Shown here piece after piece: positions 1-64,000 of a stretch of DNA of 64,000 nucleotides (positions within the stretch are counted from its first letter, which is position 1; every line of letters begins with the position of its first letter). Where the stretch lies: NCBI RefSeq assembly GCF_001273845.1, contig NZ_JHBW01000087.1, forward strand, positions 558,001 to 622,000, in the 5' to 3' direction. A model generated the notes under the pieces. The model searched no databases and was not told the origin of the DNA. It saw only the letters and a list, made by a program, of their open reading frames with translations. Position numbers and translations under genes: made by a program. The stretch is from Leucobacter musarum subsp. musarum. GTDB lineage: Bacteria; Actinomycetota; Actinomycetes; Actinomycetales; Microbacteriaceae.

Positions 1-2918
<2,918 letters not shown>

Positions 2919-2924
2919 CGCAAC

Positions 2925-2930
2925 AGCCTA
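2925..2930 (-). promoter_or_regulatory. -10 element of mnmA, leaderless spacing
   Basis: TAGGCT on the minus strand, six bases, then GTG. It suggests mnmA has its own promoter in the 58-bp gap after the desulfurase gene. Confidence 0.5.
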
Positions 2931-2976
2931 CTCTCGCTTTGTGCCTGCGTCGAGTCGCGCATCCACCGCGCGAGCA

Positions 2977-4167
2977 TCAACTGAGTCCGGCTGCACGCGC
3001 CGACTCCAGTGCTGCCGGGAGAGCCACGAGCAGCGCATCGATCTCTGCCGACTCGGTATCGGCGCCCAAGGTGAACCGCAGCGCCCCCGCAGCCGTCTCG
3101 GGCTCCAGCCCCAGCGCGAGGAGCACGTGGGAAATCTCCGCGACTCCGGCTTGGCAGGCTGACCCGACAGAGGCAGAGACCCCGTTGGCGTCGAGCAGAA
3201 AGACCAGGGAATCCCCTTGGCATCCCGGGAACGTGAAGTGCGCGTTGCCCGGCAGGCGTTCTGGCCCGACCGGCGCACCGCGAAGCACGGCCGCGCGGTC
3301 GACCGCACGAACACCCGAGATCAGGCGATCCCGCAACGCCTCGAGATGGGCGATGCGCTCGGCTCGCGGGATTCCGGCGTCGTCGACAGCCAGGTCGAGT
3401 GCGGCGGCGAATGCAACGGCTCCCGCCACATCTTGGGTGCCGGATCGCGACCGCTGTTGGGTGCCGCCGTGCAGCAGCGGATCAGCGGTTACGCGGCGCC
3501 CGAGGAGGAGCGCACCCACCCCGACCGGGCCTCCGATCTTGTGCGCGGATAGGCTGACCGCGGCAGCCCCTGAGTCCCGGAAATCGATCGGGACCTGGCC
3601 GAGAGCCGACACCGCATCGACGTGCACGGGGATTCCATCCACCGCGGCGATACGGCAGAGTTCCGCGACCGGCTGCACCGTGCCGACCTCGTTGTTCGCC
3701 CAGAGAAAGCTCACGAGCGCGATCTGATCGGCTCCGTGTTCGCTGATGACTGAGGCGAGCGCCTCGGGTCGCACGCGGCCCTCCGCGTCGATCGGCAGCC
3801 AGACGAGCTGAGCGCCCTGCGCGTCGCGCAACCACTCTGCGGCTTCGATTGTGGCGTGGTGCTCCCCCTCGGCAACGACGATGACCGGACCGGCTCCGGA
3901 TCGCCGCCGCGCCCAGTAGACTCCTTTCATCGCCAGATTGATCGACTCGGTACCACTCGCCGTAAAGATCAGTTCGGCGTGATCGCATCCGACCGCCCGC
4001 GCGACCCGATCTCGAGCGGACTCGAGCATCTCGCTCGCGCGTTGGCCGTGCCCGTGGGTTGATGCCGGGTTTCCGACGGTACGGAGCGCGGAGAGGTACT
4101 CGGCAATGACCTCCTCGGGCATCGGGGAGGTTGCGGCGTGATCGAGATAGGCGCGAGAGCCGGGCAT
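2977..4167 (-). CDS. cysteine desulfurase, NifS/IscS family
   Basis: PLP enzyme that takes sulfur from cysteine for tRNA thiolation and iron-sulfur clusters. It has the fold-type I layout: AYLDHAATSP at the N-terminus, the PLP-stacking His in GEHHAT (about 103-104), the Schiff-base Lys210 in SAHKIGG, and the persulfide-carrying Cys338 in SVGSACQAG. It is 396 residues long. It lies 14 bp after the thioredoxin-like gene and 58 bp before mnmA, so it probably supplies MnmA. I cannot tell by eye whether it also serves iron-sulfur assembly; SufS is usually encoded elsewhere in actinobacteria. Confidence 0.92.
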   Translation of the reverse strand: MPGSRAYLDHAATSPMPEEVIAEYLSALRTVGNPASTHGHGQRASEMLESARDRVARAVGCDHAELIFTASGTESINLAMKGVYWARRRSGAGPVIVVAEGEHHATIEAAEWLRDAQGAQLVWLPIDAEGRVRPEALASVISEHGADQIALVSFLWANNEVGTVQPVAELCRIAAVDGIPVHVDAVSALGQVPIDFRDSGAAAVSLSAHKIGGPVGVGALLLGRRVTADPLLHGGTQQRSRSGTQDVAGAVAFAAALDLAVDDAGIPRAERIAHLEALRDRLISGVRAVDRAAVLRGAPVGPERLPGNAHFTFPGCQGDSLVFLLDANGVSASVGSACQAGVAEISHVLLALGLEPETAAGALRFTLGADTESAEIDALLVALPAALESARAAGLS

Positions 4168-4181
4168 GACGGGCCCGTCGA

Positions 4182-5156
4182 TCAGTAGAGCAGGCTGGCG
4201 AGACGCCCGCGCGCGGCGATCACACGCGGATCCGCAACGCCGACCACCTCGAAGAGCTCGAGCAGACGCTCACGAATCGCGCCTCGCCCCGCATCGTCTT
4301 GGGAAGGGAACAGTTCGAGGAGTCGCAGGAACGCATCCTCGACATGGCCGCCCGAGACATCGAGATCAGCGACGGCGAGCTGGGCCGCGAGATCCGTCGG
4401 CGCGGCAGCGGCAGCCGACCGAATGCCATCCGTCGTCTGCCCCTGCAGGCGCTGCAGCAGCTTCACTTGCACGAGCGCCGCACGGGCGCCGGCGTCTGCG
4501 GGCGCCCGGGTAAGCACCGCTTCCCACTCCGTCACAGCGGCTGCATAGTCCCCGCGCTCCGCCGCCTCGACTGCGGCGATGTGCGCTTCCGGAATCTCCG
4601 GCTCAGCGGGCTCCGCCGGTGCCGCGTCCGATCCCGCGTCCGGCGCATTCACGCGGCCCGTGACCCCGTGCTGCTCGGCGAGCTGCAACAGCTGCGCAAA
4701 CATCTCGCGCACCTGCGCATCAGGAATTTCGCCCTGGAACAGCGGTACCGGTCGGCCCCCAACGAGGGCGACCACGGTCGGCACAGACTGCGCCTGGAAC
4801 GCCTGTGCCAGGCCAGGGTTCGTGTCGGCGTCCACCTTCGCGAGCAGTGCTCGACCGGCGAGTTCGCCGATTACCCGTTCGAGCACGGATCCGAGATTCT
4901 TTGCGGACTCAGAACGCTCAGCCCACAGCAGCACCACGACCGGAACGACGCTCGAGAGCTGCGCGACCGGCTCGAACGACGCATCGGTCACATCGATGAC
5001 CAGCGCAGGAACATCGACGACCGCAGGGGCTCCTTGACCGTTCTGCGCCGCCGCAGAAGCTGGAGCGCCCGCGGGTGCTCCGTTCTGTCCGCGCGCGGCG
5101 AGGTGGCTGAGATCCACGCCTCCTCCAGGAATCCGCTCTGGCATCTGCTGGGTCAT
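4182..5156 (-). CDS. thioredoxin-fold/TPR co-chaperone-like protein (CnoX/YbbN type)
   Basis: 324 residues. A low-complexity N-terminal stretch (about 60 residues, Ala/Gly/Gln-rich) is followed by a thioredoxin fold and then an alanine-rich helical region with tetratricopeptide-like repeats, the order seen in YbbN/CnoX. The segment before the cis-proline motif SVPTVV is normal, but the CxxC position reads AERSES, so no thiol-disulfide chemistry is expected. By family analogy it would hold unfolded clients or help DnaK/GroEL; that is inference. I chose ATG at 5156 because AAAGGA lies 9 bp upstream; an in-frame GTG at 5174 would overlap that ribosome-binding site. Confidence 0.8.
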   Translation of the reverse strand: MTQQMPERIPGGGVDLSHLAARGQNGAPAGAPASAAAQNGQGAPAVVDVPALVIDVTDASFEPVAQLSSVVPVVVLLWAERSESAKNLGSVLERVIGELAGRALLAKVDADTNPGLAQAFQAQSVPTVVALVGGRPVPLFQGEIPDAQVREMFAQLLQLAEQHGVTGRVNAPDAGSDAAPAEPAEPEIPEAHIAAVEAAERGDYAAAVTEWEAVLTRAPADAGARAALVQVKLLQRLQGQTTDGIRSAAAAAPTDLAAQLAVADLDVSGGHVEDAFLRLLELFPSQDDAGRGAIRERLLELFEVVGVADPRVIAARGRLASLLY

Positions 5157-5188
5157 CTCACACGGTCCTTTCACCGGGTATTCGCGAG

Positions 5189-5220
5189 GCGTCGCACCCC
5201 GGCAGCCCGGGGCGAGACGC
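5189..5220 (-). terminator. hairpin after the lipoprotein gene
   Basis: Imperfect GC-rich stem (GCGTCGCACCCCGG pairing with its downstream arm, two mismatches, very short loop). It lies in the 70-bp gap between the stop of the 5227 lipoprotein gene and the start of the thioredoxin-like gene. There is no U-tract, as is common at high GC. Confidence 0.5.
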
Positions 5221-5226
5221 GCACAC

Positions 5227-6432
5227 TCAGTTCGTAACGGCGACGAGCTCGCTCGTCACACCGAGGAGTTCGATCTGCGCGTCGTCGCCCTTGCTGGGAA
5301 CGAAGAAGAGCATCTGGTGAGCGACCTGCTGCACCAGCTTCTCCTGCTCGCCTTCGAGGCCAGACAGAGCGGTGATCGCGTCTTGCGCCTGCGGCTTGTA
5401 GCGACCACCGGCCGCGTCGACGATCTGCTCGTCGATCACCGTCGTCGCGACCAGCGCGCCGCCGGCGCCCGTCGACAGCGCGACTACGGGTGCGTCGCCC
5501 TGACGGGCGAGCGCCGAGTACTTCATGGTCTGGCCCTTCTCGTCGGACTTCGCCTGGGCCGCCGCAGCACGTGCCTGCCCATAGTTCTCGAGAATGGTGT
5601 CTCCGTCGAGGTCGAACGATGCGGCTTCGGGAGCCGCCGTTCCGTTCTGCAGCACCGCGGCGTAGGCCGCGCCCACTTGATCAGGCGGAAGCACCAGGGT
5701 CGAAATGTCGTTCGCCAGCAGTGCCGTGCCGTCTTTCGCCGGAGCCGCCTGCGGCATGGAGATGCCGCCGCGCAACGCAATCACTCGGGAGACCTGAAAA
5801 TTCTCGTGCGGTGACTCCTGAGTCAGAATCATCGCCAACGAAGGCGATGTCTTCTCTTCCGATGCGCTGGCGTCGGCATCGGCGCCCTCCGCACCTTCGG
5901 CGCTCGCGTCAGCCGTACCATCGGCTGCCGCATCGGCCGTCGTCTGACCGGACGTCGAGGCCACCGTCACAAAGACCGTGCGGGGCCAAGACTCGGTGCT
6001 CTGCACCAGCGCGTAATCGAGTTCGTCATCCGTGATTCGTGGCGGGACGACCGCGTAGTCGGGTACCGCTGCGCGAATCGCGTAATTCGCCGTGCGTTGT
6101 GCGAGCGCGTCGTCGACGAACCGAGCATCAAGCGCCGTCGCGTCGAGTGCATCATCGCCAGCATTTGCCGCTACTGAGACCTGCTCGACGATGCGGTGCA
6201 ACTGGCCTTCGTTCACCGGCACGGGAGCGATCGACGACGACTGCTCAGTGGGCGTCGGCTCCGGATCCTGCGCTGCGGCCCCACCGATCTGCGGCCAATA
6301 CTCGGCGGAGCACCCCGAGAGTCCGAGCACCATCGCGAGACCGATGACCGGCACCCAGCGCCGCAGGTGACGCCCCGTCTTGTGGTTGCCTCGTGCTGCG
6401 ACCGATGCCTGCCGTTGCTGCGACTCGTGCAT
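5227..6432 (-). CDS. lipoprotein of unknown function
   Basis: 401 residues. Basic N-terminus, hydrophobic segment and lipobox LSGC, then a Pro/Thr/Ser-rich spacer, so it should be a lipid-anchored exported protein. The interior has a long acidic Ala/Asp/Ser/Glu-rich low-complexity insert, roughly residues 165-190. I do not recognise a catalytic motif. The ATG at 6432 overlaps the TGA of the upstream membrane-protein gene by one base and has GGAGG about 9 bp upstream, so I prefer it to the GTG one codon earlier. Tight coupling to the upstream gene suggests the two products work together at the outer face of the membrane. Confidence 0.75.
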   Translation of the reverse strand: MHESQQRQASVAARGNHKTGRHLRRWVPVIGLAMVLGLSGCSAEYWPQIGGAAAQDPEPTPTEQSSSIAPVPVNEGQLHRIVEQVSVAANAGDDALDATALDARFVDDALAQRTANYAIRAAVPDYAVVPPRITDDELDYALVQSTESWPRTVFVTVASTSGQTTADAAADGTADASAEGAEGADADASASEEKTSPSLAMILTQESPHENFQVSRVIALRGGISMPQAAPAKDGTALLANDISTLVLPPDQVGAAYAAVLQNGTAAPEAASFDLDGDTILENYGQARAAAAQAKSDEKGQTMKYSALARQGDAPVVALSTGAGGALVATTVIDEQIVDAAGGRYKPQAQDAITALSGLEGEQEKLVQQVAHQMLFFVPSKGDDAQIELLGVTSELVAVTN

Positions 6433-7232
6433 CACTTCTGCCCTCCAGCCGTCTGCGAATTCGTATCGGGTGCGCCGCTCGCGCTCGCGCTGCGGCGACC
6501 TCGCCCTCCGAACGCGTTGCGAATGCCCTGCAACGGACCCCGACGACCGCGACGTGGCCCGAGGCCCCGGCGATCGTGGTCGACCGCAAGCAGATAGAGG
6601 ACCGCACCGACGATCGCCAGCAGAGCACCTCCGGCCAAGAAGGGCCCGGCCAGAGGGGTACTGCGATCCTGCACCCAGACCAGCGAGAGCTCGCTGGGAA
6701 TCGGGTCCGTTCCATTCGTCGCGATGATCACGGACTGGTCTTTCGCGAGTGCCACCGGAACACGCAGGGTCTCGTTCTCCGTGCCGTTGCCCGCGTCATC
6801 GATCGAACGCGACTCGAGCCACAAGTCGCTGCCGCGCGGGTCGAGCCCAGCTGAGTCGGGCTCAGTCGAGGCCGCATCATCCGTACCCGCGGTCGGCGCA
6901 TCGCTGACCGCCGCGGGAATCAACGCACTCAGCAACCGCTGCGAGCGCTGGTCGACTGACAGTTCAGCATGCGGAAATGCGTCGACCCAGGCTTCGACAT
7001 CGCGCGTCATCGCCGTGGCCACAAAGGCATCTTGGCCGGAGACGACCACGTTCGCCTGGCCCGGAAGCTTGGTGAATTCAGACCCGTTGACGACCGCGAA
7101 CGGCGACTCCGACTGCGTGTCGACCGGAAAGCTGATCTCTGCGGGGCCGGCGAGAAAGGTGCGCTGCCCGAGTCCCAGAAGTATGAGCACGCCGGAGACC
7201 ACCAGCACTGCAATCGCTACCGCATGTCGCAC
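6432..7232 (-). CDS. membrane protein of unknown function (two membrane segments)
   Basis: 266 residues. One N-terminal membrane segment (about residues 3-20) and one near residue 200 flank an extracytoplasmic domain of about 170 residues. A cytoplasmic tail rich in Arg and Gly ends in a Ser/Gln-rich stretch. No enzyme motif is visible. The GTG at 7232 is preceded by GAGGAG at good spacing; a longer reading frame to 7295 lacks a ribosome-binding site and adds Cys/Arg-rich residues that look non-coding. Translationally coupled (TGATG) to the downstream lipoprotein gene. Both look like conserved hypotheticals of Microbacteriaceae, an impression not checked by search. Confidence 0.75.
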   Translation of the reverse strand: MRHAVAIAVLVVSGVLILLGLGQRTFLAGPAEISFPVDTQSESPFAVVNGSEFTKLPGQANVVVSGQDAFVATAMTRDVEAWVDAFPHAELSVDQRSQRLLSALIPAAVSDAPTAGTDDAASTEPDSAGLDPRGSDLWLESRSIDDAGNGTENETLRVPVALAKDQSVIIATNGTDPIPSELSLVWVQDRSTPLAGPFLAGGALLAIVGAVLYLLAVDHDRRGLGPRRGRRGPLQGIRNAFGGRGRRSASASGAPDTNSQTAGGQK

Positions 7233-7497
7233 GGGAACTCCTCTACATTGGCATCGGTTCTCGCGAGCGCGGCAACAGCCCCACCGCCCGAACACGATTC
7301 TTCAACCTGCAACGCTACCGGAGCTTCCCTGGGTTGGCATGAACACTTCACCAGAAAGCGCACACGCAGGCGTGTTTCATGACGAATCGGCCCGGCCCGC
7401 ACACCCCCTCGTACGCTATCGTTGGGAAGCAATTCTGTACGCGCTGCGACCCGGTTTCGGGAGTGCGACGTCTCGACACCCAGACACCGGAGGGCCC

Positions 7498-10428
7498 GTG
7501 TCCGAACCAGCCCAGCCTTTCACCCCTGCGTTCCGCGGATACAACCGCGACGAGGTCGACGAACGCGTCGGCGCGCTGACCGGCCATATCTCGACGCTGC
7601 AGGCCCACATCGAAGCCTTGCAGACCGCGCATCAGCAGGTATCGCACACCGGCGAACAGCAGCGGCAGCTCATCTCGGACCTGCAGGAGCAGGTTGCCGA
7701 ACTCGGTGCCTCGGGTTACTCGGGTCTCGGTCTTCGCGTCGAGAAAAGTCTGCAGGTCGCCGAAGATCACGCGCAGCGACTCATGGCTCAGGCCGACCTC
7801 GATGCCGAAAAACTGCGTCGTGACTCAGAGGCGGAAGCGCAGCGGGTACTGACGCAGGCGCAGCAGCGGGCCGATGAGCAGATGACATCGGCGTCCGAGC
7901 AGGCCGAGATCATCTTGACCGGAGCGCGCAACGACGTCGCCACGCAGAGCGCGGCAGCCGAGGCCGAGCGTGCGCGTCTGCTCGACGAAGCTCGGCGCGA
8001 GGCAGAGCTCACACGTGCCGCAGTCGATCGCGAGACCGTCTCGGCACGCGAGACCGCGCACCGGGAGGCCCAAGCCGCCATCGCGGCCGCGCAGGCCGAG
8101 GCCGACCGACTGACGTCTGAGGCGCAGGCCGCGGCGCTCGAACTGCGAACCCAGACCGAGGCTCAGGCGGAGTCATTCGCCCGTCAGCGAGCAGAGAGCG
8201 AGCGCGAGGCAGAGCTCGAGCGCTGCCGCCTCGTGCAAGACGGTGAGCGGGCCCGCGCAGAATTCGAGGCACGACGCCAACGCGAGGAAGCGGAACTCGA
8301 GGAGCGATTCACCGAGCAGCAGCGCGCGCTCGAGGCAGACTTCGACGCACGTCGACGCGCCCTCACCGCTGAAGAGGAGACCCTGCGCGGCCGCATCGCG
8401 CAGGAGCGCATGGAGCACGACACCGCGATCGCGCAGGAACGGCGCGAGCAGACGCAGCGCATCGCCGCCGAAGTGCAGGCGCATAGTGATCGCATCGCGC
8501 AGGAGCGCGCCGAGCACGAGGCCACGATCGAACGCGAGCGCGCTGCGCTCTCCGAGGAGCTCAGCACGCTCGCAACGCAAGCTGAGCGCGAGCGGGAACG
8601 CGCCGACAGCATCGCGTCCGAAGATCGCGAAGCCGCAGCGACACGCCTCACCGCCGACCTGGCGGAGCAGCGTAGCGCGCACGAGACTGCGATCGAGCGC
8701 GAAGCGGCAGCGCACCGCGACGCGCTTGGCCTGCAGCGCGACACGCAAGACGCCGCACTCGCGGAAGAACTCGCGCAGCATCGCGCACTGATCGCGCGCG
8801 AGCGCGACGAGCACGACACCGCAATCGGGGCCGAGCGCGTGTCGCACGAGGCCCGTTTGCGTGACGAGCGGGATCGCCAGGAGGTGCGACTCTCCGACGA
8901 GTTGGCAGCGCATGTCTCACGCATCGCGCAAGAGCGCGAAGCGCACGTGACCGCTCTCACAAACGAACGGGAGGCGCATGACACCGCCCTCTCTGCGGAA
9001 CGCACAACGCACGAGTCATCGATCGCCGAAGAACGGCGGGCGCATGAAGAAGCCATCAGCGGTGAACGCGCAGATCACGACGCGGCACTCACCGATGAAC
9101 GTCAGGCGCACGAGTCGCAGATCACCGCAGAGCGCGAGGCGTGGGCCACCGAGCAGACCGACCAGCGCGACCAGCTCAATCGCGAGCTCGCCGCGGCGAC
9201 GGAGGCGCACGAGGCGCGTATTGCCTCAGAACTCGCGGCTCACGCCGAGAAACTCGGTGCGGACCTGGCGGAGCATCAGGACCGAGTGATTTCGGAGTGG
9301 GACGAACACCGCATTCGCATCGCCGATGAGCTCGCCGCTCATGAGCGCAGCGTCGCAGATGCGCGCGCCACGCAGCAGCGCGAGCACGAGCGCGCGGAAG
9401 CCGATCACGCGGCACGGATCTCTGATGAAAGTACTGTGCACGCCGAACGACTCTCGGCTGCGCGCCACGAGCACGAGCAGCGCATCGCCGACGAAGCCGC
9501 AGCCGCAGAGGAGCGGCTTCGCATCGCCCGTGATGAGGCAGCATCGGCACTTGCCATCGAGCGAGAGTCGCTAGAGCTGCGCATCGAGCGCGATCGCGCG
9601 AAGCTCGATGACGACCTGCAGCGTGAGCGCACAGAGCAGGAGCGCACACTCGCGGCTGCCGCCGAACAACACGCCGCCGATCTCGCTCGCGAGCGTGATG
9701 AGCGCATCGCAGCGAGCGAGCGCGAAGCAGCCGCACTCCGTGCATCGGTCACCGAAGAAACCGATCTGCTGCGCGTCGAGACGCTGGCCGAACTCGCGGA
9801 ACACCGCCACACCGAAGAGACGAGCCTTGCGCAGCTGCGTGCCGATACCGAAGACGCCGTGCGCCAGATGACCGAGCGAATCGAGACCGAGAGCGCTGCG
9901 TTCGCAACGTCGGCGGCTCAACAGCGCGAGTCGCTCGAGCACGACCTCGCCGAACGCCAGCGCACCGCCGCAGAGGCCGCGCAGCGCGAGCTCGATGCGA
10001 CTCGCGCCGAACTCGCCGAACTCCGCATGCAGCTCGACGCTGCTCGCGAGGAGTACGAGCGGCTCAGTGCCGACGCGACGCAAGACGCACGCCAGGTGCG
10101 CGCATCGGCCGAGCGTCACGCCGCTGACATTGTGCTCGAGGCCGAACGGCGCGCACAGACCACCTTCGCTTCCGCGGAAGATCGCGCGACGAAGGTGCTC
10201 GCGGCCGCAGAAGACCGCATGACGCAACTGAAGGTCGAGCGCGGTGCCGTGGCCCGCTACTTCGAGAGCCTCGGCGAGGTCATCACGAACGCGCAGAAGA
10301 TGAGCACGGTCGCGGGTCGGCTCGTCGAGCAGCCGGTTGCCGAGTCGCTCCAGCAGGAGGATGCGGCGGCGAACACTTCCGAAGCCGCGGGCAACGCGCA
10401 GGCCGACGACGCAACGCCTCAGGGGTGA
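7498..10428 (+). CDS. giant hendecad coiled-coil protein with DivIVA-like N-terminus
   Basis: 976 residues. The N-terminus has the DivIVA/Wag31 membrane-curvature signature FRGYNRDEVDERV (about residues 12-24), a short coiled coil to about residue 70, and the motif GYSGLGLRVEKSL. From residue 82 to 914 the chain consists of 11-residue units without an insertion or deletion that I could find; typical units are RIAQERMEHDT, AISGERADHDA and RIADELAAHER. The C-terminus (915-976) is an ARYFESLGEV segment followed by an acidic, Ala-rich tail. The nearest functional analogy is the Scy/FilP-like polar scaffolds of Streptomyces; a cytoskeletal or polar scaffold role is inference. GTG at 7498 has GGAGG upstream; the open frame back to 6724 is not used. 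Confidence 0.88.
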   Translation: MSEPAQPFTPAFRGYNRDEVDERVGALTGHISTLQAHIEALQTAHQQVSHTGEQQRQLISDLQEQVAELGASGYSGLGLRVEKSLQVAEDHAQRLMAQADLDAEKLRRDSEAEAQRVLTQAQQRADEQMTSASEQAEIILTGARNDVATQSAAAEAERARLLDEARREAELTRAAVDRETVSARETAHREAQAAIAAAQAEADRLTSEAQAAALELRTQTEAQAESFARQRAESEREAELERCRLVQDGERARAEFEARRQREEAELEERFTEQQRALEADFDARRRALTAEEETLRGRIAQERMEHDTAIAQERREQTQRIAAEVQAHSDRIAQERAEHEATIERERAALSEELSTLATQAERERERADSIASEDREAAATRLTADLAEQRSAHETAIEREAAAHRDALGLQRDTQDAALAEELAQHRALIARERDEHDTAIGAERVSHEARLRDERDRQEVRLSDELAAHVSRIAQEREAHVTALTNEREAHDTALSAERTTHESSIAEERRAHEEAISGERADHDAALTDERQAHESQITAEREAWATEQTDQRDQLNRELAAATEAHEARIASELAAHAEKLGADLAEHQDRVISEWDEHRIRIADELAAHERSVADARATQQREHERAEADHAARISDESTVHAERLSAARHEHEQRIADEAAAAEERLRIARDEAASALAIERESLELRIERDRAKLDDDLQRERTEQERTLAAAAEQHAADLARERDERIAASEREAAALRASVTEETDLLRVETLAELAEHRHTEETSLAQLRADTEDAVRQMTERIETESAAFATSAAQQRESLEHDLAERQRTAAEAAQRELDATRAELAELRMQLDAAREEYERLSADATQDARQVRASAERHAADIVLEAERRAQTTFASAEDRATKVLAAAEDRMTQLKVERGAVARYFESLGEVITNAQKMSTVAGRLVEQPVAESLQQEDAAANTSEAAGNAQADDATPQG
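7741..10239 (+). repeat. about 75 tandem 33-bp codon repeats encoding hendecads
   Basis: Encodes residues 82-914 of the coiled-coil protein. Counting by hand from Arg299 gives 56 consecutive units of exactly 11 residues to residue 914, and about 20 more units in the same register back to residue 82. In the central part the loose consensus is [R/A]-[I/L]-x-x-E-R-x-x-H-[E/D]-x. The DNA has diverged between units, so this is an old protein-level repeat and not a fresh tandem duplication. Confidence 0.85.
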
Positions 10429-10450
10429 CCGGCGGGCGGAGTCGCGGCGA

Positions 10451-11179
10451 TCACCTCTGCAGGCGATCCTCCGCGACTTCGCCCGGCAGCGGTGTCGACG
10501 CGGTTCCGACCGCTGCGACGATCTCGTCGAGCACGCGTCGCGTCTGCTTCTCCCCCACCCACAAGTGTTTGCCACCCTCGACGTTCACGAGACGCATGCG
10601 AGGAACTGAGGCAAATCGCTGCGACGCCTCCTCGGGTCGAAGATAGTCGTCGAATTCAGGAATGAGCGCGACGAGTTCGGGAGCCGCCGGCTGCCACGCG
10701 GCGACCTCCGCTGATGTCGCCCGATGCAACGGGGGCGACAGCAGAATCGCACCGTCGATGTCATGCTCAAGCCCATACTTCAGCGTCAGTTCAGTGCCGA
10801 ATGACCAGCCCACCAACCAGGGGTGCGGAAGCCCACGCGACTGCACCAGATCCATGGCTGCGGCGACGTCGAACCGCTCCTCGATTCCCTCACTGAACGC
10901 ACCCTCGCTGGTGCCTCGCGGGGATGATGTGCCTCGCGTGTTGAACCGCAGGACCGCGAGATCCGCGAGTTCAGGGAGCCGGTTCGCCGCTTTGCGCAAA
11001 ACGTGGGACTCCATGAATCCCCCGGCGGTCGGCAGCGGGTGCAGTGTGACGAGCGTCGCCAGAGGCTCGCGGTCGGCCGGAAGCGCCAACTCGCCGTACA
11101 GCGTCAAACCATCCGCCGTGTGCAACTCGATGTCTTCTCGACGCGCGCGCAGCACCGTATTACTGGAAATCTCGATCAT
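10451..11179 (-). CDS. alpha/beta hydrolase
   Basis: 242 residues with the alpha/beta hydrolase layout: oxyanion region LHPLP, RFNTRG, the nucleophile elbow GWSFGTE (Ser), an acidic candidate in FDDYLRP, and the catalytic-His region GGKHLW near the C-terminus. It resembles small dienelactone-hydrolase-like or CocE/NonD esterases; the substrate cannot be told from sequence. ATG at 11179 has GGGAG upstream; the open frame beyond it lacks a ribosome-binding site. It is convergent with the coiled-coil gene and divergent from rnhA. Confidence 0.8.
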   Translation of the reverse strand: MIEISSNTVLRARREDIELHTADGLTLYGELALPADREPLATLVTLHPLPTAGGFMESHVLRKAANRLPELADLAVLRFNTRGTSSPRGTSEGAFSEGIEERFDVAAAMDLVQSRGLPHPWLVGWSFGTELTLKYGLEHDIDGAILLSPPLHRATSAEVAAWQPAAPELVALIPEFDDYLRPEEASQRFASVPRMRLVNVEGGKHLWVGEKQTRRVLDEIVAAVGTASTPLPGEVAEDRLQR

Positions 11180-11243
11180 CCGTGTCTCCCTGTCATCGCG
11201 GCCGAACTGTTCCAGCCTAGCTCGCCGCACAGCCGCGCTCTGG

Positions 11244-11249
11244 CAGGAT
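11244..11249 (+). promoter_or_regulatory. possible -10 element of rnhA
   Basis: CAGGAT is followed by seven bases and the ATG of rnhA. No usable Shine-Dalgarno sequence, so a leaderless mRNA is possible. Confidence 0.35.
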
Positions 11250-11256
11250 TGAGATC

Positions 11257-11781
11257 ATGACCATCACCGCAGCAGCAGACGGATCCGCACTCGGCAACCC
11301 CGGCCCCGCAGGGTGGGCTTGGGTCATCGACGGCGATCAGTGGCGGGCGGGCGGATGGCCGCGTGCGACCAACAATCAGGGCGAGCTGATGGCAGTGCTC
11401 GATCTGCTCAATGCCACGGCAGAGCGCAGCGGTGAAGCACTCCATGTGCTGTGCGACAGTCAGTACGTGATCAATTCGGTCACGCAATGGATGCCCGGCT
11501 GGAAGCGACGGGGATGGCGAAAGGCCGACGGCAAGCCCGTGCTCAACCGGGAACTCCTTGAGCAACTCGATGCCGCGCTCACCGGGCGATCCGTGTCGTT
11601 CGAATGGGTGAAGGGGCATGCCGGACATGCCCTCAATGAAGCCGCGGATCAGCATGCCCGAGCAGCAGCCACTGCATTTCAAGCCGGAAAGCAGCCCGAT
11701 CACGGCCCCGGATTCGCGGGCGCAGCTCCGATTCGCGAGGTTGACGTCGCCCCCGCCGAGGCTCCCCCCACGCTCTTCTAG
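11257..11781 (+). CDS. rnhA: ribonuclease HI
   Basis: Cleaves the RNA strand of RNA-DNA hybrids such as R-loops and primers. The full active site is visible: Asp8 (DGSALGNPGP), Glu43 (NQGELMA), Asp67 (CDSQYVINS), His121 (VKGHAGH) and Asp131 (AADQHAR). The RNase H domain ends at about residue 145; a 30-residue Pro/Ala-rich tail follows. The C-terminal 4 bp overlap the convergent small zinc-protein gene. Confidence 0.93.
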   Translation: MTITAAADGSALGNPGPAGWAWVIDGDQWRAGGWPRATNNQGELMAVLDLLNATAERSGEALHVLCDSQYVINSVTQWMPGWKRRGWRKADGKPVLNRELLEQLDAALTGRSVSFEWVKGHAGHALNEAADQHARAAATAFQAGKQPDHGPGFAGAAPIREVDVAPAEAPPTLF

Positions 11782-12074
11782 CGCAGACGCCAGCAGTGTG
11801 CGTGGTAGTGCCGTCGATCGCGGACTGCCGATTCGTCGCCAAAGATATGGTCGGCGCGCCACGCCACGATATGAGCCTGGCCTGGGGGCACATCAGTGCC
11901 GCAGGACGGGCACCGATACGCTTTCTCCGCCCGATGCGACGGAATATCGCGCACGAACCATTCCGCACCGGAGCGGGATTCGCGACGCGCGCCTCCATGT
12001 GCGAGACGTGAGACATCGCTCACCGGTTGCAGAGCGGCACGCTGGTACTTATTCGGTCGACGGCTCTTCGCCAT
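11778..12074 (-). CDS. small zinc-binding protein (actinobacterial family)
   Basis: 98 residues. A basic N-terminus (SRRPNKYQR) precedes a single zinc site made from CPSCGTDVPPGQAHIVAW and a terminal HYHAHCW. Close relatives in actinobacteria are often labelled 'ATP/GTP-binding protein', but there is no P-loop here. The function is unknown; a nucleic-acid or ribosome-associated zinc ribbon is a guess. Convergent with rnhA (4-bp overlap) and 9 bp downstream of the transglycosylase-like gene. Confidence 0.75.
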   Translation of the reverse strand: MAKSRRPNKYQRAALQPVSDVSRLAHGGARRESRSGAEWFVRDIPSHRAEKAYRCPSCGTDVPPGQAHIVAWRADHIFGDESAVRDRRHYHAHCWRLR

Positions 12075-12083
12075 GGCGACCGA

Positions 12084-12749
12084 TCACCACCAGTGGTTTG
12101 CCGTCCAGAAGCTGTAGGCGGCGCTCCAGCTTCCGTACCGTCCCACCGCGTACCCGTTGGCCCAGGTGAGGTTATCGACCGGGTCGTACCCATTGCCCGG
12201 GACCTTGCTGCACGGCAACGCCTGAATGAGCCCGCACGCCCCAGAGCTCGCGTTTGTCGCGTTCGGATTCAGGCTGCTCTCGCGCTCAGCGATGTACACC
12301 ACATACGACCAGTCGGCTTCAGCGATTCCCGCTGCAGCCATCCACTCAGCCATCGACCCACCACCCGTGTACTTGGGTGGCGCACCGGCGCTCTCGGATG
12401 CCCCTAACGATTGTTCAGAACTTGCCGTTCCCGCGGCCTTCTCGGCCGCAGCCTTCTCCGCCGCTTTCGCAGCAGCCTCGGCTTCCTGCTTCTTGCGCAC
12501 TTCCTCAGGGTCGGGAAGTTCGACGACTCCGACGTTCGTGTACACGAGGTCTGCGTCAGCCGACGTATTCGGGGTGAATTCCTGATGGATCCGCTGTTGG
12601 AACGCCATCGCCTCAGCATCAGCCGGCGCGCTGGGCATCGCGAACGGAGCCACCACGGCCGCTCCCAAGAATCCGGCGACGGCGAGGCCGGCGACCGGAG
12701 CGCGCAAGCGGGTCCATCGCGAGAGGGGATTTCGGTTCAGTGCAGACAC
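12084..12749 (-). CDS. secreted lytic-transglycosylase-like protein
   Basis: 221 residues. N-terminal membrane segment/signal (about residues 15-38), an Ala/Glu/Lys-rich coiled spacer (about 75-105), then a lysozyme-like C-terminal domain: YIAERESSLNPNATN with the candidate catalytic Glu, SSGACGLIQ, and terminal GSWSAAYSFWTANHWW. This matches aggregation-promoting-factor/Rpf-like transglycosylases that cut peptidoglycan glycan chains. It starts with GTG; a TACAAT hexamer nine bases upstream suggests a very short leader. Confidence 0.82.
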   Translation of the reverse strand: MSALNRNPLSRWTRLRAPVAGLAVAGFLGAAVVAPFAMPSAPADAEAMAFQQRIHQEFTPNTSADADLVYTNVGVVELPDPEEVRKKQEAEAAAKAAEKAAAEKAAGTASSEQSLGASESAGAPPKYTGGGSMAEWMAAAGIAEADWSYVVYIAERESSLNPNATNASSGACGLIQALPCSKVPGNGYDPVDNLTWANGYAVGRYGSWSAAYSFWTANHWW

Positions 12750-12819
12750 AATATAACGATTGTATCTCAGCGAGGCCGAGCCGACAAGCGACGCTTCGGG
12801 GCTCCTGACGGCGCTCGCC

Positions 12820-13425
12820 TCATCGCGTCGCCAGGATCAGCTCGACGACACCGTCGAGCAGCGCGTCGACCTGTTCTTCGTCGTACCCGCGCCACTGAGA
12901 ATGAAATACCACATCACGAACTTCCGCCGGCTTCAGGCCGAGTTCGCGGCGCTCGAACATCTCCGAGACCCGATCGAGAAACGCATCGACCTGCGAGCGG
13001 CGGTAGCCGGTGGCGAAGAGACCACGGCGACGGAATCGCTTACCACGGGGCCGGTGGATCCGCCCCCGAACTTCGGAGAGCAGCTGGCGCGTTTCATCCC
13101 ACCAGGCGTCTTCACCTGCAGCGCGCACCCGCGCACGACGCTCGCGTTCGTAGAAGACCTCTTCGAGTCGGTCCATGGCCGCATCGACGTAGCGAGCCGC
13201 ATACCCTCCACGCTTCACCGGAAACGCCGTTCTACGAACCGATTCGGAGGTCATGGCTTCCGCGGACCCTGCCGCGGCCTCATAGGCGCTGCGTGCCGAC
13301 GAGAGGAACTGATCGACCTGTTCCTGCTGATACCCGAGCTGGGTTCCGGTGGCGAGGGGAAACGAGGTATGCACCCGTCCAGTCTGCACGGGCTCCTCGG
13401 CTGATCCCTGTGAACGACGGGCCAT
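12820..13425 (-). CDS. protein with four DivIVA-type motifs
   Basis: 201 residues carrying four copies of the short DivIVA N-terminal signature (glycine-tyrosine, four residues, Val-Asp): GYQQEQVDQFL, GYAARYVDAAM, GYRRSQVDAFL and GYDEEQVDALL. They are separated by charged helices. The full coiled-coil part of a true DivIVA is missing. ATG at 13425 shares one base with the cdsA stop (TGATG), so translation is coupled to phospholipid synthesis. A membrane-associated adaptor at poles or septum is plausible but unproven. Confidence 0.78.
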   Translation of the reverse strand: MARRSQGSAEEPVQTGRVHTSFPLATGTQLGYQQEQVDQFLSSARSAYEAAAGSAEAMTSESVRRTAFPVKRGGYAARYVDAAMDRLEEVFYERERRARVRAAGEDAWWDETRQLLSEVRGRIHRPRGKRFRRRGLFATGYRRSQVDAFLDRVSEMFERRELGLKPAEVRDVVFHSQWRGYDEEQVDALLDGVVELILATR

Positions 13426-14342
13426 CAGACCACCCCCAACATGAGCGCGACACCGTAGACGCCGACGGCAGAGGGCAGCAGTGAATCCAGGCGATCCAAG
13501 AAACCACCGTGGCCCGGAATCCAAGAACTCATGTCTTTCACACCCAGGTTTCGTTTGATCAGCGACTCGGTCAGGTCACCGCCGGTGGCCGTGAAGAGCA
13601 CCACCACGCCGATGATAACGCCGACCCACCAGGGTTGGTGCAACGCGAACACGGAGACCAGCACACCGGTTCCCGCAGCGACCACTGCGGCTCCAGCAAA
13701 CCCCTCCCAGGTCTTGTTCGGGCTGATGCGCGGCGTCATCTTATGCTTTCCGAACGACACCCCGGCGGCATAAGCGCCGACGTCGACCGATACGACGACC
13801 AGCACGAGCGCGAACACCCACCATTCGCCGTGTTCCGCAGCGACCAGCAGCACCGCAAACGAGGCGAGAAACGCCACGTAGACGATCGTGAAGAGCCCCG
13901 AGAACACATCGCGAACGACCGTCTTCGGAGGCGCCTCCCACGCCGGCACCAATCCTTCGATCAGTCGCCAGACGATGAGCACGACCGACCCGGCGAACAA
14001 GCCGAGCAGCATGCCTTGGGCCCCCCAGAACGCCGCGCCGCCGACGACGACGAGCCCGCCGACGACCACCCCGATGCGCGACACGCGCCGGCCCGCGACC
14101 CGAAACGCCGAAGCGAGTTCTACGAGTGCGATGGCGACCAGGGCAGCGACCAGCACGATGAATATCTGCTTGACCAGAAGCAGGCTCGCCAGGAAGATGC
14201 CGCCGAAGACCACACCCGACCCGATGGCGAAGACGAGATTGCGGCCCGCGCGCGCCTCAATGCGCGCGTTGGTCGCTTCGAGCTGCGCACGCGTCGATTC
14301 GATCGCCGTGCGCAGCTCGTCTCGCTTCTCCGAGCCGGCCAT
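13425..14342 (-). CDS. cdsA: phosphatidate cytidylyltransferase CdsA
   Basis: Makes CDP-diacylglycerol from phosphatidate and CTP, the branch point of phospholipid synthesis. 305 residues. A cytoplasmic coiled N-terminus (about 40 residues) is followed by multiple membrane helices. The family signature is clear: SPNKTWEG, GDLTESLIKR and the metal-binding PGHGGFLDRLDS near the C-terminus. Six bp follow frr, and one base overlaps the DivIVA-motif gene. Confidence 0.93.
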   Translation of the reverse strand: MAGSEKRDELRTAIESTRAQLEATNARIEARAGRNLVFAIGSGVVFGGIFLASLLLVKQIFIVLVAALVAIALVELASAFRVAGRRVSRIGVVVGGLVVVGGAAFWGAQGMLLGLFAGSVVLIVWRLIEGLVPAWEAPPKTVVRDVFSGLFTIVYVAFLASFAVLLVAAEHGEWWVFALVLVVVSVDVGAYAAGVSFGKHKMTPRISPNKTWEGFAGAAVVAAGTGVLVSVFALHQPWWVGVIIGVVVLFTATGGDLTESLIKRNLGVKDMSSWIPGHGGFLDRLDSLLPSAVGVYGVALMLGVV

Positions 14343-14348
14343 GCGCGA

Positions 14349-14903
14349 TCAGACCTCCAGCAGCTCGGCCTCTTTGCGCTTGAGCGCATCATCGATCTGG
14401 TCGATGAACTGCTTCGTCACGGCCTCGAGCTCCTTCTCGGCACGCGAGATCTCGTCTTCACCGACCTCGCTCTTGAGCGCGTCGAAATCATCCTTGCCCG
14501 AGCGACGCACGTTGCGGATCGCCACACGAGCGTCTTCCGCCTTGCCCTTCACGATCTTCACGAACTCCTTGCGGCGTTCCGCGGTGAGTTCGGGCAGCGA
14601 CACACGGATCACCGTGCCGTCGTTCGACGGATTCGCTCCAAGGTTCGGCATGTCACGGATAGCCTGCTCGATGTCTTTGAGAGCGCCCTTGTCGTACGGG
14701 GTGATCAGCAGGCTGCGCGCATCCTGATTCTGCACTGATGCCAGCTGTGGCAGCGGCGTCGGCGTGCCGTAGTAATTGACCTGCAGGTTCTGCAACAGCG
14801 AAGGGTTCGCACGGCCGGTACGAACCGTAGCGAAGCTCTCCTTCGCGGCTTCGACCGCACGGGTCATGCGCTCCTTGACGTCGGCGAAGACTTCATCGAT
14901 CAC
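14349..14903 (-). CDS. frr: ribosome recycling factor
   Basis: Splits post-termination ribosomes with EF-G. 184 residues, the normal length, with family motifs [18 protein letters not shown], and C-terminal [21 protein letters not shown] start at 14903 with AAGGAG upstream. Lies between pyrH and cdsA in the usual bacterial order. Confidence 0.96.
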
Positions 14904-14980
14904 GGTGTACTCCTTAGTGATTTCGCTCGTTGTTCCAGCTTAGTGGGCACGACTCTACGGCCTGCCCGGTCGCTCGCAGG

Positions 14981-15700
14981 TCAGGCGTGAACGAGCGTGC
15001 CGAGGGTCTCACCGCGAACTGCAGCGGTGACGTTACCGGCGGGCTCCATACCGAAGACGCGCATGGGCATGCCGTTGTCCATGCAGAGACTGAACGAGGT
15101 CGAGTCGACAACCTTCAGCCCGCGCACGAGTGCATCGTTGTACGTGATCTTCTCGATGAGGGTGGCTTCAGGGTCGTGACGGGGATCAGCGGTGTACACC
15201 CCGTCGACGCCGTTCTTCGCGACGAGCACCTCGTCGGCTTCGATCTCGAGTGCGCGCTGCGCAGCTACCGTATCCGTCGAGAAGTACGGCAGGCCCGCAC
15301 CCGCGCCGAAGATGACGACGCGTCCCTTCTCGAGGTGGCGCACAGCGCGAAGCGGAATGTACGTTTCTGCGACCTGCGTCATGGTGATCGCGGACTGCAC
15401 GCGGGTTTCGACACCCGCCTGCTCCAGGAAGTCTTGGAGCGCCAGCGCGTTCATAACCGTGCCGAGCATGCCCATGTAGTCGGCACGAGCACGATCCATG
15501 CCGCGCTGCGAGAGCTCCGCGCCCCGGAAGAAGTTTCCGCCGCCCACGACGACGGCGACCTCGGCATCGTTCAATGCTGCGGCGATCTCACGTGCGATCT
15601 GACTGACGACGTCGGGATTCACTCCCAACGTGCCCCCACCGAAGGCTTCTCCCGAGAGCTTGAGCAGGACTCGGCGCTTGCGATCGGCGGTCTTCGTCAT
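14981..15700 (-). CDS. pyrH: uridylate kinase
   Basis: Phosphorylates UMP to UDP for pyrimidine nucleotides. 239 residues of the amino-acid-kinase fold: [11 protein letters not shown] at the N-terminus, [10 protein letters not shown], the Asp-containing [12 protein letters not shown], and [13 protein letters not shown] at 15700 has AAGGAG upstream; the extension back to 15787 has none. A strong terminator separates it from tsf. Confidence 0.96.
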
Positions 15701-15784
15701 GTGGGGTTCTCCTTGAGTCGATCTCTGCGGCGCGGGCGCCGGTGGGCCCCGTATGTACCCGAGGCCATAATAGTGCGGACACAG

Positions 15785-15819
15785 CACGGGACCCGGGCCA
15801 TTCGGCCCGGGTCCCGGTG
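15785..15819 (-). terminator. terminator after rpsB-tsf
   Basis: A 13-bp perfect GC stem (GGGACCCGGGCC and its complement) with a four-base loop ATTC, directly after the tsf stop. It closes the rpsB-tsf unit and separates it from pyrH-frr-cdsA. Confidence 0.8.
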
Positions 15820-15826
15820 TCAGTGG

Positions 15827-16657
15827 CTAGGCGCCGACCTTGCTGCGAGCGAAGCCGGTCACGGTGATGCCAGCGGCTTCAGCGACCTTCTTGACCTCGC
15901 GCTTGTCTGCGTCGAGAGCGTGAACCTGCTCGTTGAGCGCGACCTGCTTGAAGTACGCGGTCAGACGACCCTCAACGATCTTGGGCAGTGCCGCTTCGGG
16001 CTTGCCCTCGTTCTTTGAGATCTCGGTGACGATTGCACGCTCCTTCTCGACGTCTGCCTCGGGCACGTCTTCGCGGTTCAGGTACACCGGATCCGCGAAC
16101 GAGATGTGACGGGCGATGCTGAGGGCAGCTTCGGCGTCGTCACCCTCGTAGCCCACGACCACGCCGATCTGCGGCGGCAGATCCTTCGAGGTCTGGTGCA
16201 GGTAGACCGAGGTCGCGGGGGCCTCGACGCGCGAGACCTTCCGGATCTCGATGCGCTCGCCGATGATGGCGGCCTCATCGGTGACGACGTCAGCGACGGT
16301 CTTGCCGTCGAGGGGGGCCGCGAGGGCCTCCTCAACGGTGCCTGCCTGCGCCGCGACGATAGCGTCGAGCACGCGATCGGCGAGGGCGATGAACTTCTCG
16401 TTCTTCGCGACGAAGTCGGTCTCGCAAGCGAGCTCGATCATCGTGGCAGAACCCTCGGTCTGACGCACGGCAACCAGACCCTCGGTCGCCTCGCGGTCGC
16501 CGCGCTTCGCGACGCCCTTCAGACCCTTGAGACGCAGAATCTCAATGGCCTTCTCGATGTCGCCCTCAGCCTCGACGAGTGCGTTCTTGCTGTCGAGCAT
16601 GCCGGCGCCGAGGCGTTCGCGCAGCTCCTTCACAGCGGCCATGCTTACTGCAGCCAT
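15827..16657 (-). CDS. tsf: elongation factor Ts
   Basis: Nucleotide exchange factor for EF-Tu. 276 residues. The N-terminal UBA-like region contains ELRERLGAGMLDSKNAL; the EF-Tu contact motif CETDFVAKNEKF and the C-terminal dimer/core region are present. ATG at 16657 has GGAG upstream; a second in-frame ATG five codons on (MAAVSMAAVKEL) could also serve. Lies 40 bp after rpsB, as usual. Confidence 0.96.
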   Translation of the reverse strand: MAAVSMAAVKELRERLGAGMLDSKNALVEAEGDIEKAIEILRLKGLKGVAKRGDREATEGLVAVRQTEGSATMIELACETDFVAKNEKFIALADRVLDAIVAAQAGTVEEALAAPLDGKTVADVVTDEAAIIGERIEIRKVSRVEAPATSVYLHQTSKDLPPQIGVVVGYEGDDAEAALSIARHISFADPVYLNREDVPEADVEKERAIVTEISKNEGKPEAALPKIVEGRLTAYFKQVALNEQVHALDADKREVKKVAEAAGITVTGFARSKVGA

Positions 16658-16697
16658 GTGTGACTCCTTCAGTGGTCGTTCGGTGAACGGTCAGAGA

Positions 16698-17567
16698 TTA
16701 TTCGGCGGCCGGGGTCTCGGCAGCGGCCTCGGCCGGAGCCTCTTCCGCAGCGGGAGCCTCAGCAGCGGGTGCCTCTTCGGCGGGAGCCTCGGCAGCGGCC
16801 GGAGCGTCAGCGTTCAGCAACTCGACCTCCCACTCGGCGAGCGGCTCAGCGGCCTGCTCAGCACCTTCAGCGGGCTTCTGGTGGCGCTCCATGAGGCCCT
16901 CGGCAGCAGCATCGGCGATCACACGGGTGAGCAGCGCGACCGAGCGGATCGCGTCGTCGTTGCCCGGAATCGGGTAGGTGACCTCGTCGGGGTCGCAGTT
17001 GGTGTCGAGGATCGCGATCACGGGGATGCCGAGCTTCTTCGCCTCGTCGATTGCGAGGTGCTCCTTCTTGGTGTCGACCACCCAGAGCGCCGAAGGGGTC
17101 TTGCCCATGTTGCGGATGCCGCCGAGCGACTTCTGCAGCTTCTCGAGCTCGCGCTTCTTGAGGAGGAGCTCCTTCTTCGTGAAGCCGCTGGTGGTGCCTT
17201 CGAAGTCGAGCTGTTCGAGCTCCTTCATGCGCTCCAGACGACCGGTGACGGTCTGGAAGTTCGTGAGGAGGCCGCCGAGCCAGCGCTGGTTCACGTAGGG
17301 CTGGTTCACGCGGGTAGCCTGCTCGGAGATGGCCTCCTGAGCCTGCTTCTTCGTGCCGACGAAGAGGATGTTGCCGCCACGGGCAACGGTCTGCTTCACG
17401 AAGTCGTATGCGGCGTCGATGTAGCCGAGCGACTGCTGCAGATCGATGATGTAGATGCCTGAGCGCTCGGTGAAGATGAAGCGCTTCATCTTCGGGTTCC
17501 AGCGACGAGTCTGGTGTCCGAAGTGGACGCCGCTGTCGAGCAGCTGGCGCATGGTAACGACGGCCAT
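16698..17567 (-). CDS. rpsB: 30S ribosomal protein S2
   Basis: 289 residues. Starts [18 protein letters not shown]; family motifs [28 protein letters not shown] and [12 protein letters not shown] are intact. The last 45 or so residues are a low-complexity Ala/Glu/Pro tail, common in actinobacteria. ATG at 17567 has AGGAGG upstream; the open frame to 17768 is not part of the protein. Confidence 0.97.
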
Positions 17568-17872
17568 TGCCGTCCTCCTGTTCTGGGCGCCCATATGGAC
17601 GCACCGATTGCGGTTATCATCGGCCGCGGAATGCGGCCCGATCCTGGTGCCCTCGGGATCCGCCGCCCCACTCGTGATGAGCAAGGACCGGTGACGTCTC
17701 TCCGATGCGTGGGCACGCGAAGTCACCTCATACAAGGTGCTGAACCAGCATACACCAGCCCAAGCCATCCATCACTCGTCCTCACCCCGGCGATTCTGGG
17801 CACAATCACGATCGCTCCACAATTCCTGCGCGGACACCCACCGCACGTCTCGCGCCCCGACAGGCTGTCGTC
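17568..17872 (-). other. rpsB leader and divergent promoter region (no gene)
   Basis: 305 bp between divergent rpsB and the M23 gene; no credible coding frame. It should hold the rpsB promoter and a long 5' leader. A hairpin (ATCGGCCGC against GCGGCCCGAT, one bulge, loop GGAAT) lies at about 17618-17641. It is a candidate S2 autoregulatory structure, but I could not match it to a known leader. TATGCT and TATGAG hexamers further upstream on the minus strand are possible -10 elements. Confidence 0.4.
17861..17866 (+). promoter_or_regulatory. -10 element of the M23-like gene, leaderless spacing
   Basis: CAGGCT, six bases, then ATG at 17873. No Shine-Dalgarno sequence in the gap. Confidence 0.4.
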
Positions 17873-18409
17873 ATGACACCTCCGGCACGCGCGCATCGGC
17901 CTGCCCTGGCAGCCCGCCTCATCATGTGCACTGTAATGATCAGCGTCACCGCATACTCAGCAGCGGGCGCATCGACGTCCGCGAACGGCGCACCTGCAGA
18001 GAGCGCGGTGCCGCGCTGGATCCCTCCGCTCGGTATTCCGCTCGAGATATCGGAGCCGTTCCGCGCACCGGAGCACGACTACGGACCGGGGCACCGCGGC
18101 GTCGACCTCAGCGCGCGTCCGGGATCGGAGGTCAGGGCACCCGCGCCCGGAACCGTCACATATGCAGGAACCGTGGTCGATCGGGGTGTCGTCACCATCC
18201 GGGTGGATCACTCCACGCTGTACTCCATCGAGCCGATCGCCGCTGCCCTCAGCGTCGGCGACACCGTCGGTCTCGGTGCGCTCCTCGGCACCGTGAGCGA
18301 AGGCGGGCACTGCAATGCGGAGTGCGTGCATCTCGGGGTCAGAGTCGACGACATATACGTCGACCCTGCCAGATACTTCTTCGATCGCCCCGTACTGCTC
18401 CCCTGGTGA
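17873..18409 (+). CDS. M23-family (LytM-like) peptidase domain protein, altered active site
   Basis: 178 residues. A signal peptide with a basic n-region ends near residue 35. The rest is a single LytM/M23 beta domain that would act on peptidoglycan peptides outside the membrane. The first zinc motif is intact (His74 and Asp78 in HRGVD). At the second, canonical HxH, the sequence reads Cys151-Val-His153 (ECVHLGVR), so the first His of the pair is a Cys. It may bind zinc differently or be an inactive regulator of amidases. Divergent from rpsB. Confidence 0.85.
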   Translation: MTPPARAHRPALAARLIMCTVMISVTAYSAAGASTSANGAPAESAVPRWIPPLGIPLEISEPFRAPEHDYGPGHRGVDLSARPGSEVRAPAPGTVTYAGTVVDRGVVTIRVDHSTLYSIEPIAAALSVGDTVGLGALLGTVSEGGHCNAECVHLGVRVDDIYVDPARYFFDRPVLLPW

Positions 18410-18417
18410 TCGCCAAC

Positions 18418-19371
18418 TTAGGCGCGCGGATGCGCCTGCCGGTAGGTCTGGGCGAGCCGCTCGGTCGACACATGCGTATAGACCTGAGTGCTCGCGAGAC
18501 TGGAGTGCCCGAGCATCTCCTGCACCACGCGCAGGTCGGCTCCACCGTTCAGAAGATGCGTGGCCGCCGAGTGCCGCAGCGTGTGCGGACCGCGCGGACC
18601 GCTTCCGGGCTCCGACTCGAGCTCCCGGGCAACCATGCGGTACACCGAGTTGCCCGACATCGCGGCCCCCCGGTTCCCGAGGAAGACCGCGTTAGAAATC
18701 GAGCGCATTGAGGCCGCGGCATCACCACTCACCGCAGCGCGAGAGGCGAGCTGGGGTCGCCCGGTGCGGAGGTAGACGTCGAGCGCCCGAGCCGCGGGCG
18801 CCCCGAACGGCACCACGCGCTCCTTGTTGCCCTTGCCGATGACCCGCACCGTTCGCTCACGCAGATCGACGCCATCGAGCACGAGCGCGCACAGTTCGGA
18901 GACCCGCAGTGCAGAGGCGTAGAGCAGCTCCAGTACGGCGAGATCGCGCATCGCTTCAGGATGCTCCGCATCGCTCCGATGCGCGACACGGTCGATGAGC
19001 CGCTCCACGCGTTCGTCAGTCAGCACCCGCGGAAGATTTCTCGGCGCTTTCGGAGCCCGGAGTCGCGAAGCCGGATTGCCCGGAACCAAGCGCGCACGCT
19101 CGAGCCAGGTGCCGAACGATTTCAGCGTCGCTACGTTTCTCGCCAGAGTCGCCGACGCGAGCCCCCTCTGCTGGCGATCCCACAGCCAGGCGCGCATCAG
19201 CTCGATATCGCACTCCGAAAGCGTGCTCGCATGGTGCGCGTCGGCGAAGGCCACGAACGCGTCGAGATCACGTCGGTACGCACGAATCGTGTGCTCCGAG
19301 TAGCCGTATTCGAGGCGCACGGCATCGAGAAAGCCCCCGACAGCGGCGGCAATCGATTCAGACGCGCTCAT
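18418..19371 (-). CDS. tyrosine recombinase XerC-like
   Basis: 317 residues: SAM-like N-terminal core-binding domain, then the catalytic domain. All catalytic residues are present: Arg156 (ALRVSEL), Lys180 (GKGNKER), His263 and Arg266 ([12 protein letters not shown]), His289 (LGHSS) and Tyr298 (TQVYTH). These resolve chromosome dimers at dif together with XerD. The location beside rpsB and an M23 gene is the usual actinobacterial xerC position. The start is uncertain: ATG 19371 (GAG nine bp upstream) or ATG 19377. Confidence 0.88.
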
Positions 19372-19553
19372 ATCCATATTCTCGCGCCAAGCGACGCCCG
19401 AGTGCGAACATCCCACGAAACCCCTCTGCCCGATCGGAGCGAAAGATTCCGAATGGGGAAATATTCCGCAGCCCTGCGTCGTTGCATATATGCGCGGGCA
19501 TATAACCCGTCGATGCGGAATCGCACCGAAGCAGACAGGAAAGCAGGGCGTAC

Positions 19554-20306
19554 ATGTCGAAGTTCGAGAATCGGGTAGCGATCGTCACCGGTGGCGGCAG
19601 CGGAATCGGTGCAGAGATCTCTCGCGAGCTCGCTCGTGAAGGCGCTTCCGTGGTGGTCACCGATATCAAGCTCGAGTCCGCTCAGACGGTCGTCAATGAG
19701 ATCGTCGCGGCAGGCGGCACGGCCGCGGCCTTCGCCCAGAACACTGCCAAGTGGGAAGACTCAGAGGCGGCGGTCCGATTCGCTCAAGAGACGTACGGCG
19801 CATTGCACCTTGCCGTCAACAACGCCGGCATCGGCGCGGCTCCCGCGAACATCGGCGAGTACGACATCGACGCCTGGGATCGAGTACGCGCGGTCGACCT
19901 CGATGGAGTCTTCTACGGCCTGCGGTTCCAGTTGCCGGCGATCGTCGCGGCGGGTGGAGGCGCTGTGGTGAACATGGCATCCGTGCTGGGGTCGGTCGGC
20001 ATCGCTCAAAATGCGGCGTATGTCGCCAGCAAGCACGCACTCATCGGCCTCACCAAGGTGGCGGCGCTGGAGTACTCCGAGCAGGGTGTGCGCACGAACG
20101 CCGTCGGCCCCGGGTTCATCGATACGCCGCTGGTGCGCGCATCGCTCTCCCCCGAAGCCCTCACCGCACTCGAGGCGGAGCACGCCACGAAGCGACTCGG
20201 AACCGACCGCGAGGTCGCCGCGTTGACCCTGTTCCTGCTGAGCGACGATGCGTCGTTCATCTCAGGCAGCTACCACCTCGTCGACGGTGGCTACTCCGCT
20301 CACTGA
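19554..20306 (+). CDS. short-chain dehydrogenase/reductase
   Basis: 250 residues, classical SDR. NAD(P)-binding [14 protein letters not shown] at the end of beta4, catalytic Ser in [10 protein letters not shown] and the YVASK dyad are present. The Asp in VVTDIK after beta2 suggests NAD(H) preference. The substrate is unknown. The upstream DNA has a TATAAC -10 candidate at 19501-19506. The last 7 bp overlap the convergent PAS-GGDEF-EAL gene. Confidence 0.85.
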
Positions 20307-22102
20307 GCGACCTCGCCGATGCACTGGCGGGCGATCTCCGAGAGGCACCCGTGAGCGCCCACCAGTGCCGCGCAGCCGTATCGATCACATCGATTCAGAG
20401 GAGTGGCAGCAGAATCGGTTCCGTCGTCGAGCCCACCCCCCGCACCCCCGGAGTGCCCCGGGAGCTCCCGCGAGACCACCACGGGGCCGGCGCCGGGGCG
20501 CCCCGTGAGAAAGCCTTGAATCTCGTCGAAACCTTCGTGTCGCAGTATCTCCCGCTGCTGCTCCGTCTCGACACCCTCCACAAGAACGGTCGCGGTCAAT
20601 GCGTGCCCCAGCGCCAGAATTGCGCGCAGCACGTCGCGGGTGCGCGACGGCTGCAGGCTCTCGTACAGCACTGACCGATCGATCTTGACCCGGTCGAAGC
20701 CGAACGAGAGCAGCGTATCGAGCGACGAGAAACCGGTACCGAAGTCGTCGAGCGCGATGAGCACGCCCAACTGCTGCAGTTCGGCAAACGTCTCGATGAC
20801 TTCGCGACGGTGCGAGATCATCGTCGATTCGGTGATCTCGAGCTCCAGATTGCGCGGCTCCAAGCCGCTCTCGGCAAGCGCGCGCGTGACCACGTCGACG
20901 AACGTGCGATCCGTCAGCTGCGACGCCGAGACGTTCACCGCCACCCGCGCGTCATCGCGCCATCGCGCAGCATCTTGACAGGCGCGTCTCACCACCCATT
21001 CGCCGAGTTGCACGATCGTTCCATTCGCCTCGGCGAGCGGAATGAACTCTCCGGGGTTGAGCAGCCCCAGAATCGGATGCTCCCAGCGGATCAACGCTTC
21101 CCAGCCCACCACGGCCTCATCTTTGAGCGACGATTGCGGCTGGTACTGCAGCGTGAATTCTCCACGCGCGATGGCGCCGAGTATCTGTCTGCCGAGGAAA
21201 CGGCGTGACGCCGAATGCTCAAGCAACCCGTCACGGTAGAGCATTGCACGATCGTCGCTGCGCTCTTTGGCGTCGTACATGGCCGCGTCCGCACGCACGA
21301 GCAGTTCAGAGATGTCGCTCGCGTCTCGTGGGAAGCGCGCAATACCGATGCTTGCCGGAATCACCCGGGTTCTCCCGTCGAAGCGCACCGGTTCCCGCAT
21401 GGCCGCACTGACCCCTTGCGCGAATTCCTCGACCGCTTGCTCGTCCGGAGCAAGCGCCGCGGCAGCGAACTCGTCGCCACCCAGCCGAGCCGTCACGATG
21501 CCCAGATGCGTCCGGCGGTGCAAATTGTCGGCCGTCGCGCGGAGCAACTCGTCTCCGGTCGCGTGACCGAGCGTGTCGTTGATCTGCTTGAATCCGTTGA
21601 GATCGATGATACTCACCGCGAAGGGTGCGGAGTCGCCCGCCCAGCGCGTGAGCTCCGCAAGGAAAGCCGACCGGTTCCACATGCCGGTGAGTGGATCAGT
21701 GGACGCAGCGCGACGCAGCGCGTTCGACGCCTCGCGGGCGACCGTGACGTCGCGCGTGATCTTCGCGAAGCCGATGACGGTATCTGCGTCATCACGCACC
21801 GCGTTCACCGTGACGTGGGCCCAGAATCGCGAGCCGTCTTTGCGTACCCGCCACCCCTCGGTCTCGAATCTCCCCTCACGAATCGCTTCGCTCAGGATGC
21901 GATCGGGAAGCCCATCGGCGCGATCTTCGCCGGTGAAGAACGCCTCGAACGACTTCCCGATGATCTCATCAGGTCGATACCCCTTGATGCGCTCGGCGCC
22001 GGTATTCCAGCTCGTCACCACTCCCTCCGTCGAGAGCAAGTAAATGGAATAATCCTGCACTGCCTCCACGAGAAAACGGAACATCTCAGCGTCGCCTTGC
22101 AT
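20300..22102 (-). CDS. PAS-GGDEF-EAL cyclic-di-GMP enzyme
   Basis: 600 residues: PAS sensor domain (about 1-120), GGDEF diguanylate cyclase domain (about 130-295) and EAL phosphodiesterase domain (about 305-555), then a Cys-containing tail. Both output domains look competent: intact GGDEF at 208-212; EAL at 335-337 with NVSASQ, EITEST, DDFGTG, VKIDRS, EGVET and the late QGFLTGRP. No RxxD product-inhibition site precedes GGDEF. There is no membrane segment, so it is a cytosolic sensor. It has a GGAGAGG ribosome-binding site. Confidence 0.92.
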   Translation of the reverse strand: MQGDAEMFRFLVEAVQDYSIYLLSTEGVVTSWNTGAERIKGYRPDEIIGKSFEAFFTGEDRADGLPDRILSEAIREGRFETEGWRVRKDGSRFWAHVTVNAVRDDADTVIGFAKITRDVTVAREASNALRRAASTDPLTGMWNRSAFLAELTRWAGDSAPFAVSIIDLNGFKQINDTLGHATGDELLRATADNLHRRTHLGIVTARLGGDEFAAAALAPDEQAVEEFAQGVSAAMREPVRFDGRTRVIPASIGIARFPRDASDISELLVRADAAMYDAKERSDDRAMLYRDGLLEHSASRRFLGRQILGAIARGEFTLQYQPQSSLKDEAVVGWEALIRWEHPILGLLNPGEFIPLAEANGTIVQLGEWVVRRACQDAARWRDDARVAVNVSASQLTDRTFVDVVTRALAESGLEPRNLELEITESTMISHRREVIETFAELQQLGVLIALDDFGTGFSSLDTLLSFGFDRVKIDRSVLYESLQPSRTRDVLRAILALGHALTATVLVEGVETEQQREILRHEGFDEIQGFLTGRPGAGPVVVSRELPGHSGGAGGGLDDGTDSAATPLNRCDRYGCAALVGAHGCLSEIARQCIGEVAQ

Positions 22103-22291
22103 TACGACCTCTCCAGCGACCGGAAGGTCACGAACGCCCCAGATACAGCGAACCCAATCATGGACTCTCGACTCCCCCGTGCGATTCTAAGACGCATTTC
22201 CCCAACCTCTCGCATCGGTGCCCGGAGAGACGGTATCTCTCGGGGCGAAACACGCCAGAACGCTTCACTCTCATAATTACTTAATTTATGT

Positions 22292-22297
22292 CATACT
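22292..22297 (+). promoter_or_regulatory. -10 element of the DUF7882 gene, leaderless spacing
   Basis: CATACT, six bases, then ATG at 22304, within an unusually AT-rich patch (about 22265-22300). No Shine-Dalgarno sequence. Confidence 0.5.
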
Positions 22298-22303
22298 TCC
22301 TGT

Positions 22304-22636
22304 ATGGGGTACATGTTGCACGGTGGACGTGAATACGAGTTCGAGGATCGCACGCTCGCGCATCTCAAGACAGTCATTGGGATGAAGCTCGCGAAGGGGG
22401 ACAGCTTCTTCCTGAGCTGGTCACTCGGAATGCATCAGGGAAGCGGTCGGCACGAGGTGTGGATCTCGGAATACGCCCCGATTGCGTTCCGTTTCAGCGG
22501 GAGCAAGCTCCCGCAACTGAACCCCGAGTGGATCAAAGCGCTCCTCGCCGTCTCTCACACGTCTCGGGGGCTGGTCGTGCTGTCGGAGCAGGATGCTTCG
22601 AAGTGGGTGCAGCGCAACCCGCTCCTCGCGGCCTGA
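22304..22636 (+). CDS. DUF7882-family small protein
   Basis: 110 residues, cytosolic. It has the features I associate with a small Microbacteriaceae family (now DUF7882; often mislabelled 'ATP-dependent DNA ligase'): MLHGGREYEFEDRTLAHL, KGDSFFLSW, SGRHEVWIS, IAFRFSG and LNPEWIKALL. No ligase motif is present. The function is unknown. It is monocistronic and convergent with dprA. Confidence 0.7.
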   Translation: MGYMLHGGREYEFEDRTLAHLKTVIGMKLAKGDSFFLSWSLGMHQGSGRHEVWISEYAPIAFRFSGSKLPQLNPEWIKALLAVSHTSRGLVVLSEQDASKWVQRNPLLAA

Positions 22637-22652
22637 CTCACGCACCGGGAGA

Positions 22653-23939
22653 TCACTCGCGTCGCACCAGTCGCCATCGCGGCCCGTGACTGCCGTCTTC
22701 CGAAGACCGGCGCACGAAGCCGAGAATTTCGAGTTCCGCGAGGAGGGCACGGCATTCTCCCAGCGCAAGACCTGCGGCGAGCGCGACCGCCTCTTCGGTT
22801 CGCTGCCCCTGAAGCGGAAGCGCATCGAGGAGACGACGGTGCAGAGCGGGTTGGCGATCCGACGGTTCGTCGCCACTCCCCGACCCCGAAGGTGAGCCGC
22901 GCGAAACATCGATGAGCTGCGATGCCGCATCAGTGACGCCGATGCACTCCCTGAGTTCTTCTGCGTTGCTCACGAGCAGCGCACCGTATTCGCGAATCAA
23001 TCGGTGGCATCCGGCTGAGGTCGCACTGGTCACCGGGCCGGGAACAGCTCCGAGGTTGCGTCCGATCTCCGCCGCATGACCCGCTGTGTTCAATGACCCG
23101 GAGCGAATTCCGGCTTCGGTCACGAGTGTCGCGCCGGCGAGCGCGGCAATCGACCGGTTCCGTTGCAGAAAGCGCCAACGCGTCGGAGCCGCGCCGGGAA
23201 TCATCTCAGAGCAGACCGCGCCCTGCTGCGCGATGCGTTCGAGCAGCGAGGCGTGCGCGCTGGGGTATGCGCGGTCGACTCCCCCGGCGAGCACCGCGAC
23301 TGTCCGCGCGCCCGCGGCGAGCGCCGTGCGATGAGCGATCGCATCGACACCGTACGCTGCCCCGGAGACGATTGCGACACCGGCCGCGCACGCCGCATCG
23401 GTGAGCTCGGCGGTGACATGGGTTCCGTACCCGGTGCAGGCGCGGGCACCCACCACCGCAAGCGACGGCACCACGAGGGCCGCGGTGTCGCCGATCACCC
23501 AGAGCAGCTGCGGCGCGTGCGCTCCAAGGTCGTCGAGCTGCGCTGGCCAGCAACCCGATTCCGGAGCGACGAGGCTCACCCCGGCGTCGCGCGCCCGCTC
23601 GAGATCGCGGATGCTCTCACCGCGGTCGAGCCTCGGCACCCACCGTTTGACCGCGGCTGCAATCGAACGGCGATCGATCTGCGCTCCGCTCGCGGCGGCT
23701 TCTGCGGCAAGCTCGGTGGGCGACGCTCCGCTGATAAGCCGCGCGAGAGCTGGAGCCGCCCCGAGGCTCCCGATCAACGCCCCCGCTACCGCGTCACCGG
23801 GCTCGATCACGCGCGCCCACACGGTACGGGCGAACAGTGTGGCGTGCGATTCCGGGCGTGCATCGCCCGGCGGGGCCATCGCATCGAGCATCGAGGCGAT
23901 CGACGCATCGATTCCCAGGTCAAGCTGCGCCCCCGTCAT
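22653..23939 (-). CDS. dprA: DNA-processing protein DprA
   Basis: Loads RecA on incoming single-stranded DNA. 428 residues: an N-terminal helical region, the Rossmann core with VVGARACTGYG, SGAAYGVDAIAH, VAVLAGGVDRAYP and SEMIPG, and a C-terminal winged-helix-like segment (ALALGECRALLAELEILGF). It overlaps the ComM-like gene by 4 bp, the usual dprA-comM arrangement. Confidence 0.93.
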   Translation of the reverse strand: MTGAQLDLGIDASIASMLDAMAPPGDARPESHATLFARTVWARVIEPGDAVAGALIGSLGAAPALARLISGASPTELAAEAAASGAQIDRRSIAAAVKRWVPRLDRGESIRDLERARDAGVSLVAPESGCWPAQLDDLGAHAPQLLWVIGDTAALVVPSLAVVGARACTGYGTHVTAELTDAACAAGVAIVSGAAYGVDAIAHRTALAAGARTVAVLAGGVDRAYPSAHASLLERIAQQGAVCSEMIPGAAPTRWRFLQRNRSIAALAGATLVTEAGIRSGSLNTAGHAAEIGRNLGAVPGPVTSATSAGCHRLIREYGALLVSNAEELRECIGVTDAASQLIDVSRGSPSGSGSGDEPSDRQPALHRRLLDALPLQGQRTEEAVALAAGLALGECRALLAELEILGFVRRSSEDGSHGPRWRLVRRE

Positions 23940-25483
23940 CCGAGGTCACCCCCGCGCAACACGAGCGCCTGAGCGACTTCGGGGCGCCGAGGCCGATCTT
24001 TCCCGGCCAGATCGGCAATCGTCCAGGCGACTCGCAGCGCCCGATCGTATCCCCGAAGCGTGAGCCCACCACGGGCGAGCGCATGGTCGAGCACCGCCGT
24101 GTCGGCCCGCGGAAGCCGAAACCGCTCGCTGCGCAGCCAGTTCCCGGGGATCTCGGCATTCACCGTCCACGGAGACCCCCGCCAGCGTTCCGCTGCAGCA
24201 GCGCGCGCCGCGATGACGCGCTCGCGCAATCGCGCGCTCGTGGGCCGCACCGTCTCGGTGTCGTCGAGCAGCACTTTCGACACGCGGTGCAGTGTGAGCC
24301 GCAGATCGATGCGGTCGCTGAGCGGACCCGAGATGCGCTGCTGATACGCGACCCTGACGCGTGGGCTGCACCGGCAGCTCAACGCGGTTTCCGCCGAGCC
24401 GGCATTTCCACAGGGGCAGGGATTCGCTGCGATGACGAGTTGCACTCGCGCGGGCAGCTCGGTGCGAATGCGGGAACGGTGGATCTCGATGCGCCCGGTT
24501 TCCAACGGCTGCCTGAGGGCGTCGAGCACCGTGCGGGGGAATTCGGGAGCTTCGTCAAGGAAGAGAACCCCGTGGCAGGCGCGAGTGATTGCGCCCGGGC
24601 GCACCTCGATCCCTTGGCCGCCGCCGATGATCGACGCCGCGGAGGCCGTGTGGTGCGGGCTCTCGAACGGTGGGCGGCGCACGAGCCCGGCCAACGCGTT
24701 TCCGCCGAGCGAGGCGATGCTGCTGGCTTCGAGCGCCGAGTCATCGTCGAGCTCCGGTAGCAACGACGGCAGTCGAGTGGCGAGCAGCGTCTTCCCCGCT
24801 CCCGGGGGGCCGAGCAACGACACATGGTGCTTTCCCGCTGCAGCAATGACCATCGCTTCAACAGCTTCGGGCTGACCGACCACGTCGACCATGTCCGCCT
24901 CAGGAACGCGAGCCTGCACCGCATCGCGGCCCAGGCCGGGCTGCACGATGCGACCTCGGTTGCGTTCGCCGCGATACCACGCGACCGCGCTGGAGAGGTC
25001 AGGAACCGCGATCACTTCGATGCCGGGAACCAGCGCAGCCTCATCGCCGCAGGCCTCGGGAACCATGACCCGAACGAATCCCAGAGTCCGCGCAGCCGCG
25101 ACGAGCGACAGGAGGCCGGCTGGCCGACGCAGCTCCCCATCGAGCGCCAGCTCGCCCAGGTGAGCCGTGGTCGCCAACCCCTCAGCGGGCAGGTGTCGCG
25201 AGGCGGCGAGCGCGGCGAGCGCGATGGCCAGGTCGAATCCAGAGCCGTGTTTGGGCAGAGATGCCGGGCTCAGATTGATGGTGTGAAATCGATCCGAGAG
25301 CGGAAGGCCCACCTGAGCGGTGGCGGTGCGCACCCGCAGTTTCGCTTCGGCGAGCGCCGCATCGGGAAGACCGATGATGGCGATTCCGGGCAACTGCTGC
25401 GAGACAGCCGATTCGACCATCACCGCGGTGCCCTGCAGTCCGGTCAGCGCAATGGAGGCCGCCCGGCACACCACGCCGCTCAC
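23936..25483 (-). CDS. YifB/ComM-family magnesium-chelatase-like AAA+ ATPase
   Basis: 515 residues. An N-terminal Lon-substrate-like domain (LPGIAIIGLPDAALAEAK) precedes the AAA+ module: Walker A LGPPGAGKTLLA, Walker B GVLFLDEAPEF, sensor region ANPCPCG, and a four-Cys set (CPCG, CRC) for zinc. ComM is a hexameric branch-migration helicase in natural transformation. GTG at 25483 overlaps the yraN stop by 4 bp (GTGA); the open frame to 25591 lies inside yraN. Confidence 0.9.
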   Translation of the reverse strand: MSGVVCRAASIALTGLQGTAVMVESAVSQQLPGIAIIGLPDAALAEAKLRVRTATAQVGLPLSDRFHTINLSPASLPKHGSGFDLAIALAALAASRHLPAEGLATTAHLGELALDGELRRPAGLLSLVAAARTLGFVRVMVPEACGDEAALVPGIEVIAVPDLSSAVAWYRGERNRGRIVQPGLGRDAVQARVPEADMVDVVGQPEAVEAMVIAAAGKHHVSLLGPPGAGKTLLATRLPSLLPELDDDSALEASSIASLGGNALAGLVRRPPFESPHHTASAASIIGGGQGIEVRPGAITRACHGVLFLDEAPEFPRTVLDALRQPLETGRIEIHRSRIRTELPARVQLVIAANPCPCGNAGSAETALSCRCSPRVRVAYQQRISGPLSDRIDLRLTLHRVSKVLLDDTETVRPTSARLRERVIAARAAAAERWRGSPWTVNAEIPGNWLRSERFRLPRADTAVLDHALARGGLTLRGYDRALRVAWTIADLAGKDRPRRPEVAQALVLRGGDLG

Positions 25484-25896
25484 GCGATTCCCCGCAGGTG
25501 TTCGATGCGCGGCTCCGCATTCGCACGCATCGTGATGGCAATCGCGTCGATGCGCAGATCGGCACCACGAAGGGCGTAGCCGCGCACCCAATCGAGCAGG
25601 AGTCGTCGAATGCGTGATGCCTTCCGCGCCGTGATCGCCGCAAAGGGGCTGCCGTACCCGGTGCCGCTGCGGGTTTTCACCTCAATCGCGACCACCGTTT
25701 CGCCGTCTCGCGCGACGAGGTCGAGTTCACCCGACCGGTTGCGCCAATTGCGTGCGAGGATTCGATACCCGAGCGCTTCCAGGTACGCCGCCGCGAGCGA
25801 TTCGCCGTGCGCGCCGAGCGCCTGGTTGTGCGGTTGCTGAGCTCCGGGCGCCCGATCGTCTTCCTGGGCTGTGTGCGTTGCTGCCGTGTGCGTCAT
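25480..25896 (-). CDS. YraN/UPF0102 nuclease-like protein
   Basis: 138 residues with the small endonuclease-like core: LGAHGESLAAAYLEALGYRI, RNRSGELDLVARD (Glu/Asp) and VAIEVKTRS (ExK). These are the PD-(D/E)xK metal residues. The first 25 residues are an extra hydrophilic extension. It starts with ATG after CAGGAGG. It heads the yraN-comM-dprA unit, which is widely conserved. Confidence 0.88.
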   Translation of the reverse strand: MTHTAATHTAQEDDRAPGAQQPHNQALGAHGESLAAAYLEALGYRILARNWRNRSGELDLVARDGETVVAIEVKTRSGTGYGSPFAAITARKASRIRRLLLDWVRGYALRGADLRIDAIAITMRANAEPRIEHLRGIA

Positions 25897-26028
25897 GATG
25901 CACCTCCTGGCGCACCAGCATGCTCGCTGGAGCGACGCCGCACGGAGGGATCAGTCGGATCTGTGGAGAAGACCCCGGTTCACATGCGCTGCCTGCACCG
26001 GGGACGAGTCACCGGAGCAGATATGCGA

Positions 26029-26352
26029 TTACTCGTCGAGCGCGAGCTCCTGCGGCAGGGAGAACTCACGCGCCGAAAGCTCTTCGACATTCACGTCTTT
26101 GAAGGTCAGCACACGCACCGATTTCACGAACCGGTCGGCACGGTACACATCCCAGACCCACACGTCAGTCATGGCTAGTTCGAAGTAGAAGTCGTTCCCC
26201 GCATCTTGCCGCTTGAGGTCGACCTCGTTGGCGAGGTAGAACCGCCGCTCGGTCTCGACGACGTAGCGGAACTGGCTCGCGATATCGCGGTACTCGCGGA
26301 ACAGCGACAGCTCGGCTTCGCGCTCGTAATCGTCTAGCTCGTCTTCGTTCAT
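26029..26352 (-). CDS. DUF2469 family protein
   Basis: 107 residues, acidic, cytosolic, highly conserved in actinobacteria (ELSLFREYRDIASQFRYVVE, ANEVDLK, DVWVWDMYR-like DVWVWDVYR). The function is unknown. ATG at 26352 lies seven bases after TAGGAT; an ATG three codons earlier is inside that -10. In many actinobacteria it sits upstream of yraN-comM-dprA, as here. Confidence 0.9.
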   Translation of the reverse strand: MNEDELDDYEREAELSLFREYRDIASQFRYVVETERRFYLANEVDLKRQDAGNDFYFELAMTDVWVWDVYRADRFVKSVRVLTFKDVNVEELSAREFSLPQELALDE

Positions 26353-26359
26353 CGACCCC

Positions 26360-26365
26360 ATCCTA
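26360..26365 (-). promoter_or_regulatory. -10 element of the DUF2469 gene
   Basis: TAGGAT on the minus strand, seven bases before the ATG, back to back with the LexA-controlled promoter 70 bp away. Confidence 0.4.
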
Positions 26366-26434
26366 CCGCCGTCTCGGAGGCAGGGCCCTGAACAACCAGC
26401 GGGCCGCGACGCGCCCAGGCAGTCGAGATTGACT

Positions 26435-26456
26435 TATTCGAACATATGTTCGAATA
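26435..26456 (+). promoter_or_regulatory. LexA-binding SOS box, perfect 22-bp palindrome
   Basis: The core TCGAACATATGTTCGA (26438-26453) is an exact match to the actinobacterial/Bacillus-type SOS box TCGAAC-N4-GTTCGA, and the dyad extends three bases on each side. A -10 candidate GAATAT (26452-26457) overlaps its right half and lies six bases before the imuA ATG. LexA binding would therefore block RNA polymerase directly. Confidence 0.92.
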
Positions 26457-26463
26457 TACCTGC

Positions 26464-27114
26464 ATGAACTCCCCCGTGACCGTCCGCTCGCTGCAGCAGC
26501 GCATCTCCGAGATGCAGCCGATGCGACTCGACGCGCGCACGATTCCGACTGCGGCCGGATTACGGCCGCTACTGCCCGGTGGGTCGCTGCGCATGGGGGC
26601 GAGCTATGCGGTGCACGGGTCTCGGCAGCTCGCACTGGCGCTGCTCGCAGAGGCTTCCGCTTCGGGTGCGTGGTGCGGCATCATCGGCGACACGGCATTC
26701 GGCGCCGAGGCGGCAGTTGCCCTGGGAATCGCACTCGATCGGTGCGTCATCATCCCGGAGCCGGGCACCGATGCAATCGGGCTCACCGGAGCCCTGGCCG
26801 AAGTGCTGACCGTGGTGCTGCTGGCACCGACCACGCCGCCGAGCGCCAGCGAGTCGGAACGCATCGCTGCACGCCTGAGAGAGCACGACGCCGCATTGGT
26901 CGTGACCGGTGACTGGCCACGCCCCGAGTCCACGTTGCGCGTATCCCATTCCCGCTGGGACGGGCTGGGGCACGGGTACGGCATGCTCACGGACCGCGAG
27001 CTGACCGTGCAGACGCAGGATCGCCGCGGCACGCGCAGCCACACGCTCAGATTCCAAGATGGCGCCATCGCAGACCCCGGTGTCGCCCCGCTCAGGCACC
27101 TGGTCGCATCATGA
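26464..27114 (+). CDS. imuA: ImuA-like mutasome protein (RecA-fold, P-loop lost)
   Basis: 216 residues. RecA-like fold remnants: LLPGGSLRMGASYAVHGS at the position of a RecA P-loop, followed by QLALALLAEA; the Gly-Lys-Thr/Ser needed for ATP binding is absent. The identification rests mainly on position: it lies under a SOS box and overlaps imuB by 4 bp, with dnaE2 next, as in the mycobacterial imuA'-imuB-dnaE2 mutasome. ATG at 26464 fits a leaderless mRNA; the ATG at 26446 lies inside the LexA box. Confidence 0.82.
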   Translation: MNSPVTVRSLQQRISEMQPMRLDARTIPTAAGLRPLLPGGSLRMGASYAVHGSRQLALALLAEASASGAWCGIIGDTAFGAEAAVALGIALDRCVIIPEPGTDAIGLTGALAEVLTVVLLAPTTPPSASESERIAARLREHDAALVVTGDWPRPESTLRVSHSRWDGLGHGYGMLTDRELTVQTQDRRGTRSHTLRFQDGAIADPGVAPLRHLVAS

Positions 27115-28703
27115 ACGCGGATCGCACCCTCATGTTCTGGGTACCGGATTGGCCCGTGCACGCACTGCTGCGCGATGACGGCGCAGACGATCTCTCCCTC
27201 ACCGAGCCACTCGCGTTGATCGCCAATCGCATCGTGGTCGCGTGCACGCAGGCGGCACGCAGAGAGGGAGTACGCGTCGGGTTGCGGGAGCGCGAGGCGC
27301 AGAGCCACTGCCCGGATCTCGCCGTCTACCCGCATGATCCTGCCACGGACGAACGACGGTTCGCCCCCGTCGCCGCTCAGCTCGAACAGCTGATTCCCGG
27401 CATCGAAGTCGTGCGCCCCGGGCTCTGCGCGATACGCGCACGAGGGCCCGCCCGGTACTACGGCGGCGAGGAGCCGGCAGGGCTCGCGGTGTTGGCGCTC
27501 GCCGCGCGACTGGGTCTCGGCGAGGCGAGGGTCGGAATCGCCGACGGACGATTCGCTGCCGAACAGGTGGCGCGCGCAGCGGCATCAGACCACGGTGTCG
27601 CCGCGCCGGCTGTCGGGCTGCGCATCGTCGCGCCGGGAGCATCGGCGGCATTCGTCTCGCCGCTCCCCGTCGCACGCGCGATGGATGCCGCGCTCGCAGA
27701 GACGATGCACGGCCTCGGCATTCGCACGCTCGGCGCACTTGCGGCGCTTCCTGAGGAAGCCGTGCGGCAGCGCTTCGGCCCCAACGGACTCGCTGCCCAT
27801 CGCCGCGCCACCGCAGCCGGGGTCACCAGGGGCGCCGAAGTGCTCCCGCGAGCCCCGGTGCGTGAACTGGCGGTCGCGCTCGAATTCGACACCCCGATCG
27901 ACACCGCCGAGCAACTCGCGTTCGCGTGCAGTGCTCTGGCGGAGCGCTTCATCAGCGGGCTGACGGCCGAGCGCCTCGTATGCACCGCCCTGCGCATCGA
28001 GCTCACCGACGATGTCGGCGCCCGGCATGAACGGGAATGGACGCATCCGCGCCACTTCACCGCGGTCGACGCGCTCGGTCGCATCCGCTGGCAAGCCGCC
28101 TCTACTGCCCGAGAGACCGAACGCAGCGGAGCCGGCGTGGTGCAGGTGCGCATCACCCCGGTGCACACCGATCGCATCGCCGCACACGAGCCGGCCCTGT
28201 GGAGCACCGAACCCGATGAGCGTGTGCACCATCATCTGAGCCGCGCGCAAAGCCGCCTCGGGCATACCGGGGTCGGCACGGTCGCGCTCACCGGCGGACG
28301 GCTGCTCAGCGATCGACAACGGTTCGTGCCGTGGAGCACGGCGCGAGTCGAGTCGCGACGGGCTCGCGCACTCACATCGGGCCCCTGGCCCGGCGCACTC
28401 CTCGGCCCCACCCCCAGTCGCGTGTTTCCGACTCCTCCCACGGCAGAACTCCGCGACACCGATGGGAAAACAGTCGCGGTCGATGCCGATGAGCTCCTCA
28501 CCGCATCTCCCGCACGGTTGCATGTTGACGGGTCGGTGCACGACGTGGATATCTCGGGGTGGTCGCCGCCCTGGGTGATTCGGGAACGGTGGTGGGATGG
28601 CGTCCCCGAACGTTTTCGACTCCAAGTGCAGCTCGTCACCGGAGACGCCTGGCTCCTGCTCTTCGCCCACGGGAGGTGGACTGCCGAGGGCCGCTACGAC
28701 TGA
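27111..28703 (+). CDS. imuB: ImuB, inactive Y-family polymerase homologue
   Basis: 530 residues. Y-family palm/finger/little-finger layout with an N-terminal FWVPDWPVHALL and a C-terminal extension. The carboxylates of active Y-family enzymes are missing: the motif that is normally SIDE reads RPGLC (102-106). It would be an adaptor linking DnaE2 to the sliding clamp. The clamp-motif position of mycobacterial ImuB (QLPLWG) reads EPALWS here (360-365), with Glu replacing Gln. Overlaps imuA by 4 bp (ATGA), so the two are translationally coupled. Confidence 0.9.
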   Translation: MNADRTLMFWVPDWPVHALLRDDGADDLSLTEPLALIANRIVVACTQAARREGVRVGLREREAQSHCPDLAVYPHDPATDERRFAPVAAQLEQLIPGIEVVRPGLCAIRARGPARYYGGEEPAGLAVLALAARLGLGEARVGIADGRFAAEQVARAAASDHGVAAPAVGLRIVAPGASAAFVSPLPVARAMDAALAETMHGLGIRTLGALAALPEEAVRQRFGPNGLAAHRRATAAGVTRGAEVLPRAPVRELAVALEFDTPIDTAEQLAFACSALAERFISGLTAERLVCTALRIELTDDVGARHEREWTHPRHFTAVDALGRIRWQAASTARETERSGAGVVQVRITPVHTDRIAAHEPALWSTEPDERVHHHLSRAQSRLGHTGVGTVALTGGRLLSDRQRFVPWSTARVESRRARALTSGPWPGALLGPTPSRVFPTPPTAELRDTDGKTVAVDADELLTASPARLHVDGSVHDVDISGWSPPWVIRERWWDGVPERFRLQVQLVTGDAWLLLFAHGRWTAEGRYD

Positions 28704-28750
28704 ACCCCAGCGCATCGACCGGTGCGCGCACTCGCAGATCGGAGAATCCC

Positions 28751-31700
28751 GTGCGTTGGAACAACTCAGAACTCCCCTGGAGCGAATTCGAACGGCGGCT
28801 TTCCGGGCGAGCTCCCGAGACTCCCCCCATATCCGAAACGTCGGAAGCATCCGACCGCATCGGCCCGGCCCGTCACCGCGCTGCGACACCCCACCCGCAT
28901 GACCCCACTGCGCCAGCGCCCGCACCGCACGTCCCGTACGCCGAGCTGCACGTCCATTCCCACTTCAGCTTTCTCGACGGCTCCTCTTCACCTGAAGCGC
29001 TCATGAGCGAGGCCGCCCGCCTCGGGTTGGAGGCGATCGCGCTCACCGACCACGATGGCTTCTACGGTGCCGCCGCATTCGCGGAAGCGGCAGAACTCGC
29101 CGCTCGGCGCCGCACGACATCGGCCGAGGCCGCAGCCTCAGATTCCGGCGACGCGAACGCACCCTCAGCATCGACTTCGACATCACCGCTCACCGTCTAC
29201 GGCGCAGAACTCTCGCTCGACCTCGACGCGCCGCAACTCGGCGCAGCGGACCCTCAGGGCACGCATCTCCTCGTGCTTGCGCGAGGCGCAGCCGGATATC
29301 ACCGGCTCGCCGCAGCGATCACCGAGGCGCAGCTGGGCGGAGGCGAGAAGGGGCGCCCGGTCTACGACCTCGAAGCCCTCGGCGCCGCGGGAGGCGGAGA
29401 ATGGGCGATCCTGACCGGCTGCCGCAAAGGAGCCGTGCGTCGCGCACTCAGCACCGCTGCGAACCGATCCGACGCCGAGGCGCGCGCTCGCGCGGAACTC
29501 GACCGCCTGACCGCCTTGTTCGGGCACGAAAACGTGCACGTGGAGATCTCCCACCACGGCCGCCCCGAAGACGACCTGCGCAACGAGCGCCTTACAGCGC
29601 TCGCGACCGAGCACGGACTCCCCACGCTCGTCACGGGCAACGTCCACTACGCGACGGCTGCACACGCGCCGCTCGCCGAATCCATGGCCGCGGTGCGCGC
29701 ACGCCGCAGCCTCGCAGAGCTCGACTCGCACCTCCCCGCGTCGGGCACCGCACATCTCCGCAGCGGAGCCGCGATGCTGCGAAGGTTCTCGCGCTTCCCA
29801 GATGCCGTCGCGCGCACAGTGCCGCTCGCGCGCGAACTCGCGTTCCCCCTGCGCGCCGCGAAACCGAAGCTCCCGAAGCTCGACGTCCCCGAGGGCCAGA
29901 CCCAGATGTCCTGGCTGCGCGCACTCGTATGGGCAGGCGCCGCGCAACGCTACGGCACCGACATGCCGCACGACCACCGCACACGCATCGAACGCGAGCT
30001 CGAAGTCATCGAGCAGAAAGACTTTCCCGGGTACTTCCTCATCGTTCACGACCTCGTGCGCGAGGCGCGCGATCGCGACATTCTCTGCCAGGGCCGTGGC
30101 TCGGCCGCGAACTCCGCTGTCTGCTACGTGCTCGGCATCACCTCGGTCGATTCGATCTTCTACAATCTTCCGTTCGAACGCTTCCTCTCGAGTCTGCGTG
30201 ACGAAGAGCCCGACATCGACGTCGACTTCGATTCCGAACGTCGCGAAGAGATCATCCAGTACGTGTACGAGCGATACGGCAGACGCAACGCCGCCCAGGT
30301 GGCGAACGTCATCACCTACCAGCCGAAGGCGGCGATCCGCGATGCGGCGAAAGCCCTCGGATACAGCGCGGGCCAGCAGCGCGCCTGGACGCGCGGGCTC
30401 GAGCGCAGTCGCACCATCACCGAAGACCCCGAGAGCCCGATTCCTCTCGCTGTGCAACGCCTCGCGCAGGCTTTCCAAAAAGCTCCGCGCCACCTCGGCA
30501 TCCACTCCGGCGGCATGGTGCTCACCGAGCGCCCCGTGGGCGAGGTCTGCCCCATCGAGCACGCGCGCATGGAGCATCGCACCGTGCTGCAATGGGACAA
30601 AGAGGGCTGCGAGACCATGGGGCTCGTCAAGTTCGACATGCTCGGCCTCGGCATCCTCAGTGCACTGCGCCACACCTTCGATCTCATCGCCGCCTCGACC
30701 GGCGAGCAGTGGACGTTCGACACCGTACCGAGAGAAGAGACCGGCGTGTACGACATGCTGTGCCGCGCCGACGCGATCGGGGTCTTCCAAGTCGAGAGCC
30801 GCGCACAGCTGAACACGCTGCCGCGTCTGCTGCCCCGCAAGTTCTACGACCTCGTCATCGAGATCGCGCTCATCCGCCCCGGGCCGATCCAAGGCGGGGC
30901 GGTGCACCCCTATCTGCGCCGCAAGAACGGACAAGAAGAGGTCACCTACCCCCACCCGAAACTCGTTCCGGTGCTCAAGCGCACGCTCGGGGTGCCGCTC
31001 TTCCAGGAGCAGCTCATGCAGATGGCAATGAACGTCGGTGGATGCAGCGGCGAAGACGCCGATCTGCTGCGCCGCTCCATGGGTTCCAAGCGCGGGCTCG
31101 AACGCATCGACAGCCTCAAGACGAAACTGTTCGAGGGCATGGCACGCAATGGCATCGTGGGCGATGAAGCGACGCGCATGTACGAGCAGATCGAAGCCTT
31201 CGCGGGCTTCGGTTTCGCAGAGAGCCATTCCATCAGCTTCGCGCTGATCGTCTACGTGAGCTCCTGGTGCAAACTGCACTACCCGGGCGCGTTTCTCGCG
31301 GGCCTGCTGCGGGCGCAACCCATGGGGTTCTACTCGACACGCTCACTCGTCGAAGACGCCCGCAGGCACGGCGTCGAAGTGCGCCCGCCCGACGTGCAGC
31401 ACTCGGGGGCGCTCTCGGGTCTCGAACCGCTTCACCCGATCGCGCCGCGCGGGTCGGCCATCAACGATGAGCAGGATCGCCGTGCGCCGACCGGGTCTGA
31501 CGAGTGCGTGGCAGCGCACCACCCTGCTCCCGGCCCATTCGACCGCGATGCGCCCGATACCAGCGCACTGCATCGCCGCGACGGGGCGTTCGCCGTGCGT
31601 CTCGGCCTCACCGAGATCCGCGGCATCGAACTCGAAACGGCTGAGCGCATCGCGCGCGCACGCGCCCGCGCTCCCTTCACCGATCTCGCCGACCTCGCCC

Positions 31701-32290
31701 GCCGCGCAGACCTCGACCGCACGCGTCTCGAAGCACTCGCCGCCGCCGGAGCGTGCGACGGGCTGGGGCTCGACCGCCGCGAGGCGCTCTGGGCCGCAGC
31801 CCCCGCAGCCGACAACCGCGAGCGCTTTCTCCCGGGCATCGCCGTACACGTGCAGCCGCCGCTGCTGCCGGTGCTCAGCACGGCGGAGCAGACCGCACTC
31901 GACCTGTGGACCACCGGAGTCGCCACCGGCACCCACCCGCTCGCACTGCTGCGCGACGGCCTCGACGCCCGCGGAGTCACCCGATCCGACCGCACCAAAC
32001 ACGCACCTCCCGGCAGCCTCGTCGAAGTCGCCGGCCTCGTCACGCACCGGCAGCGCCCGGGTACAGCGAGCGGTATTACGTTTTTGACGCTCGAAGACGA
32101 ATCGGGCACCGTGAACATCGTGACGTGGGCCCAGGTCTGGGCGCGCAACCGGCTAGTCGCGCGTTCCTCCCCCGCACTCATCATCCGCGGGGTGCTCGAG
32201 CGCTCGCCCGAGGGCGTGGTGAACGTGATCGCGCAGACGTTCGAGCCGCTCGCCGCACCGGTCGGCGTAGCCTCCCGGGATTTCCGGTGA
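28751..32290 (+). CDS. dnaE2: error-prone DNA polymerase DnaE2
   Basis: 1179 residues. Family start VRWNNSELPWSEFERRLSG. PHP domain with HVHSHFSFLDG (67-77) and ALTDHDGFYG; palm catalytic carboxylates in PDIDVDFDS (Asp488, Asp490); (HhH)2 region EIRGIELETAERIARAR; C-terminal OB fold (FLTLEDESGTVNIVTW). It performs translesion synthesis with ImuA/ImuB under SOS control. GTG at 28751 has GGAGA upstream; the frame open to 28559 overlaps imuB and is not used. 47 bp separate it from imuB. Confidence 0.95.
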   Translation: MRWNNSELPWSEFERRLSGRAPETPPISETSEASDRIGPARHRAATPHPHDPTAPAPAPHVPYAELHVHSHFSFLDGSSSPEALMSEAARLGLEAIALTDHDGFYGAAAFAEAAELAARRRTTSAEAAASDSGDANAPSASTSTSPLTVYGAELSLDLDAPQLGAADPQGTHLLVLARGAAGYHRLAAAITEAQLGGGEKGRPVYDLEALGAAGGGEWAILTGCRKGAVRRALSTAANRSDAEARARAELDRLTALFGHENVHVEISHHGRPEDDLRNERLTALATEHGLPTLVTGNVHYATAAHAPLAESMAAVRARRSLAELDSHLPASGTAHLRSGAAMLRRFSRFPDAVARTVPLARELAFPLRAAKPKLPKLDVPEGQTQMSWLRALVWAGAAQRYGTDMPHDHRTRIERELEVIEQKDFPGYFLIVHDLVREARDRDILCQGRGSAANSAVCYVLGITSVDSIFYNLPFERFLSSLRDEEPDIDVDFDSERREEIIQYVYERYGRRNAAQVANVITYQPKAAIRDAAKALGYSAGQQRAWTRGLERSRTITEDPESPIPLAVQRLAQAFQKAPRHLGIHSGGMVLTERPVGEVCPIEHARMEHRTVLQWDKEGCETMGLVKFDMLGLGILSALRHTFDLIAASTGEQWTFDTVPREETGVYDMLCRADAIGVFQVESRAQLNTLPRLLPRKFYDLVIEIALIRPGPIQGGAVHPYLRRKNGQEEVTYPHPKLVPVLKRTLGVPLFQEQLMQMAMNVGGCSGEDADLLRRSMGSKRGLERIDSLKTKLFEGMARNGIVGDEATRMYEQIEAFAGFGFAESHSISFALIVYVSSWCKLHYPGAFLAGLLRAQPMGFYSTRSLVEDARRHGVEVRPPDVQHSGALSGLEPLHPIAPRGSAINDEQDRRAPTGSDECVAAHHPAPGPFDRDAPDTSALHRRDGAFAVRLGLTEIRGIELETAERIARARARAPFTDLADLARRADLDRTRLEALAAAGACDGLGLDRREALWAAAPAADNRERFLPGIAVHVQPPLLPVLSTAEQTALDLWTTGVATGTHPLALLRDGLDARGVTRSDRTKHAPPGSLVEVAGLVTHRQRPGTASGITFLTLEDESGTVNIVTWAQVWARNRLVARSSPALIIRGVLERSPEGVVNVIAQTFEPLAAPVGVASRDFR

Positions 32291-32320
32291 GTGCGCTCCA
32301 CCGCCCCGGGTGGGCACCGG

Positions 32321-32326
32321 TATGCT
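32321..32326 (+). promoter_or_regulatory. -10 element of pncB, leaderless spacing
   Basis: TATGCT, six bases, then GTG at 32333, in the 42-bp gap after dnaE2. pncB therefore probably has its own promoter and is not only SOS-driven. Confidence 0.5.
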
Positions 32327-32332
32327 GGCGAC

Positions 32333-33649
32333 GTGCACACCTCGACGGCTCTGCTCACTGACCACTACGAATTGACTATGGTCGATGCCGCCCTGCAAGC
32401 GGGCACCGCGCATCGACGCAGCGTCTTCGAACTGTTCGCAAGGCGGCTCTCGGGCGCGCGGCGCTACGGCGTCGTCGCCGGCACCGGCCGGCTGCTCGAA
32501 GCCATCGAACAGTTCAGGTTCACCGATGCCGAACTCGACTTCCTGCGCGAGCAGAACGTCGTCAGCGCGCCGACGCTGGACTGGCTCGCTAATTTCCGCT
32601 TCAGCGGCAACATCTGGGGGTACCCCGAGGGCGAAGTGTTCTTCCCGGGGTCTCCGCTCATCACCGTCGAATCCACATTCGCCGAGGGAGTGCTGCTCGA
32701 AACTCTCGCGCTCAGCATGCTCAACTCTGACTCGGCCGTCGCAACCGCAGCGTCACGAATGAGCCACGCGGCAGGCGGCAAACCGCTCGCCGAGATGGGC
32801 TCCCGACGCACCGGCGAGCGCAGTGCCGTTGCCGCAGCCCGCGCCGCCTACATCGCCGGCTTCACCGCGACATCGAATCTCGAGGCCGGGCGCACCTACG
32901 GAATTCCGACGATGGGCACCGCCGCGCACAGCTTCACCCTGCTGCACGAGAGCGAACGCGACGCCTTCCAAGCTCAGGTCGATGCGCTCGGCGTCGGCAC
33001 GACACTGCTCGTCGACACCTACGACATCGATCAAGGGGTGCGCACCGCAATCGAGGTCGCGGGCACCGAGCTGGGGGCCGTACGCATCGACTCCGGGGAT
33101 CTGCCGATCGTCGTCGCTCACGTCCGCCGCCTGCTCGACGAGCTCGGCGCGACGCGCACCCGCATCACCGTCACGAACGATCTCGACGAGCACACCGTCG
33201 CGGCACTCGCTGCCTCCCCCGTCGACAGTTTCGGCGTCGGCACCTCTGTCGTCGTCGGCTCCGGCACGCCGACCATGGGCATGGTGTACAAGCTCGTCGC
33301 GCATGAGGACGCCTCGGGTGAGTGGGTCGCGGTTGCGAAGAAATCGGCCGATAAGGCATCTGTCGGGGGCCGCAAGAGCGTTCGACGCGCGCACAACGCG
33401 GCGGGAATCGCAACCGCCGAGCGCATCCTGCTCGGCGACGGGCCGGGAGGTGTCGTGGAAGGCACTGACGCCGATGGCCGCGCCGTGCTCGAACCTCTCG
33501 TCATCGCCGGTGAACTGGCCCCGGGACATACCGGCCACGCCGGCATCGTTGCCGCGCGCGAACGGCACCAGGCGCGACTCGCCGAGCTGCCCCCGGTGGC
33601 CATGAGCCTCACGCGGGGCGATCCCGCAATTCCGACCGAGTACCGCTAG
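32333..33649 (+). CDS. pncB: nicotinate phosphoribosyltransferase
   Basis: Makes nicotinate mononucleotide for NAD salvage. 438 residues. Motifs: STALLTDHYELTM at the N-terminus, SRMSHAAGGKPLAEMGSRR, TATSNLEAG, the phospho-His motif GTAAHSF, and DTYDIDQGV/RIDSGDL in the phosphoribosyl region. I start at GTG 32333; GTG at 32291 directly after the dnaE2 stop adds 14 residues not expected in the family. Confidence 0.93.
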   Translation: MHTSTALLTDHYELTMVDAALQAGTAHRRSVFELFARRLSGARRYGVVAGTGRLLEAIEQFRFTDAELDFLREQNVVSAPTLDWLANFRFSGNIWGYPEGEVFFPGSPLITVESTFAEGVLLETLALSMLNSDSAVATAASRMSHAAGGKPLAEMGSRRTGERSAVAAARAAYIAGFTATSNLEAGRTYGIPTMGTAAHSFTLLHESERDAFQAQVDALGVGTTLLVDTYDIDQGVRTAIEVAGTELGAVRIDSGDLPIVVAHVRRLLDELGATRTRITVTNDLDEHTVAALAASPVDSFGVGTSVVVGSGTPTMGMVYKLVAHEDASGEWVAVAKKSADKASVGGRKSVRRAHNAAGIATAERILLGDGPGGVVEGTDADGRAVLEPLVIAGELAPGHTGHAGIVAARERHQARLAELPPVAMSLTRGDPAIPTEYR

Positions 33650-33656
33650 TCGGCAC

Positions 33657-33716
33657 CGCAGATGAGTGTGGCCTCCGTTCCCCGAAACCGGGAAGCGGAG
33701 GCCACACTCATCTGTG
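33657..33716. terminator. bidirectional terminator between pncB and DUF3039
   Basis: A 19-bp perfect stem (GATGAGTGTGGCCTCCG plus flanking bases and the complement at 33696-33714). The stem continues after a one-base bulge through TTCCC/GGGAA to a seven-base loop. No U-tract. It can stop transcription from both convergent genes. Confidence 0.85.
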
Positions 33717-33724
33717 CATCGACG

Positions 33725-33997
33725 CTACTTCTTCATGCGTTCGAAGACTTTCTTGCAGTCGGGGCAGACGGGGAACTTCTCGGGGTCGCGCGAGGGGGTC
33801 CACTTCTTGCCGCAGAGGGCACGCACCGCTTTGCCGGTCACCGCTGATTCGAGGATCTTGTCTTTGGGGACATAATGCGAGAACCGCTCGTGATCGCCGT
33901 CTTCGATCTGCGCGTCTTCGAGCAGCTTCTCGAGCTCGCGATCGAGCACATCAGTGCCGCCTGCCGGGGATGAGTCGTTACGCGTGAAGATACCCAT
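33725..33997 (-). CDS. DUF3039 family protein
   Basis: 90 residues. The C-terminal half has a zinc-ribbon-like pair: LCGKKW and CPDCKKVFE. The N-terminal half is acidic (LEKLLEDAQIEDGDHERFSHYV). The family is actinobacterial with no known function. ATG at 33997 lies exactly six bases after TACACT. Confidence 0.88.
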   Translation of the reverse strand: MGIFTRNDSSPAGGTDVLDRELEKLLEDAQIEDGDHERFSHYVPKDKILESAVTGKAVRALCGKKWTPSRDPEKFPVCPDCKKVFERMKK

Positions 33998-34003
33998 GCG
34001 CTC

Positions 34004-34009
34004 AGTGTA
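34004..34009 (-). promoter_or_regulatory. -10 element of the DUF3039 gene, leaderless spacing
   Basis: TACACT on the minus strand, six bases, then ATG. Same hexamer and spacing as ligA. Confidence 0.5.
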
Positions 34010-34059
34010 CTCCGCCGAACTGCCCGCGCGAACGGCCCTGAAGCTGGCCGTACTCGCGT

Positions 34060-35631
34060 TCAGTCGAAGACTTGCGTGACCGCGATGAGCTCAGGGCCGC
34101 TGCGGTCGAAGAGCCAGCCGCCGATTACGACACCGAGCACGAGCACGATGATGCCGTAGACGATGCCGAACCCGAGCGCCCATATGTTCGTGAAGAACTC
34201 GACGTCGATGATCGCCTGCACCGCGAACCAGACCGGAGGCACTGAGAACGCCAGAGCGAGCACCATCGAGAGCGTTTGCGCGAGGCCCGAGCCTGAGCCC
34301 GACCACTGCGGCTGCACGAACGGGCTGTCGCCGGGCCGCGTCGCCGGGTACGGAGAGAGCACCGAGAAGACGCTGGAGATCGCGGCCGCGGCGAACAGCA
34401 CACCGAGGTTCATACCGACGACCGCCGGCAGCACTCGCCAGTCGCCGAACACCGTGACCGTAATGCTCGAGCCGATGACCGCGGTGGGCACCCCGATCAT
34501 GAGCACGGGGGCGAGTCTCCCGGCTCGGTCAGCACGGCCGCGTGTGCCGCTGGCCACGTGCTCCCAGATCGCCGTGGAATCCATGGCGACGTCGTTATGC
34601 TGCGACCACCCCAGCAGCAGGAGCACCACGGGCAGCGGAATGAGCGCCAGCATCCGCAGGTCGGCGCCTGCGACCGCGAAGGCGACCAGCATCAGCACGG
34701 GAGCGAGGGGGATCGCGAAGAGCGCGACCCGATAGCGGGGGTCGCGCGACCAGTAGGTCAGCTGTCGAGCGGCAATCACCTGGGCAGGACGAGCGGCGAA
34801 GCGTTCGAACCACCCCAGGCCGCTGCGGGCGACTCCCGGAGCCAGCGGTCGTTCGATTCGCTGCACGGCAAGTGCGACGAGCGGGAACCAGATCGCGAGT
34901 AGCACCACGGATGCGGCGGCGCTGACGCCGAGCAGCGTGAGCGCAGCCGACTGATCACCGCTCGCGGCAGCATCTATCGCCGCGAACGGCGCCCCAAACG
35001 GAGTCCAGGTCAGTACCCGGCCGGCTTGTTCGGCCGTGGCGATTCCCCCTGCACCGAACAGTGTGGCGCCCGCGAACACCGCCAGCGGCAGCAACGCGAC
35101 GAGCAGCACAGACCCCGCCGTGCGCAGCGCCCCCGCAAATCGCTCTCCGGCGATGAGGCGAGATATCAGCGAGACGACGCGCACGCTGCACAGGGCGAAT
35201 ACGGCGATGAGAATGAGTGCGGCCGGAGCGACCCAACCGGCAGCGTTCCACTCGGGGCGCAGCACGCCGAGCGCCGTCATCCAGATCACGAGCAGGAAAA
35301 ACGGCCACGTGAGCACGGTAGAGACCAGCAGCCCATTGGCGATGGCGCCCGACCCTGCAGGGAACTGGGCGAGCTGACGCGGATCGAGCGCCCGGCGATT
35401 CTCGAAGAACGGCACCAGGAATACGGCCGCAAGCACGATGGAGCCCACGAGGAGATCAATGCGATCGAGCTCGCTCGACGAGTTCGCGAGCAGACGCGGC
35501 AGCACTGCGAGCGCGACCGCTCCCAGTGCCAGGAGCAGGAAGATCGCGAACGTGCGGAACGCAGCCCCGAACCCTCCGCGGAAGCTGCCACCCAGCAGTG
35601 CTACTCGGAGTCGGAAGAGCCGGAGAGCCAT
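34060..35631 (-). CDS. ABC exporter membrane protein (ABC-2 like)
   Basis: 523 residues with about a dozen hydrophobic segments in two halves, separated by a soluble stretch (FERFAARPAQVIAARQLTYW). There is no ATPase motif. It overlaps the 3' end of the upstream ATPase gene by 31 bp and is its obvious partner. The substrate is unknown; related actinobacterial pairs are annotated only as 'ABC transporter permease'. Confidence 0.82.
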   Translation of the reverse strand: MALRLFRLRVALLGGSFRGGFGAAFRTFAIFLLLALGAVALAVLPRLLANSSSELDRIDLLVGSIVLAAVFLVPFFENRRALDPRQLAQFPAGSGAIANGLLVSTVLTWPFFLLVIWMTALGVLRPEWNAAGWVAPAALILIAVFALCSVRVVSLISRLIAGERFAGALRTAGSVLLVALLPLAVFAGATLFGAGGIATAEQAGRVLTWTPFGAPFAAIDAAASGDQSAALTLLGVSAAASVVLLAIWFPLVALAVQRIERPLAPGVARSGLGWFERFAARPAQVIAARQLTYWSRDPRYRVALFAIPLAPVLMLVAFAVAGADLRMLALIPLPVVLLLLGWSQHNDVAMDSTAIWEHVASGTRGRADRAGRLAPVLMIGVPTAVIGSSITVTVFGDWRVLPAVVGMNLGVLFAAAAISSVFSVLSPYPATRPGDSPFVQPQWSGSGSGLAQTLSMVLALAFSVPPVWFAVQAIIDVEFFTNIWALGFGIVYGIIVLVLGVVIGGWLFDRSGPELIAVTQVFD

Positions 35632-36764
35632 TCGAGCCCCTTCTTCGCATCGCTGATTCCGGTGAGCTGCACGAAGCGCTCTTCCAAGCTGAGACCGTCG
35701 CGCACCGCGTCGACGGTGCCCTGAGCAATGACGCTGCCATCCACGATGATCGACACGTGGTCGCAGACGCGCTGGATGAGATCGAGGCTGTGGCTCGACA
35801 TGACCACGCTGCCACCGCCGGAAACGTACTTCTCGAGAATCTCGGTCACATTGGCGGCAGAAACCGGGTCGATCGCTTCGAACGGCTCATCGAGCACCAG
35901 CACCTCGGGCGCATGAATCATCGAGCAGGCAAGCGCGATCTTCTTCTGCATGCCAGCCGAGTAATCGGAGACCAGTCGACCGAGCGCGCTCTCCAGGCCG
36001 AAGGCTTCCGCGAGCTCAGCCGAGCGTTGCGCGACGGCGGCCTCGGGGACGCCGTGCAACACGCCGCTGTAGTAAAGCAGCTGGGCACCCGTGAGTCGGT
36101 CGAAGAGCCGCAGGCGGTCGGGCAGCGTTCCGATGAGGCGTTTCGCGGCGGGGCCATCGGTCCAGACATCGACGCCGCCCACCGTGACGCGGCCGGAGGT
36201 CGGTCGCAGCAGTCCGCTGATCATCGATAGCGTCGTGGTCTTTCCGGCACCGTTCGGGCCGACGAAGCCCGTGAACGAGCCTGCGTGCACGTCGATCGAG
36301 ACGTCACCCGCGGCCACCAAGGAGCCGTAAGTCTTCGTCAGCATCTCGGTGCGCAGTACTACCGGGTTCTGCTCGGCAATCCGACCGCGCTCGCGCGCCC
36401 GAACGACCGAAGGCACGGGCACCTGAATGCGCCCGGTGCGCGGTGCACGGGGTTCTTCTGCTGCAGCCTGCGTCGTTTCCGTCGGCGCCGCGGGGGCGCT
36501 TTCGGGCCGCGTTGCCTGCACATTCACAGCTTCGGTGGGCGCGGAAGCATCGTCGAAGCCCGCATTCGGGGCATCACCGGAGGTTCCGACGCCCGGGTAC
36601 GGCGCCTGACTCACCGGGTGCATTCCGCCGGAAGCGCGGCTCGGTCGCACGCGCGAGCCCCCCGCTCCGGGGTTGACGGAATCGCCGATTGCCGTCTCTT
36701 CGCCGGGCATCGACCCCCCTTGCGGTTCGGGCACGGGCATGGCTGACGGAGTTACGGGCGGCAC
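35601..36764 (-). CDS. ABC transporter ATP-binding protein with long N-terminal extension
   Basis: 387 residues. The ATPase domain starts near residue 140: Walker A GPNGAGKTTT, signature YSAGMQKK, Walker B VLVLDEPFEAID, H-loop MSSHSLD. The first 130 or so residues are a Pro/Ala/Glu-rich, apparently disordered cytoplasmic extension, unusual for this family. The start is uncertain: GTG 36764 has TAAATT seven bases upstream; ATG 36740 is the alternative and shortens the tail by eight residues. Powers the permease encoded downstream. Confidence 0.85.
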   Translation of the reverse strand: MPPVTPSAMPVPEPQGGSMPGEETAIGDSVNPGAGGSRVRPSRASGGMHPVSQAPYPGVGTSGDAPNAGFDDASAPTEAVNVQATRPESAPAAPTETTQAAAEEPRAPRTGRIQVPVPSVVRARERGRIAEQNPVVLRTEMLTKTYGSLVAAGDVSIDVHAGSFTGFVGPNGAGKTTTLSMISGLLRPTSGRVTVGGVDVWTDGPAAKRLIGTLPDRLRLFDRLTGAQLLYYSGVLHGVPEAAVAQRSAELAEAFGLESALGRLVSDYSAGMQKKIALACSMIHAPEVLVLDEPFEAIDPVSAANVTEILEKYVSGGGSVVMSSHSLDLIQRVCDHVSIIVDGSVIAQGTVDAVRDGLSLEERFVQLTGISDAKKGLEWLSGSSDSE

Positions 36765-36771
36765 GGGATCT

Positions 36772-36777
36772 AATTTA
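36772..36777 (-). promoter_or_regulatory. possible -10 element of the ABC ATPase gene
   Basis: TAAATT on the minus strand, seven bases before GTG 36764, in a short divergent promoter region shared with the polymer exporter. Confidence 0.35.
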
Positions 36778-36827
36778 GCAAAACATCTGGCCCGCCCGTG
36801 ATGGCCTCGCCGAAGCTCGAGAAGCGG

Positions 36828-36833
36828 CAGAAT
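36828..36833 (+). promoter_or_regulatory. possible -10 element of the Wzm-like permease gene
   Basis: CAGAAT, six bases, then GTG 36840. It supports that start over GTG/ATG at 36798/36801. Confidence 0.35.
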
Positions 36834-36839
36834 AGCGGT

Positions 36840-37628
36840 GTGACTTCTGCACCCCACCATCGCCCCTCGCGCGCCAGCGCGTGGTCGTCGCTGTGGCTCC
36901 TCACCCGGCGCGACTTGAAGGTGCGCTATTCCACTTCACTGCTCGGGTACCTGTGGTCGATTCTCGATCCGCTACTCATGAGCCTGATCTACTGGTTCGT
37001 ATTCACGCAGGTCTTCAATCGCACGGTCGGCGAACAGCCCTACATCGTCTTCCTACTCACGGCGATGCTGCCCTGGGTGTGGGTCAACGGTGCGATCACC
37101 GATTCCACGAAGGCATTCCTGCGCGACGTGAAACTCGTGCGCTCGGTTGCACTCCCCCGGTGGATCTGGGTGGGACGCATCGTGTGTTCGAAGGGCATCG
37201 AGTTTCTCCTCAGTCTCCCCGTGCTGGCCGCGTTCGCGATCTTTACGGGCGCCCAGGTCACCTGGGAGATTGTGCTCCTGCCGGTCGCGGTGATCCTGCT
37301 CGCAGTACTCACCCTCGGCGTCGGCTTGATCATCGCCCCGCTCGTCGTCTTCTTCCGTGACCTCGAGCGCGCCACGAAGCTCGTGCTGCGCGTCCTCTTC
37401 TACGCATCACCGATCATTTACGGCGCTTCGGATCTGCCGCACTTCGCGCAGCCGCTCGCCTGGATCAACCCACTCTCGGGCATCTTCGCGATGTTCCGGG
37501 CCGGATTTTTCCCCGATCAGATCAACTGGCCGCTCATGGCGGTCTCCACCGTGCTCACGTTCGTGTTTCTGGGCATCGGCATCATCGTCTTCCGCCGCAC
37601 CATCGGCGGCGTGTTGAAGGAGCTGTGA
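36840..37628 (+). CDS. polysaccharide/teichoic-acid ABC exporter permease (Wzm/TagG-like)
   Basis: 262 residues, six membrane segments. ABC-2 family motifs: LLTRRDLKVRYSTSLLGYLW in the interface helix before the first membrane segment, RDVKLVRSVALPRW, and FFRDLERATKL. Exports a lipid-linked polymer together with the ATPase one base downstream. The start is uncertain: GTG 36840 or 36798/36801, which would add 13-14 residues. Confidence 0.87.
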   Translation: MTSAPHHRPSRASAWSSLWLLTRRDLKVRYSTSLLGYLWSILDPLLMSLIYWFVFTQVFNRTVGEQPYIVFLLTAMLPWVWVNGAITDSTKAFLRDVKLVRSVALPRWIWVGRIVCSKGIEFLLSLPVLAAFAIFTGAQVTWEIVLLPVAVILLAVLTLGVGLIIAPLVVFFRDLERATKLVLRVLFYASPIIYGASDLPHFAQPLAWINPLSGIFAMFRAGFFPDQINWPLMAVSTVLTFVFLGIGIIVFRRTIGGVLKEL

Positions 37629-37629
37629 C

Positions 37630-38400
37630 GTGACCGCATCATCCGCGTCGTCGTCTGCCGCGACGACCGATCAGATCATCTCGGCTACCGGGCTTGGGGT
37701 TCGTTTTCGTCGCAACCGAGGCTCGCGACGCAGTTTCAAGGATCTCTTCGCCAGCCGCGCACGACGCGGTCGGCCCGGTGAGTTCTGGGCATTGCGCGAC
37801 GTGTCGTTCGATGTGCGCCCCGGTGAGGCCATCGGTGTCGTCGGCAGAAACGGTCAGGGGAAGTCGACCCTGCTCAAGCTGGTCGCCGGGGTGCTGTTCC
37901 CCGATGAAGGCCAGGTGCAGGTGCACGCAGGGGTCGCGCCACTGATCGAGATCACGGGCGGGTTCGTCGGGGACCTCACCGTGCGAGACAACGTGTGGCT
38001 CACGGCGGGCCTACATGGCCTGAAGCGTGCGGAGATCGCCGAACGTTTCGCCTCGATTATCGAATTCGCCGGCGCAGAGGATGTCACCGACACCCCCTTC
38101 AAGCACCTCTCAAGCGGCATGAAAGTGCGCGTGGCGTTCTCAGTCATCTCGCAGCTCGACGAGCCCGTGCTGCTCGTCGACGAAGTGCTTGCAGTGGGCG
38201 ACAAGACCTTTCGCGCGAAGTGCTATCGCCGCATCGAAGAGATACTGGCCGAGGGCAAGACACTCTTCCTCGTGTCGCACAACGAACGCGACCTGCGGCG
38301 GTTCTGCACGCGCGGACTCTATCTCGATCGCGGCGCGCTCGTGCTCGACGGCTCAATCGACGCGGTGCTGGATCGCTACAACACCGATCATCCGGCCTAG
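37630..38400 (+). CDS. polysaccharide/teichoic-acid ABC exporter ATPase (Wzt/TagH-like)
   Basis: 256 residues: Walker A GRNGQGKSTLLK, Q-loop region LIEITGGFVGDLTVRDN, signature LSSGMKVRVAFS, Walker B VLLVDEVLAVGDKTF, H-loop VSHNERD. The GDLTVRDN and VLAVGD forms are typical of polymer exporters. No C-terminal carbohydrate-binding domain, as in TagH-type short versions. It lies one base after the permease and converges with a glycerophosphotransferase gene (4-bp overlap). Confidence 0.9.
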   Translation: MTASSASSSAATTDQIISATGLGVRFRRNRGSRRSFKDLFASRARRGRPGEFWALRDVSFDVRPGEAIGVVGRNGQGKSTLLKLVAGVLFPDEGQVQVHAGVAPLIEITGGFVGDLTVRDNVWLTAGLHGLKRAEIAERFASIIEFAGAEDVTDTPFKHLSSGMKVRVAFSVISQLDEPVLLVDEVLAVGDKTFRAKCYRRIEEILAEGKTLFLVSHNERDLRRFCTRGLYLDRGALVLDGSIDAVLDRYNTDHPA

Positions 38401-39629
38401 TCGGGCAGCTCGGCCCTACGCTCGACATCGGCCCGCTCGATCAGCTCACGGATCGCGGCGTGGAATCGCCGCGTCGGCGAACCGGGAGTCGTATCGCCGA
38501 AGTACCGCTGAGACCAGGTGCCGAGCCGTTCGCGAGCCGCAGTGTCACCGATCACCCGGTCGAGCACCGCGACGATATCCGGTGTGTGCGCGACGTCGAG
38601 CCACTCGCAGACACTCAAGTACCCGCCACTGTCGACTGCGGCGTCAGATGAGAGCGGCCGGGTCACCATCAGCGGCTTTCCCGTTGCCAGCCGATCGTAG
38701 ACCATCGCCGAAATGTCGCAGATCGCCACATCGGGCAGGCTGAGCTGCCAATTCAGGGCCGGGCTCGTGTCGTAGACGTGCTGAGCCGACGCGTCCTCAC
38801 GGTTCGCCGTTTCGAGCATCGCGATGATGCGCCGATTCGCCGCGCCGAAGTCGCTGTCGACGACGCCGCTGCGGGGATGCGGCCGATAGACGACGCGGTG
38901 CCTCCCGGTTGCGAGAAGTTGCCGCACGAGCGTTTCGCCGTGCGTCGCCACCGATCCGTAGGCTGCAGCCGGCCTGTCTCCCTCCCACGTCGGCGCGTAG
39001 AGCACGACGGTGCGGTCGTCTGCGGCGAACGGCGGCTCACCCGAGAGGTGATCGGCCTGTGGCCTGCCGATCGCAAACGTGCGCGTGGCGACGTCGTACC
39101 CCCACAGCGCCGCCGACAGTCGCTCCCGTGCCGCATCTCCGGCAACGAACGCGAAGTCGTACGACTTGTGCTGGTTGCTCGTCATGTACATTTTGTCGCT
39201 TTCGCCGTGATTGACGAACACGTGCCAGCGACGCCCGTAGCGCATCATCTGGAAGTTACGGGTGTTCTGATTCACGTACAGCACCACATCGAGGCGCTGC
39301 TCGACGACGATGTTTTCGAGATGAGTGACTTTCGGCACGAACTCGACGTCGAGCCCGCTCTCTTGCATCAGCTGACGGGCACCCGCCGCATTGCGCGCGA
39401 GCACCAGCACCGGCCATTCTTCAGACAGGCGGCGGAGCGGCGCATACCACTGGCGCATCTGGTAGATATTGACGTCGCTATCGGCGAAGTAGACCCCCAC
39501 ACGATAGTGCTGCGTGGGGAGGTCGCCCCGTTCGGTGATGAGCTGACGCACCTGAAAGTACGACTGACGACCCTTCAGCACTCGTTTGCCGAGCCGGAGC
39601 GCGCGTTTCGCATCTTTCGCCAATTGCAT
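38397..39629 (-). CDS. CDP-glycerol glycerophosphotransferase-like protein, single domain
   Basis: 410 residues. GT-B-like wall-polymer polymerase family (TagB/TagF-like): VFVNHGESDKM, VVLYAPTWEGDR, VYRPHPRSG and CDISAMVYDRLATGKP. The membrane-association and polymer-forming roles are inferred from the family. It may prime or extend a glycerol-phosphate or related polymer exported by the adjacent Wzm/Wzt pair. ATG at 39629 lies six bases after TAAGCT. Confidence 0.8.
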   Translation of the reverse strand: MQLAKDAKRALRLGKRVLKGRQSYFQVRQLITERGDLPTQHYRVGVYFADSDVNIYQMRQWYAPLRRLSEEWPVLVLARNAAGARQLMQESGLDVEFVPKVTHLENIVVEQRLDVVLYVNQNTRNFQMMRYGRRWHVFVNHGESDKMYMTSNQHKSYDFAFVAGDAARERLSAALWGYDVATRTFAIGRPQADHLSGEPPFAADDRTVVLYAPTWEGDRPAAAYGSVATHGETLVRQLLATGRHRVVYRPHPRSGVVDSDFGAANRRIIAMLETANREDASAQHVYDTSPALNWQLSLPDVAICDISAMVYDRLATGKPLMVTRPLSSDAAVDSGGYLSVCEWLDVAHTPDIVAVLDRVIGDTAARERLGTWSQRYFGDTTPGSPTRRFHAAIRELIERADVERRAELPD

Positions 39630-39635
39630 CCAAAC

Positions 39636-39641
39636 AGCTTA
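39636..39641 (-). promoter_or_regulatory. -10 element of the glycerophosphotransferase-like gene, leaderless spacing
   Basis: TAAGCT on the minus strand, six bases, then ATG 39629. Confidence 0.5.
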
Positions 39642-39724
39642 CTGGGCGGGCCTGCGGAGCTTCTGGCCACGTGCGCCACACGGCATGGAGGATCACCCGG
39701 CAGCCAGTATGGGAGGATCATCGA

Positions 39725-40780
39725 GTGACCTCACCGATTCCTCGGCTTCCTGCGCTCGATGCGCTTCCCGCGGTGACGTATGTCATGCCGGTGCTCAACG
39801 AAGAGGGGTTTCTGGAGCAGGCCGTTCGCACCATCTTGGCTCAGGATTACGCCGGCGAAAAAGAGATTGTGCTCGCCCTCGGCCCGTCTCGTGACGGAAG
39901 CAACGCGATTGCCGCGCGACTCGCAGATGAGGATCCGCGAGTCGTGCTCGTCGATAACCCCGAACGCGATATCCCGGCCGGCCTCAATCACGCCATTGCC
40001 GCGGGCACGCACGAGGTCATCGTTCGAGTCGACGCCCACTCCGAGTTGACCCCCGATTACACGCGCCGTGGCGTCGCCGCACTCCGGCAGATCGACGCCG
40101 CAAACGTTGGCGGCGTCATGCGCGCTGCCGGAGCCGGTGCCGTGCAGCGCGCCATCGCGCGCGGGTACAACAGCCCCTTCGGTCTCGGCGGCGGCGCCTA
40201 TCACGGAGACGGCACCCCCGGCCCGGCCGAGTCGGCCTATCTGGGAATCTTCCGTCGTACCGCCCTCGAGGCCGTGGGCGGGTACGACCCCGCGATCCTG
40301 CGCGGCGAAGACTGGGAGCTCAACCTCAGACTGCGCCGAACCGGCTACACGGTCTGGTTCGAGCCCGCATTGGGCGTCACGTACTGGCCGCGCGCGAGCC
40401 TCGGCGATCTCGCACGCCAGTTCTTCGCCACGGGCACCTGGCGCGCAGTACTCGTACGGCGCTACGGCCGCGCGAACCCCTGGCGGTTCTTCATGCCGGG
40501 AGTTCTGGTGCTCGGTCTCGCCCTGAGTCTCGTGACGCTCGCGCTGCTGCTGAGCGGACTCGTCTCGTGGGCGTCACTGGCACCGGCACTCCTGCTGCCG
40601 GCCGTGCTCTACCTCGGGGCGATCCTGTTCGCAACCTGGCGCATCCCGGATCAGCGCGGCCTCCGCGACCGCGCGCTCACCGCCGTGACACTCATCACGA
40701 TGCATCTGAGCTGGGGAACCGGGTTTCTCCGCGGTATCGCCTTCGGCGGTGGACGCGTGGTCGATCGCTCGCGGGTCTAA
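39725..40780 (+). CDS. family 2 glycosyltransferase
   Basis: 351 residues. GT-A domain: TYVMPVLNEEGFLEQAV, metal-binding VRVDAHSEL, GGGAYHG, and GEDWELNLRLRRTGY. Two or three membrane segments follow (about 265-330). It resembles succinoglycan/ExoA-type transferases that work on lipid-linked acceptors. GTG at 39725 is preceded by GGGAGG. It overlaps the convergent 797-residue glycerophosphotransferase gene by 4 bp. Confidence 0.87.
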   Translation: MTSPIPRLPALDALPAVTYVMPVLNEEGFLEQAVRTILAQDYAGEKEIVLALGPSRDGSNAIAARLADEDPRVVLVDNPERDIPAGLNHAIAAGTHEVIVRVDAHSELTPDYTRRGVAALRQIDAANVGGVMRAAGAGAVQRAIARGYNSPFGLGGGAYHGDGTPGPAESAYLGIFRRTALEAVGGYDPAILRGEDWELNLRLRRTGYTVWFEPALGVTYWPRASLGDLARQFFATGTWRAVLVRRYGRANPWRFFMPGVLVLGLALSLVTLALLLSGLVSWASLAPALLLPAVLYLGAILFATWRIPDQRGLRDRALTAVTLITMHLSWGTGFLRGIAFGGGRVVDRSRV

Positions 40781-43170
40781 CAGACGCCTCGATCGACGAG
40801 TTCGTCGACGACCCTGCTGGCCGCACCACCGTCGTCATGCGGGGTGAACCTGTGTCGCCATGCCGCGTACGCGTCGGAGTACGGCACCCCCGCTCGGGCC
40901 GTGTCGATCAACTGTTCCGGAGTCGTGAGCAGTGGGCCGGGGGCTGACGCCTCGAAGTCGAACGTAAACCCGCGCTCACGATCGCGATAGTCGGCAAGAT
41001 CAGGCACGTAGAACGCCATCGGCACCGCAGCTGCAGCGGCATCGAACATCGTCGACGAATAGTCGGTGACGAACAGATCAGCGGCCAGGATCACGTCATT
41101 GACATCGGGGTGTGTCGAGGCATCGATGATTCGCGGGTCGTGCGCCTCCATCGCTCCCCCGATCAGCCCCTGCACTCGCACGTGCCCGCGAGTCACGATC
41201 ACCCAGGGATCGTCTGGTTCGTCGAGCGCAGATATCAGCGCAGCGATATCGAGCACTCGTGGATCTGCCGCCTGCCCGCGACGGCTCTCGCGCCATGTCG
41301 GCGCGTAGACGAGCACGCGGGGGCCATCGGCGATTCCGAGAGCACGCCTCGCTCCGTCTTGCAGAATGCGTATGCGCTCCGGGCCGCGATCAGACTGCAC
41401 CACCGCGCGCGCCAAGCGATCGTCGCGCGGGTACCCGGTTTCGAGCATCGGGCCCTGATACGCGTAGCTCTCACGGAACTGCGACGTCGAGTGCGGGTTC
41501 TGGGAAAGCAGGAGGCTCCATCGACGACTCTCACGCCGCGTCGCGATGCGTGTCTGCAGCCCCGTGTTCGGCCGGGTGAGGGCCAGGTGCTTGAGCATGG
41601 TGCCGTGCCACGTCTGCAGCACGAACTGATCCCGACCGCGCCGAAACCCGTATCGGAGCCAATCGTTGACCACCAGCAGTCGTGCCCGCGCACGCGCGGC
41701 GAACCAGTCTGCACCACCGACGAGCACCGGAATCGCGCCTTCGGGCACCGCGATGGTTTCGTCGACCACGCTCCAATACCGGGTCTGTTCAGGAAAGCGC
41801 TGAGCCAGTTCGCGGTCGATCGCGAGTGGATTGCAGCTCACCTGGCACCCTTCGAAACTCTCGAAGAAGACACCGGATTCGACCCGCTCGGCCGCCGGCA
41901 GCGCGAGTCTCCGAATCTCGGCGAGTACTTTCGCAGCCGCGCCGCCCTGAGGCGCGTCGTGGAAACGACGTGCGAGGTCGCGAGCGTCGACTTCGGCCTG
42001 CCGCCTGCCCGGGCCGGCATCCATGACCGTGCTCAGGCGCCGAATCGTCGCCTCCCACGTGAGCTGCACGTGACCCGATGCCGTGATCTCGAGGGGCTCG
42101 TACAGCCCTCGCGTCGCCGAATAGTGCACTACATCGGGCGCGAACCACACGATCGGGCGCTCCAGCAGCGCGAAATCGATCGCGATCGACGAGTAATCGG
42201 TGATCACGACATCGAATGCTCCGAGCAGCGGGGTGATGTCTGGGGCGATCGTTGCCGGGAGCGCGAGCACGCGTGCGTTTACCGCGTCAACACCGGCCGA
42301 GCCGAACGCCGCATCGTACGCGCCACTCCCCATGGGGTGCGATCGGATGACCAATCGTGCGCCGTGCGCTGACAGCCACGTCGTGATCGCAGCAGCTTCT
42401 TCGGGCGTCGGCACGGCGGGGTCTGGCGCCCCGTCACGCCAGGTGGGCGCGTAGAAGATCAGGGCCTCGGCCGCTGTCGATGCGTCTGCATCGAGCCCGA
42501 GCAGTCGGCGCACCTCCGCGCGGGCACTCGCGGCAAGCACGGGATCCGACGCTTGCGCGACGAGAACATCATCGCGCGCGTCCCCGAGGGCGCGCACGCG
42601 TCCGGGGGCCACACGGTTCGCCTGCCGCAACCGCCGCGCACTCGTCACCGATGCCGCAACGTACAGCTGCACGCGTTCGGCACCGAGGCGATACACGCGA
42701 CGCAGGATCGCCCGTGCGAATCCCGGCCCATCTGTCGAGCGCGCGAGGTGGTGATGCAAGCGTTTCAGCGGCACACCGTGCCCGAGGTGAGTGATCGAGG
42801 CTCCGGCGATCCCGAATCGATTGACATCGCGGTAGCCGTGAGTGATCACGATTTGCCGCGCCGTGAGCGTGGCGGTGAACCCCGCCCAACTGTCACGGGG
42901 AACCGGGGTGAAGCCCTCGGCGGTCGCTCGCGCCGCTTCGGCCTCGTCTGCGATGGCCCAAAAAATGCGGGCATTCGGATCGGTGTCACGCAGTTCGCGC
43001 GCGACGGCGAGTGCGCCCTCACCGACCCCGATCCAGCTGCCGAACATCCACTGATCCGGGCGTCGCGGCACGAACCAGGAGACGAGGAGTGAGATCGCGA
43101 AGGCCGCCATTGCGAGCAGTCGAGAGATAGCACCGCTCGATGCGGGGGTTCCTGCGGTACTCATTCCCAC
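40777..43170 (-). CDS. tandem CDP-glycerol glycerophosphotransferase-like protein
   Basis: 797 residues made of two copies of the glycerophosphotransferase fold. Copy 1 (about 1-400): HLGHGVPLKRL, LIFYAPTWRDG, VITDYSSIAIDF. Copy 2 (about 410-797): LQTWHGTMLKHL, VLVYAPTWRES, FVTDYSSTMFD. One N-terminal hydrophobic segment could anchor it. Fused polymerase domains of this kind suggest a poly(polyol-phosphate) or related glycopolymer. A strong terminator from htrA lies just upstream, so it has its own promoter. Confidence 0.85.
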   Translation of the reverse strand: MGMSTAGTPASSGAISRLLAMAAFAISLLVSWFVPRRPDQWMFGSWIGVGEGALAVARELRDTDPNARIFWAIADEAEAARATAEGFTPVPRDSWAGFTATLTARQIVITHGYRDVNRFGIAGASITHLGHGVPLKRLHHHLARSTDGPGFARAILRRVYRLGAERVQLYVAASVTSARRLRQANRVAPGRVRALGDARDDVLVAQASDPVLAASARAEVRRLLGLDADASTAAEALIFYAPTWRDGAPDPAVPTPEEAAAITTWLSAHGARLVIRSHPMGSGAYDAAFGSAGVDAVNARVLALPATIAPDITPLLGAFDVVITDYSSIAIDFALLERPIVWFAPDVVHYSATRGLYEPLEITASGHVQLTWEATIRRLSTVMDAGPGRRQAEVDARDLARRFHDAPQGGAAAKVLAEIRRLALPAAERVESGVFFESFEGCQVSCNPLAIDRELAQRFPEQTRYWSVVDETIAVPEGAIPVLVGGADWFAARARARLLVVNDWLRYGFRRGRDQFVLQTWHGTMLKHLALTRPNTGLQTRIATRRESRRWSLLLSQNPHSTSQFRESYAYQGPMLETGYPRDDRLARAVVQSDRGPERIRILQDGARRALGIADGPRVLVYAPTWRESRRGQAADPRVLDIAALISALDEPDDPWVIVTRGHVRVQGLIGGAMEAHDPRIIDASTHPDVNDVILAADLFVTDYSSTMFDAAAAAVPMAFYVPDLADYRDRERGFTFDFEASAPGPLLTTPEQLIDTARAGVPYSDAYAAWRHRFTPHDDGGAASRVVDELVDRGVC

Positions 43171-43222
43171 AACTGTAGGGCATGCCGTTGCCGTAGAGAT
43201 TGGTACCGGCCCACACGCGCGC

Positions 43223-43265
43223 GAACGCCGCGAACCACATCGAGAGGATGTCGTTCGCGGCGTTC
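43223..43265 (-). terminator. terminator after the htrA-like gene
   Basis: 13-bp perfect stem (GAACGCCGCGAAC with its complement). After one C-C mismatch the stem runs on for five more pairs to a GAGAG loop. It lies 26 bp after the protease stop. Confidence 0.82.
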
Positions 43266-43290
43266 AGAGGGAACCGTGGGAGCGTCGAAA

Positions 43291-45051
43291 TCAGTATTCG
43301 AGCGTGCCGAGCGTTGCCTCGGTCTCGCCGGGTTCACCGCCCCGCGTGTACTCGATCTTGACGGTGCTGCCCCCGGCGTGCTCGCGGATCAGTGCGGATA
43401 CCGAGGTCCCATCGACGGCAGAGACACCGTCGACCGCGGTGATGACGTCGCCCGACTTCAGCCCGGCCTTGTCGGCCGCGCCGCCGCTCGACACGTCGAC
43501 GAGCAGGCCGCCCGCGTGATTCGCATCTGCGTCCGTGTCTTGCGAGGAGTCCGCGACCGAAGCGCCGAGCAATCCGTGCGACGGCTGCTCGCCGGCGATG
43601 ATCGCGTCGGCAACCCGGGTCGCGAGATTCGCCGGGATCGCGAAACCCAGCCCGACGCTGCCGGCAGTGTCGCCGGTGGTCGACGTCGAGGCGATCGCCA
43701 CGTTGATGCCGATGAGCTCGCCGTTACCGTTCAACAGCGCGCCGCCCGAGTTTCCGGGGTTGATCGATGCATCGGTCTGAATGACGGGCAGGGTCACGCT
43801 TCCCGATGACGACGACTGCTGCTGTTGACCGCTGTCACCGTTCTGTTCATCGGGAAGACCGAAGCGGAAGTCCCACGGGAAGCCGTTTCCGCTGTCGCCA
43901 TTGCCTTCGCTGCCGGTATCACCGCTGCCGTCATCTTGCTGGCCCTGGTCGTCGCCGATCAGCGGGCTGCCCACTGAAATGCCGCGATTCAGAGCGCTCA
44001 CGACGCCGCTGGTCACGGTGTTCGCGAGGTTGAGTGGGGCGCCGATGGCGACCGTGAGGTCTCCGACATCGATCTTGTCGGAATCCGCCACGGTAATCGC
44101 GGGGAGATCAGTCGCATCGACCTTCACGACCGCGAGATCAGCGTAGGGATCGACGCCCACGACGCTGCCGTCGAAGATGCGCCCATCACTGAGCTTCACC
44201 CGAATCTTCGCATCACTCATCGCAGCTCCGTCGAGCGTGACGACGTGGGCGTTCGTGATGATGTATCCGTCTTTCTGATAAATGACACCCGAGCCCGAGC
44301 CGCTCGCGCTGGCACCGGACACTTCGAGGGTCACGACGCTCGGGGTCGCGACTGCCGCAACCCCCGAGATCGCTGTGGCATTCTCGGCGTTGTTCAGCGT
44401 GATCGCACTGTTGCCGCTCGCGGTGGCAGTGCTGCTGTGGTTCGCGTTCGCCGACACGACGGCAGCGACTCCGCCGCCGACGACCCCGCCGAGCAGCGCT
44501 CCGATTGCGAGCCCGGCGAGGAGCGCCCCGGTGCGATTCTTGCCGCCGCTGTTTCCGCCCGCGGGTGCTGCCGCTGGGTACACGGGAACGCCGGCTCCAC
44601 CTCCGGCCTGCGGGTGCTGGTGCTCATGCACCGGCGTGCCAACGGCGACTCCAGCCGGGGCCTGCGGCGTCTCGGCACCTGCGTGCTGGTGCGCCGGCTG
44701 CGGCACCGCGCCGGCGGGAGCGGGGAATGCCCCCTGTGGCGCGAGCGGCTGTTGCGCAACGTGTGCTTGCTGGACCGCAGGCTGCACTTGCGTCTCGGGC
44801 TGGAATGGCGGGGCCGGGGGGTTCGTCGCTGCGGGCGGCTGCGGGGCGTACGCGGGCTGCGCGGTCTCGGGGAGCCGCGAGGTCTCCGTTGCATCGGCCG
44901 CGGAACTCTCCACAGGCGTCTCGGGCAGCGGCGACGTCGCCTGGGTGGGGACGACCGGTGCCGCATGGGCTTCTGCGGGGGCGTCACCTGCGACGCGGCC
45001 CTCGGGGGTGATCGGGCGACCGTATGGGTCGTTCTCGGGTGTGGTGCTCAT
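43291..45051 (-). CDS. HtrA/DegP-like serine protease with PDZ domain
   Basis: 586 residues. A long cytoplasmic Pro/Ala/Gln-rich tail (1-170), one membrane helix (about 174-199), an extracytoplasmic chymotrypsin-like domain and a C-terminal PDZ domain. The catalytic triad is complete: His269 (ITNAHVV), Asp305 (DPYADLAVV), Ser435 (NPGNSGGAL). A Gly/Asp/Ser/Gln-rich insert (about 366-418) interrupts the protease domain. Probably a quality-control protease at the cell surface. GGGAG precedes the ATG. Confidence 0.93.
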   Translation of the reverse strand: MSTTPENDPYGRPITPEGRVAGDAPAEAHAAPVVPTQATSPLPETPVESSAADATETSRLPETAQPAYAPQPPAATNPPAPPFQPETQVQPAVQQAHVAQQPLAPQGAFPAPAGAVPQPAHQHAGAETPQAPAGVAVGTPVHEHQHPQAGGGAGVPVYPAAAPAGGNSGGKNRTGALLAGLAIGALLGGVVGGGVAAVVSANANHSSTATASGNSAITLNNAENATAISGVAAVATPSVVTLEVSGASASGSGSGVIYQKDGYIITNAHVVTLDGAAMSDAKIRVKLSDGRIFDGSVVGVDPYADLAVVKVDATDLPAITVADSDKIDVGDLTVAIGAPLNLANTVTSGVVSALNRGISVGSPLIGDDQGQQDDGSGDTGSEGNGDSGNGFPWDFRFGLPDEQNGDSGQQQQSSSSGSVTLPVIQTDASINPGNSGGALLNGNGELIGINVAIASTSTTGDTAGSVGLGFAIPANLATRVADAIIAGEQPSHGLLGASVADSSQDTDADANHAGGLLVDVSSGGAADKAGLKSGDVITAVDGVSAVDGTSVSALIREHAGGSTVKIEYTRGGEPGETEATLGTLEY

Positions 45052-45169
45052 GGGGGCTCCCTTCTCTTACGTACAGCATGGACAGCGAATCTATGAATTA
45101 CGTTTGGGAGACCTGCAGAGCGACTGCATCTTCCGCACAGTGGTCCGATCCGGCACCCGGGAGCCCGAT

Positions 45170-45228
45170 GCGCCGTGCAGATGCGGGTTCGGCTGACCGC
45201 AAGGATCGAGTCCGCACCTGCACGGCGC
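45170..45228 (-). terminator. terminator after the surface-protein gene
   Basis: 11-bp perfect stem GCGCCGTGCAG with its complement, then, after one mismatch, five more pairs. It lies 14 bp after the stop of the wall-anchored protein, in a 190-bp gap with no other gene. Confidence 0.65.
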
Positions 45229-45241
45229 CGTCGAGAACGCG

Positions 45242-48200
45242 TCAGTCACGCGTCGGCATACATCCTCCCTCGCTCAGGTCCGGGCACTCGTGCACGAGTG
45301 GCTCGCGACGGTGACGCACGACGCGGAGCACCAGCAACGCGGCGCCGACGAGGGCGATGCCGCCGCCAGCGATCCACCAGAGGAGGGGGCCGCGAGCTTC
45401 GCCGGTCTGCGCTAGAAGCTCGGTTGGCGGGACCCCTGGTAGACGCACCTCAAAATTCTCATCACTCGCCCCGCACTCGCCACGAGCCACCACGTGCTCT
45501 CGGCCGTCGACGACCATAACCAGCGTCTCGACAAATCCGCCCAGGCCAAGGTGAGCCTGGCGAGTCTCGACCGAACGTGAAGCGAAACGACCCGGACCGG
45601 TCACTTCAACGCCTTCCGGATCACTCAGGTCTGGGATATCTGTCTCCGGGGCGCAACTCAGGTCACCGTTCGAGCTTCGTTGAAACGCCGCGAAGCGCAC
45701 GAGAAAGGTAACATCTTCGCGCTTGGGAAACGCGCCGGTGACGATCGCCGTATCGAACATCGGCTGACCGACCTCGACCGACCCCGCCGACTCGGTACGC
45801 ACCAGCGGAGTCTGCACGGTGCTGGTTTCGCCGGGCAACCCGCACTCTCCGGTGTGCAGCACCCGTTCGCCGTGTTCGTCCCGCTGCGAGAGCTCTTCGA
45901 CCCACCACACGGTGTCACCGAAGTCCGGCAGAGCCGTGATTTCGGGAGATTGCACATCGCCCGTTTCAGTGACCGCAACCGCATCCGTCGTGAACAGGAG
46001 GTTCTCGTCGGTGCAGACTGCTGCGGGAGTACCCGTCAGCGACGCCTCTCCCCGATATCCGCGAAAGACGATCTGGTGCTCGGCCCCGTCACGGGCAGCG
46101 AGCTCCCCGGTGACGGTCGCCGTGTCAGAGATGCGATCTCCCATTGCGACGGCTGCGTTTGCGTGCGTCGTGACCTCCGGTTTCGTGACGACGGTCGTCT
46201 CGGTGTCGAGACCGCACTCCCCCGTGTGGAGCGCCGTGCGTGCATCATCCTGGATCAGCCACAGCGTCTCCACCCACCAGATTGCGCCCGCCCATTCGGG
46301 CTCCGCGATCACCTCTGGTGACCGCACTTCGCCTGGCCCCGAGACAGGAACTGGGTCGGTCTCGAAGAGCAGATTCTCGGCCGTGCAGACCGCCGGGGAT
46401 TTACCAGACCGATCAGCGTCATCGTCACTCGACTCAGCCGAGCCGCTGGAGGCCCGGTATCCCGCGAACGTCATCTCCCAGCGTGCGCCTGCGTTCTCCG
46501 CGATGCCGCCCGAAACGATCGCGGTGTCGGTGATGACCGCACCGGCAGGGGACGTTTCGACCGCAAGGGTTTCGACGACCGGCATCCCAACATTCGTCGT
46601 CTCATTCTCAAGACCGCACGCTCCGCGATGCAGCACCTCGGGGCCGTCAGACGTTTCGAGACGGAGCGTTTCAACCCACCAAATACGTGTTCCCAGTTCG
46701 GGCGTCGCGACGACGCTCGGAGAGCGCACCTCGCCGACGTCGGTCACCGGCACAGCCGCCGAACGAAACACGATATTCGCGGCGGTGCAGGTTGCCTCAG
46801 CTGCCCATTCGCCGGATTCGGTCTCCGGAGCCCGGTACGCGTCGAACTGCACGGAGTATTCCGCGCCTTCCGCGAGTGCCCCTGAGACGATTGCGACGTC
46901 GTAGATTTCGTCACCGAGCACGGCATCGCTGAGCGCCTGCGTCTCGATTCCTGGTTGGTCGATTTTCGTCGTCTCGTTCGCGACTCCGCATTCGCCCTCG
47001 TGCACCAATGTTCCGGATGAGCTCACGCGTTCCACCCAGTGAATGGTTCCCGAGGATCGCACCGGAGTCTCCTCAGACCGCACCGTCCCGGCACCGGGCA
47101 CGTCGATGTTCGCAGACGTAAACACCGGCTGAGCCAGACAGCGCTGCTCGGTCGAGAGCGCCGCGAGTTCTTCAGCGCTCCAACGCTCCGGATCTTGCCG
47201 CTGCTCCATGACTGCGTCTCGCCCCTGCATCAGCACAGGGTTTCCCTCGGCATCCGTCCGAGGGATGCCATTCGCAGTGACCGCTTGCTGAGGATACGGG
47301 GTGCCGTTTGCGGCAACCCCCGTGGTCGGGGCACCAGCAGCATCCGTTGTGGGAATTGGTTCGCCCGCAGCATCTCGAAGGGGCTTCCCATCGGCATCCG
47401 CCCACCATTCGTGCCAGAGCGGCACTCCCGACTCCGGATCTTCCGCTTGCGCTTCGTAGGCCGCACCGAGTCTCGGCTTCCACGATGCATCGTATTTCAC
47501 CGCACCGACCTCCGGCTCGAGGTACGCCACAAATTCTGCTGTGGCCTCCGGCCACATGCGCAAGCGTGTTCCCGGCTGCTGCGTGACGATCAGTTCGTCG
47601 TACATGACCCCACCGACCGTTGCAGCAGCAAGCGCATGGGAGGCCGCAGTCGGCGGTGCGAGCGGCGGCGGGACATCGTGAGCAGCCTCGGCGAAGCGTC
47701 CGGTCAGGTCCGATTGTGTCGAGCTCCCGGTGGCGACCACGATGCGCTGCCCCACCCCACCTGAACTCGTAGAGGTGTTGTACACATCGAGCAGCGCATC
47801 CCAGCCGCGAGCGCCCTGGGCAACCCACGAACCCGAGGCGCGAAGTTCGCCGGCATCGGCGCTGGCGGTCACCCGTTCGGTGCCACCTCCTCGGCCTGAA
47901 ACGGCGAGTCTCGCTGCTCCGTTGCGATCAAAGGTGCCCCCGGTGACCGACACTGAAGTGGTACCTGCGGGATACGTCAATCGGAATTCGAGGCTTTCTG
48001 CCCCGCCGACCCGTGTGAGACCTAGCGTCCCGGTGACCGGCCGTGGCTTCGCCGGCGGCACGGCCGCGTCACGTGCTTCCGCATACAGTCGATCGGATGC
48101 CTGGATCAGATCTTGCCCACGAGTCGAGCTCTGCAGCACGCCGATCAGACGGTCGAGCGTGGCATTGCCCGGTTGAAAGCGCTCACGCATTCGCCAGATC

Positions 48201-48628
48201 GTCAGTTGCACTGCGGCCGCGGTCCACGCATCGCGCGTCTGGCCGTGCTGATCGATCAGGTAATTCATCTGCCGGATTCCGCTAGTTTCCATGAATGCCG
48301 GAAACCTGCCCTCTCGGCCGAGCAAATACGACAGCCTCCCGGCTTCGGAGATCACGCCCGATGGTTCCCCCATGGAGACTTCGACGCAGTACGCCCGCGT
48401 GCCGTTCGGCATCACGAAATTGCTGATCGTCACTCCCCCGGGAAACGTGACCTGCTCCCCTCGGGGCACGGCTTCTGCCACCGCAGGAGTTCCGGCAACG
48501 CCCACAGTGATCATCATCACCGTCACGAGCAGAGCGCCCAGCATCCGGGCACCGCCACTCGACCTCCGCCCTTTCCTGCGCACGAACGATCGGCGCCCCT
48601 TCCCAACGAATCGTGGGCGATGCAACAT
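45242..48628 (-). CDS. wall-anchored surface protein with thioester-domain signature
   Basis: 1128 residues. Signal peptide (basic, hydrophobic 29-50). N-terminal domain with a Cys81 (RAYCVEV) and a Gln141 (AVQLTIW), matching the Cys-Gln pair of Gram-positive thioester adhesin domains, which form a covalent bond with host or surface amines. After a proline-rich middle come about four repeats of roughly 120-135 residues marked by WWVE, LHTGECGL and DTATVTG-like segments. The C-terminus has an LAQTG sorting motif (from about residue 1072), a hydrophobic segment and RVVRHRRE, then an unusual 20-residue Cys-containing tail. ATG at 48628 has AGGAG upstream. No sortase gene is in the window. Confidence 0.85.
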   Translation of the reverse strand: MLHRPRFVGKGRRSFVRRKGRRSSGGARMLGALLVTVMMITVGVAGTPAVAEAVPRGEQVTFPGGVTISNFVMPNGTRAYCVEVSMGEPSGVISEAGRLSYLLGREGRFPAFMETSGIRQMNYLIDQHGQTRDAWTAAAVQLTIWRMRERFQPGNATLDRLIGVLQSSTRGQDLIQASDRLYAEARDAAVPPAKPRPVTGTLGLTRVGGAESLEFRLTYPAGTTSVSVTGGTFDRNGAARLAVSGRGGGTERVTASADAGELRASGSWVAQGARGWDALLDVYNTSTSSGGVGQRIVVATGSSTQSDLTGRFAEAAHDVPPPLAPPTAASHALAAATVGGVMYDELIVTQQPGTRLRMWPEATAEFVAYLEPEVGAVKYDASWKPRLGAAYEAQAEDPESGVPLWHEWWADADGKPLRDAAGEPIPTTDAAGAPTTGVAANGTPYPQQAVTANGIPRTDAEGNPVLMQGRDAVMEQRQDPERWSAEELAALSTEQRCLAQPVFTSANIDVPGAGTVRSEETPVRSSGTIHWVERVSSSGTLVHEGECGVANETTKIDQPGIETQALSDAVLGDEIYDVAIVSGALAEGAEYSVQFDAYRAPETESGEWAAEATCTAANIVFRSAAVPVTDVGEVRSPSVVATPELGTRIWWVETLRLETSDGPEVLHRGACGLENETTNVGMPVVETLAVETSPAGAVITDTAIVSGGIAENAGARWEMTFAGYRASSGSAESSDDDADRSGKSPAVCTAENLLFETDPVPVSGPGEVRSPEVIAEPEWAGAIWWVETLWLIQDDARTALHTGECGLDTETTVVTKPEVTTHANAAVAMGDRISDTATVTGELAARDGAEHQIVFRGYRGEASLTGTPAAVCTDENLLFTTDAVAVTETGDVQSPEITALPDFGDTVWWVEELSQRDEHGERVLHTGECGLPGETSTVQTPLVRTESAGSVEVGQPMFDTAIVTGAFPKREDVTFLVRFAAFQRSSNGDLSCAPETDIPDLSDPEGVEVTGPGRFASRSVETRQAHLGLGGFVETLVMVVDGREHVVARGECGASDENFEVRLPGVPPTELLAQTGEARGPLLWWIAGGGIALVGAALLVLRVVRHRREPLVHECPDLSEGGCMPTRD

Positions 48629-48756
48629 GTGATGCTCCTCTCGAGGCCGCGACAACACCGCACCATCCGGGCGGCGTGACGGATGGCGTGGAGCGATCTT
48701 CGCCGAGCACTCGAGCTGCGTGCAGGAGCTATCCACACCCCGACGGCACCGCATGC

Positions 48757-48785
48757 TTGCGCACCATGTGCGGGCGTGCTATCAT
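48757..48785 (+). promoter_or_regulatory. promoter of the initiator tRNA gene
   Basis: -35 TTGCGC and -10 TATCAT separated by exactly 17 bp, ending 12 bp before the tRNA 5' end. Confidence 0.75.
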
Positions 48786-48797
48786 AGATTTTTGTGC

Positions 48798-48871
48798 CGC
48801 GGGGTGGAGCAGTTCGGTAGCTCGCCGGGCTCATAACCCGGAGGTCGTAGGTTCAAATCCTGCCCCCGCAA
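48798..48871 (+). tRNA. initiator tRNA-Met (CAT)
   Basis: 74 nt cloverleaf, CCA not encoded. The anticodon loop CTCATAA gives CAU. Initiator hallmarks are visible: C1 opposite A72 is unpaired, three consecutive G-C pairs (GGG/CCC) flank the anticodon loop, and the T-loop is TTCAAAT. Followed directly by a terminator. Confidence 0.97.
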
Positions 48872-48878
48872 CGATGAG

Positions 48879-48916
48879 AAAGGCCCCTGATCTGGGATTC
48901 AGATCAGGGGCCTTTC
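48879..48916 (+). terminator. terminator of the tRNA gene
   Basis: 14-bp perfect stem AGGCCCCTGATCTG with its complement, five-base loop, flanked by AA and TTT. It starts 8 bp after the tRNA. Confidence 0.9.
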
Positions 48917-49017
48917 GCTGTTTACGAACGGATGCAGTCACTCACTCGCATTCGTTGTGCTCTCGACAGCGCCAGTGTGAGCGGACCACTTGTCGTCCGC
49001 AGATTCGACCGCGCAGA

Positions 49018-49064
49018 GACAGCTGGAGCCCCGAACGAATGCCATCGTTGGGGCTCCAGCTGTC
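49018..49064 (-). terminator. terminator after the UPF0182 gene
   Basis: 15-bp perfect stem GACAGCTGGAGCCCC with its complement, 17-base loop, 15 bp after the UPF0182 stop. Confidence 0.85.
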
Positions 49065-49078
49065 GGATCAGACGCCCG

Positions 49079-52000
49079 CTACTCCGCCGCGAGCGCGTCC
49101 TCGAGCGCCTGCTTGGCGCGCTTGTCAGCTTCGCCGTACGCGGCCCAATCGCCCGACTTCATGGCTTCATCGCGGGCAGCGAAGGCCTCCTGCAGGTCCT
49201 TCAACGACGCGTCCAATGAAGGCTTGGAATCTCCACCCGAGTTGCTGCTGCCGGTGTCACCGGTACTCGGCGTCTCAGGATCTTCCGTGGTCGGTGTGGT
49301 TCCCGTGTCACCGGCATCCGCGCCCGAGTTGCCGCCGAAGAGTGCGTCGAGCGCCTCATCGAGCGTGTCCTCGAAGGCGATCTGATCACCGAACGATACG
49401 AGCACCTTCTGCAGAATCGGGAAGCTCGTGCCCGACTTCGCTTGCACGTAGACCGGTTGCACATAGAGCAGCCCCCCGCCGACCGGCAAGGTCAGCAGAT
49501 TTCCACTGATCACTTCGCTCTCGCCCTGTCGCAGGATGTTCAGCAGGTTCGACACGTTCGAATCGGTCGTAAAGCTGTTCTGCACCTGGCCGGGGCCTGG
49601 AATCGGGTCGCCCTTCGGAAGCTGCAGGAGTTTCAGCGTTCCGTAGTCCTTCGACACTTCTCCGTCGCTCGATCCGGCATTGGAGTTGGCAGCCAGATAG
49701 CCCGTGAGGATGTCTCGCGAACCCTCGCCCGTTTGCGATGGGATGTACGTCGAGTAGATCGAGTAGTTCGGCTCCGCATCCGCGCCTGCCGCGAGCGTCA
49801 GGTAATACGGCGGCTGAGCGAATTTCTGCGCGCCGGCGGACGCACTCGATACCGGGTCATCGGGAGTGCGCCACTTGTCTTCTGCCGAGTAGAAGGCATC
49901 AGAGTCGGTGACGTGGTACTCGCCGAGCATGGCGCGCTGCACCTTGAACAAGTCGCTCGGGTAGCGCACGTGGCTGAGCAGATCACCGCTCATCTCAGAC
50001 ACGTTCTTGAGCGTGCCCGGGAAGATCTTGCCCCACGACTTCAGGATGGGATCTTCGGTATCCCAAGCGTAGAGCGAGACGGTGCCGTCATACGCGTCGA
50101 CCGTCGCCTTGACCGAGTTGCGAATGTAATTGATCGGCTTGCCGAGCGGATCGCGCTCCTTGTTGTCGGCGTCGACCGTCAACGCGTTCATGTCCGATTT
50201 CTCTGAGTACGGGTAATTGTCAGAGGTCGTGTAGCCATCGACGATCCACACGATCCGCCCATCGACCACTGAAGCGTACGGTGCCTTGTCGATCGTCAGA
50301 TACGGCGCCACCTTCTGCACGCGGTCGACCGGGTTGCGGTCGTAGAGGATCTGGGAGCCGTCAACGACAGCGCCCGAGAGGAGCACCTCCATGTCCTGGA
50401 ATTTCAGGGCGTAAATGAGCTTGGTGAAGATGTTATCGAGCACCGGACCGCCGTCGCCGGAGAACGTCGTCATGTTCTGACGCCCGCCTTCCTCGGCGAT
50501 TTCTTCACCATCGGGCGCGACCTCGGTGGTTTGCTCCTCGGTAGATTGCTCAGACTCGGCGGCATCGGGCTCAGCCGGGGTCGCGTCTTCTGCTGAGGCC
50601 TCGGCCGTGCTCTCCGCGTCAGCGGGGAAGTCAAGCTCGATTGCCTTCGACCGCTCCCCGCCGACGATGGAATACTCGGGAGAGTCCATGCCGAAGTACA
50701 CGCGAGGTTCGAACTTGCCGAGCTTGCCGCTCGTCGGGATGCCGTTTTCGAGGAACACGGGTTCACCGCCCGGCGAGCGCTGATTGCCGAATGCCGCGAC
50801 GAGCCCATACCCGTGGGTGTACACGAGCGTACGGTTGTACCAGCCGGTCTGATCCTCGATATTGATGTCGCGGATCGCGGACACGGTGTCTTCGACCTGG
50901 CCGTCAATCTCGTAGCGGTCGACGTTCAGTGACGTCGGGAACTGGTAGTACTGGCGAATCTGCTCGAGCTGGGAGAACGTCGGCGAGACGACCTCGGGGT
51001 CGATGATGCGAATGTTCGCCGTCGTCGTCGCGTCGTCGCGCAACGCACCGGACTCGGCATCTGTCGATGCGTCGTAACGCTCCACCTGCACGTCATCGAT
51101 ACCGTACGCCGTGCGCGTGGCCGCAATATTGCGTTCGATATAGTCGGCTTCGAGGCTCTTCTCGTCGGGGCCCACCTGGAACTGCTGCACACCCCAGGGG
51201 TAGCCGATGCCGAGCACGATGCTCGATGCGAGGAAGAGTGCGGTACCGATCACCGGGAGTCGCCACTTGCCGGTGAAGGCGGTGACGAGGAACAGGATCG
51301 CGACGATGATCGCAATGCCCGCGAGAATCTGCTTGCCCGGAATCACCGCGTGCACATCTTGGAAGAGCGCACCGGTGCGGATGCCGCTCGAGCCGGTCAG
51401 GGTGCGGTACTGATCGAGCCAGAGGCTCACCGCCTGCAGCAGCAGGTAGAGGGTGGCGAGCACCGCGGCTTGAATGCGCGTCGCCTTCGATACACGCACA
51501 TCGCGACCGGCGAACGCGATGCCTCCATACAGGTAGCTGGTCGCGACGCCGGCGATCAGCGCGAGCAGTGTCGCGGCTGACGCGAACGCCACAATGCCCT
51601 GCAGCATCGGCAGATTGAAGAGGTAGAAAGAGATGTCGAGGCCGAATTGTGCGTCTTTCTCGCCGGTTGCCTCACCGTTGATCCAGAGCAGCGCGCTCTG
51701 CCACTGCGTGGCGGTGCTGAACCCGCCGAACAGGCCGACGACTGCCGGGAGCGCCCACTTCACCAGACGCCTCAGCGGCTCGAAGAGCTCCTGATACCGA
51801 TCGAGTTGCGCGGTGAGGCGTGCATACACCGGACGGCGTCGATAGGCGATGTCGATCGCGAGGAACACGGGCACGGCGATGCCGAGGAACCCGATGACAA
51901 ACATGACGCCCGCCGCGACCCACTGGGTCGTGAGCACGGGCAAGTACCCCACTTGGCGATACCACATCACTTCGGCCATCACTGCGGCGACGGCGAGGAA

Positions 52001-52108
52001 GCCAAGGATGAGAGCCACCACCAGCATGATGGTGATGGCGAGCGGCGAGAGTCGGCGCTGGCTGGTCGCCTCGGCCGATCTATTCGGGTCGGTCACGTCT
52101 TCGTTCAC
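49079..52108 (-). CDS. UPF0182 family large membrane protein
   Basis: 1009 residues. Seven or so N-terminal membrane segments (about 25-330) are followed by a large extracytoplasmic region with family motifs (FSQLEQIRQYYQF, YTHGYGLVAA, PRVYFGMDSPEYSIVGG, AWDTEDPILKSW, VRYPSDLFKVQR). An acidic Ala/Glu/Asp insert sits near 505-545. The C-terminus is an Asp/Gly/Thr-rich linker and a helix. Function unknown throughout the family. GTG start with AGGAAA upstream; a strong terminator follows. Confidence 0.92.
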   Translation of the reverse strand: MNEDVTDPNRSAEATSQRRLSPLAITIMLVVALILGFLAVAAVMAEVMWYRQVGYLPVLTTQWVAAGVMFVIGFLGIAVPVFLAIDIAYRRRPVYARLTAQLDRYQELFEPLRRLVKWALPAVVGLFGGFSTATQWQSALLWINGEATGEKDAQFGLDISFYLFNLPMLQGIVAFASAATLLALIAGVATSYLYGGIAFAGRDVRVSKATRIQAAVLATLYLLLQAVSLWLDQYRTLTGSSGIRTGALFQDVHAVIPGKQILAGIAIIVAILFLVTAFTGKWRLPVIGTALFLASSIVLGIGYPWGVQQFQVGPDEKSLEADYIERNIAATRTAYGIDDVQVERYDASTDAESGALRDDATTTANIRIIDPEVVSPTFSQLEQIRQYYQFPTSLNVDRYEIDGQVEDTVSAIRDINIEDQTGWYNRTLVYTHGYGLVAAFGNQRSPGGEPVFLENGIPTSGKLGKFEPRVYFGMDSPEYSIVGGERSKAIELDFPADAESTAEASAEDATPAEPDAAESEQSTEEQTTEVAPDGEEIAEEGGRQNMTTFSGDGGPVLDNIFTKLIYALKFQDMEVLLSGAVVDGSQILYDRNPVDRVQKVAPYLTIDKAPYASVVDGRIVWIVDGYTTSDNYPYSEKSDMNALTVDADNKERDPLGKPINYIRNSVKATVDAYDGTVSLYAWDTEDPILKSWGKIFPGTLKNVSEMSGDLLSHVRYPSDLFKVQRAMLGEYHVTDSDAFYSAEDKWRTPDDPVSSASAGAQKFAQPPYYLTLAAGADAEPNYSIYSTYIPSQTGEGSRDILTGYLAANSNAGSSDGEVSKDYGTLKLLQLPKGDPIPGPGQVQNSFTTDSNVSNLLNILRQGESEVISGNLLTLPVGGGLLYVQPVYVQAKSGTSFPILQKVLVSFGDQIAFEDTLDEALDALFGGNSGADAGDTGTTPTTEDPETPSTGDTGSSNSGGDSKPSLDASLKDLQEAFAARDEAMKSGDWAAYGEADKRAKQALEDALAAE

Positions 52109-52213
52109 TTTCCTGTCCTGAGCGCACCCGAGGGGTGCCGGGCGGGGTGGATCACTTCACCCTATCGGGCGGGGCTGACAAAACCCGAGGTCAGTATCTC
52201 TGGCGACGCGCGA

Positions 52214-53347
52214 CTACTGCGCGATCGCCGTCGCCGCGTTGCAGCGCTCAAGCCCGGCGGGGGTTCCGCCGTCGGCAGCGAGCTGCACCGCGTCGATCGC
52301 CTCGGAGAGCGTGGCGACCGGTGCGACGTTCAAGCCGTCCGGAACGTGCTCGGGCACGTCGCTGCAATTGCCGATCGGCATGAGGAACAGATCGCTCTCG
52401 GCCCTCGAAGCCGCCCACATCTTCTGCTCGAGGCTCCCGATCGCACCGACCTCTCCGGTGTCGGCCATTGTTCCCGTGCCGCTCACGGTCATACCGTTCA
52501 GCAGATCACCCGGCGTCAGTCGGTCAACCATCGCGATCGCGAAGACCATTCCGGCGCTCGGCCCGCCGATGTCTTCGAGCTCGATGTCGACGGGACTGGG
52601 CAGATCGTACGAGATGGAAATGGTCGCGCCGATCAACGGTTCCGAACCCCCGCTCGGTACGGTGGGCGAGAGATCAACGGTCTGCGATTTCCCCTCGCGT
52701 TCGATGCTGATGCGCATGGTGCCGCCGGCCCCAGTATCGGCGGTGCGCTGCCGCAGCATTGCGAAATCGACGACCGCGTCGCCGTCGACCTCGGTGATGC
52801 GGTCGCCCTCGCGAAGCACGCCATCGGCGGCGCTCCCCTCCGCGACATTCGCCACGGTGAGTTCGACGCCTACTGGTTCGCCGAGCTCCCGAAATGCCGC
52901 GGCGGCTGCGGTCGCCTGCGAACTCGACATGAGCACCGTGTTCTGCGCCTGACGATCTTCCGAGGTCTCGCCGGTCGCGTAGAAGTCAGTGAGCGGCGCA
53001 ATCCGCTGGGATGGATCGAAGACCGCGGGAAGCAGGGAGAGCCAACTGCGATGCTGCTCCGGGCTCCCCAGGATCTGCACCGTAAGCAGGTTCAGCGTGC
53101 CAGTCGTCGGATACGTCTGGGCGTCGCCAAAGTTCAGTACCGGTGATGCGGAGCCATCGATCTCGACTTCGCCGAGGGTGTTCACGACCGGACCGGGACG
53201 CTCGATGGCGTAGGGAGACGGAATCGCTCCGGCGAGCAGCACCGGGATCGCGATGGCAAGAGCCACCCACAGCCGCCGGTTGCCCCGCGCAGCGCGCGTC
53301 TGACCAACCTGCGATCCGGGGTTCGCGCCCACATCCTGCTTGCCCAA
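52214..53347 (-). CDS. membrane-anchored PDZ/Lon-type protease (YlbL-like)
   Basis: 377 residues: one N-terminal membrane anchor (about 25-43), a PDZ domain (about 155-225, GSAADGVLREGDRITEVDG) and a C-terminal Lon (S16) domain. The Ser-Lys dyad is visible: Ser264 in GGPSAGMVFA and Lys309 in SLEQKMW. There is no AAA+ module, as in YlbL. TTG start at 53347 with AAGGAG upstream. Divergent from the zincin-like gene. Confidence 0.92.
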   Translation of the reverse strand: MGKQDVGANPGSQVGQTRAARGNRRLWVALAIAIPVLLAGAIPSPYAIERPGPVVNTLGEVEIDGSASPVLNFGDAQTYPTTGTLNLLTVQILGSPEQHRSWLSLLPAVFDPSQRIAPLTDFYATGETSEDRQAQNTVLMSSSQATAAAAAFRELGEPVGVELTVANVAEGSAADGVLREGDRITEVDGDAVVDFAMLRQRTADTGAGGTMRISIEREGKSQTVDLSPTVPSGGSEPLIGATISISYDLPSPVDIELEDIGGPSAGMVFAIAMVDRLTPGDLLNGMTVSGTGTMADTGEVGAIGSLEQKMWAASRAESDLFLMPIGNCSDVPEHVPDGLNVAPVATLSEAIDAVQLAADGGTPAGLERCNAATAIAQ

Positions 53348-53476
53348 CTCACTCCTTGATGCCCCGTGCTGTTCGCACTCGGCGCAATGGAAATCGCCGT
53401 GCGACGGTCAATCTAGCAGGCGCATCTGAGCACGGTGCCGTAGCGTTATTCAGGAAGCAACAACGGAGGGGCGGCC

Positions 53477-54901
53477 ATGAGCGCGAACGACCACGACGGC
53501 GTCGAACGACCGGATTCCGGAGGCGATTACGAAGAGCTGCAGCGCATTCTGCGCGACATGCTCTCGGGCACCGGGGCGACGCCTCCCAACGGGTTCGATC
53601 CCGAGCAATTCGCCAAAGCAGCCGGCATCCCCATCGATCCGCAGACGCTCCAAGGGCTCTTCAGTACCCTGCAGGGCGCCATGCAGCATCCGTCCGAAGA
53701 GATCGACTGGTCGGTCGCTCGGAAGACGGCGATCGAGGTGGCAAGCGACGGTGCCGGTGCCGGCGATCCGGCCGCTGCGCTTCGCGCTTTTCCGGTCGCA
53801 GCACTCTGGCTCGACGAGGCAACCGATCTCGGCCCCACGCCCGACGCCCAGCGCACGCTTTCCCGTATCGAGTGGGTGCAGCAGTCGATCGACACCTGGG
53901 TCGGGCTTGCCGAGCCCGTCGCCGAGTCGATCACGGCCGCTCTGGTGAACGCGCTCGAAAGCCAGATGCCCGAGGAACTCAGTGCGGCACTGCAGGGCGC
54001 GACGCCGGTGCTCCGCAGCGTGGGAGGCGCGTTGTTCGCCGTGCAGTTGGGCACGATCGTCGGTCGACTATCGGGCGAGGTGGTTTCTGCGGGCGACATC
54101 GGTATTCCGCTGCTCTCCGGCGATGGACGCGAGGGCGGCGCACTGCTGCCGGCAAACGTCGCGGCATTCGCGGAGGGGCTCGATCAGGATCCCGAGACCG
54201 TCACGCTCTATCTCGCCATTCGCGAGCTCGCCCATGCCCGGCTCTTCCGGCATTCGAAGTGGCTGCGCCTGCATCTCCTGAGCGCGATCGGCGACTATGC
54301 GCGCGGCATCCGCATCGATACCGACCGCATCGAGGAGATCGCGCGCGATATCGATCCGTCGCACCCCGAGCAGATCCAAGAGTTGATTTCGAATGGTGCC
54401 CTGATCCCTCCGAAATCTGAGTCGCAGGAGGCAGCCCACGAACGTTTGGAAACGATGCTCGCCTTGATCGAGGGATGGGTCGACGTCGTCACTGCCGATG
54501 CGGCGAAGCGCATTCCGGGGGCTGAAGCGGTCGCGGAGATGGTGCGTCGACGCCGTGCGACGGGTGGCCCGGCCGAGCACGCTTTCGCCGCCCTGGCTGG
54601 TCTCGAACTGCGGCCGAGGCGGTTGCGCGAGGCTGCGGCTCTGTGGCGACTGGTCGGCGAGCGCAGCAGCATTGCCACTCGCGACGGCCTGTGGGCGCAC
54701 CCTGACCTGCTGCCGACGTCTGTGGAACTGGATCACCCGGCGCAACTGCTCGAACGCCTCGGACTCGCGGGAGCGACTGCGGATGCCGCCGTCGATGACT
54801 TCGATGTTGCGCTGGCTCAGCTGCTCGATGGGTCGCTGCCGCCGCATGCCGGTGGCGAAGACGGGGAGGATCACCGCGACGGCGACGAGCCGCGCCACTG
54901 A
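53477..54901 (+). CDS. zincin-like protein (DUF2342/zinc-dependent metalloprotease-like family)
   Basis: 474 residues, all-helical, cytosolic. The family's metalloprotease-like helix reads IRELAHARLFRHSKWL (His253, His259). An HExxH is not present in canonical form, so activity is uncertain. The long C-terminal part includes RRRATGGPAEHAFAALAGLELRPRR, quoted here only in part. In actinobacteria this gene is a constant neighbour of the PDZ-Lon protease and uvrD2, as seen here. ATG with GGAGG upstream. Confidence 0.8.
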   Translation: MSANDHDGVERPDSGGDYEELQRILRDMLSGTGATPPNGFDPEQFAKAAGIPIDPQTLQGLFSTLQGAMQHPSEEIDWSVARKTAIEVASDGAGAGDPAAALRAFPVAALWLDEATDLGPTPDAQRTLSRIEWVQQSIDTWVGLAEPVAESITAALVNALESQMPEELSAALQGATPVLRSVGGALFAVQLGTIVGRLSGEVVSAGDIGIPLLSGDGREGGALLPANVAAFAEGLDQDPETVTLYLAIRELAHARLFRHSKWLRLHLLSAIGDYARGIRIDTDRIEEIARDIDPSHPEQIQELISNGALIPPKSESQEAAHERLETMLALIEGWVDVVTADAAKRIPGAEAVAEMVRRRRATGGPAEHAFAALAGLELRPRRLREAAALWRLVGERSSIATRDGLWAHPDLLPTSVELDHPAQLLERLGLAGATADAAVDDFDVALAQLLDGSLPPHAGGEDGEDHRDGDEPRH

Positions 54902-55015
54902 GGTTCGGCTCGTGCGGCGCATCCGTGATGCGCTCACACTCCAGCGGATGAGGGCGTAACCGCGCGTCGGGCCGCGCGACCTGTGCATAACTGAGTTTCG
55001 CGCTGTTGGAGCACC

Positions 55016-55021
55016 CACACT
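55016..55021 (+). promoter_or_regulatory. -10 element of the E1-like gene, leaderless spacing
   Basis: CACACT, six bases, then ATG 55028. No Shine-Dalgarno sequence. Confidence 0.4.
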
Positions 55022-55027
55022 GCTCAT

Positions 55028-56050
55028 ATGCAGGCATCACAGCGAACTCCGCAGCGCATCCAGCTCATCACCGATGTTCCCGTGTGCTGGGAAGATCCGC
55101 ACACCTTGCGCTGGGGGTTCGAACGCGCTGTCGCCCGACTCCACTCCCCCAGCGCCGGCCAGCAGCGGTTCGTAAGTGCGCTCCGTCGCGGAGTGGATGC
55201 GGACCGGCTCAACATCGAGGCGATGATGGTCGGGGCCACCCTCACAGATGCGCGCGCCGTGATCGACGCGCTTGCACCGGTGACCGTCGCTGTCGAGACC
55301 GTCGCTGTCGAACCCGTCACAGACGGGGCAGAGGTGCAGACCCCGAGCGCTGACGCACGCAAGCTCCAACCGAGCGCCCTCAGAGCTGTCGTGTGCCAGG
55401 GCGCCCGCCCCTCACCTGCACTGAAGTTCGGGTTGCTCGCGTGTGGGGTGCGCATGATCGCAGAATCCGAAGGAATCGACGATTCGAACTGGCTCAGAAA
55501 CCCCTACGCCGGAGTCGGTGGGGCATCTGACCGGAAGACCGCAATCGCGCACGCCGACACGGCAAGGGAGGCAGACCTCGCCGTTATCGTCGAACGATAC
55601 TGGGATCCACTCGCGCGCGCCGATCGATGGGCGATGCGCGGCATTCCGCATTTGCTGGTTCGCTTTACTGATCGCGCTGTCGTCGTCGGCCCGCTCATCG
55701 TTGCTGGCCGCGGGCCCTGCCATACGTGTTTGACGCTGCACCGCGTCGCAGCCGACGGCGCCACTGCCGCCTTAGCCGCCCAGCTTTCCGCGTCTGCAGT
55801 TGCGAGCGAGCGCGGCGACGCCGCAGTGCTGGCGGCCGCGCACATTGCCGACTACGTGCGCCGTTGGCTCGCGCACGACCCGTCAGTGCATCTGACCCAG
55901 ACGCGTATCACCAGCCCCGAGGCCCTGCACCAGGCCAGCATCGATATCGAAACGGTTTCCGCCCATCCCGAGTGCCTCTGCACGACGTCGCCGATCTCGG
56001 CAACCGCTTCGCGGGGTCGTGATGCACCGCGAGAGGCCATCAGCGAATAA
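55028..56050 (+). CDS. orphan E1-like/cyclodehydratase-type (TOMM-like) protein
   Basis: 340 residues. The N-terminal half has a winged-helix-like start (VCWEDPHTLRWGFE) and a Rossmann-like middle. The C-terminal half has VVVGPLIVAGRGPCHTCLTL and a late ECLC, giving a four-Cys zinc site (Cys231, Cys234, Cys316, Cys318), as in ThiF/E1 and the C-protein of azol(in)e cyclodehydratases. No ATP-binding GGxGxxG motif is seen, and no YcaO, oxidase or precursor peptide gene lies nearby. It is likely a conserved actinobacterial housekeeping relative and not part of a peptide cluster. Confidence 0.7.
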   Translation: MQASQRTPQRIQLITDVPVCWEDPHTLRWGFERAVARLHSPSAGQQRFVSALRRGVDADRLNIEAMMVGATLTDARAVIDALAPVTVAVETVAVEPVTDGAEVQTPSADARKLQPSALRAVVCQGARPSPALKFGLLACGVRMIAESEGIDDSNWLRNPYAGVGGASDRKTAIAHADTAREADLAVIVERYWDPLARADRWAMRGIPHLLVRFTDRAVVVGPLIVAGRGPCHTCLTLHRVAADGATAALAAQLSASAVASERGDAAVLAAAHIADYVRRWLAHDPSVHLTQTRITSPEALHQASIDIETVSAHPECLCTTSPISATASRGRDAPREAISE

Positions 56051-56053
56051 CGC

Positions 56054-57754
56054 CTAACCCCCTGCGGCGACCATTCCGGCTTCAGCGATGAATCGTGAGG
56101 GCTGGCGTCTCGATCGCGCACCGCCCGCAACGCCCGAGAGCCTCAACAGGTCGCGCGCTCGGGTAAAGGCGACATAGCAAAGTCGACGTTCCTCATCGAT
56201 GGCGTCTTCGGTGTCCGAGTGCGCGATCGGCAGCAATCCCTCGCTCAGCCCGACCACGTGCACGAGCGACCATTCCAGACCCTTTGCCGCGTGGATCGCG
56301 CTCAGGGTGACCGCTTCGACGGTGGGTTCGTGCTGCATCCGCTGGCGCGCGAGCAACTCCTCGCTGAACTCGCGAATACTCGTGCCCGGGGGCATTTCGT
56401 CGACCAGGCCGAGCAGGGCTCCGAGCGCCTCCCACTTCTCCCGTTGCGCAGCACCCTCCGGTGCTTTGGCGCTCCACCCACCCGAGCGCAGCACGTCGCT
56501 GACGATCTGGAAGAGCGGCCGGTCATCAGCCACTTTCGCCTCGCCGCGAATGAGCATGACGGCCTGCCGCACGTCGGCGCGTTCGAAAAACCGCTGGGCA
56601 CCGTGCACGCGGGAGCTGATCTCGAACTGGCGCAGTGCCTCCTCGATCCGCGCCGATTGCGCATTCGTGCGATACAGCACGGCGATCTCTGAGGCCGGCG
56701 TCCCCGAACGAATTGCTGCGGCGATCGACCCGGCAACGGCCGCGGCCTCGTCGTGTTCGGTGGCAAACCATTCGAATGTCGGCGCGGCCACGCCGCGACC
56801 CGCTGCATCGTCACGAGCGGCTCGCAGGGTGAGCGCCCCGGGGCGATCGCGCATCAAGCGGTTGGCAATACGCACCACCGGCTCCGTGGATCGATAGTTT
56901 CGTTCCAGGCGGATCTCGCGCGCCCGAGGGTACTCGCTGCGGAATCGCAGCAGGTACCCGCTCGACGCCCCGGCGAACGAGTAGATCGTCTGGCTCGCAT
57001 CGCCCACGACGCACAGATCGTCACGGTCGCCGAGCCACACTTTGAGGAGCGCGTGCTGCAGCGGCGAGACGTCCTGGTATTCGTCGACGGTGAAGAACCG
57101 GTAGCGCTCGCGCACCTGGAGCGCGGCCCGCGGCTCAGCTTCCAGCATGCCGGTCATGAGCACCAGCACGTCTTCGAAGTCGATCTGCCGTCGTTGTTCG
57201 AGCAGCGACGTGTAGCCCCGGTGCACGTCGAGAAGCTGTTCGGCGGTCAAGCCTTGCGGCACGGGTCTGCGATCGAGGCGCTCGGCATAGGCATCGATGC
57301 TCAACATGCTGGTCTTGCGCCACTCGATCTCGGAGGCCACGTCGCGAAGCGCCTCACCCCCGAGTCGGAAGCCGAGCGATTCGACGGTCTGCGACAGCGC
57401 CGCCACTTTGCCGGGCAGCATCTGCGGTGCCGCGCCGCCGACCAGTTGCGGCCAGAAATGGTTCAATTGCGCGAGTGCGGCGCCGTGAAAGGTCTGCGCG
57501 CGCACGCCTTCGGCACCCAAGCCGCGAAGTCGCCCCTGCAACTCCCCCGCGGCCTTGCGGGTGAACGTCACCGCGAGCACCCGTTCCGGGTCGTACGCGC
57601 CCGTCCGCACGCCGTAGGCGATGCGATGCGTAATCGCGCGCGTCTTACCTGTGCCCGCACCGGCGAGCACAGCGACCGGCCCGCGCAGGCTCTCGGCGAT
57701 CTCTCGCTGCTCTGGGTCGAGCGCATCGAGGATCGCGTCAGCGTCAGTGCTCAC
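56054..57754 (-). CDS. UvrD2-like superfamily 1 DNA helicase, short form
   Basis: 566 residues. Motif I LAGAGTGKTRAITHR, motif II VDEYQDVSPLQ, GDASQTIYSFAGA, LERNYRST, AIHAAKGLEWSLVHV and YVAFTRARDLL are all present, so it should be an active 3'-5' helicase. Mycobacterial UvrD2 is about 700 residues with a C-terminal HRDC domain; that part is missing here. The 5' end overlaps nudC by 11 bp. Confidence 0.92.
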   Translation of the reverse strand: MSTDADAILDALDPEQREIAESLRGPVAVLAGAGTGKTRAITHRIAYGVRTGAYDPERVLAVTFTRKAAGELQGRLRGLGAEGVRAQTFHGAALAQLNHFWPQLVGGAAPQMLPGKVAALSQTVESLGFRLGGEALRDVASEIEWRKTSMLSIDAYAERLDRRPVPQGLTAEQLLDVHRGYTSLLEQRRQIDFEDVLVLMTGMLEAEPRAALQVRERYRFFTVDEYQDVSPLQHALLKVWLGDRDDLCVVGDASQTIYSFAGASSGYLLRFRSEYPRAREIRLERNYRSTEPVVRIANRLMRDRPGALTLRAARDDAAGRGVAAPTFEWFATEHDEAAAVAGSIAAAIRSGTPASEIAVLYRTNAQSARIEEALRQFEISSRVHGAQRFFERADVRQAVMLIRGEAKVADDRPLFQIVSDVLRSGGWSAKAPEGAAQREKWEALGALLGLVDEMPPGTSIREFSEELLARQRMQHEPTVEAVTLSAIHAAKGLEWSLVHVVGLSEGLLPIAHSDTEDAIDEERRLCYVAFTRARDLLRLSGVAGGARSRRQPSRFIAEAGMVAAGG

Positions 57755-58751
57755 GGATGTCCTGTGGGGTGCGGTCGTCGCCCTCGGCCACCCATCGATC
57801 GATCATCCAGCGGGCGATGGACAGCGGCATCGGCAGCGTCAGATCGGGAGCGGGATGCTGCAACTCCGCGCGGGTGAACCACCGCAGCTCGGAGATTTCG
57901 GCCGGGTCGGCGACCAAGTGCTGCGGGTCGGCCCCGGAGGCGAGCCGCGCTCGGAATCCCAGCATGAGTGAGCGCGGGAAAGGCCATGGCTGCGAGGTCA
58001 CGTACGTGATGTCGTCGAGCCGCACGCCCGACTCCTCGAATACTTCGCGGGCGACGGCTTGTTCAAGTGATTCGCCGGCTTCGACGAAACCGGCGAGCAG
58101 TGAGAAGCGTCCGGTTTCCCAGAGCGCATTCGAGCCCAGCAGGATTCGGTCTTCGTGCTCGATCAACACAATGACCGCGGGGTCGGTACGCGGAAAGTGC
58201 TCCCCGCCACGCGCGTCGAGCCGGGCCCAGCCGCCTTGCACCGGCGCGGTCAGTGAACCGTCGCGCGGAGAGAAACGCCCGGATTCATGCCAGCGGAGCA
58301 GCGCCGACGCGACCCCGATCGCCTCACGTTCGGCATCGGACAATCGAGCCCCGATAAGGAATGGGTGTACCCACTGCGCCTCGGGGTGACCGGTCGGCGA
58401 CTCGGGAGCAGCTTCGCCCGCCTCCACCGTCTCCCCCGAGCCCTGCGCAGGAATCGCCCGCGCGAATACCGGAGCTCCGTCGATTCGCCCGACATAGACG
58501 TCGGGAGTCGATTCAGGGGCCCGGGTGTGGGTCTCGTTCTCCGCCGCCCCGGGAACATCGAGTGCGCTCGGCACGGACCACGCGATTGCAACCGACTCGT
58601 TCGTGTCGATGACCGGAATCTCGACACCGCGCATCATCAGGAGTCGTGCGGATGGATCCGACATCGCGGAGCGCAGCAGTTCCGGGTCGAGACGCGTGGC
58701 AGCGTCACGATCGAGCGCTCCGCTCGCCAGTGGTGGCCGATCCGAGGTCAT
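57744..58751 (-). CDS. nudC: NAD+ diphosphatase NudC-like, zinc site lost
   Basis: 335 residues. Hydrolyses NAD(H), and in E. coli de-caps NAD-RNA. The Nudix box (LLAGFVEAGESLEQAVAREV continuing to FEESGV) and the NudC signature SQPWPFPRS are intact. The zinc-ribbon region between them and the N-terminal domain has no Cys at all: where NudC has two CxxC pairs, this protein reads APVQGGWARLDARGGEHFPR. ATG with GAGGGG upstream. Overlaps uvrD2. Confidence 0.9.
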   Translation of the reverse strand: MTSDRPPLASGALDRDAATRLDPELLRSAMSDPSARLLMMRGVEIPVIDTNESVAIAWSVPSALDVPGAAENETHTRAPESTPDVYVGRIDGAPVFARAIPAQGSGETVEAGEAAPESPTGHPEAQWVHPFLIGARLSDAEREAIGVASALLRWHESGRFSPRDGSLTAPVQGGWARLDARGGEHFPRTDPAVIVLIEHEDRILLGSNALWETGRFSLLAGFVEAGESLEQAVAREVFEESGVRLDDITYVTSQPWPFPRSLMLGFRARLASGADPQHLVADPAEISELRWFTRAELQHPAPDLTLPMPLSIARWMIDRWVAEGDDRTPQDIREH

Positions 58752-58865
58752 GAGTTCCCCTCTCGTGCGCGGCCCCCGGCGACCGGGGATCGCGTCGCTG
58801 CTTAGAGTTGCCAGCGGGCTGCGACTCGGTGCGCGTGGCGCAGCGGCATGACCGTCGCGCGTGCA

Positions 58866-58871
58866 TACCCT
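58866..58871 (+). promoter_or_regulatory. -10 element of the APH-fold gene, leaderless spacing
   Basis: TACCCT, six bases, then ATG 58878. Confidence 0.5.
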
Positions 58872-58877
58872 GAGTAC

Positions 58878-60197
58878 ATGGCCAGCATCCCTTTCACTCT
58901 AGCCGCGCTGTCGACCTCAGCGGTGCCGGGACTCACGGTGTTCGGCGTCCGCGAGTATGAAAACGACGATACGTTCGTCGCAGCGGTGGTCGTCACGGAG
59001 GATGCCGAGTTGCTCGTGCGGGTGCCGCGCACTCAGCACGCGGAGGTGCAACAGTCTGCTGAGCTGCTGGGACTCGCGGCGCTCACCGACGGGCCGCGCA
59101 GTCGCCTGCCGTTCGCTGTGCCGACCACGATGGGGTTGACCCGAGCCGGCGATTCTCGCGCGGTCGTGACCACGCACCTCGATGGTGCGCGGTTCTCGAC
59201 CGGTGATCTCACCGACGACGCGATTTTGCTCGGCCCGATCGCCGAGGCCATCGCTGCCATCCATGAACTTCCGATCACGGTGGCACAGAACGGGGGCCTG
59301 CCGGTGCGCACCGCAACCGATCTGCGCCTGCTCGCGACGCGCCTCGTCGATCGCGCCGACGCCACGCGATTGCTGCCGGAGACCGTGCGTCGCCGGTGGA
59401 CGCACGTGCTCGAGACGGCGGACCTCTGGGACTTCACTCCGACGATGGTGCACGGTTCACTCGATGCCGAGCTCATGCGCGTGGACGACGACCGGATCAC
59501 CGCCGTGCTGGGGTGGTCGGAGTTGGCCGTCGGCGATCCCGCGTCAGATCTCGCCTGGTTGCTCGAGGGAAGCTCCGACGTGCTCGATGCGGTCATCGCA
59601 CGCTATGCGCGCGCGCGAAACAGCGAGTCGCTGGCCCACCTGCGGGCCCGAGCGGCGCTCTACCACGAGCTTGAGGTCGCGCGATGGCTGCTCCACGGCA
59701 CCGAATCGCATGATCAGGCCGTCATCGATGATGCCGTGACGATGCTTGACCGTCTGGTGGGCACGGGCGGCGCGCTCGGCGCCGCGTTCACCGCGGCGGT
59801 TGCGGCGGCACCGCTCGACGCCGCCGAGGTCATCGCACTGCTCTCGCAGACGCCGATCATCGACGAGGCGCACTCCGATACTGCGGCGTTCGAGGGTCTC
59901 GATGAGGATCGCATGTTCGGCGTCGACACCGACTTCATCGAGCCGCTCACCGAACCCGGCGACGCCGCCGACTCAAGGGATTCGAACACGACGGATGGCA
60001 CCGCGACCGACACCGAATTCGGCACCGACACCGCAGCAACGGGCACCGATGCGAACGCGACTGACGTGATCAAGGGCATCACCGACGTGATCGATCCTCT
60101 CCCCGCGAGCGGGTGGGCCGCAGCCGATAGTGATCATGACGCGCAGCTCACGGCCCCGATTGACGACGACGATCTCCCTGCGGGCCCGCCGCGGTAG
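58878..60197 (+). CDS. APH-fold protein with degenerate kinase site
   Basis: 439 residues. The first 300 residues follow the aminoglycoside/choline kinase fold, ending with GDPASDLAWLLEG. The catalytic HGD reads His192-Gly-Ser194 and the metal-binding IDW reads Leu211-Gly-Trp, so phosphotransfer seems unlikely. The last 120 residues are acidic and Thr/Asp/Ala-rich. It sits alone on the plus strand between nudC and adnB. Mycobacteria have a potassium-channel gene at this position. Confidence 0.78.
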   Translation: MASIPFTLAALSTSAVPGLTVFGVREYENDDTFVAAVVVTEDAELLVRVPRTQHAEVQQSAELLGLAALTDGPRSRLPFAVPTTMGLTRAGDSRAVVTTHLDGARFSTGDLTDDAILLGPIAEAIAAIHELPITVAQNGGLPVRTATDLRLLATRLVDRADATRLLPETVRRRWTHVLETADLWDFTPTMVHGSLDAELMRVDDDRITAVLGWSELAVGDPASDLAWLLEGSSDVLDAVIARYARARNSESLAHLRARAALYHELEVARWLLHGTESHDQAVIDDAVTMLDRLVGTGGALGAAFTAAVAAAPLDAAEVIALLSQTPIIDEAHSDTAAFEGLDEDRMFGVDTDFIEPLTEPGDAADSRDSNTTDGTATDTEFGTDTAATGTDANATDVIKGITDVIDPLPASGWAAADSDHDAQLTAPIDDDDLPAGPPR

Positions 60198-60206
60198 CGA
60201 GACGTT

Positions 60207-63200
60207 TCACACTGGCGACGGCGCCTCCGCGACGTCGCCGGCGTGAAGCCGCGCTGCGGCGTCGAGCCAGATCTGCTCGAGTTCCGGCAGACTGCGAAGC
60301 GCGCCGCCGGTGAGTTCGACTCCCTCGGCGACGTAGAACAGTGCGACATCGATCTGATCGGGTTCGATGCCTGCCCACTGCGCATACGCGTGCCGATACA
60401 GGTCGAGCTGGAAGAACCGCGATGCGCGTTCGGCTTCCGTGCGTGGTGAGCGACCAGACTTCCAGTCGACGACCTCGACCCGGCCGTCATCGTGCGCATA
60501 CACGGCATCCAGTTTGCACACGAGTGTGCGCCCGGCGAACGGCAGCGTCACCTCCTGTTCGACGGCGATCGGGGTGAGCGGCGCCCACCGCGACTGCTCG
60601 AAGCGCTCGATGAGTGGTGCGAGCTCGGCCGCGTCTGGATCGGTCTCTTGCGGGTCGGCGTCGAGCGAGCGACCCTGGTCCCAGACGAGGTCATCGAGCC
60701 CGACGAGTGCCAGTTCGGTGCCGCGCGCCGTGGTGGCGCGTCGCTCGACCCACTCGTGGAATCGGTTGCCCACTCGGGTGCGGCGATACGGGCGCTGCGG
60801 AATCGGACGCAGTCTCGCGCGTTCTGCGGCCCGCGGATCTTCGACGAATTCGTGGAATGTCGACGCGGTCAGTCGTTCTGCGGGTGGCGCCACCGCGGCC
60901 ATCCCCCGTTCGGTCGCTGCACGTTCGGCGAGCAGCAGACGAACTGCGGGGTCGATGTCGTCGGCGTCTTCCGGGCTCCCCGCAACCGTTCCCGCTGACG
61001 TGCCACGCGTATTCGCATCGTTCACGTCGCGCGCACCGCTCGCATCGCGCGTATCTGCAGCGTCGAGCGCCGCACGCACTCGGTCAGCAGCGGCGAGCAC
61101 GGCCGGCGTTCGCGTTCCGAGCGGGTCGAGCGGCCACTGCAGCGTGAGCTCCTCGCGTTCGCTCGGATCCGCGTCGTGTTGGGATTCCACGGGAAGCCCG
61201 GCCAGCAGGCCGGCATCGACGAGCTCGACCATGAACGGTGACGGGGTGCGCGGCCGGATCTGACCGCCCCAGAACGAACCGGTGAGCAGCAATCGATCGG
61301 CGGCGCGCGTGACGGCGACGTAGGCCAGCCTCCGCTCCTCATCGAGGTGACGCACTTTCAACGCCTCGCGATACTCCGCGATGCGGTCGCGGAGCTCCTG
61401 CTGCGTCTCCGAGATGCGCCAGTTCAGCGAGGGTCGCGCCGACGCATCACCTCGCAACTCGTCAGGAATCTGGCCCGTGCGCAGCCACCCGGCACCCGTG
61501 CGCGCGGAGCCTGGAAACTCTCCGGTGACGAACCGGGGAACAGCGACCAAATCCCACTCCAGCCCTTTGGACCCGTGCGCGGTGATGAGCTGCACGGTGC
61601 CTGGAGCGGGAGCGGCAACGTGCTCGGCAGCGTCGTCGTTCTCTGTAGCGCGTTCGATCCATTCGAGCAGCGATGGCAGCGTGCCGATCGTGTCGATCGC
61701 AAGGTAACCCTCGACCAGCGCGGTGAACGCATCGAGGTTGGCGTGCGCCGCTGAGCTGCCGGCATGCGGGCCGGCTTCATTGGCGTCGAGTTCGATATCA
61801 ATGCGCAACGCGTGCACGGTCGCGCCGATCAGTTCAGCAATACTGCCGCCGACGCTCTGACGCAACGCGGCGAGCATGCGCCCAGCATCGCGCATGCGCT
61901 CTCGACCGACTGCGCTGATGTTCGACAGCGCGCGGTGATCGAGTCCACGCATGCCGGCGATCTGGTCGAGCGCGTCGATGAGGGTGTACGTGCGGTCGGG
62001 GTCAGGGAGCACCTGGTCGGGCGCACGCTCTTCGGGAGTCAAGGGGCGCTGCGTCACGTCACGCTCCCCGAACCATCGCGCGGCTTCCCGAAGCCCGGCG
62101 ATGTCGGCAACTCCGATGCGAAAGCGGGGGCCGGTCAGCAACCGGATGAGCTCGCCACCGGCGTCTGCATACCAGAGGCATCGCAGCGCACTGACCACGT
62201 CGGTGACCTCGGGGGTCGATAGCAGGCCGCCGAGACCGACGATGCGCGCCGGCACGCCGACCTCCGCGAGTGCGGCGGCGAACGCCGCCATCGACCCGCG
62301 CGTGCGGAAGATCACCGCGGCTGTGGGAAGTTCGCCGTGCGCTTCGACGTGCTGCAACCGTGCGTCGCGCATCCATTCGGCGACCGCAACACGTTCCTCG
62401 TGCACGGTCTCGGGATATCGCCATTCCACGCCGCCGCTTCCGGCTCCGGGCCGAGGCGCCAGCACCGGGACGTCAATGAGCGATTCGGCAGCGAGCGGCC
62501 GCGCAATGGCGTTCGCGATATCGAGCACAGTTTTCGGGTTGCGCCAGCTTGTGGAGAGCGTCAGGGTCGCCGGTTCCGACCGCAAAGCCCTCTCCGGTTC
62601 GTGGCGGTCTGCCCCGTCGACCTTCCGCGGAGCAAAATCGGCATGGAATGATTGCAGACCCTCAGCGGAGGCGCCGCGCCATCCGTAGATGGACTGATGC
62701 GGGTCACCGACGGCCATGACCGACCCTCCCGAAAAAATTCGTGAGAGGAAGCGCGTCTGGCCGACCGACGTGTCTTGCACTTCATCGAGCAGCACCACGC
62801 GGTGCCGACGGCGAAGCACTCGCCGTGCCTCTCGCGACTGCTCGATCGCCTCGGTGGCAAGCGCCAACTGGTCGGGGAACTCGATGACCCCGCGCTGTTG
62901 TTTCTCAGCGGCATACGCTCGAGCCAGGCGTGTGATGAGCGGGGTTTCGGCAAGGCTCGCCACGGCGTCTCGCACCGGTGCGTACTGCTTGCCGCTCGGC
63001 TCGCGCCCGATCTCGTTCTCGTTGTACGGGAGGTGAATGACCCGCCTGAATTCTTCGACCACTCGGTCGACACGGTCAAGCGAGGTGAGGTTGTCCGCGA
63101 CCGCGTGGTCGAGTGCGAGCAAGTGGCGAACCAGTTCAGGCACCCGCAACTCGCTGTCGATGAGCGCAGGGTCGTGACTCGTGAGCACGACCTCGCGTGC

Positions 63201-63722
63201 GATGCGCCAGGCCGTCGCTTCATCGATCACCGATGCTCCCGGAGCTACTCCGGCAGCGATGCCGAATTCTTGCAGCACCCCGGCTGCGAACGCGTTGTAG
63301 GTGCTGACCTCTGGAATCTCGAGCCCGTCGGCGAGCAGTGCTTGGAGTTCACCGGCCCGCTCGATTTCACCGGGTTCGAGGGTTCCGCGTTCCTCGGAGT
63401 CGCGCAATCGCTCCGCAAACACCGCCAGGCGCAGTGAAATGCGCTCGCGCAGCTCACCGGCGGCCTTCCGGGTGAACGTGAGGCCCAGCACCTCGTCGGG
63501 GGCGGCGAGGCCATTCGCCACGAGCCAGACGACGCGATTGGCCATCGTCTCGGTCTTGCCGCTGCCGGCGCCCGCGACGACCAGCGTCGAACTGCCGAGC
63601 GGGTGCTCGATCACGCCGCGTTGCTCGGCCGTCGGCACCAGTGGAGTCGACGGCGGTACCGCGAGAATTTCAGCGATGCGGGTCGCGGAGAACACCGGTT
63701 CGCGTTGTGCATCAGCGGTCAT
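60207..63722 (-). CDS. adnB: AdnB-like helicase-nuclease subunit
   Basis: 1171 residues. UvrD-like helicase with Walker A VVAGAGSGKTETM (about 48-60), LLDEVQDTSVGQTRFL, GDPHQSIYGWRGAS, TAHGSKGLEWDLVAV and VAVTRAADRLLLTG, then a RecB-type nuclease domain near the C-terminus (CKLDAVYAHDD, VEVVDWKSG, QLDLYRHAYA). AdnAB resects double-strand breaks in actinobacteria in place of RecBCD/AddAB. Its start overlaps the adnA-like gene by 4 bp. Assignment as AdnB and not AdnA rests on gene order. Confidence 0.92.
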   Translation of the reverse strand: MTADAQREPVFSATRIAEILAVPPSTPLVPTAEQRGVIEHPLGSSTLVVAGAGSGKTETMANRVVWLVANGLAAPDEVLGLTFTRKAAGELRERISLRLAVFAERLRDSEERGTLEPGEIERAGELQALLADGLEIPEVSTYNAFAAGVLQEFGIAAGVAPGASVIDEATAWRIAREVVLTSHDPALIDSELRVPELVRHLLALDHAVADNLTSLDRVDRVVEEFRRVIHLPYNENEIGREPSGKQYAPVRDAVASLAETPLITRLARAYAAEKQQRGVIEFPDQLALATEAIEQSREARRVLRRRHRVVLLDEVQDTSVGQTRFLSRIFSGGSVMAVGDPHQSIYGWRGASAEGLQSFHADFAPRKVDGADRHEPERALRSEPATLTLSTSWRNPKTVLDIANAIARPLAAESLIDVPVLAPRPGAGSGGVEWRYPETVHEERVAVAEWMRDARLQHVEAHGELPTAAVIFRTRGSMAAFAAALAEVGVPARIVGLGGLLSTPEVTDVVSALRCLWYADAGGELIRLLTGPRFRIGVADIAGLREAARWFGERDVTQRPLTPEERAPDQVLPDPDRTYTLIDALDQIAGMRGLDHRALSNISAVGRERMRDAGRMLAALRQSVGGSIAELIGATVHALRIDIELDANEAGPHAGSSAAHANLDAFTALVEGYLAIDTIGTLPSLLEWIERATENDDAAEHVAAPAPGTVQLITAHGSKGLEWDLVAVPRFVTGEFPGSARTGAGWLRTGQIPDELRGDASARPSLNWRISETQQELRDRIAEYREALKVRHLDEERRLAYVAVTRAADRLLLTGSFWGGQIRPRTPSPFMVELVDAGLLAGLPVESQHDADPSEREELTLQWPLDPLGTRTPAVLAAADRVRAALDAADTRDASGARDVNDANTRGTSAGTVAGSPEDADDIDPAVRLLLAERAATERGMAAVAPPAERLTASTFHEFVEDPRAAERARLRPIPQRPYRRTRVGNRFHEWVERRATTARGTELALVGLDDLVWDQGRSLDADPQETDPDAAELAPLIERFEQSRWAPLTPIAVEQEVTLPFAGRTLVCKLDAVYAHDDGRVEVVDWKSGRSPRTEAERASRFFQLDLYRHAYAQWAGIEPDQIDVALFYVAEGVELTGGALRSLPELEQIWLDAAARLHAGDVAEAPSPV

Positions 63723-64000
63723 GCGCGGCTCACCGCCGGGATCACATGCAGGCGGCAGTTGCCCGGCTGGTGCGGGTCTGAGCAGTGGTGTTCGACCCGT
63801 GCGGTGAAGCTCCCGCCCGCCATCACACGGGCGACCGCCGACACCCGTTCCGCAAAGGCGTCGCGGGCTTCGTCGGTGAGCGGCTGCTGCACACGCTCGA
63901 TGAACCCTTTCTGTTTCGCCGCGTCCGGGTGCACGTAGAGCAGACGCGCGCCACCGCTGCGCGCTGCCCCGGTCTCGAATGCACCGAGCAGCACCCCGAG
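63719..64000 (-). CDS. adnA: AdnA-like helicase-nuclease subunit, C-terminus only
   Basis: 94 C-terminal residues; the gene continues beyond the window. The visible part has the terminal pattern of RecB-family nucleases with an iron-sulfur staple (HHCSDPHQPGNCRLHVI: two of the expected cysteines). LLYVHPDAAKQKGF belongs to the nuclease strand region. The stop overlaps the adnB start by 4 bp, as in mycobacteria. Confidence 0.82.
   Translation of the reverse strand, partial: LGVLLGAFETGAARSGGARLLYVHPDAAKQKGFIERVQQPLTDEARDAFAERVSAVARVMAGGSFTARVEHHCSDPHQPGNCRLHVIPAVSRA

Follow-up and report, generated by a model that had tools for sequence, protein, structure and literature searches.

INTRODUCTION

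The closest described systems to the locus reported here are the coiled-coil scaffolds FilP, Scy and DivIVA/Wag31. FilP proteins form a family defined by a pair of N-terminal motifs, which open the first two coiled-coil segments; rods in this family vary in length, and three members make filaments in vitro (Bagchi 2008, accessible text of PMC2680258). A value of 265 coiled-coil residues is given for FilP in PMC6599971. Streptomyces FilP is graded toward the poles and is thought to help place DivIVA (accessible text of PMC9858780). The same text identifies FilP and Scy by a DivIVA-like head with RGYDxxEVD ahead of the coiled coil, and reports an Ala-rich type of hendecad core for both. It calls Scy almost entirely hendecad and describes it as having no N-terminal helix before RGYD and as restricted to Streptomyces. 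DivIVA-like heads on hendecad rods, with FilP and Scy proteins reaching more than 1,000 residues, are therefore already published in that source, and the suggestion of an earlier sequence-only reading that the architecture may be undescribed does not hold.

A literature search, which covered few subscription papers, returned no study of FilP in Leucobacter or Microbacteriaceae and no account of whole-hendecad length evolution or of a His-containing polar core. Here we describe a giant FilP-type gene of Leucobacter musarum subsp. musarum and compare it with its relatives in gene order, periodicity, core composition and rod length.

RESULTS

Identification of a FilP-type protein

The window, which is the whole stretch of 64,000 nucleotides that was analyzed, contains a 976-residue reading frame for a giant coiled-coil protein of FilP type (7498..10428, +). 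The frame starts with a GTG at 7498, downstream of a GGAGGG at 7489–7494, and its start region is common to the orthologues. Promoter and terminator scans found neither. Residues 10 to 946 include zero prolines. This FilP-type protein is genuine, with an 11-residue repeat well beyond what chance would give.

The head (residues 1–72; 7498..7713, +) is DivIVA-like, with RGYNRDEVD at residues 13–21 and a helix up to residue 71. The first 125 residues alone match PF05103 at 32.2 bits (cut-off 28), and the full-length protein scores 17.4 bits, under the cut-off. An alignment was made of 34 heads, comprising that of the window protein and 33 chosen from the other 104 (L124 was omitted), and all 34 match PF05103 at E ≤ 0.01. 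When solved structures were searched with a profile of these aligned heads, the best matches were GpsB (4ug3, E 2.1e-6) and DivIVA (2wuj, E 4.4e-6), so the DivIVA-like head proposed from the sequence is confirmed. An AlphaFold model of residues 1–150 (mean pLDDT 81, pTM 0.35) has helices at 17–71 and 74–149. A phmmer match of the whole protein to "Minor spike protein H" among solved structures (E 0.0036) is weak and was dismissed as coiled-coil noise.

After the helix break at 72–73 in the model, the motif YSGLGLRVE (residues 74–82; 7717..7743, +) marks the start of a second coiled-coil segment. In the head alignment, both RGYNRDEVD and YSGLGLRVE align with two Streptomyces-type FilP proteins, one of them encoded next to a Scy-type gene. 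We read the two as the motif pair described in the accessible text of PMC2680258. The head also carries the RGYDxxEVD signature, with N in place of D after RGY, and the rod contains hendecads, as is characteristic of the FilP/Scy group. By these features, the window protein belongs to the FilP family (FilP/Scy group) and is a predicted cytoskeletal scaffold of Leucobacter.

Comparison with FilP, Scy, and DivIVA

Both N-terminal motifs, the DivIVA-like head, and a hendecad-containing rod are shared with Streptomyces coelicolor FilP (SCO5396) and the family of Bagchi 2008. The window protein differs from Streptomyces FilP in its polar, His-containing central core, in its gene neighbors, and in a rod of ~830 residues, compared to ~177 in the one Streptomyces-type FilP measured by the same rough cut. 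Scy is alike in its size (>1,000 residues), in an RGY motif near the start, and in strong 11-residue self-similarity, but the rod period differs. The one Scy-type protein compared (L117, encoded beside FilP in a genome taken as Streptomyces-like from this gene pair) has a power of 95.8 at 51/14 versus 2.6 at 11/3, whereas the window rod has 8.7 and 16.4, respectively, and peaks near 11/3, at 3.660 (power 21.8). Membership in Scy was rejected on this difference in period, and the contrast with Scy-type scaffolds drawn in the sequence-only reading is upheld. Walshaw, in 2010, is said to have made the 51/14 periodicity defining for Scy. The better fit of L117 to 51/14 than to a hendecad contrasts with the description of Scy in the accessible text of PMC9858780. 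The NCBIfam model growth_prot_Scy (NF041483) gave no match at E ≤ 1 in a scan of the full-length window protein; at E ≤ 0.01, it recognizes 9 of the 34 heads in the alignment, not including that of the window protein. DivIVA/Wag31 shares the head domain, but membership was rejected because the DivIVA_Wag31 equivalog model gives just 20.3 bits, far short of its cut-off of 260. The genome carries a separate and better PF05103 match (G000:C116:41693, 43.5 bits).

Periodicity and segments of the rod

Sequence self-identity over residues 82–914 is 0.24 at lag 11, versus ~0.11 at other lags, and is also raised at lags 22, 33, 44, and 55. The power of large apolar residues (ILVMF) peaks at 3.665 residues with a value of 36.0, compared to a highest value of 10.7 among 500 shuffles, and is 0.8 at 7/2. 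The proposal of a long, mostly hendecad rod is upheld. Kyte-Doolittle hydropathy gives only a modest signal at 3.66 (12.8 versus a shuffle maximum of 10.2), smaller than the 11/2 harmonic (16.1). Hydropathy power at 11/3 is only 0.1–1.3 in 66-residue windows across residues 369–588 because most core positions are polar there.

Since the central signal of the single sequence is weak in hydropathy, orthologues were averaged (38 sequences, including that of the window). Averaged hydropathy is equally weak in 369–588, with a wandering phase, and a steady central phase is given only by a weighting that counts large apolar residues and, in part, Ala. With this weighting, the core phase is ~255–275 degrees over residues 53–239, ~180–223 over 251–833, and ~117–144 from ~823, with steps located near residues 235–260 and 820–860. 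Residues 889–943 form a heptad stretch in the same set (power 8.3 at 7/2 versus 0.2 at 11/3). A full-length AlphaFold model of the single chain is weak (mean pLDDT 65, pTM 0.30) and mostly helical, with breaks at 69–79, 243–255, 407–416, and 747–762; the break at 243–255 coincides with the phase step near residue 250.

Under the strictest of three skip penalties, a register search assigned residues 264–835 to a single register. With the middle penalty, a doubtful patch appears at 351–386, and the loosest gives 33 changes. Units scoring below zero in register number 29 of 75, of which 7 lie within 264–835, and register changes outside this range are less reliable because the profile was trained on rod middles. 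Taken together, the phase steps and the register search support ~52 consecutive hendecads, not the ~76 counted earlier. The unbroken hendecad series once placed at 82–914 is therefore retained for 264–835, with flanks in other core phases and a heptad at 889–943, and the rod as a whole is not uniform. Likewise, the sharp 11/3 signal expected without drift was recovered in the lag-11 identity and the ILVMF peak, but is modest in hydropathy and drifts in phase over 82–914.

The N-terminal rod (residues ~82–239; 7741..8214, +) is made of Ala-rich hendecads with an Ala/Leu/Ala core, as seen in the position table and the phase. In the central rod (residues ~264–835; 8287..10002, +), the position table and the strictest search agree on one hendecad register of ~52 units. 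The C-terminal rod (residues ~836–925; 10003..10272, +) has a shifted core phase and ends in a conserved element, VERGAVARYFESL (913–925), which overlaps the heptad stretch (residues ~889–943; 10162..10326, +) identified from 7/2 power in the 38 sequences. The remaining tail (residues 941–976; 10318..10425, +) is variable in length across the family and of low confidence, and pLDDT is <50 over 933–945 and 947–973.

Gene order and occurrence

Matches were present in 46 of 60 relatives searched, made up of the genome itself, 36/36 genomes of the same genus, and 9/23 of the same order (14/23 had no match). The sequence-only reading had proposed looking for the architecture in Microbacteriaceae. 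Of 120 genomes drawn from this family, 97 have a match and 23 have none. Rod length is not conserved. All 21 named loci are from Leucobacter. The genomes compared are a chosen part of those with a match. The order frr-cdsA-PolyDIV-SLT-...-filP-membrane protein-lipoprotein-thioredoxin/TPR is kept in 17 of the 21 named Leucobacter loci (the other four are truncated) and in 12/12 loci chosen from 94 genomes of other genera with a match. Proteins from these 12 loci range from short to giant. The shared gene order combined with varied protein size indicates one orthologous gene with rods of very different length.

Several neighboring genes, all on the minus strand, were characterized. A PolyDIV-type protein (12820–13524; TIGR03543, 173.5 bits, cut-off 154.2) lies 2.4 kb from filP, and this proximity recurs in the same 17 Leucobacter and 12 other-genus loci; the accessible text of PMC9858780 gives the neighbor of PolyDIV as UMP kinase, not FilP. 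Beside it, and conserved in this position, 12084–12749 encodes a domain like the C terminus of an aggregation-promoting factor (NF052397, 83.9 bits, cut-off 40) with an SLT match (27.9 bits, cut-off 21.3). The genes at 6432–7295 and 5227–6435 are divergent from filP, have a conserved place beside it, and gave no Pfam match at E ≤ 0.001. The latter resembles the SCO2278 lipoprotein family only weakly, at 32.8 bits against a cut-off of 210.

A polar, His-containing central core

The central core is unusual, with one Ile or Leu per 11 residues and Arg, Glu, and His at the remaining core positions. Each block from 236 to 740 has ILVMF at one hendecad position in 78%–100% of its units, and 25 of 32 central-rod His residues share one hendecad position. 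In 49 proteins that form one branch of the orthologue tree (support 98), His makes up a fraction of 0.023–0.054 of the rod (median 0.040), compared to 0.001–0.021 (median 0.011) in the other 37. Because the latter include 13 proteins with rods of at least 600 residues, long rods occur both with and without the His pattern. On the tree, rods must have crossed the 700-residue mark at least six times. Equally long FilP-type rods were also observed in other Microbacteriaceae (L128, L130, L131, L132, and L133), with a lag-11 identity of 0.37–0.42 and little His (0.001–0.016); long rods thus occur with different units.

Rod length changes mostly in multiples of 11

Rod length was measured as the distance from the GLG motif to the C-terminal element. 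Five sequences were removed beforehand: the truncated L101 and the fragments or incomplete frames L078b, L105b, L117b, and L122b, of which L117b belongs to the Scy-type frame. Merging identical sequences and dropping L126, which is contained in another, left 105 proteins, and excluding 19 without the C-terminal anchor left 86. Some script-set starts are probably too far downstream (MRGY proteins), which does not affect anchor distances.

The 86 orthologues span anchor distances of 297 to 1,063 residues. The 50 distinct distances fall into only 4 of the 11 classes modulo 11 (25, 21, 3, and 1 distances) and are spread modulo 7, 8, 10, and 12. As a comparison, the 44 distinct tail lengths occupy all 11 classes modulo 11. 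A tree of the 86 proteins has at least 66 length changes versus only five changes of modulo-11 class, both counts being parsimony minima on a tree built by a quick method with 37 of 83 inner branches open. It contains one very long branch, L135, which is the sole member of class 6. The three main classes are 4 or 7 residues apart, and coiled coils tolerate steps of 4 or 7 residues.

Pairwise gaps were counted in 46 proteins having both GLGLRVE and the anchor, using a high gap-opening cost. All 93 gaps in 65 pairs with ≥70% identity, which share proteins and hence are non-independent, are multiples of 11; among the 30 closest pairs listed, they fall within the middle of the rod, between alignment positions 407 and 588. 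At the DNA level, 12 chosen pairs have 18 gaps, each of them a multiple of 33. Across all 1,035 pairs, only 2,538 of 4,271 gaps are multiples of 11. From these comparisons, the rod seems to have grown and shrunk in evolution almost only by whole 11-residue steps.

DISCUSSION

We consider it likely that this gene encodes a giant Microbacteriaceae FilP in which the head and the C-terminal element provide the contacts for assembly, with the central rod as a spacer that varies by whole hendecads. The conserved head and C-terminal element would act as the contacts of an intermediate-filament-like scaffold of dimers, with the rod joining them. Eleven residues make three full helical turns, so gain or loss of a whole hendecad would lengthen the spacer and leave its ends unrotated; length would then be free to vary, but in whole hendecads. 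By analogy, a rod of this size (an estimated ~120 nm) may give a wider lattice, and a polar location like that of Streptomyces FilP would be expected. The central core is largely polar, and a stable dimer is not assured there.

The long, proline-free rod with conserved ends on both sides would also suit a fixed-length molecular ruler or tether in which rod length is the functional quantity. Such a ruler should conserve its length, and the anchor distances instead shift between close relatives and cover the full range reported above. This argues against the septal or polar ruler envisaged in the sequence-only reading and makes a strict ruler highly improbable. It is unlikely, if somewhat less so, that a charged single alpha-helix makes up most of the central block, with pairing confined to the head, the N-terminal rod, and the C-terminal element. 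Residues 401–620 have an excess of oppositely charged i, i+4 pairs in both orders (acid-to-base z 3.8, base-to-acid z 3.1), and the weak hydropathy periodicity over 369–588, in the window protein and the 38-sequence average alike, fits a single helix. A single helix, however, needs no apolar stripe of the kind found in every block between 236 and 740, and the averaged apolar signal in the center, weak as it is, stays at ~3.65–3.71 with a constant phase.

Neutral expansion and contraction of 33-bp DNA units, with the hendecad as a by-product, would explain the arrays of 33, 66, 99, and 132 bp in the three longer relatives scanned and the 3 of 18 extra units that are 85%–91% identical to a neighboring unit. 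In the window gene, Tandem Repeats Finder (TRF) reports only 2.3 copies at 33 bp, and this array fails to explain the repeat because neighboring units do not share codons beyond expectation: where a residue recurs one unit away, its codon recurs as well in 49% of cases versus 45% expected. The repeat is thus kept at the protein level, and recent DNA expansion was ruled out as its source in the window protein. Conserved ends and core positions are likewise left unexplained, though exchange may supply variation, and we regard a purely DNA-level origin as very unlikely. Unequal exchange among 33-bp units would, without any selection, also yield multiples of 11. Given this bias, the non-independent close pairs, and the gaps across all pairs, the whole-hendecad steps may reflect register selection, mutational bias, or both. 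It is possible, though doubtful, that the spacer is phase-locked, with selection on head/tail register and length drift in 11-residue steps producing a species-set mesh, and that the His core of the Leucobacter clade responds to pH or a ligand.

Whole-hendecad length evolution is new in this analysis. For the giant FilP with a spacer rod that we favor, the gene also supplies long polar-core hendecad sequences, a poorly explored type of coiled coil. A single syntenic gene, with head and tail conserved, comes in dozens of natural rod lengths between ~300 and >1,000 residues. This natural series lends itself to experiments on how the length of a rod sets spacing in an intermediate-filament-like lattice, and on whether coiled coils can change length solely by register-keeping steps.
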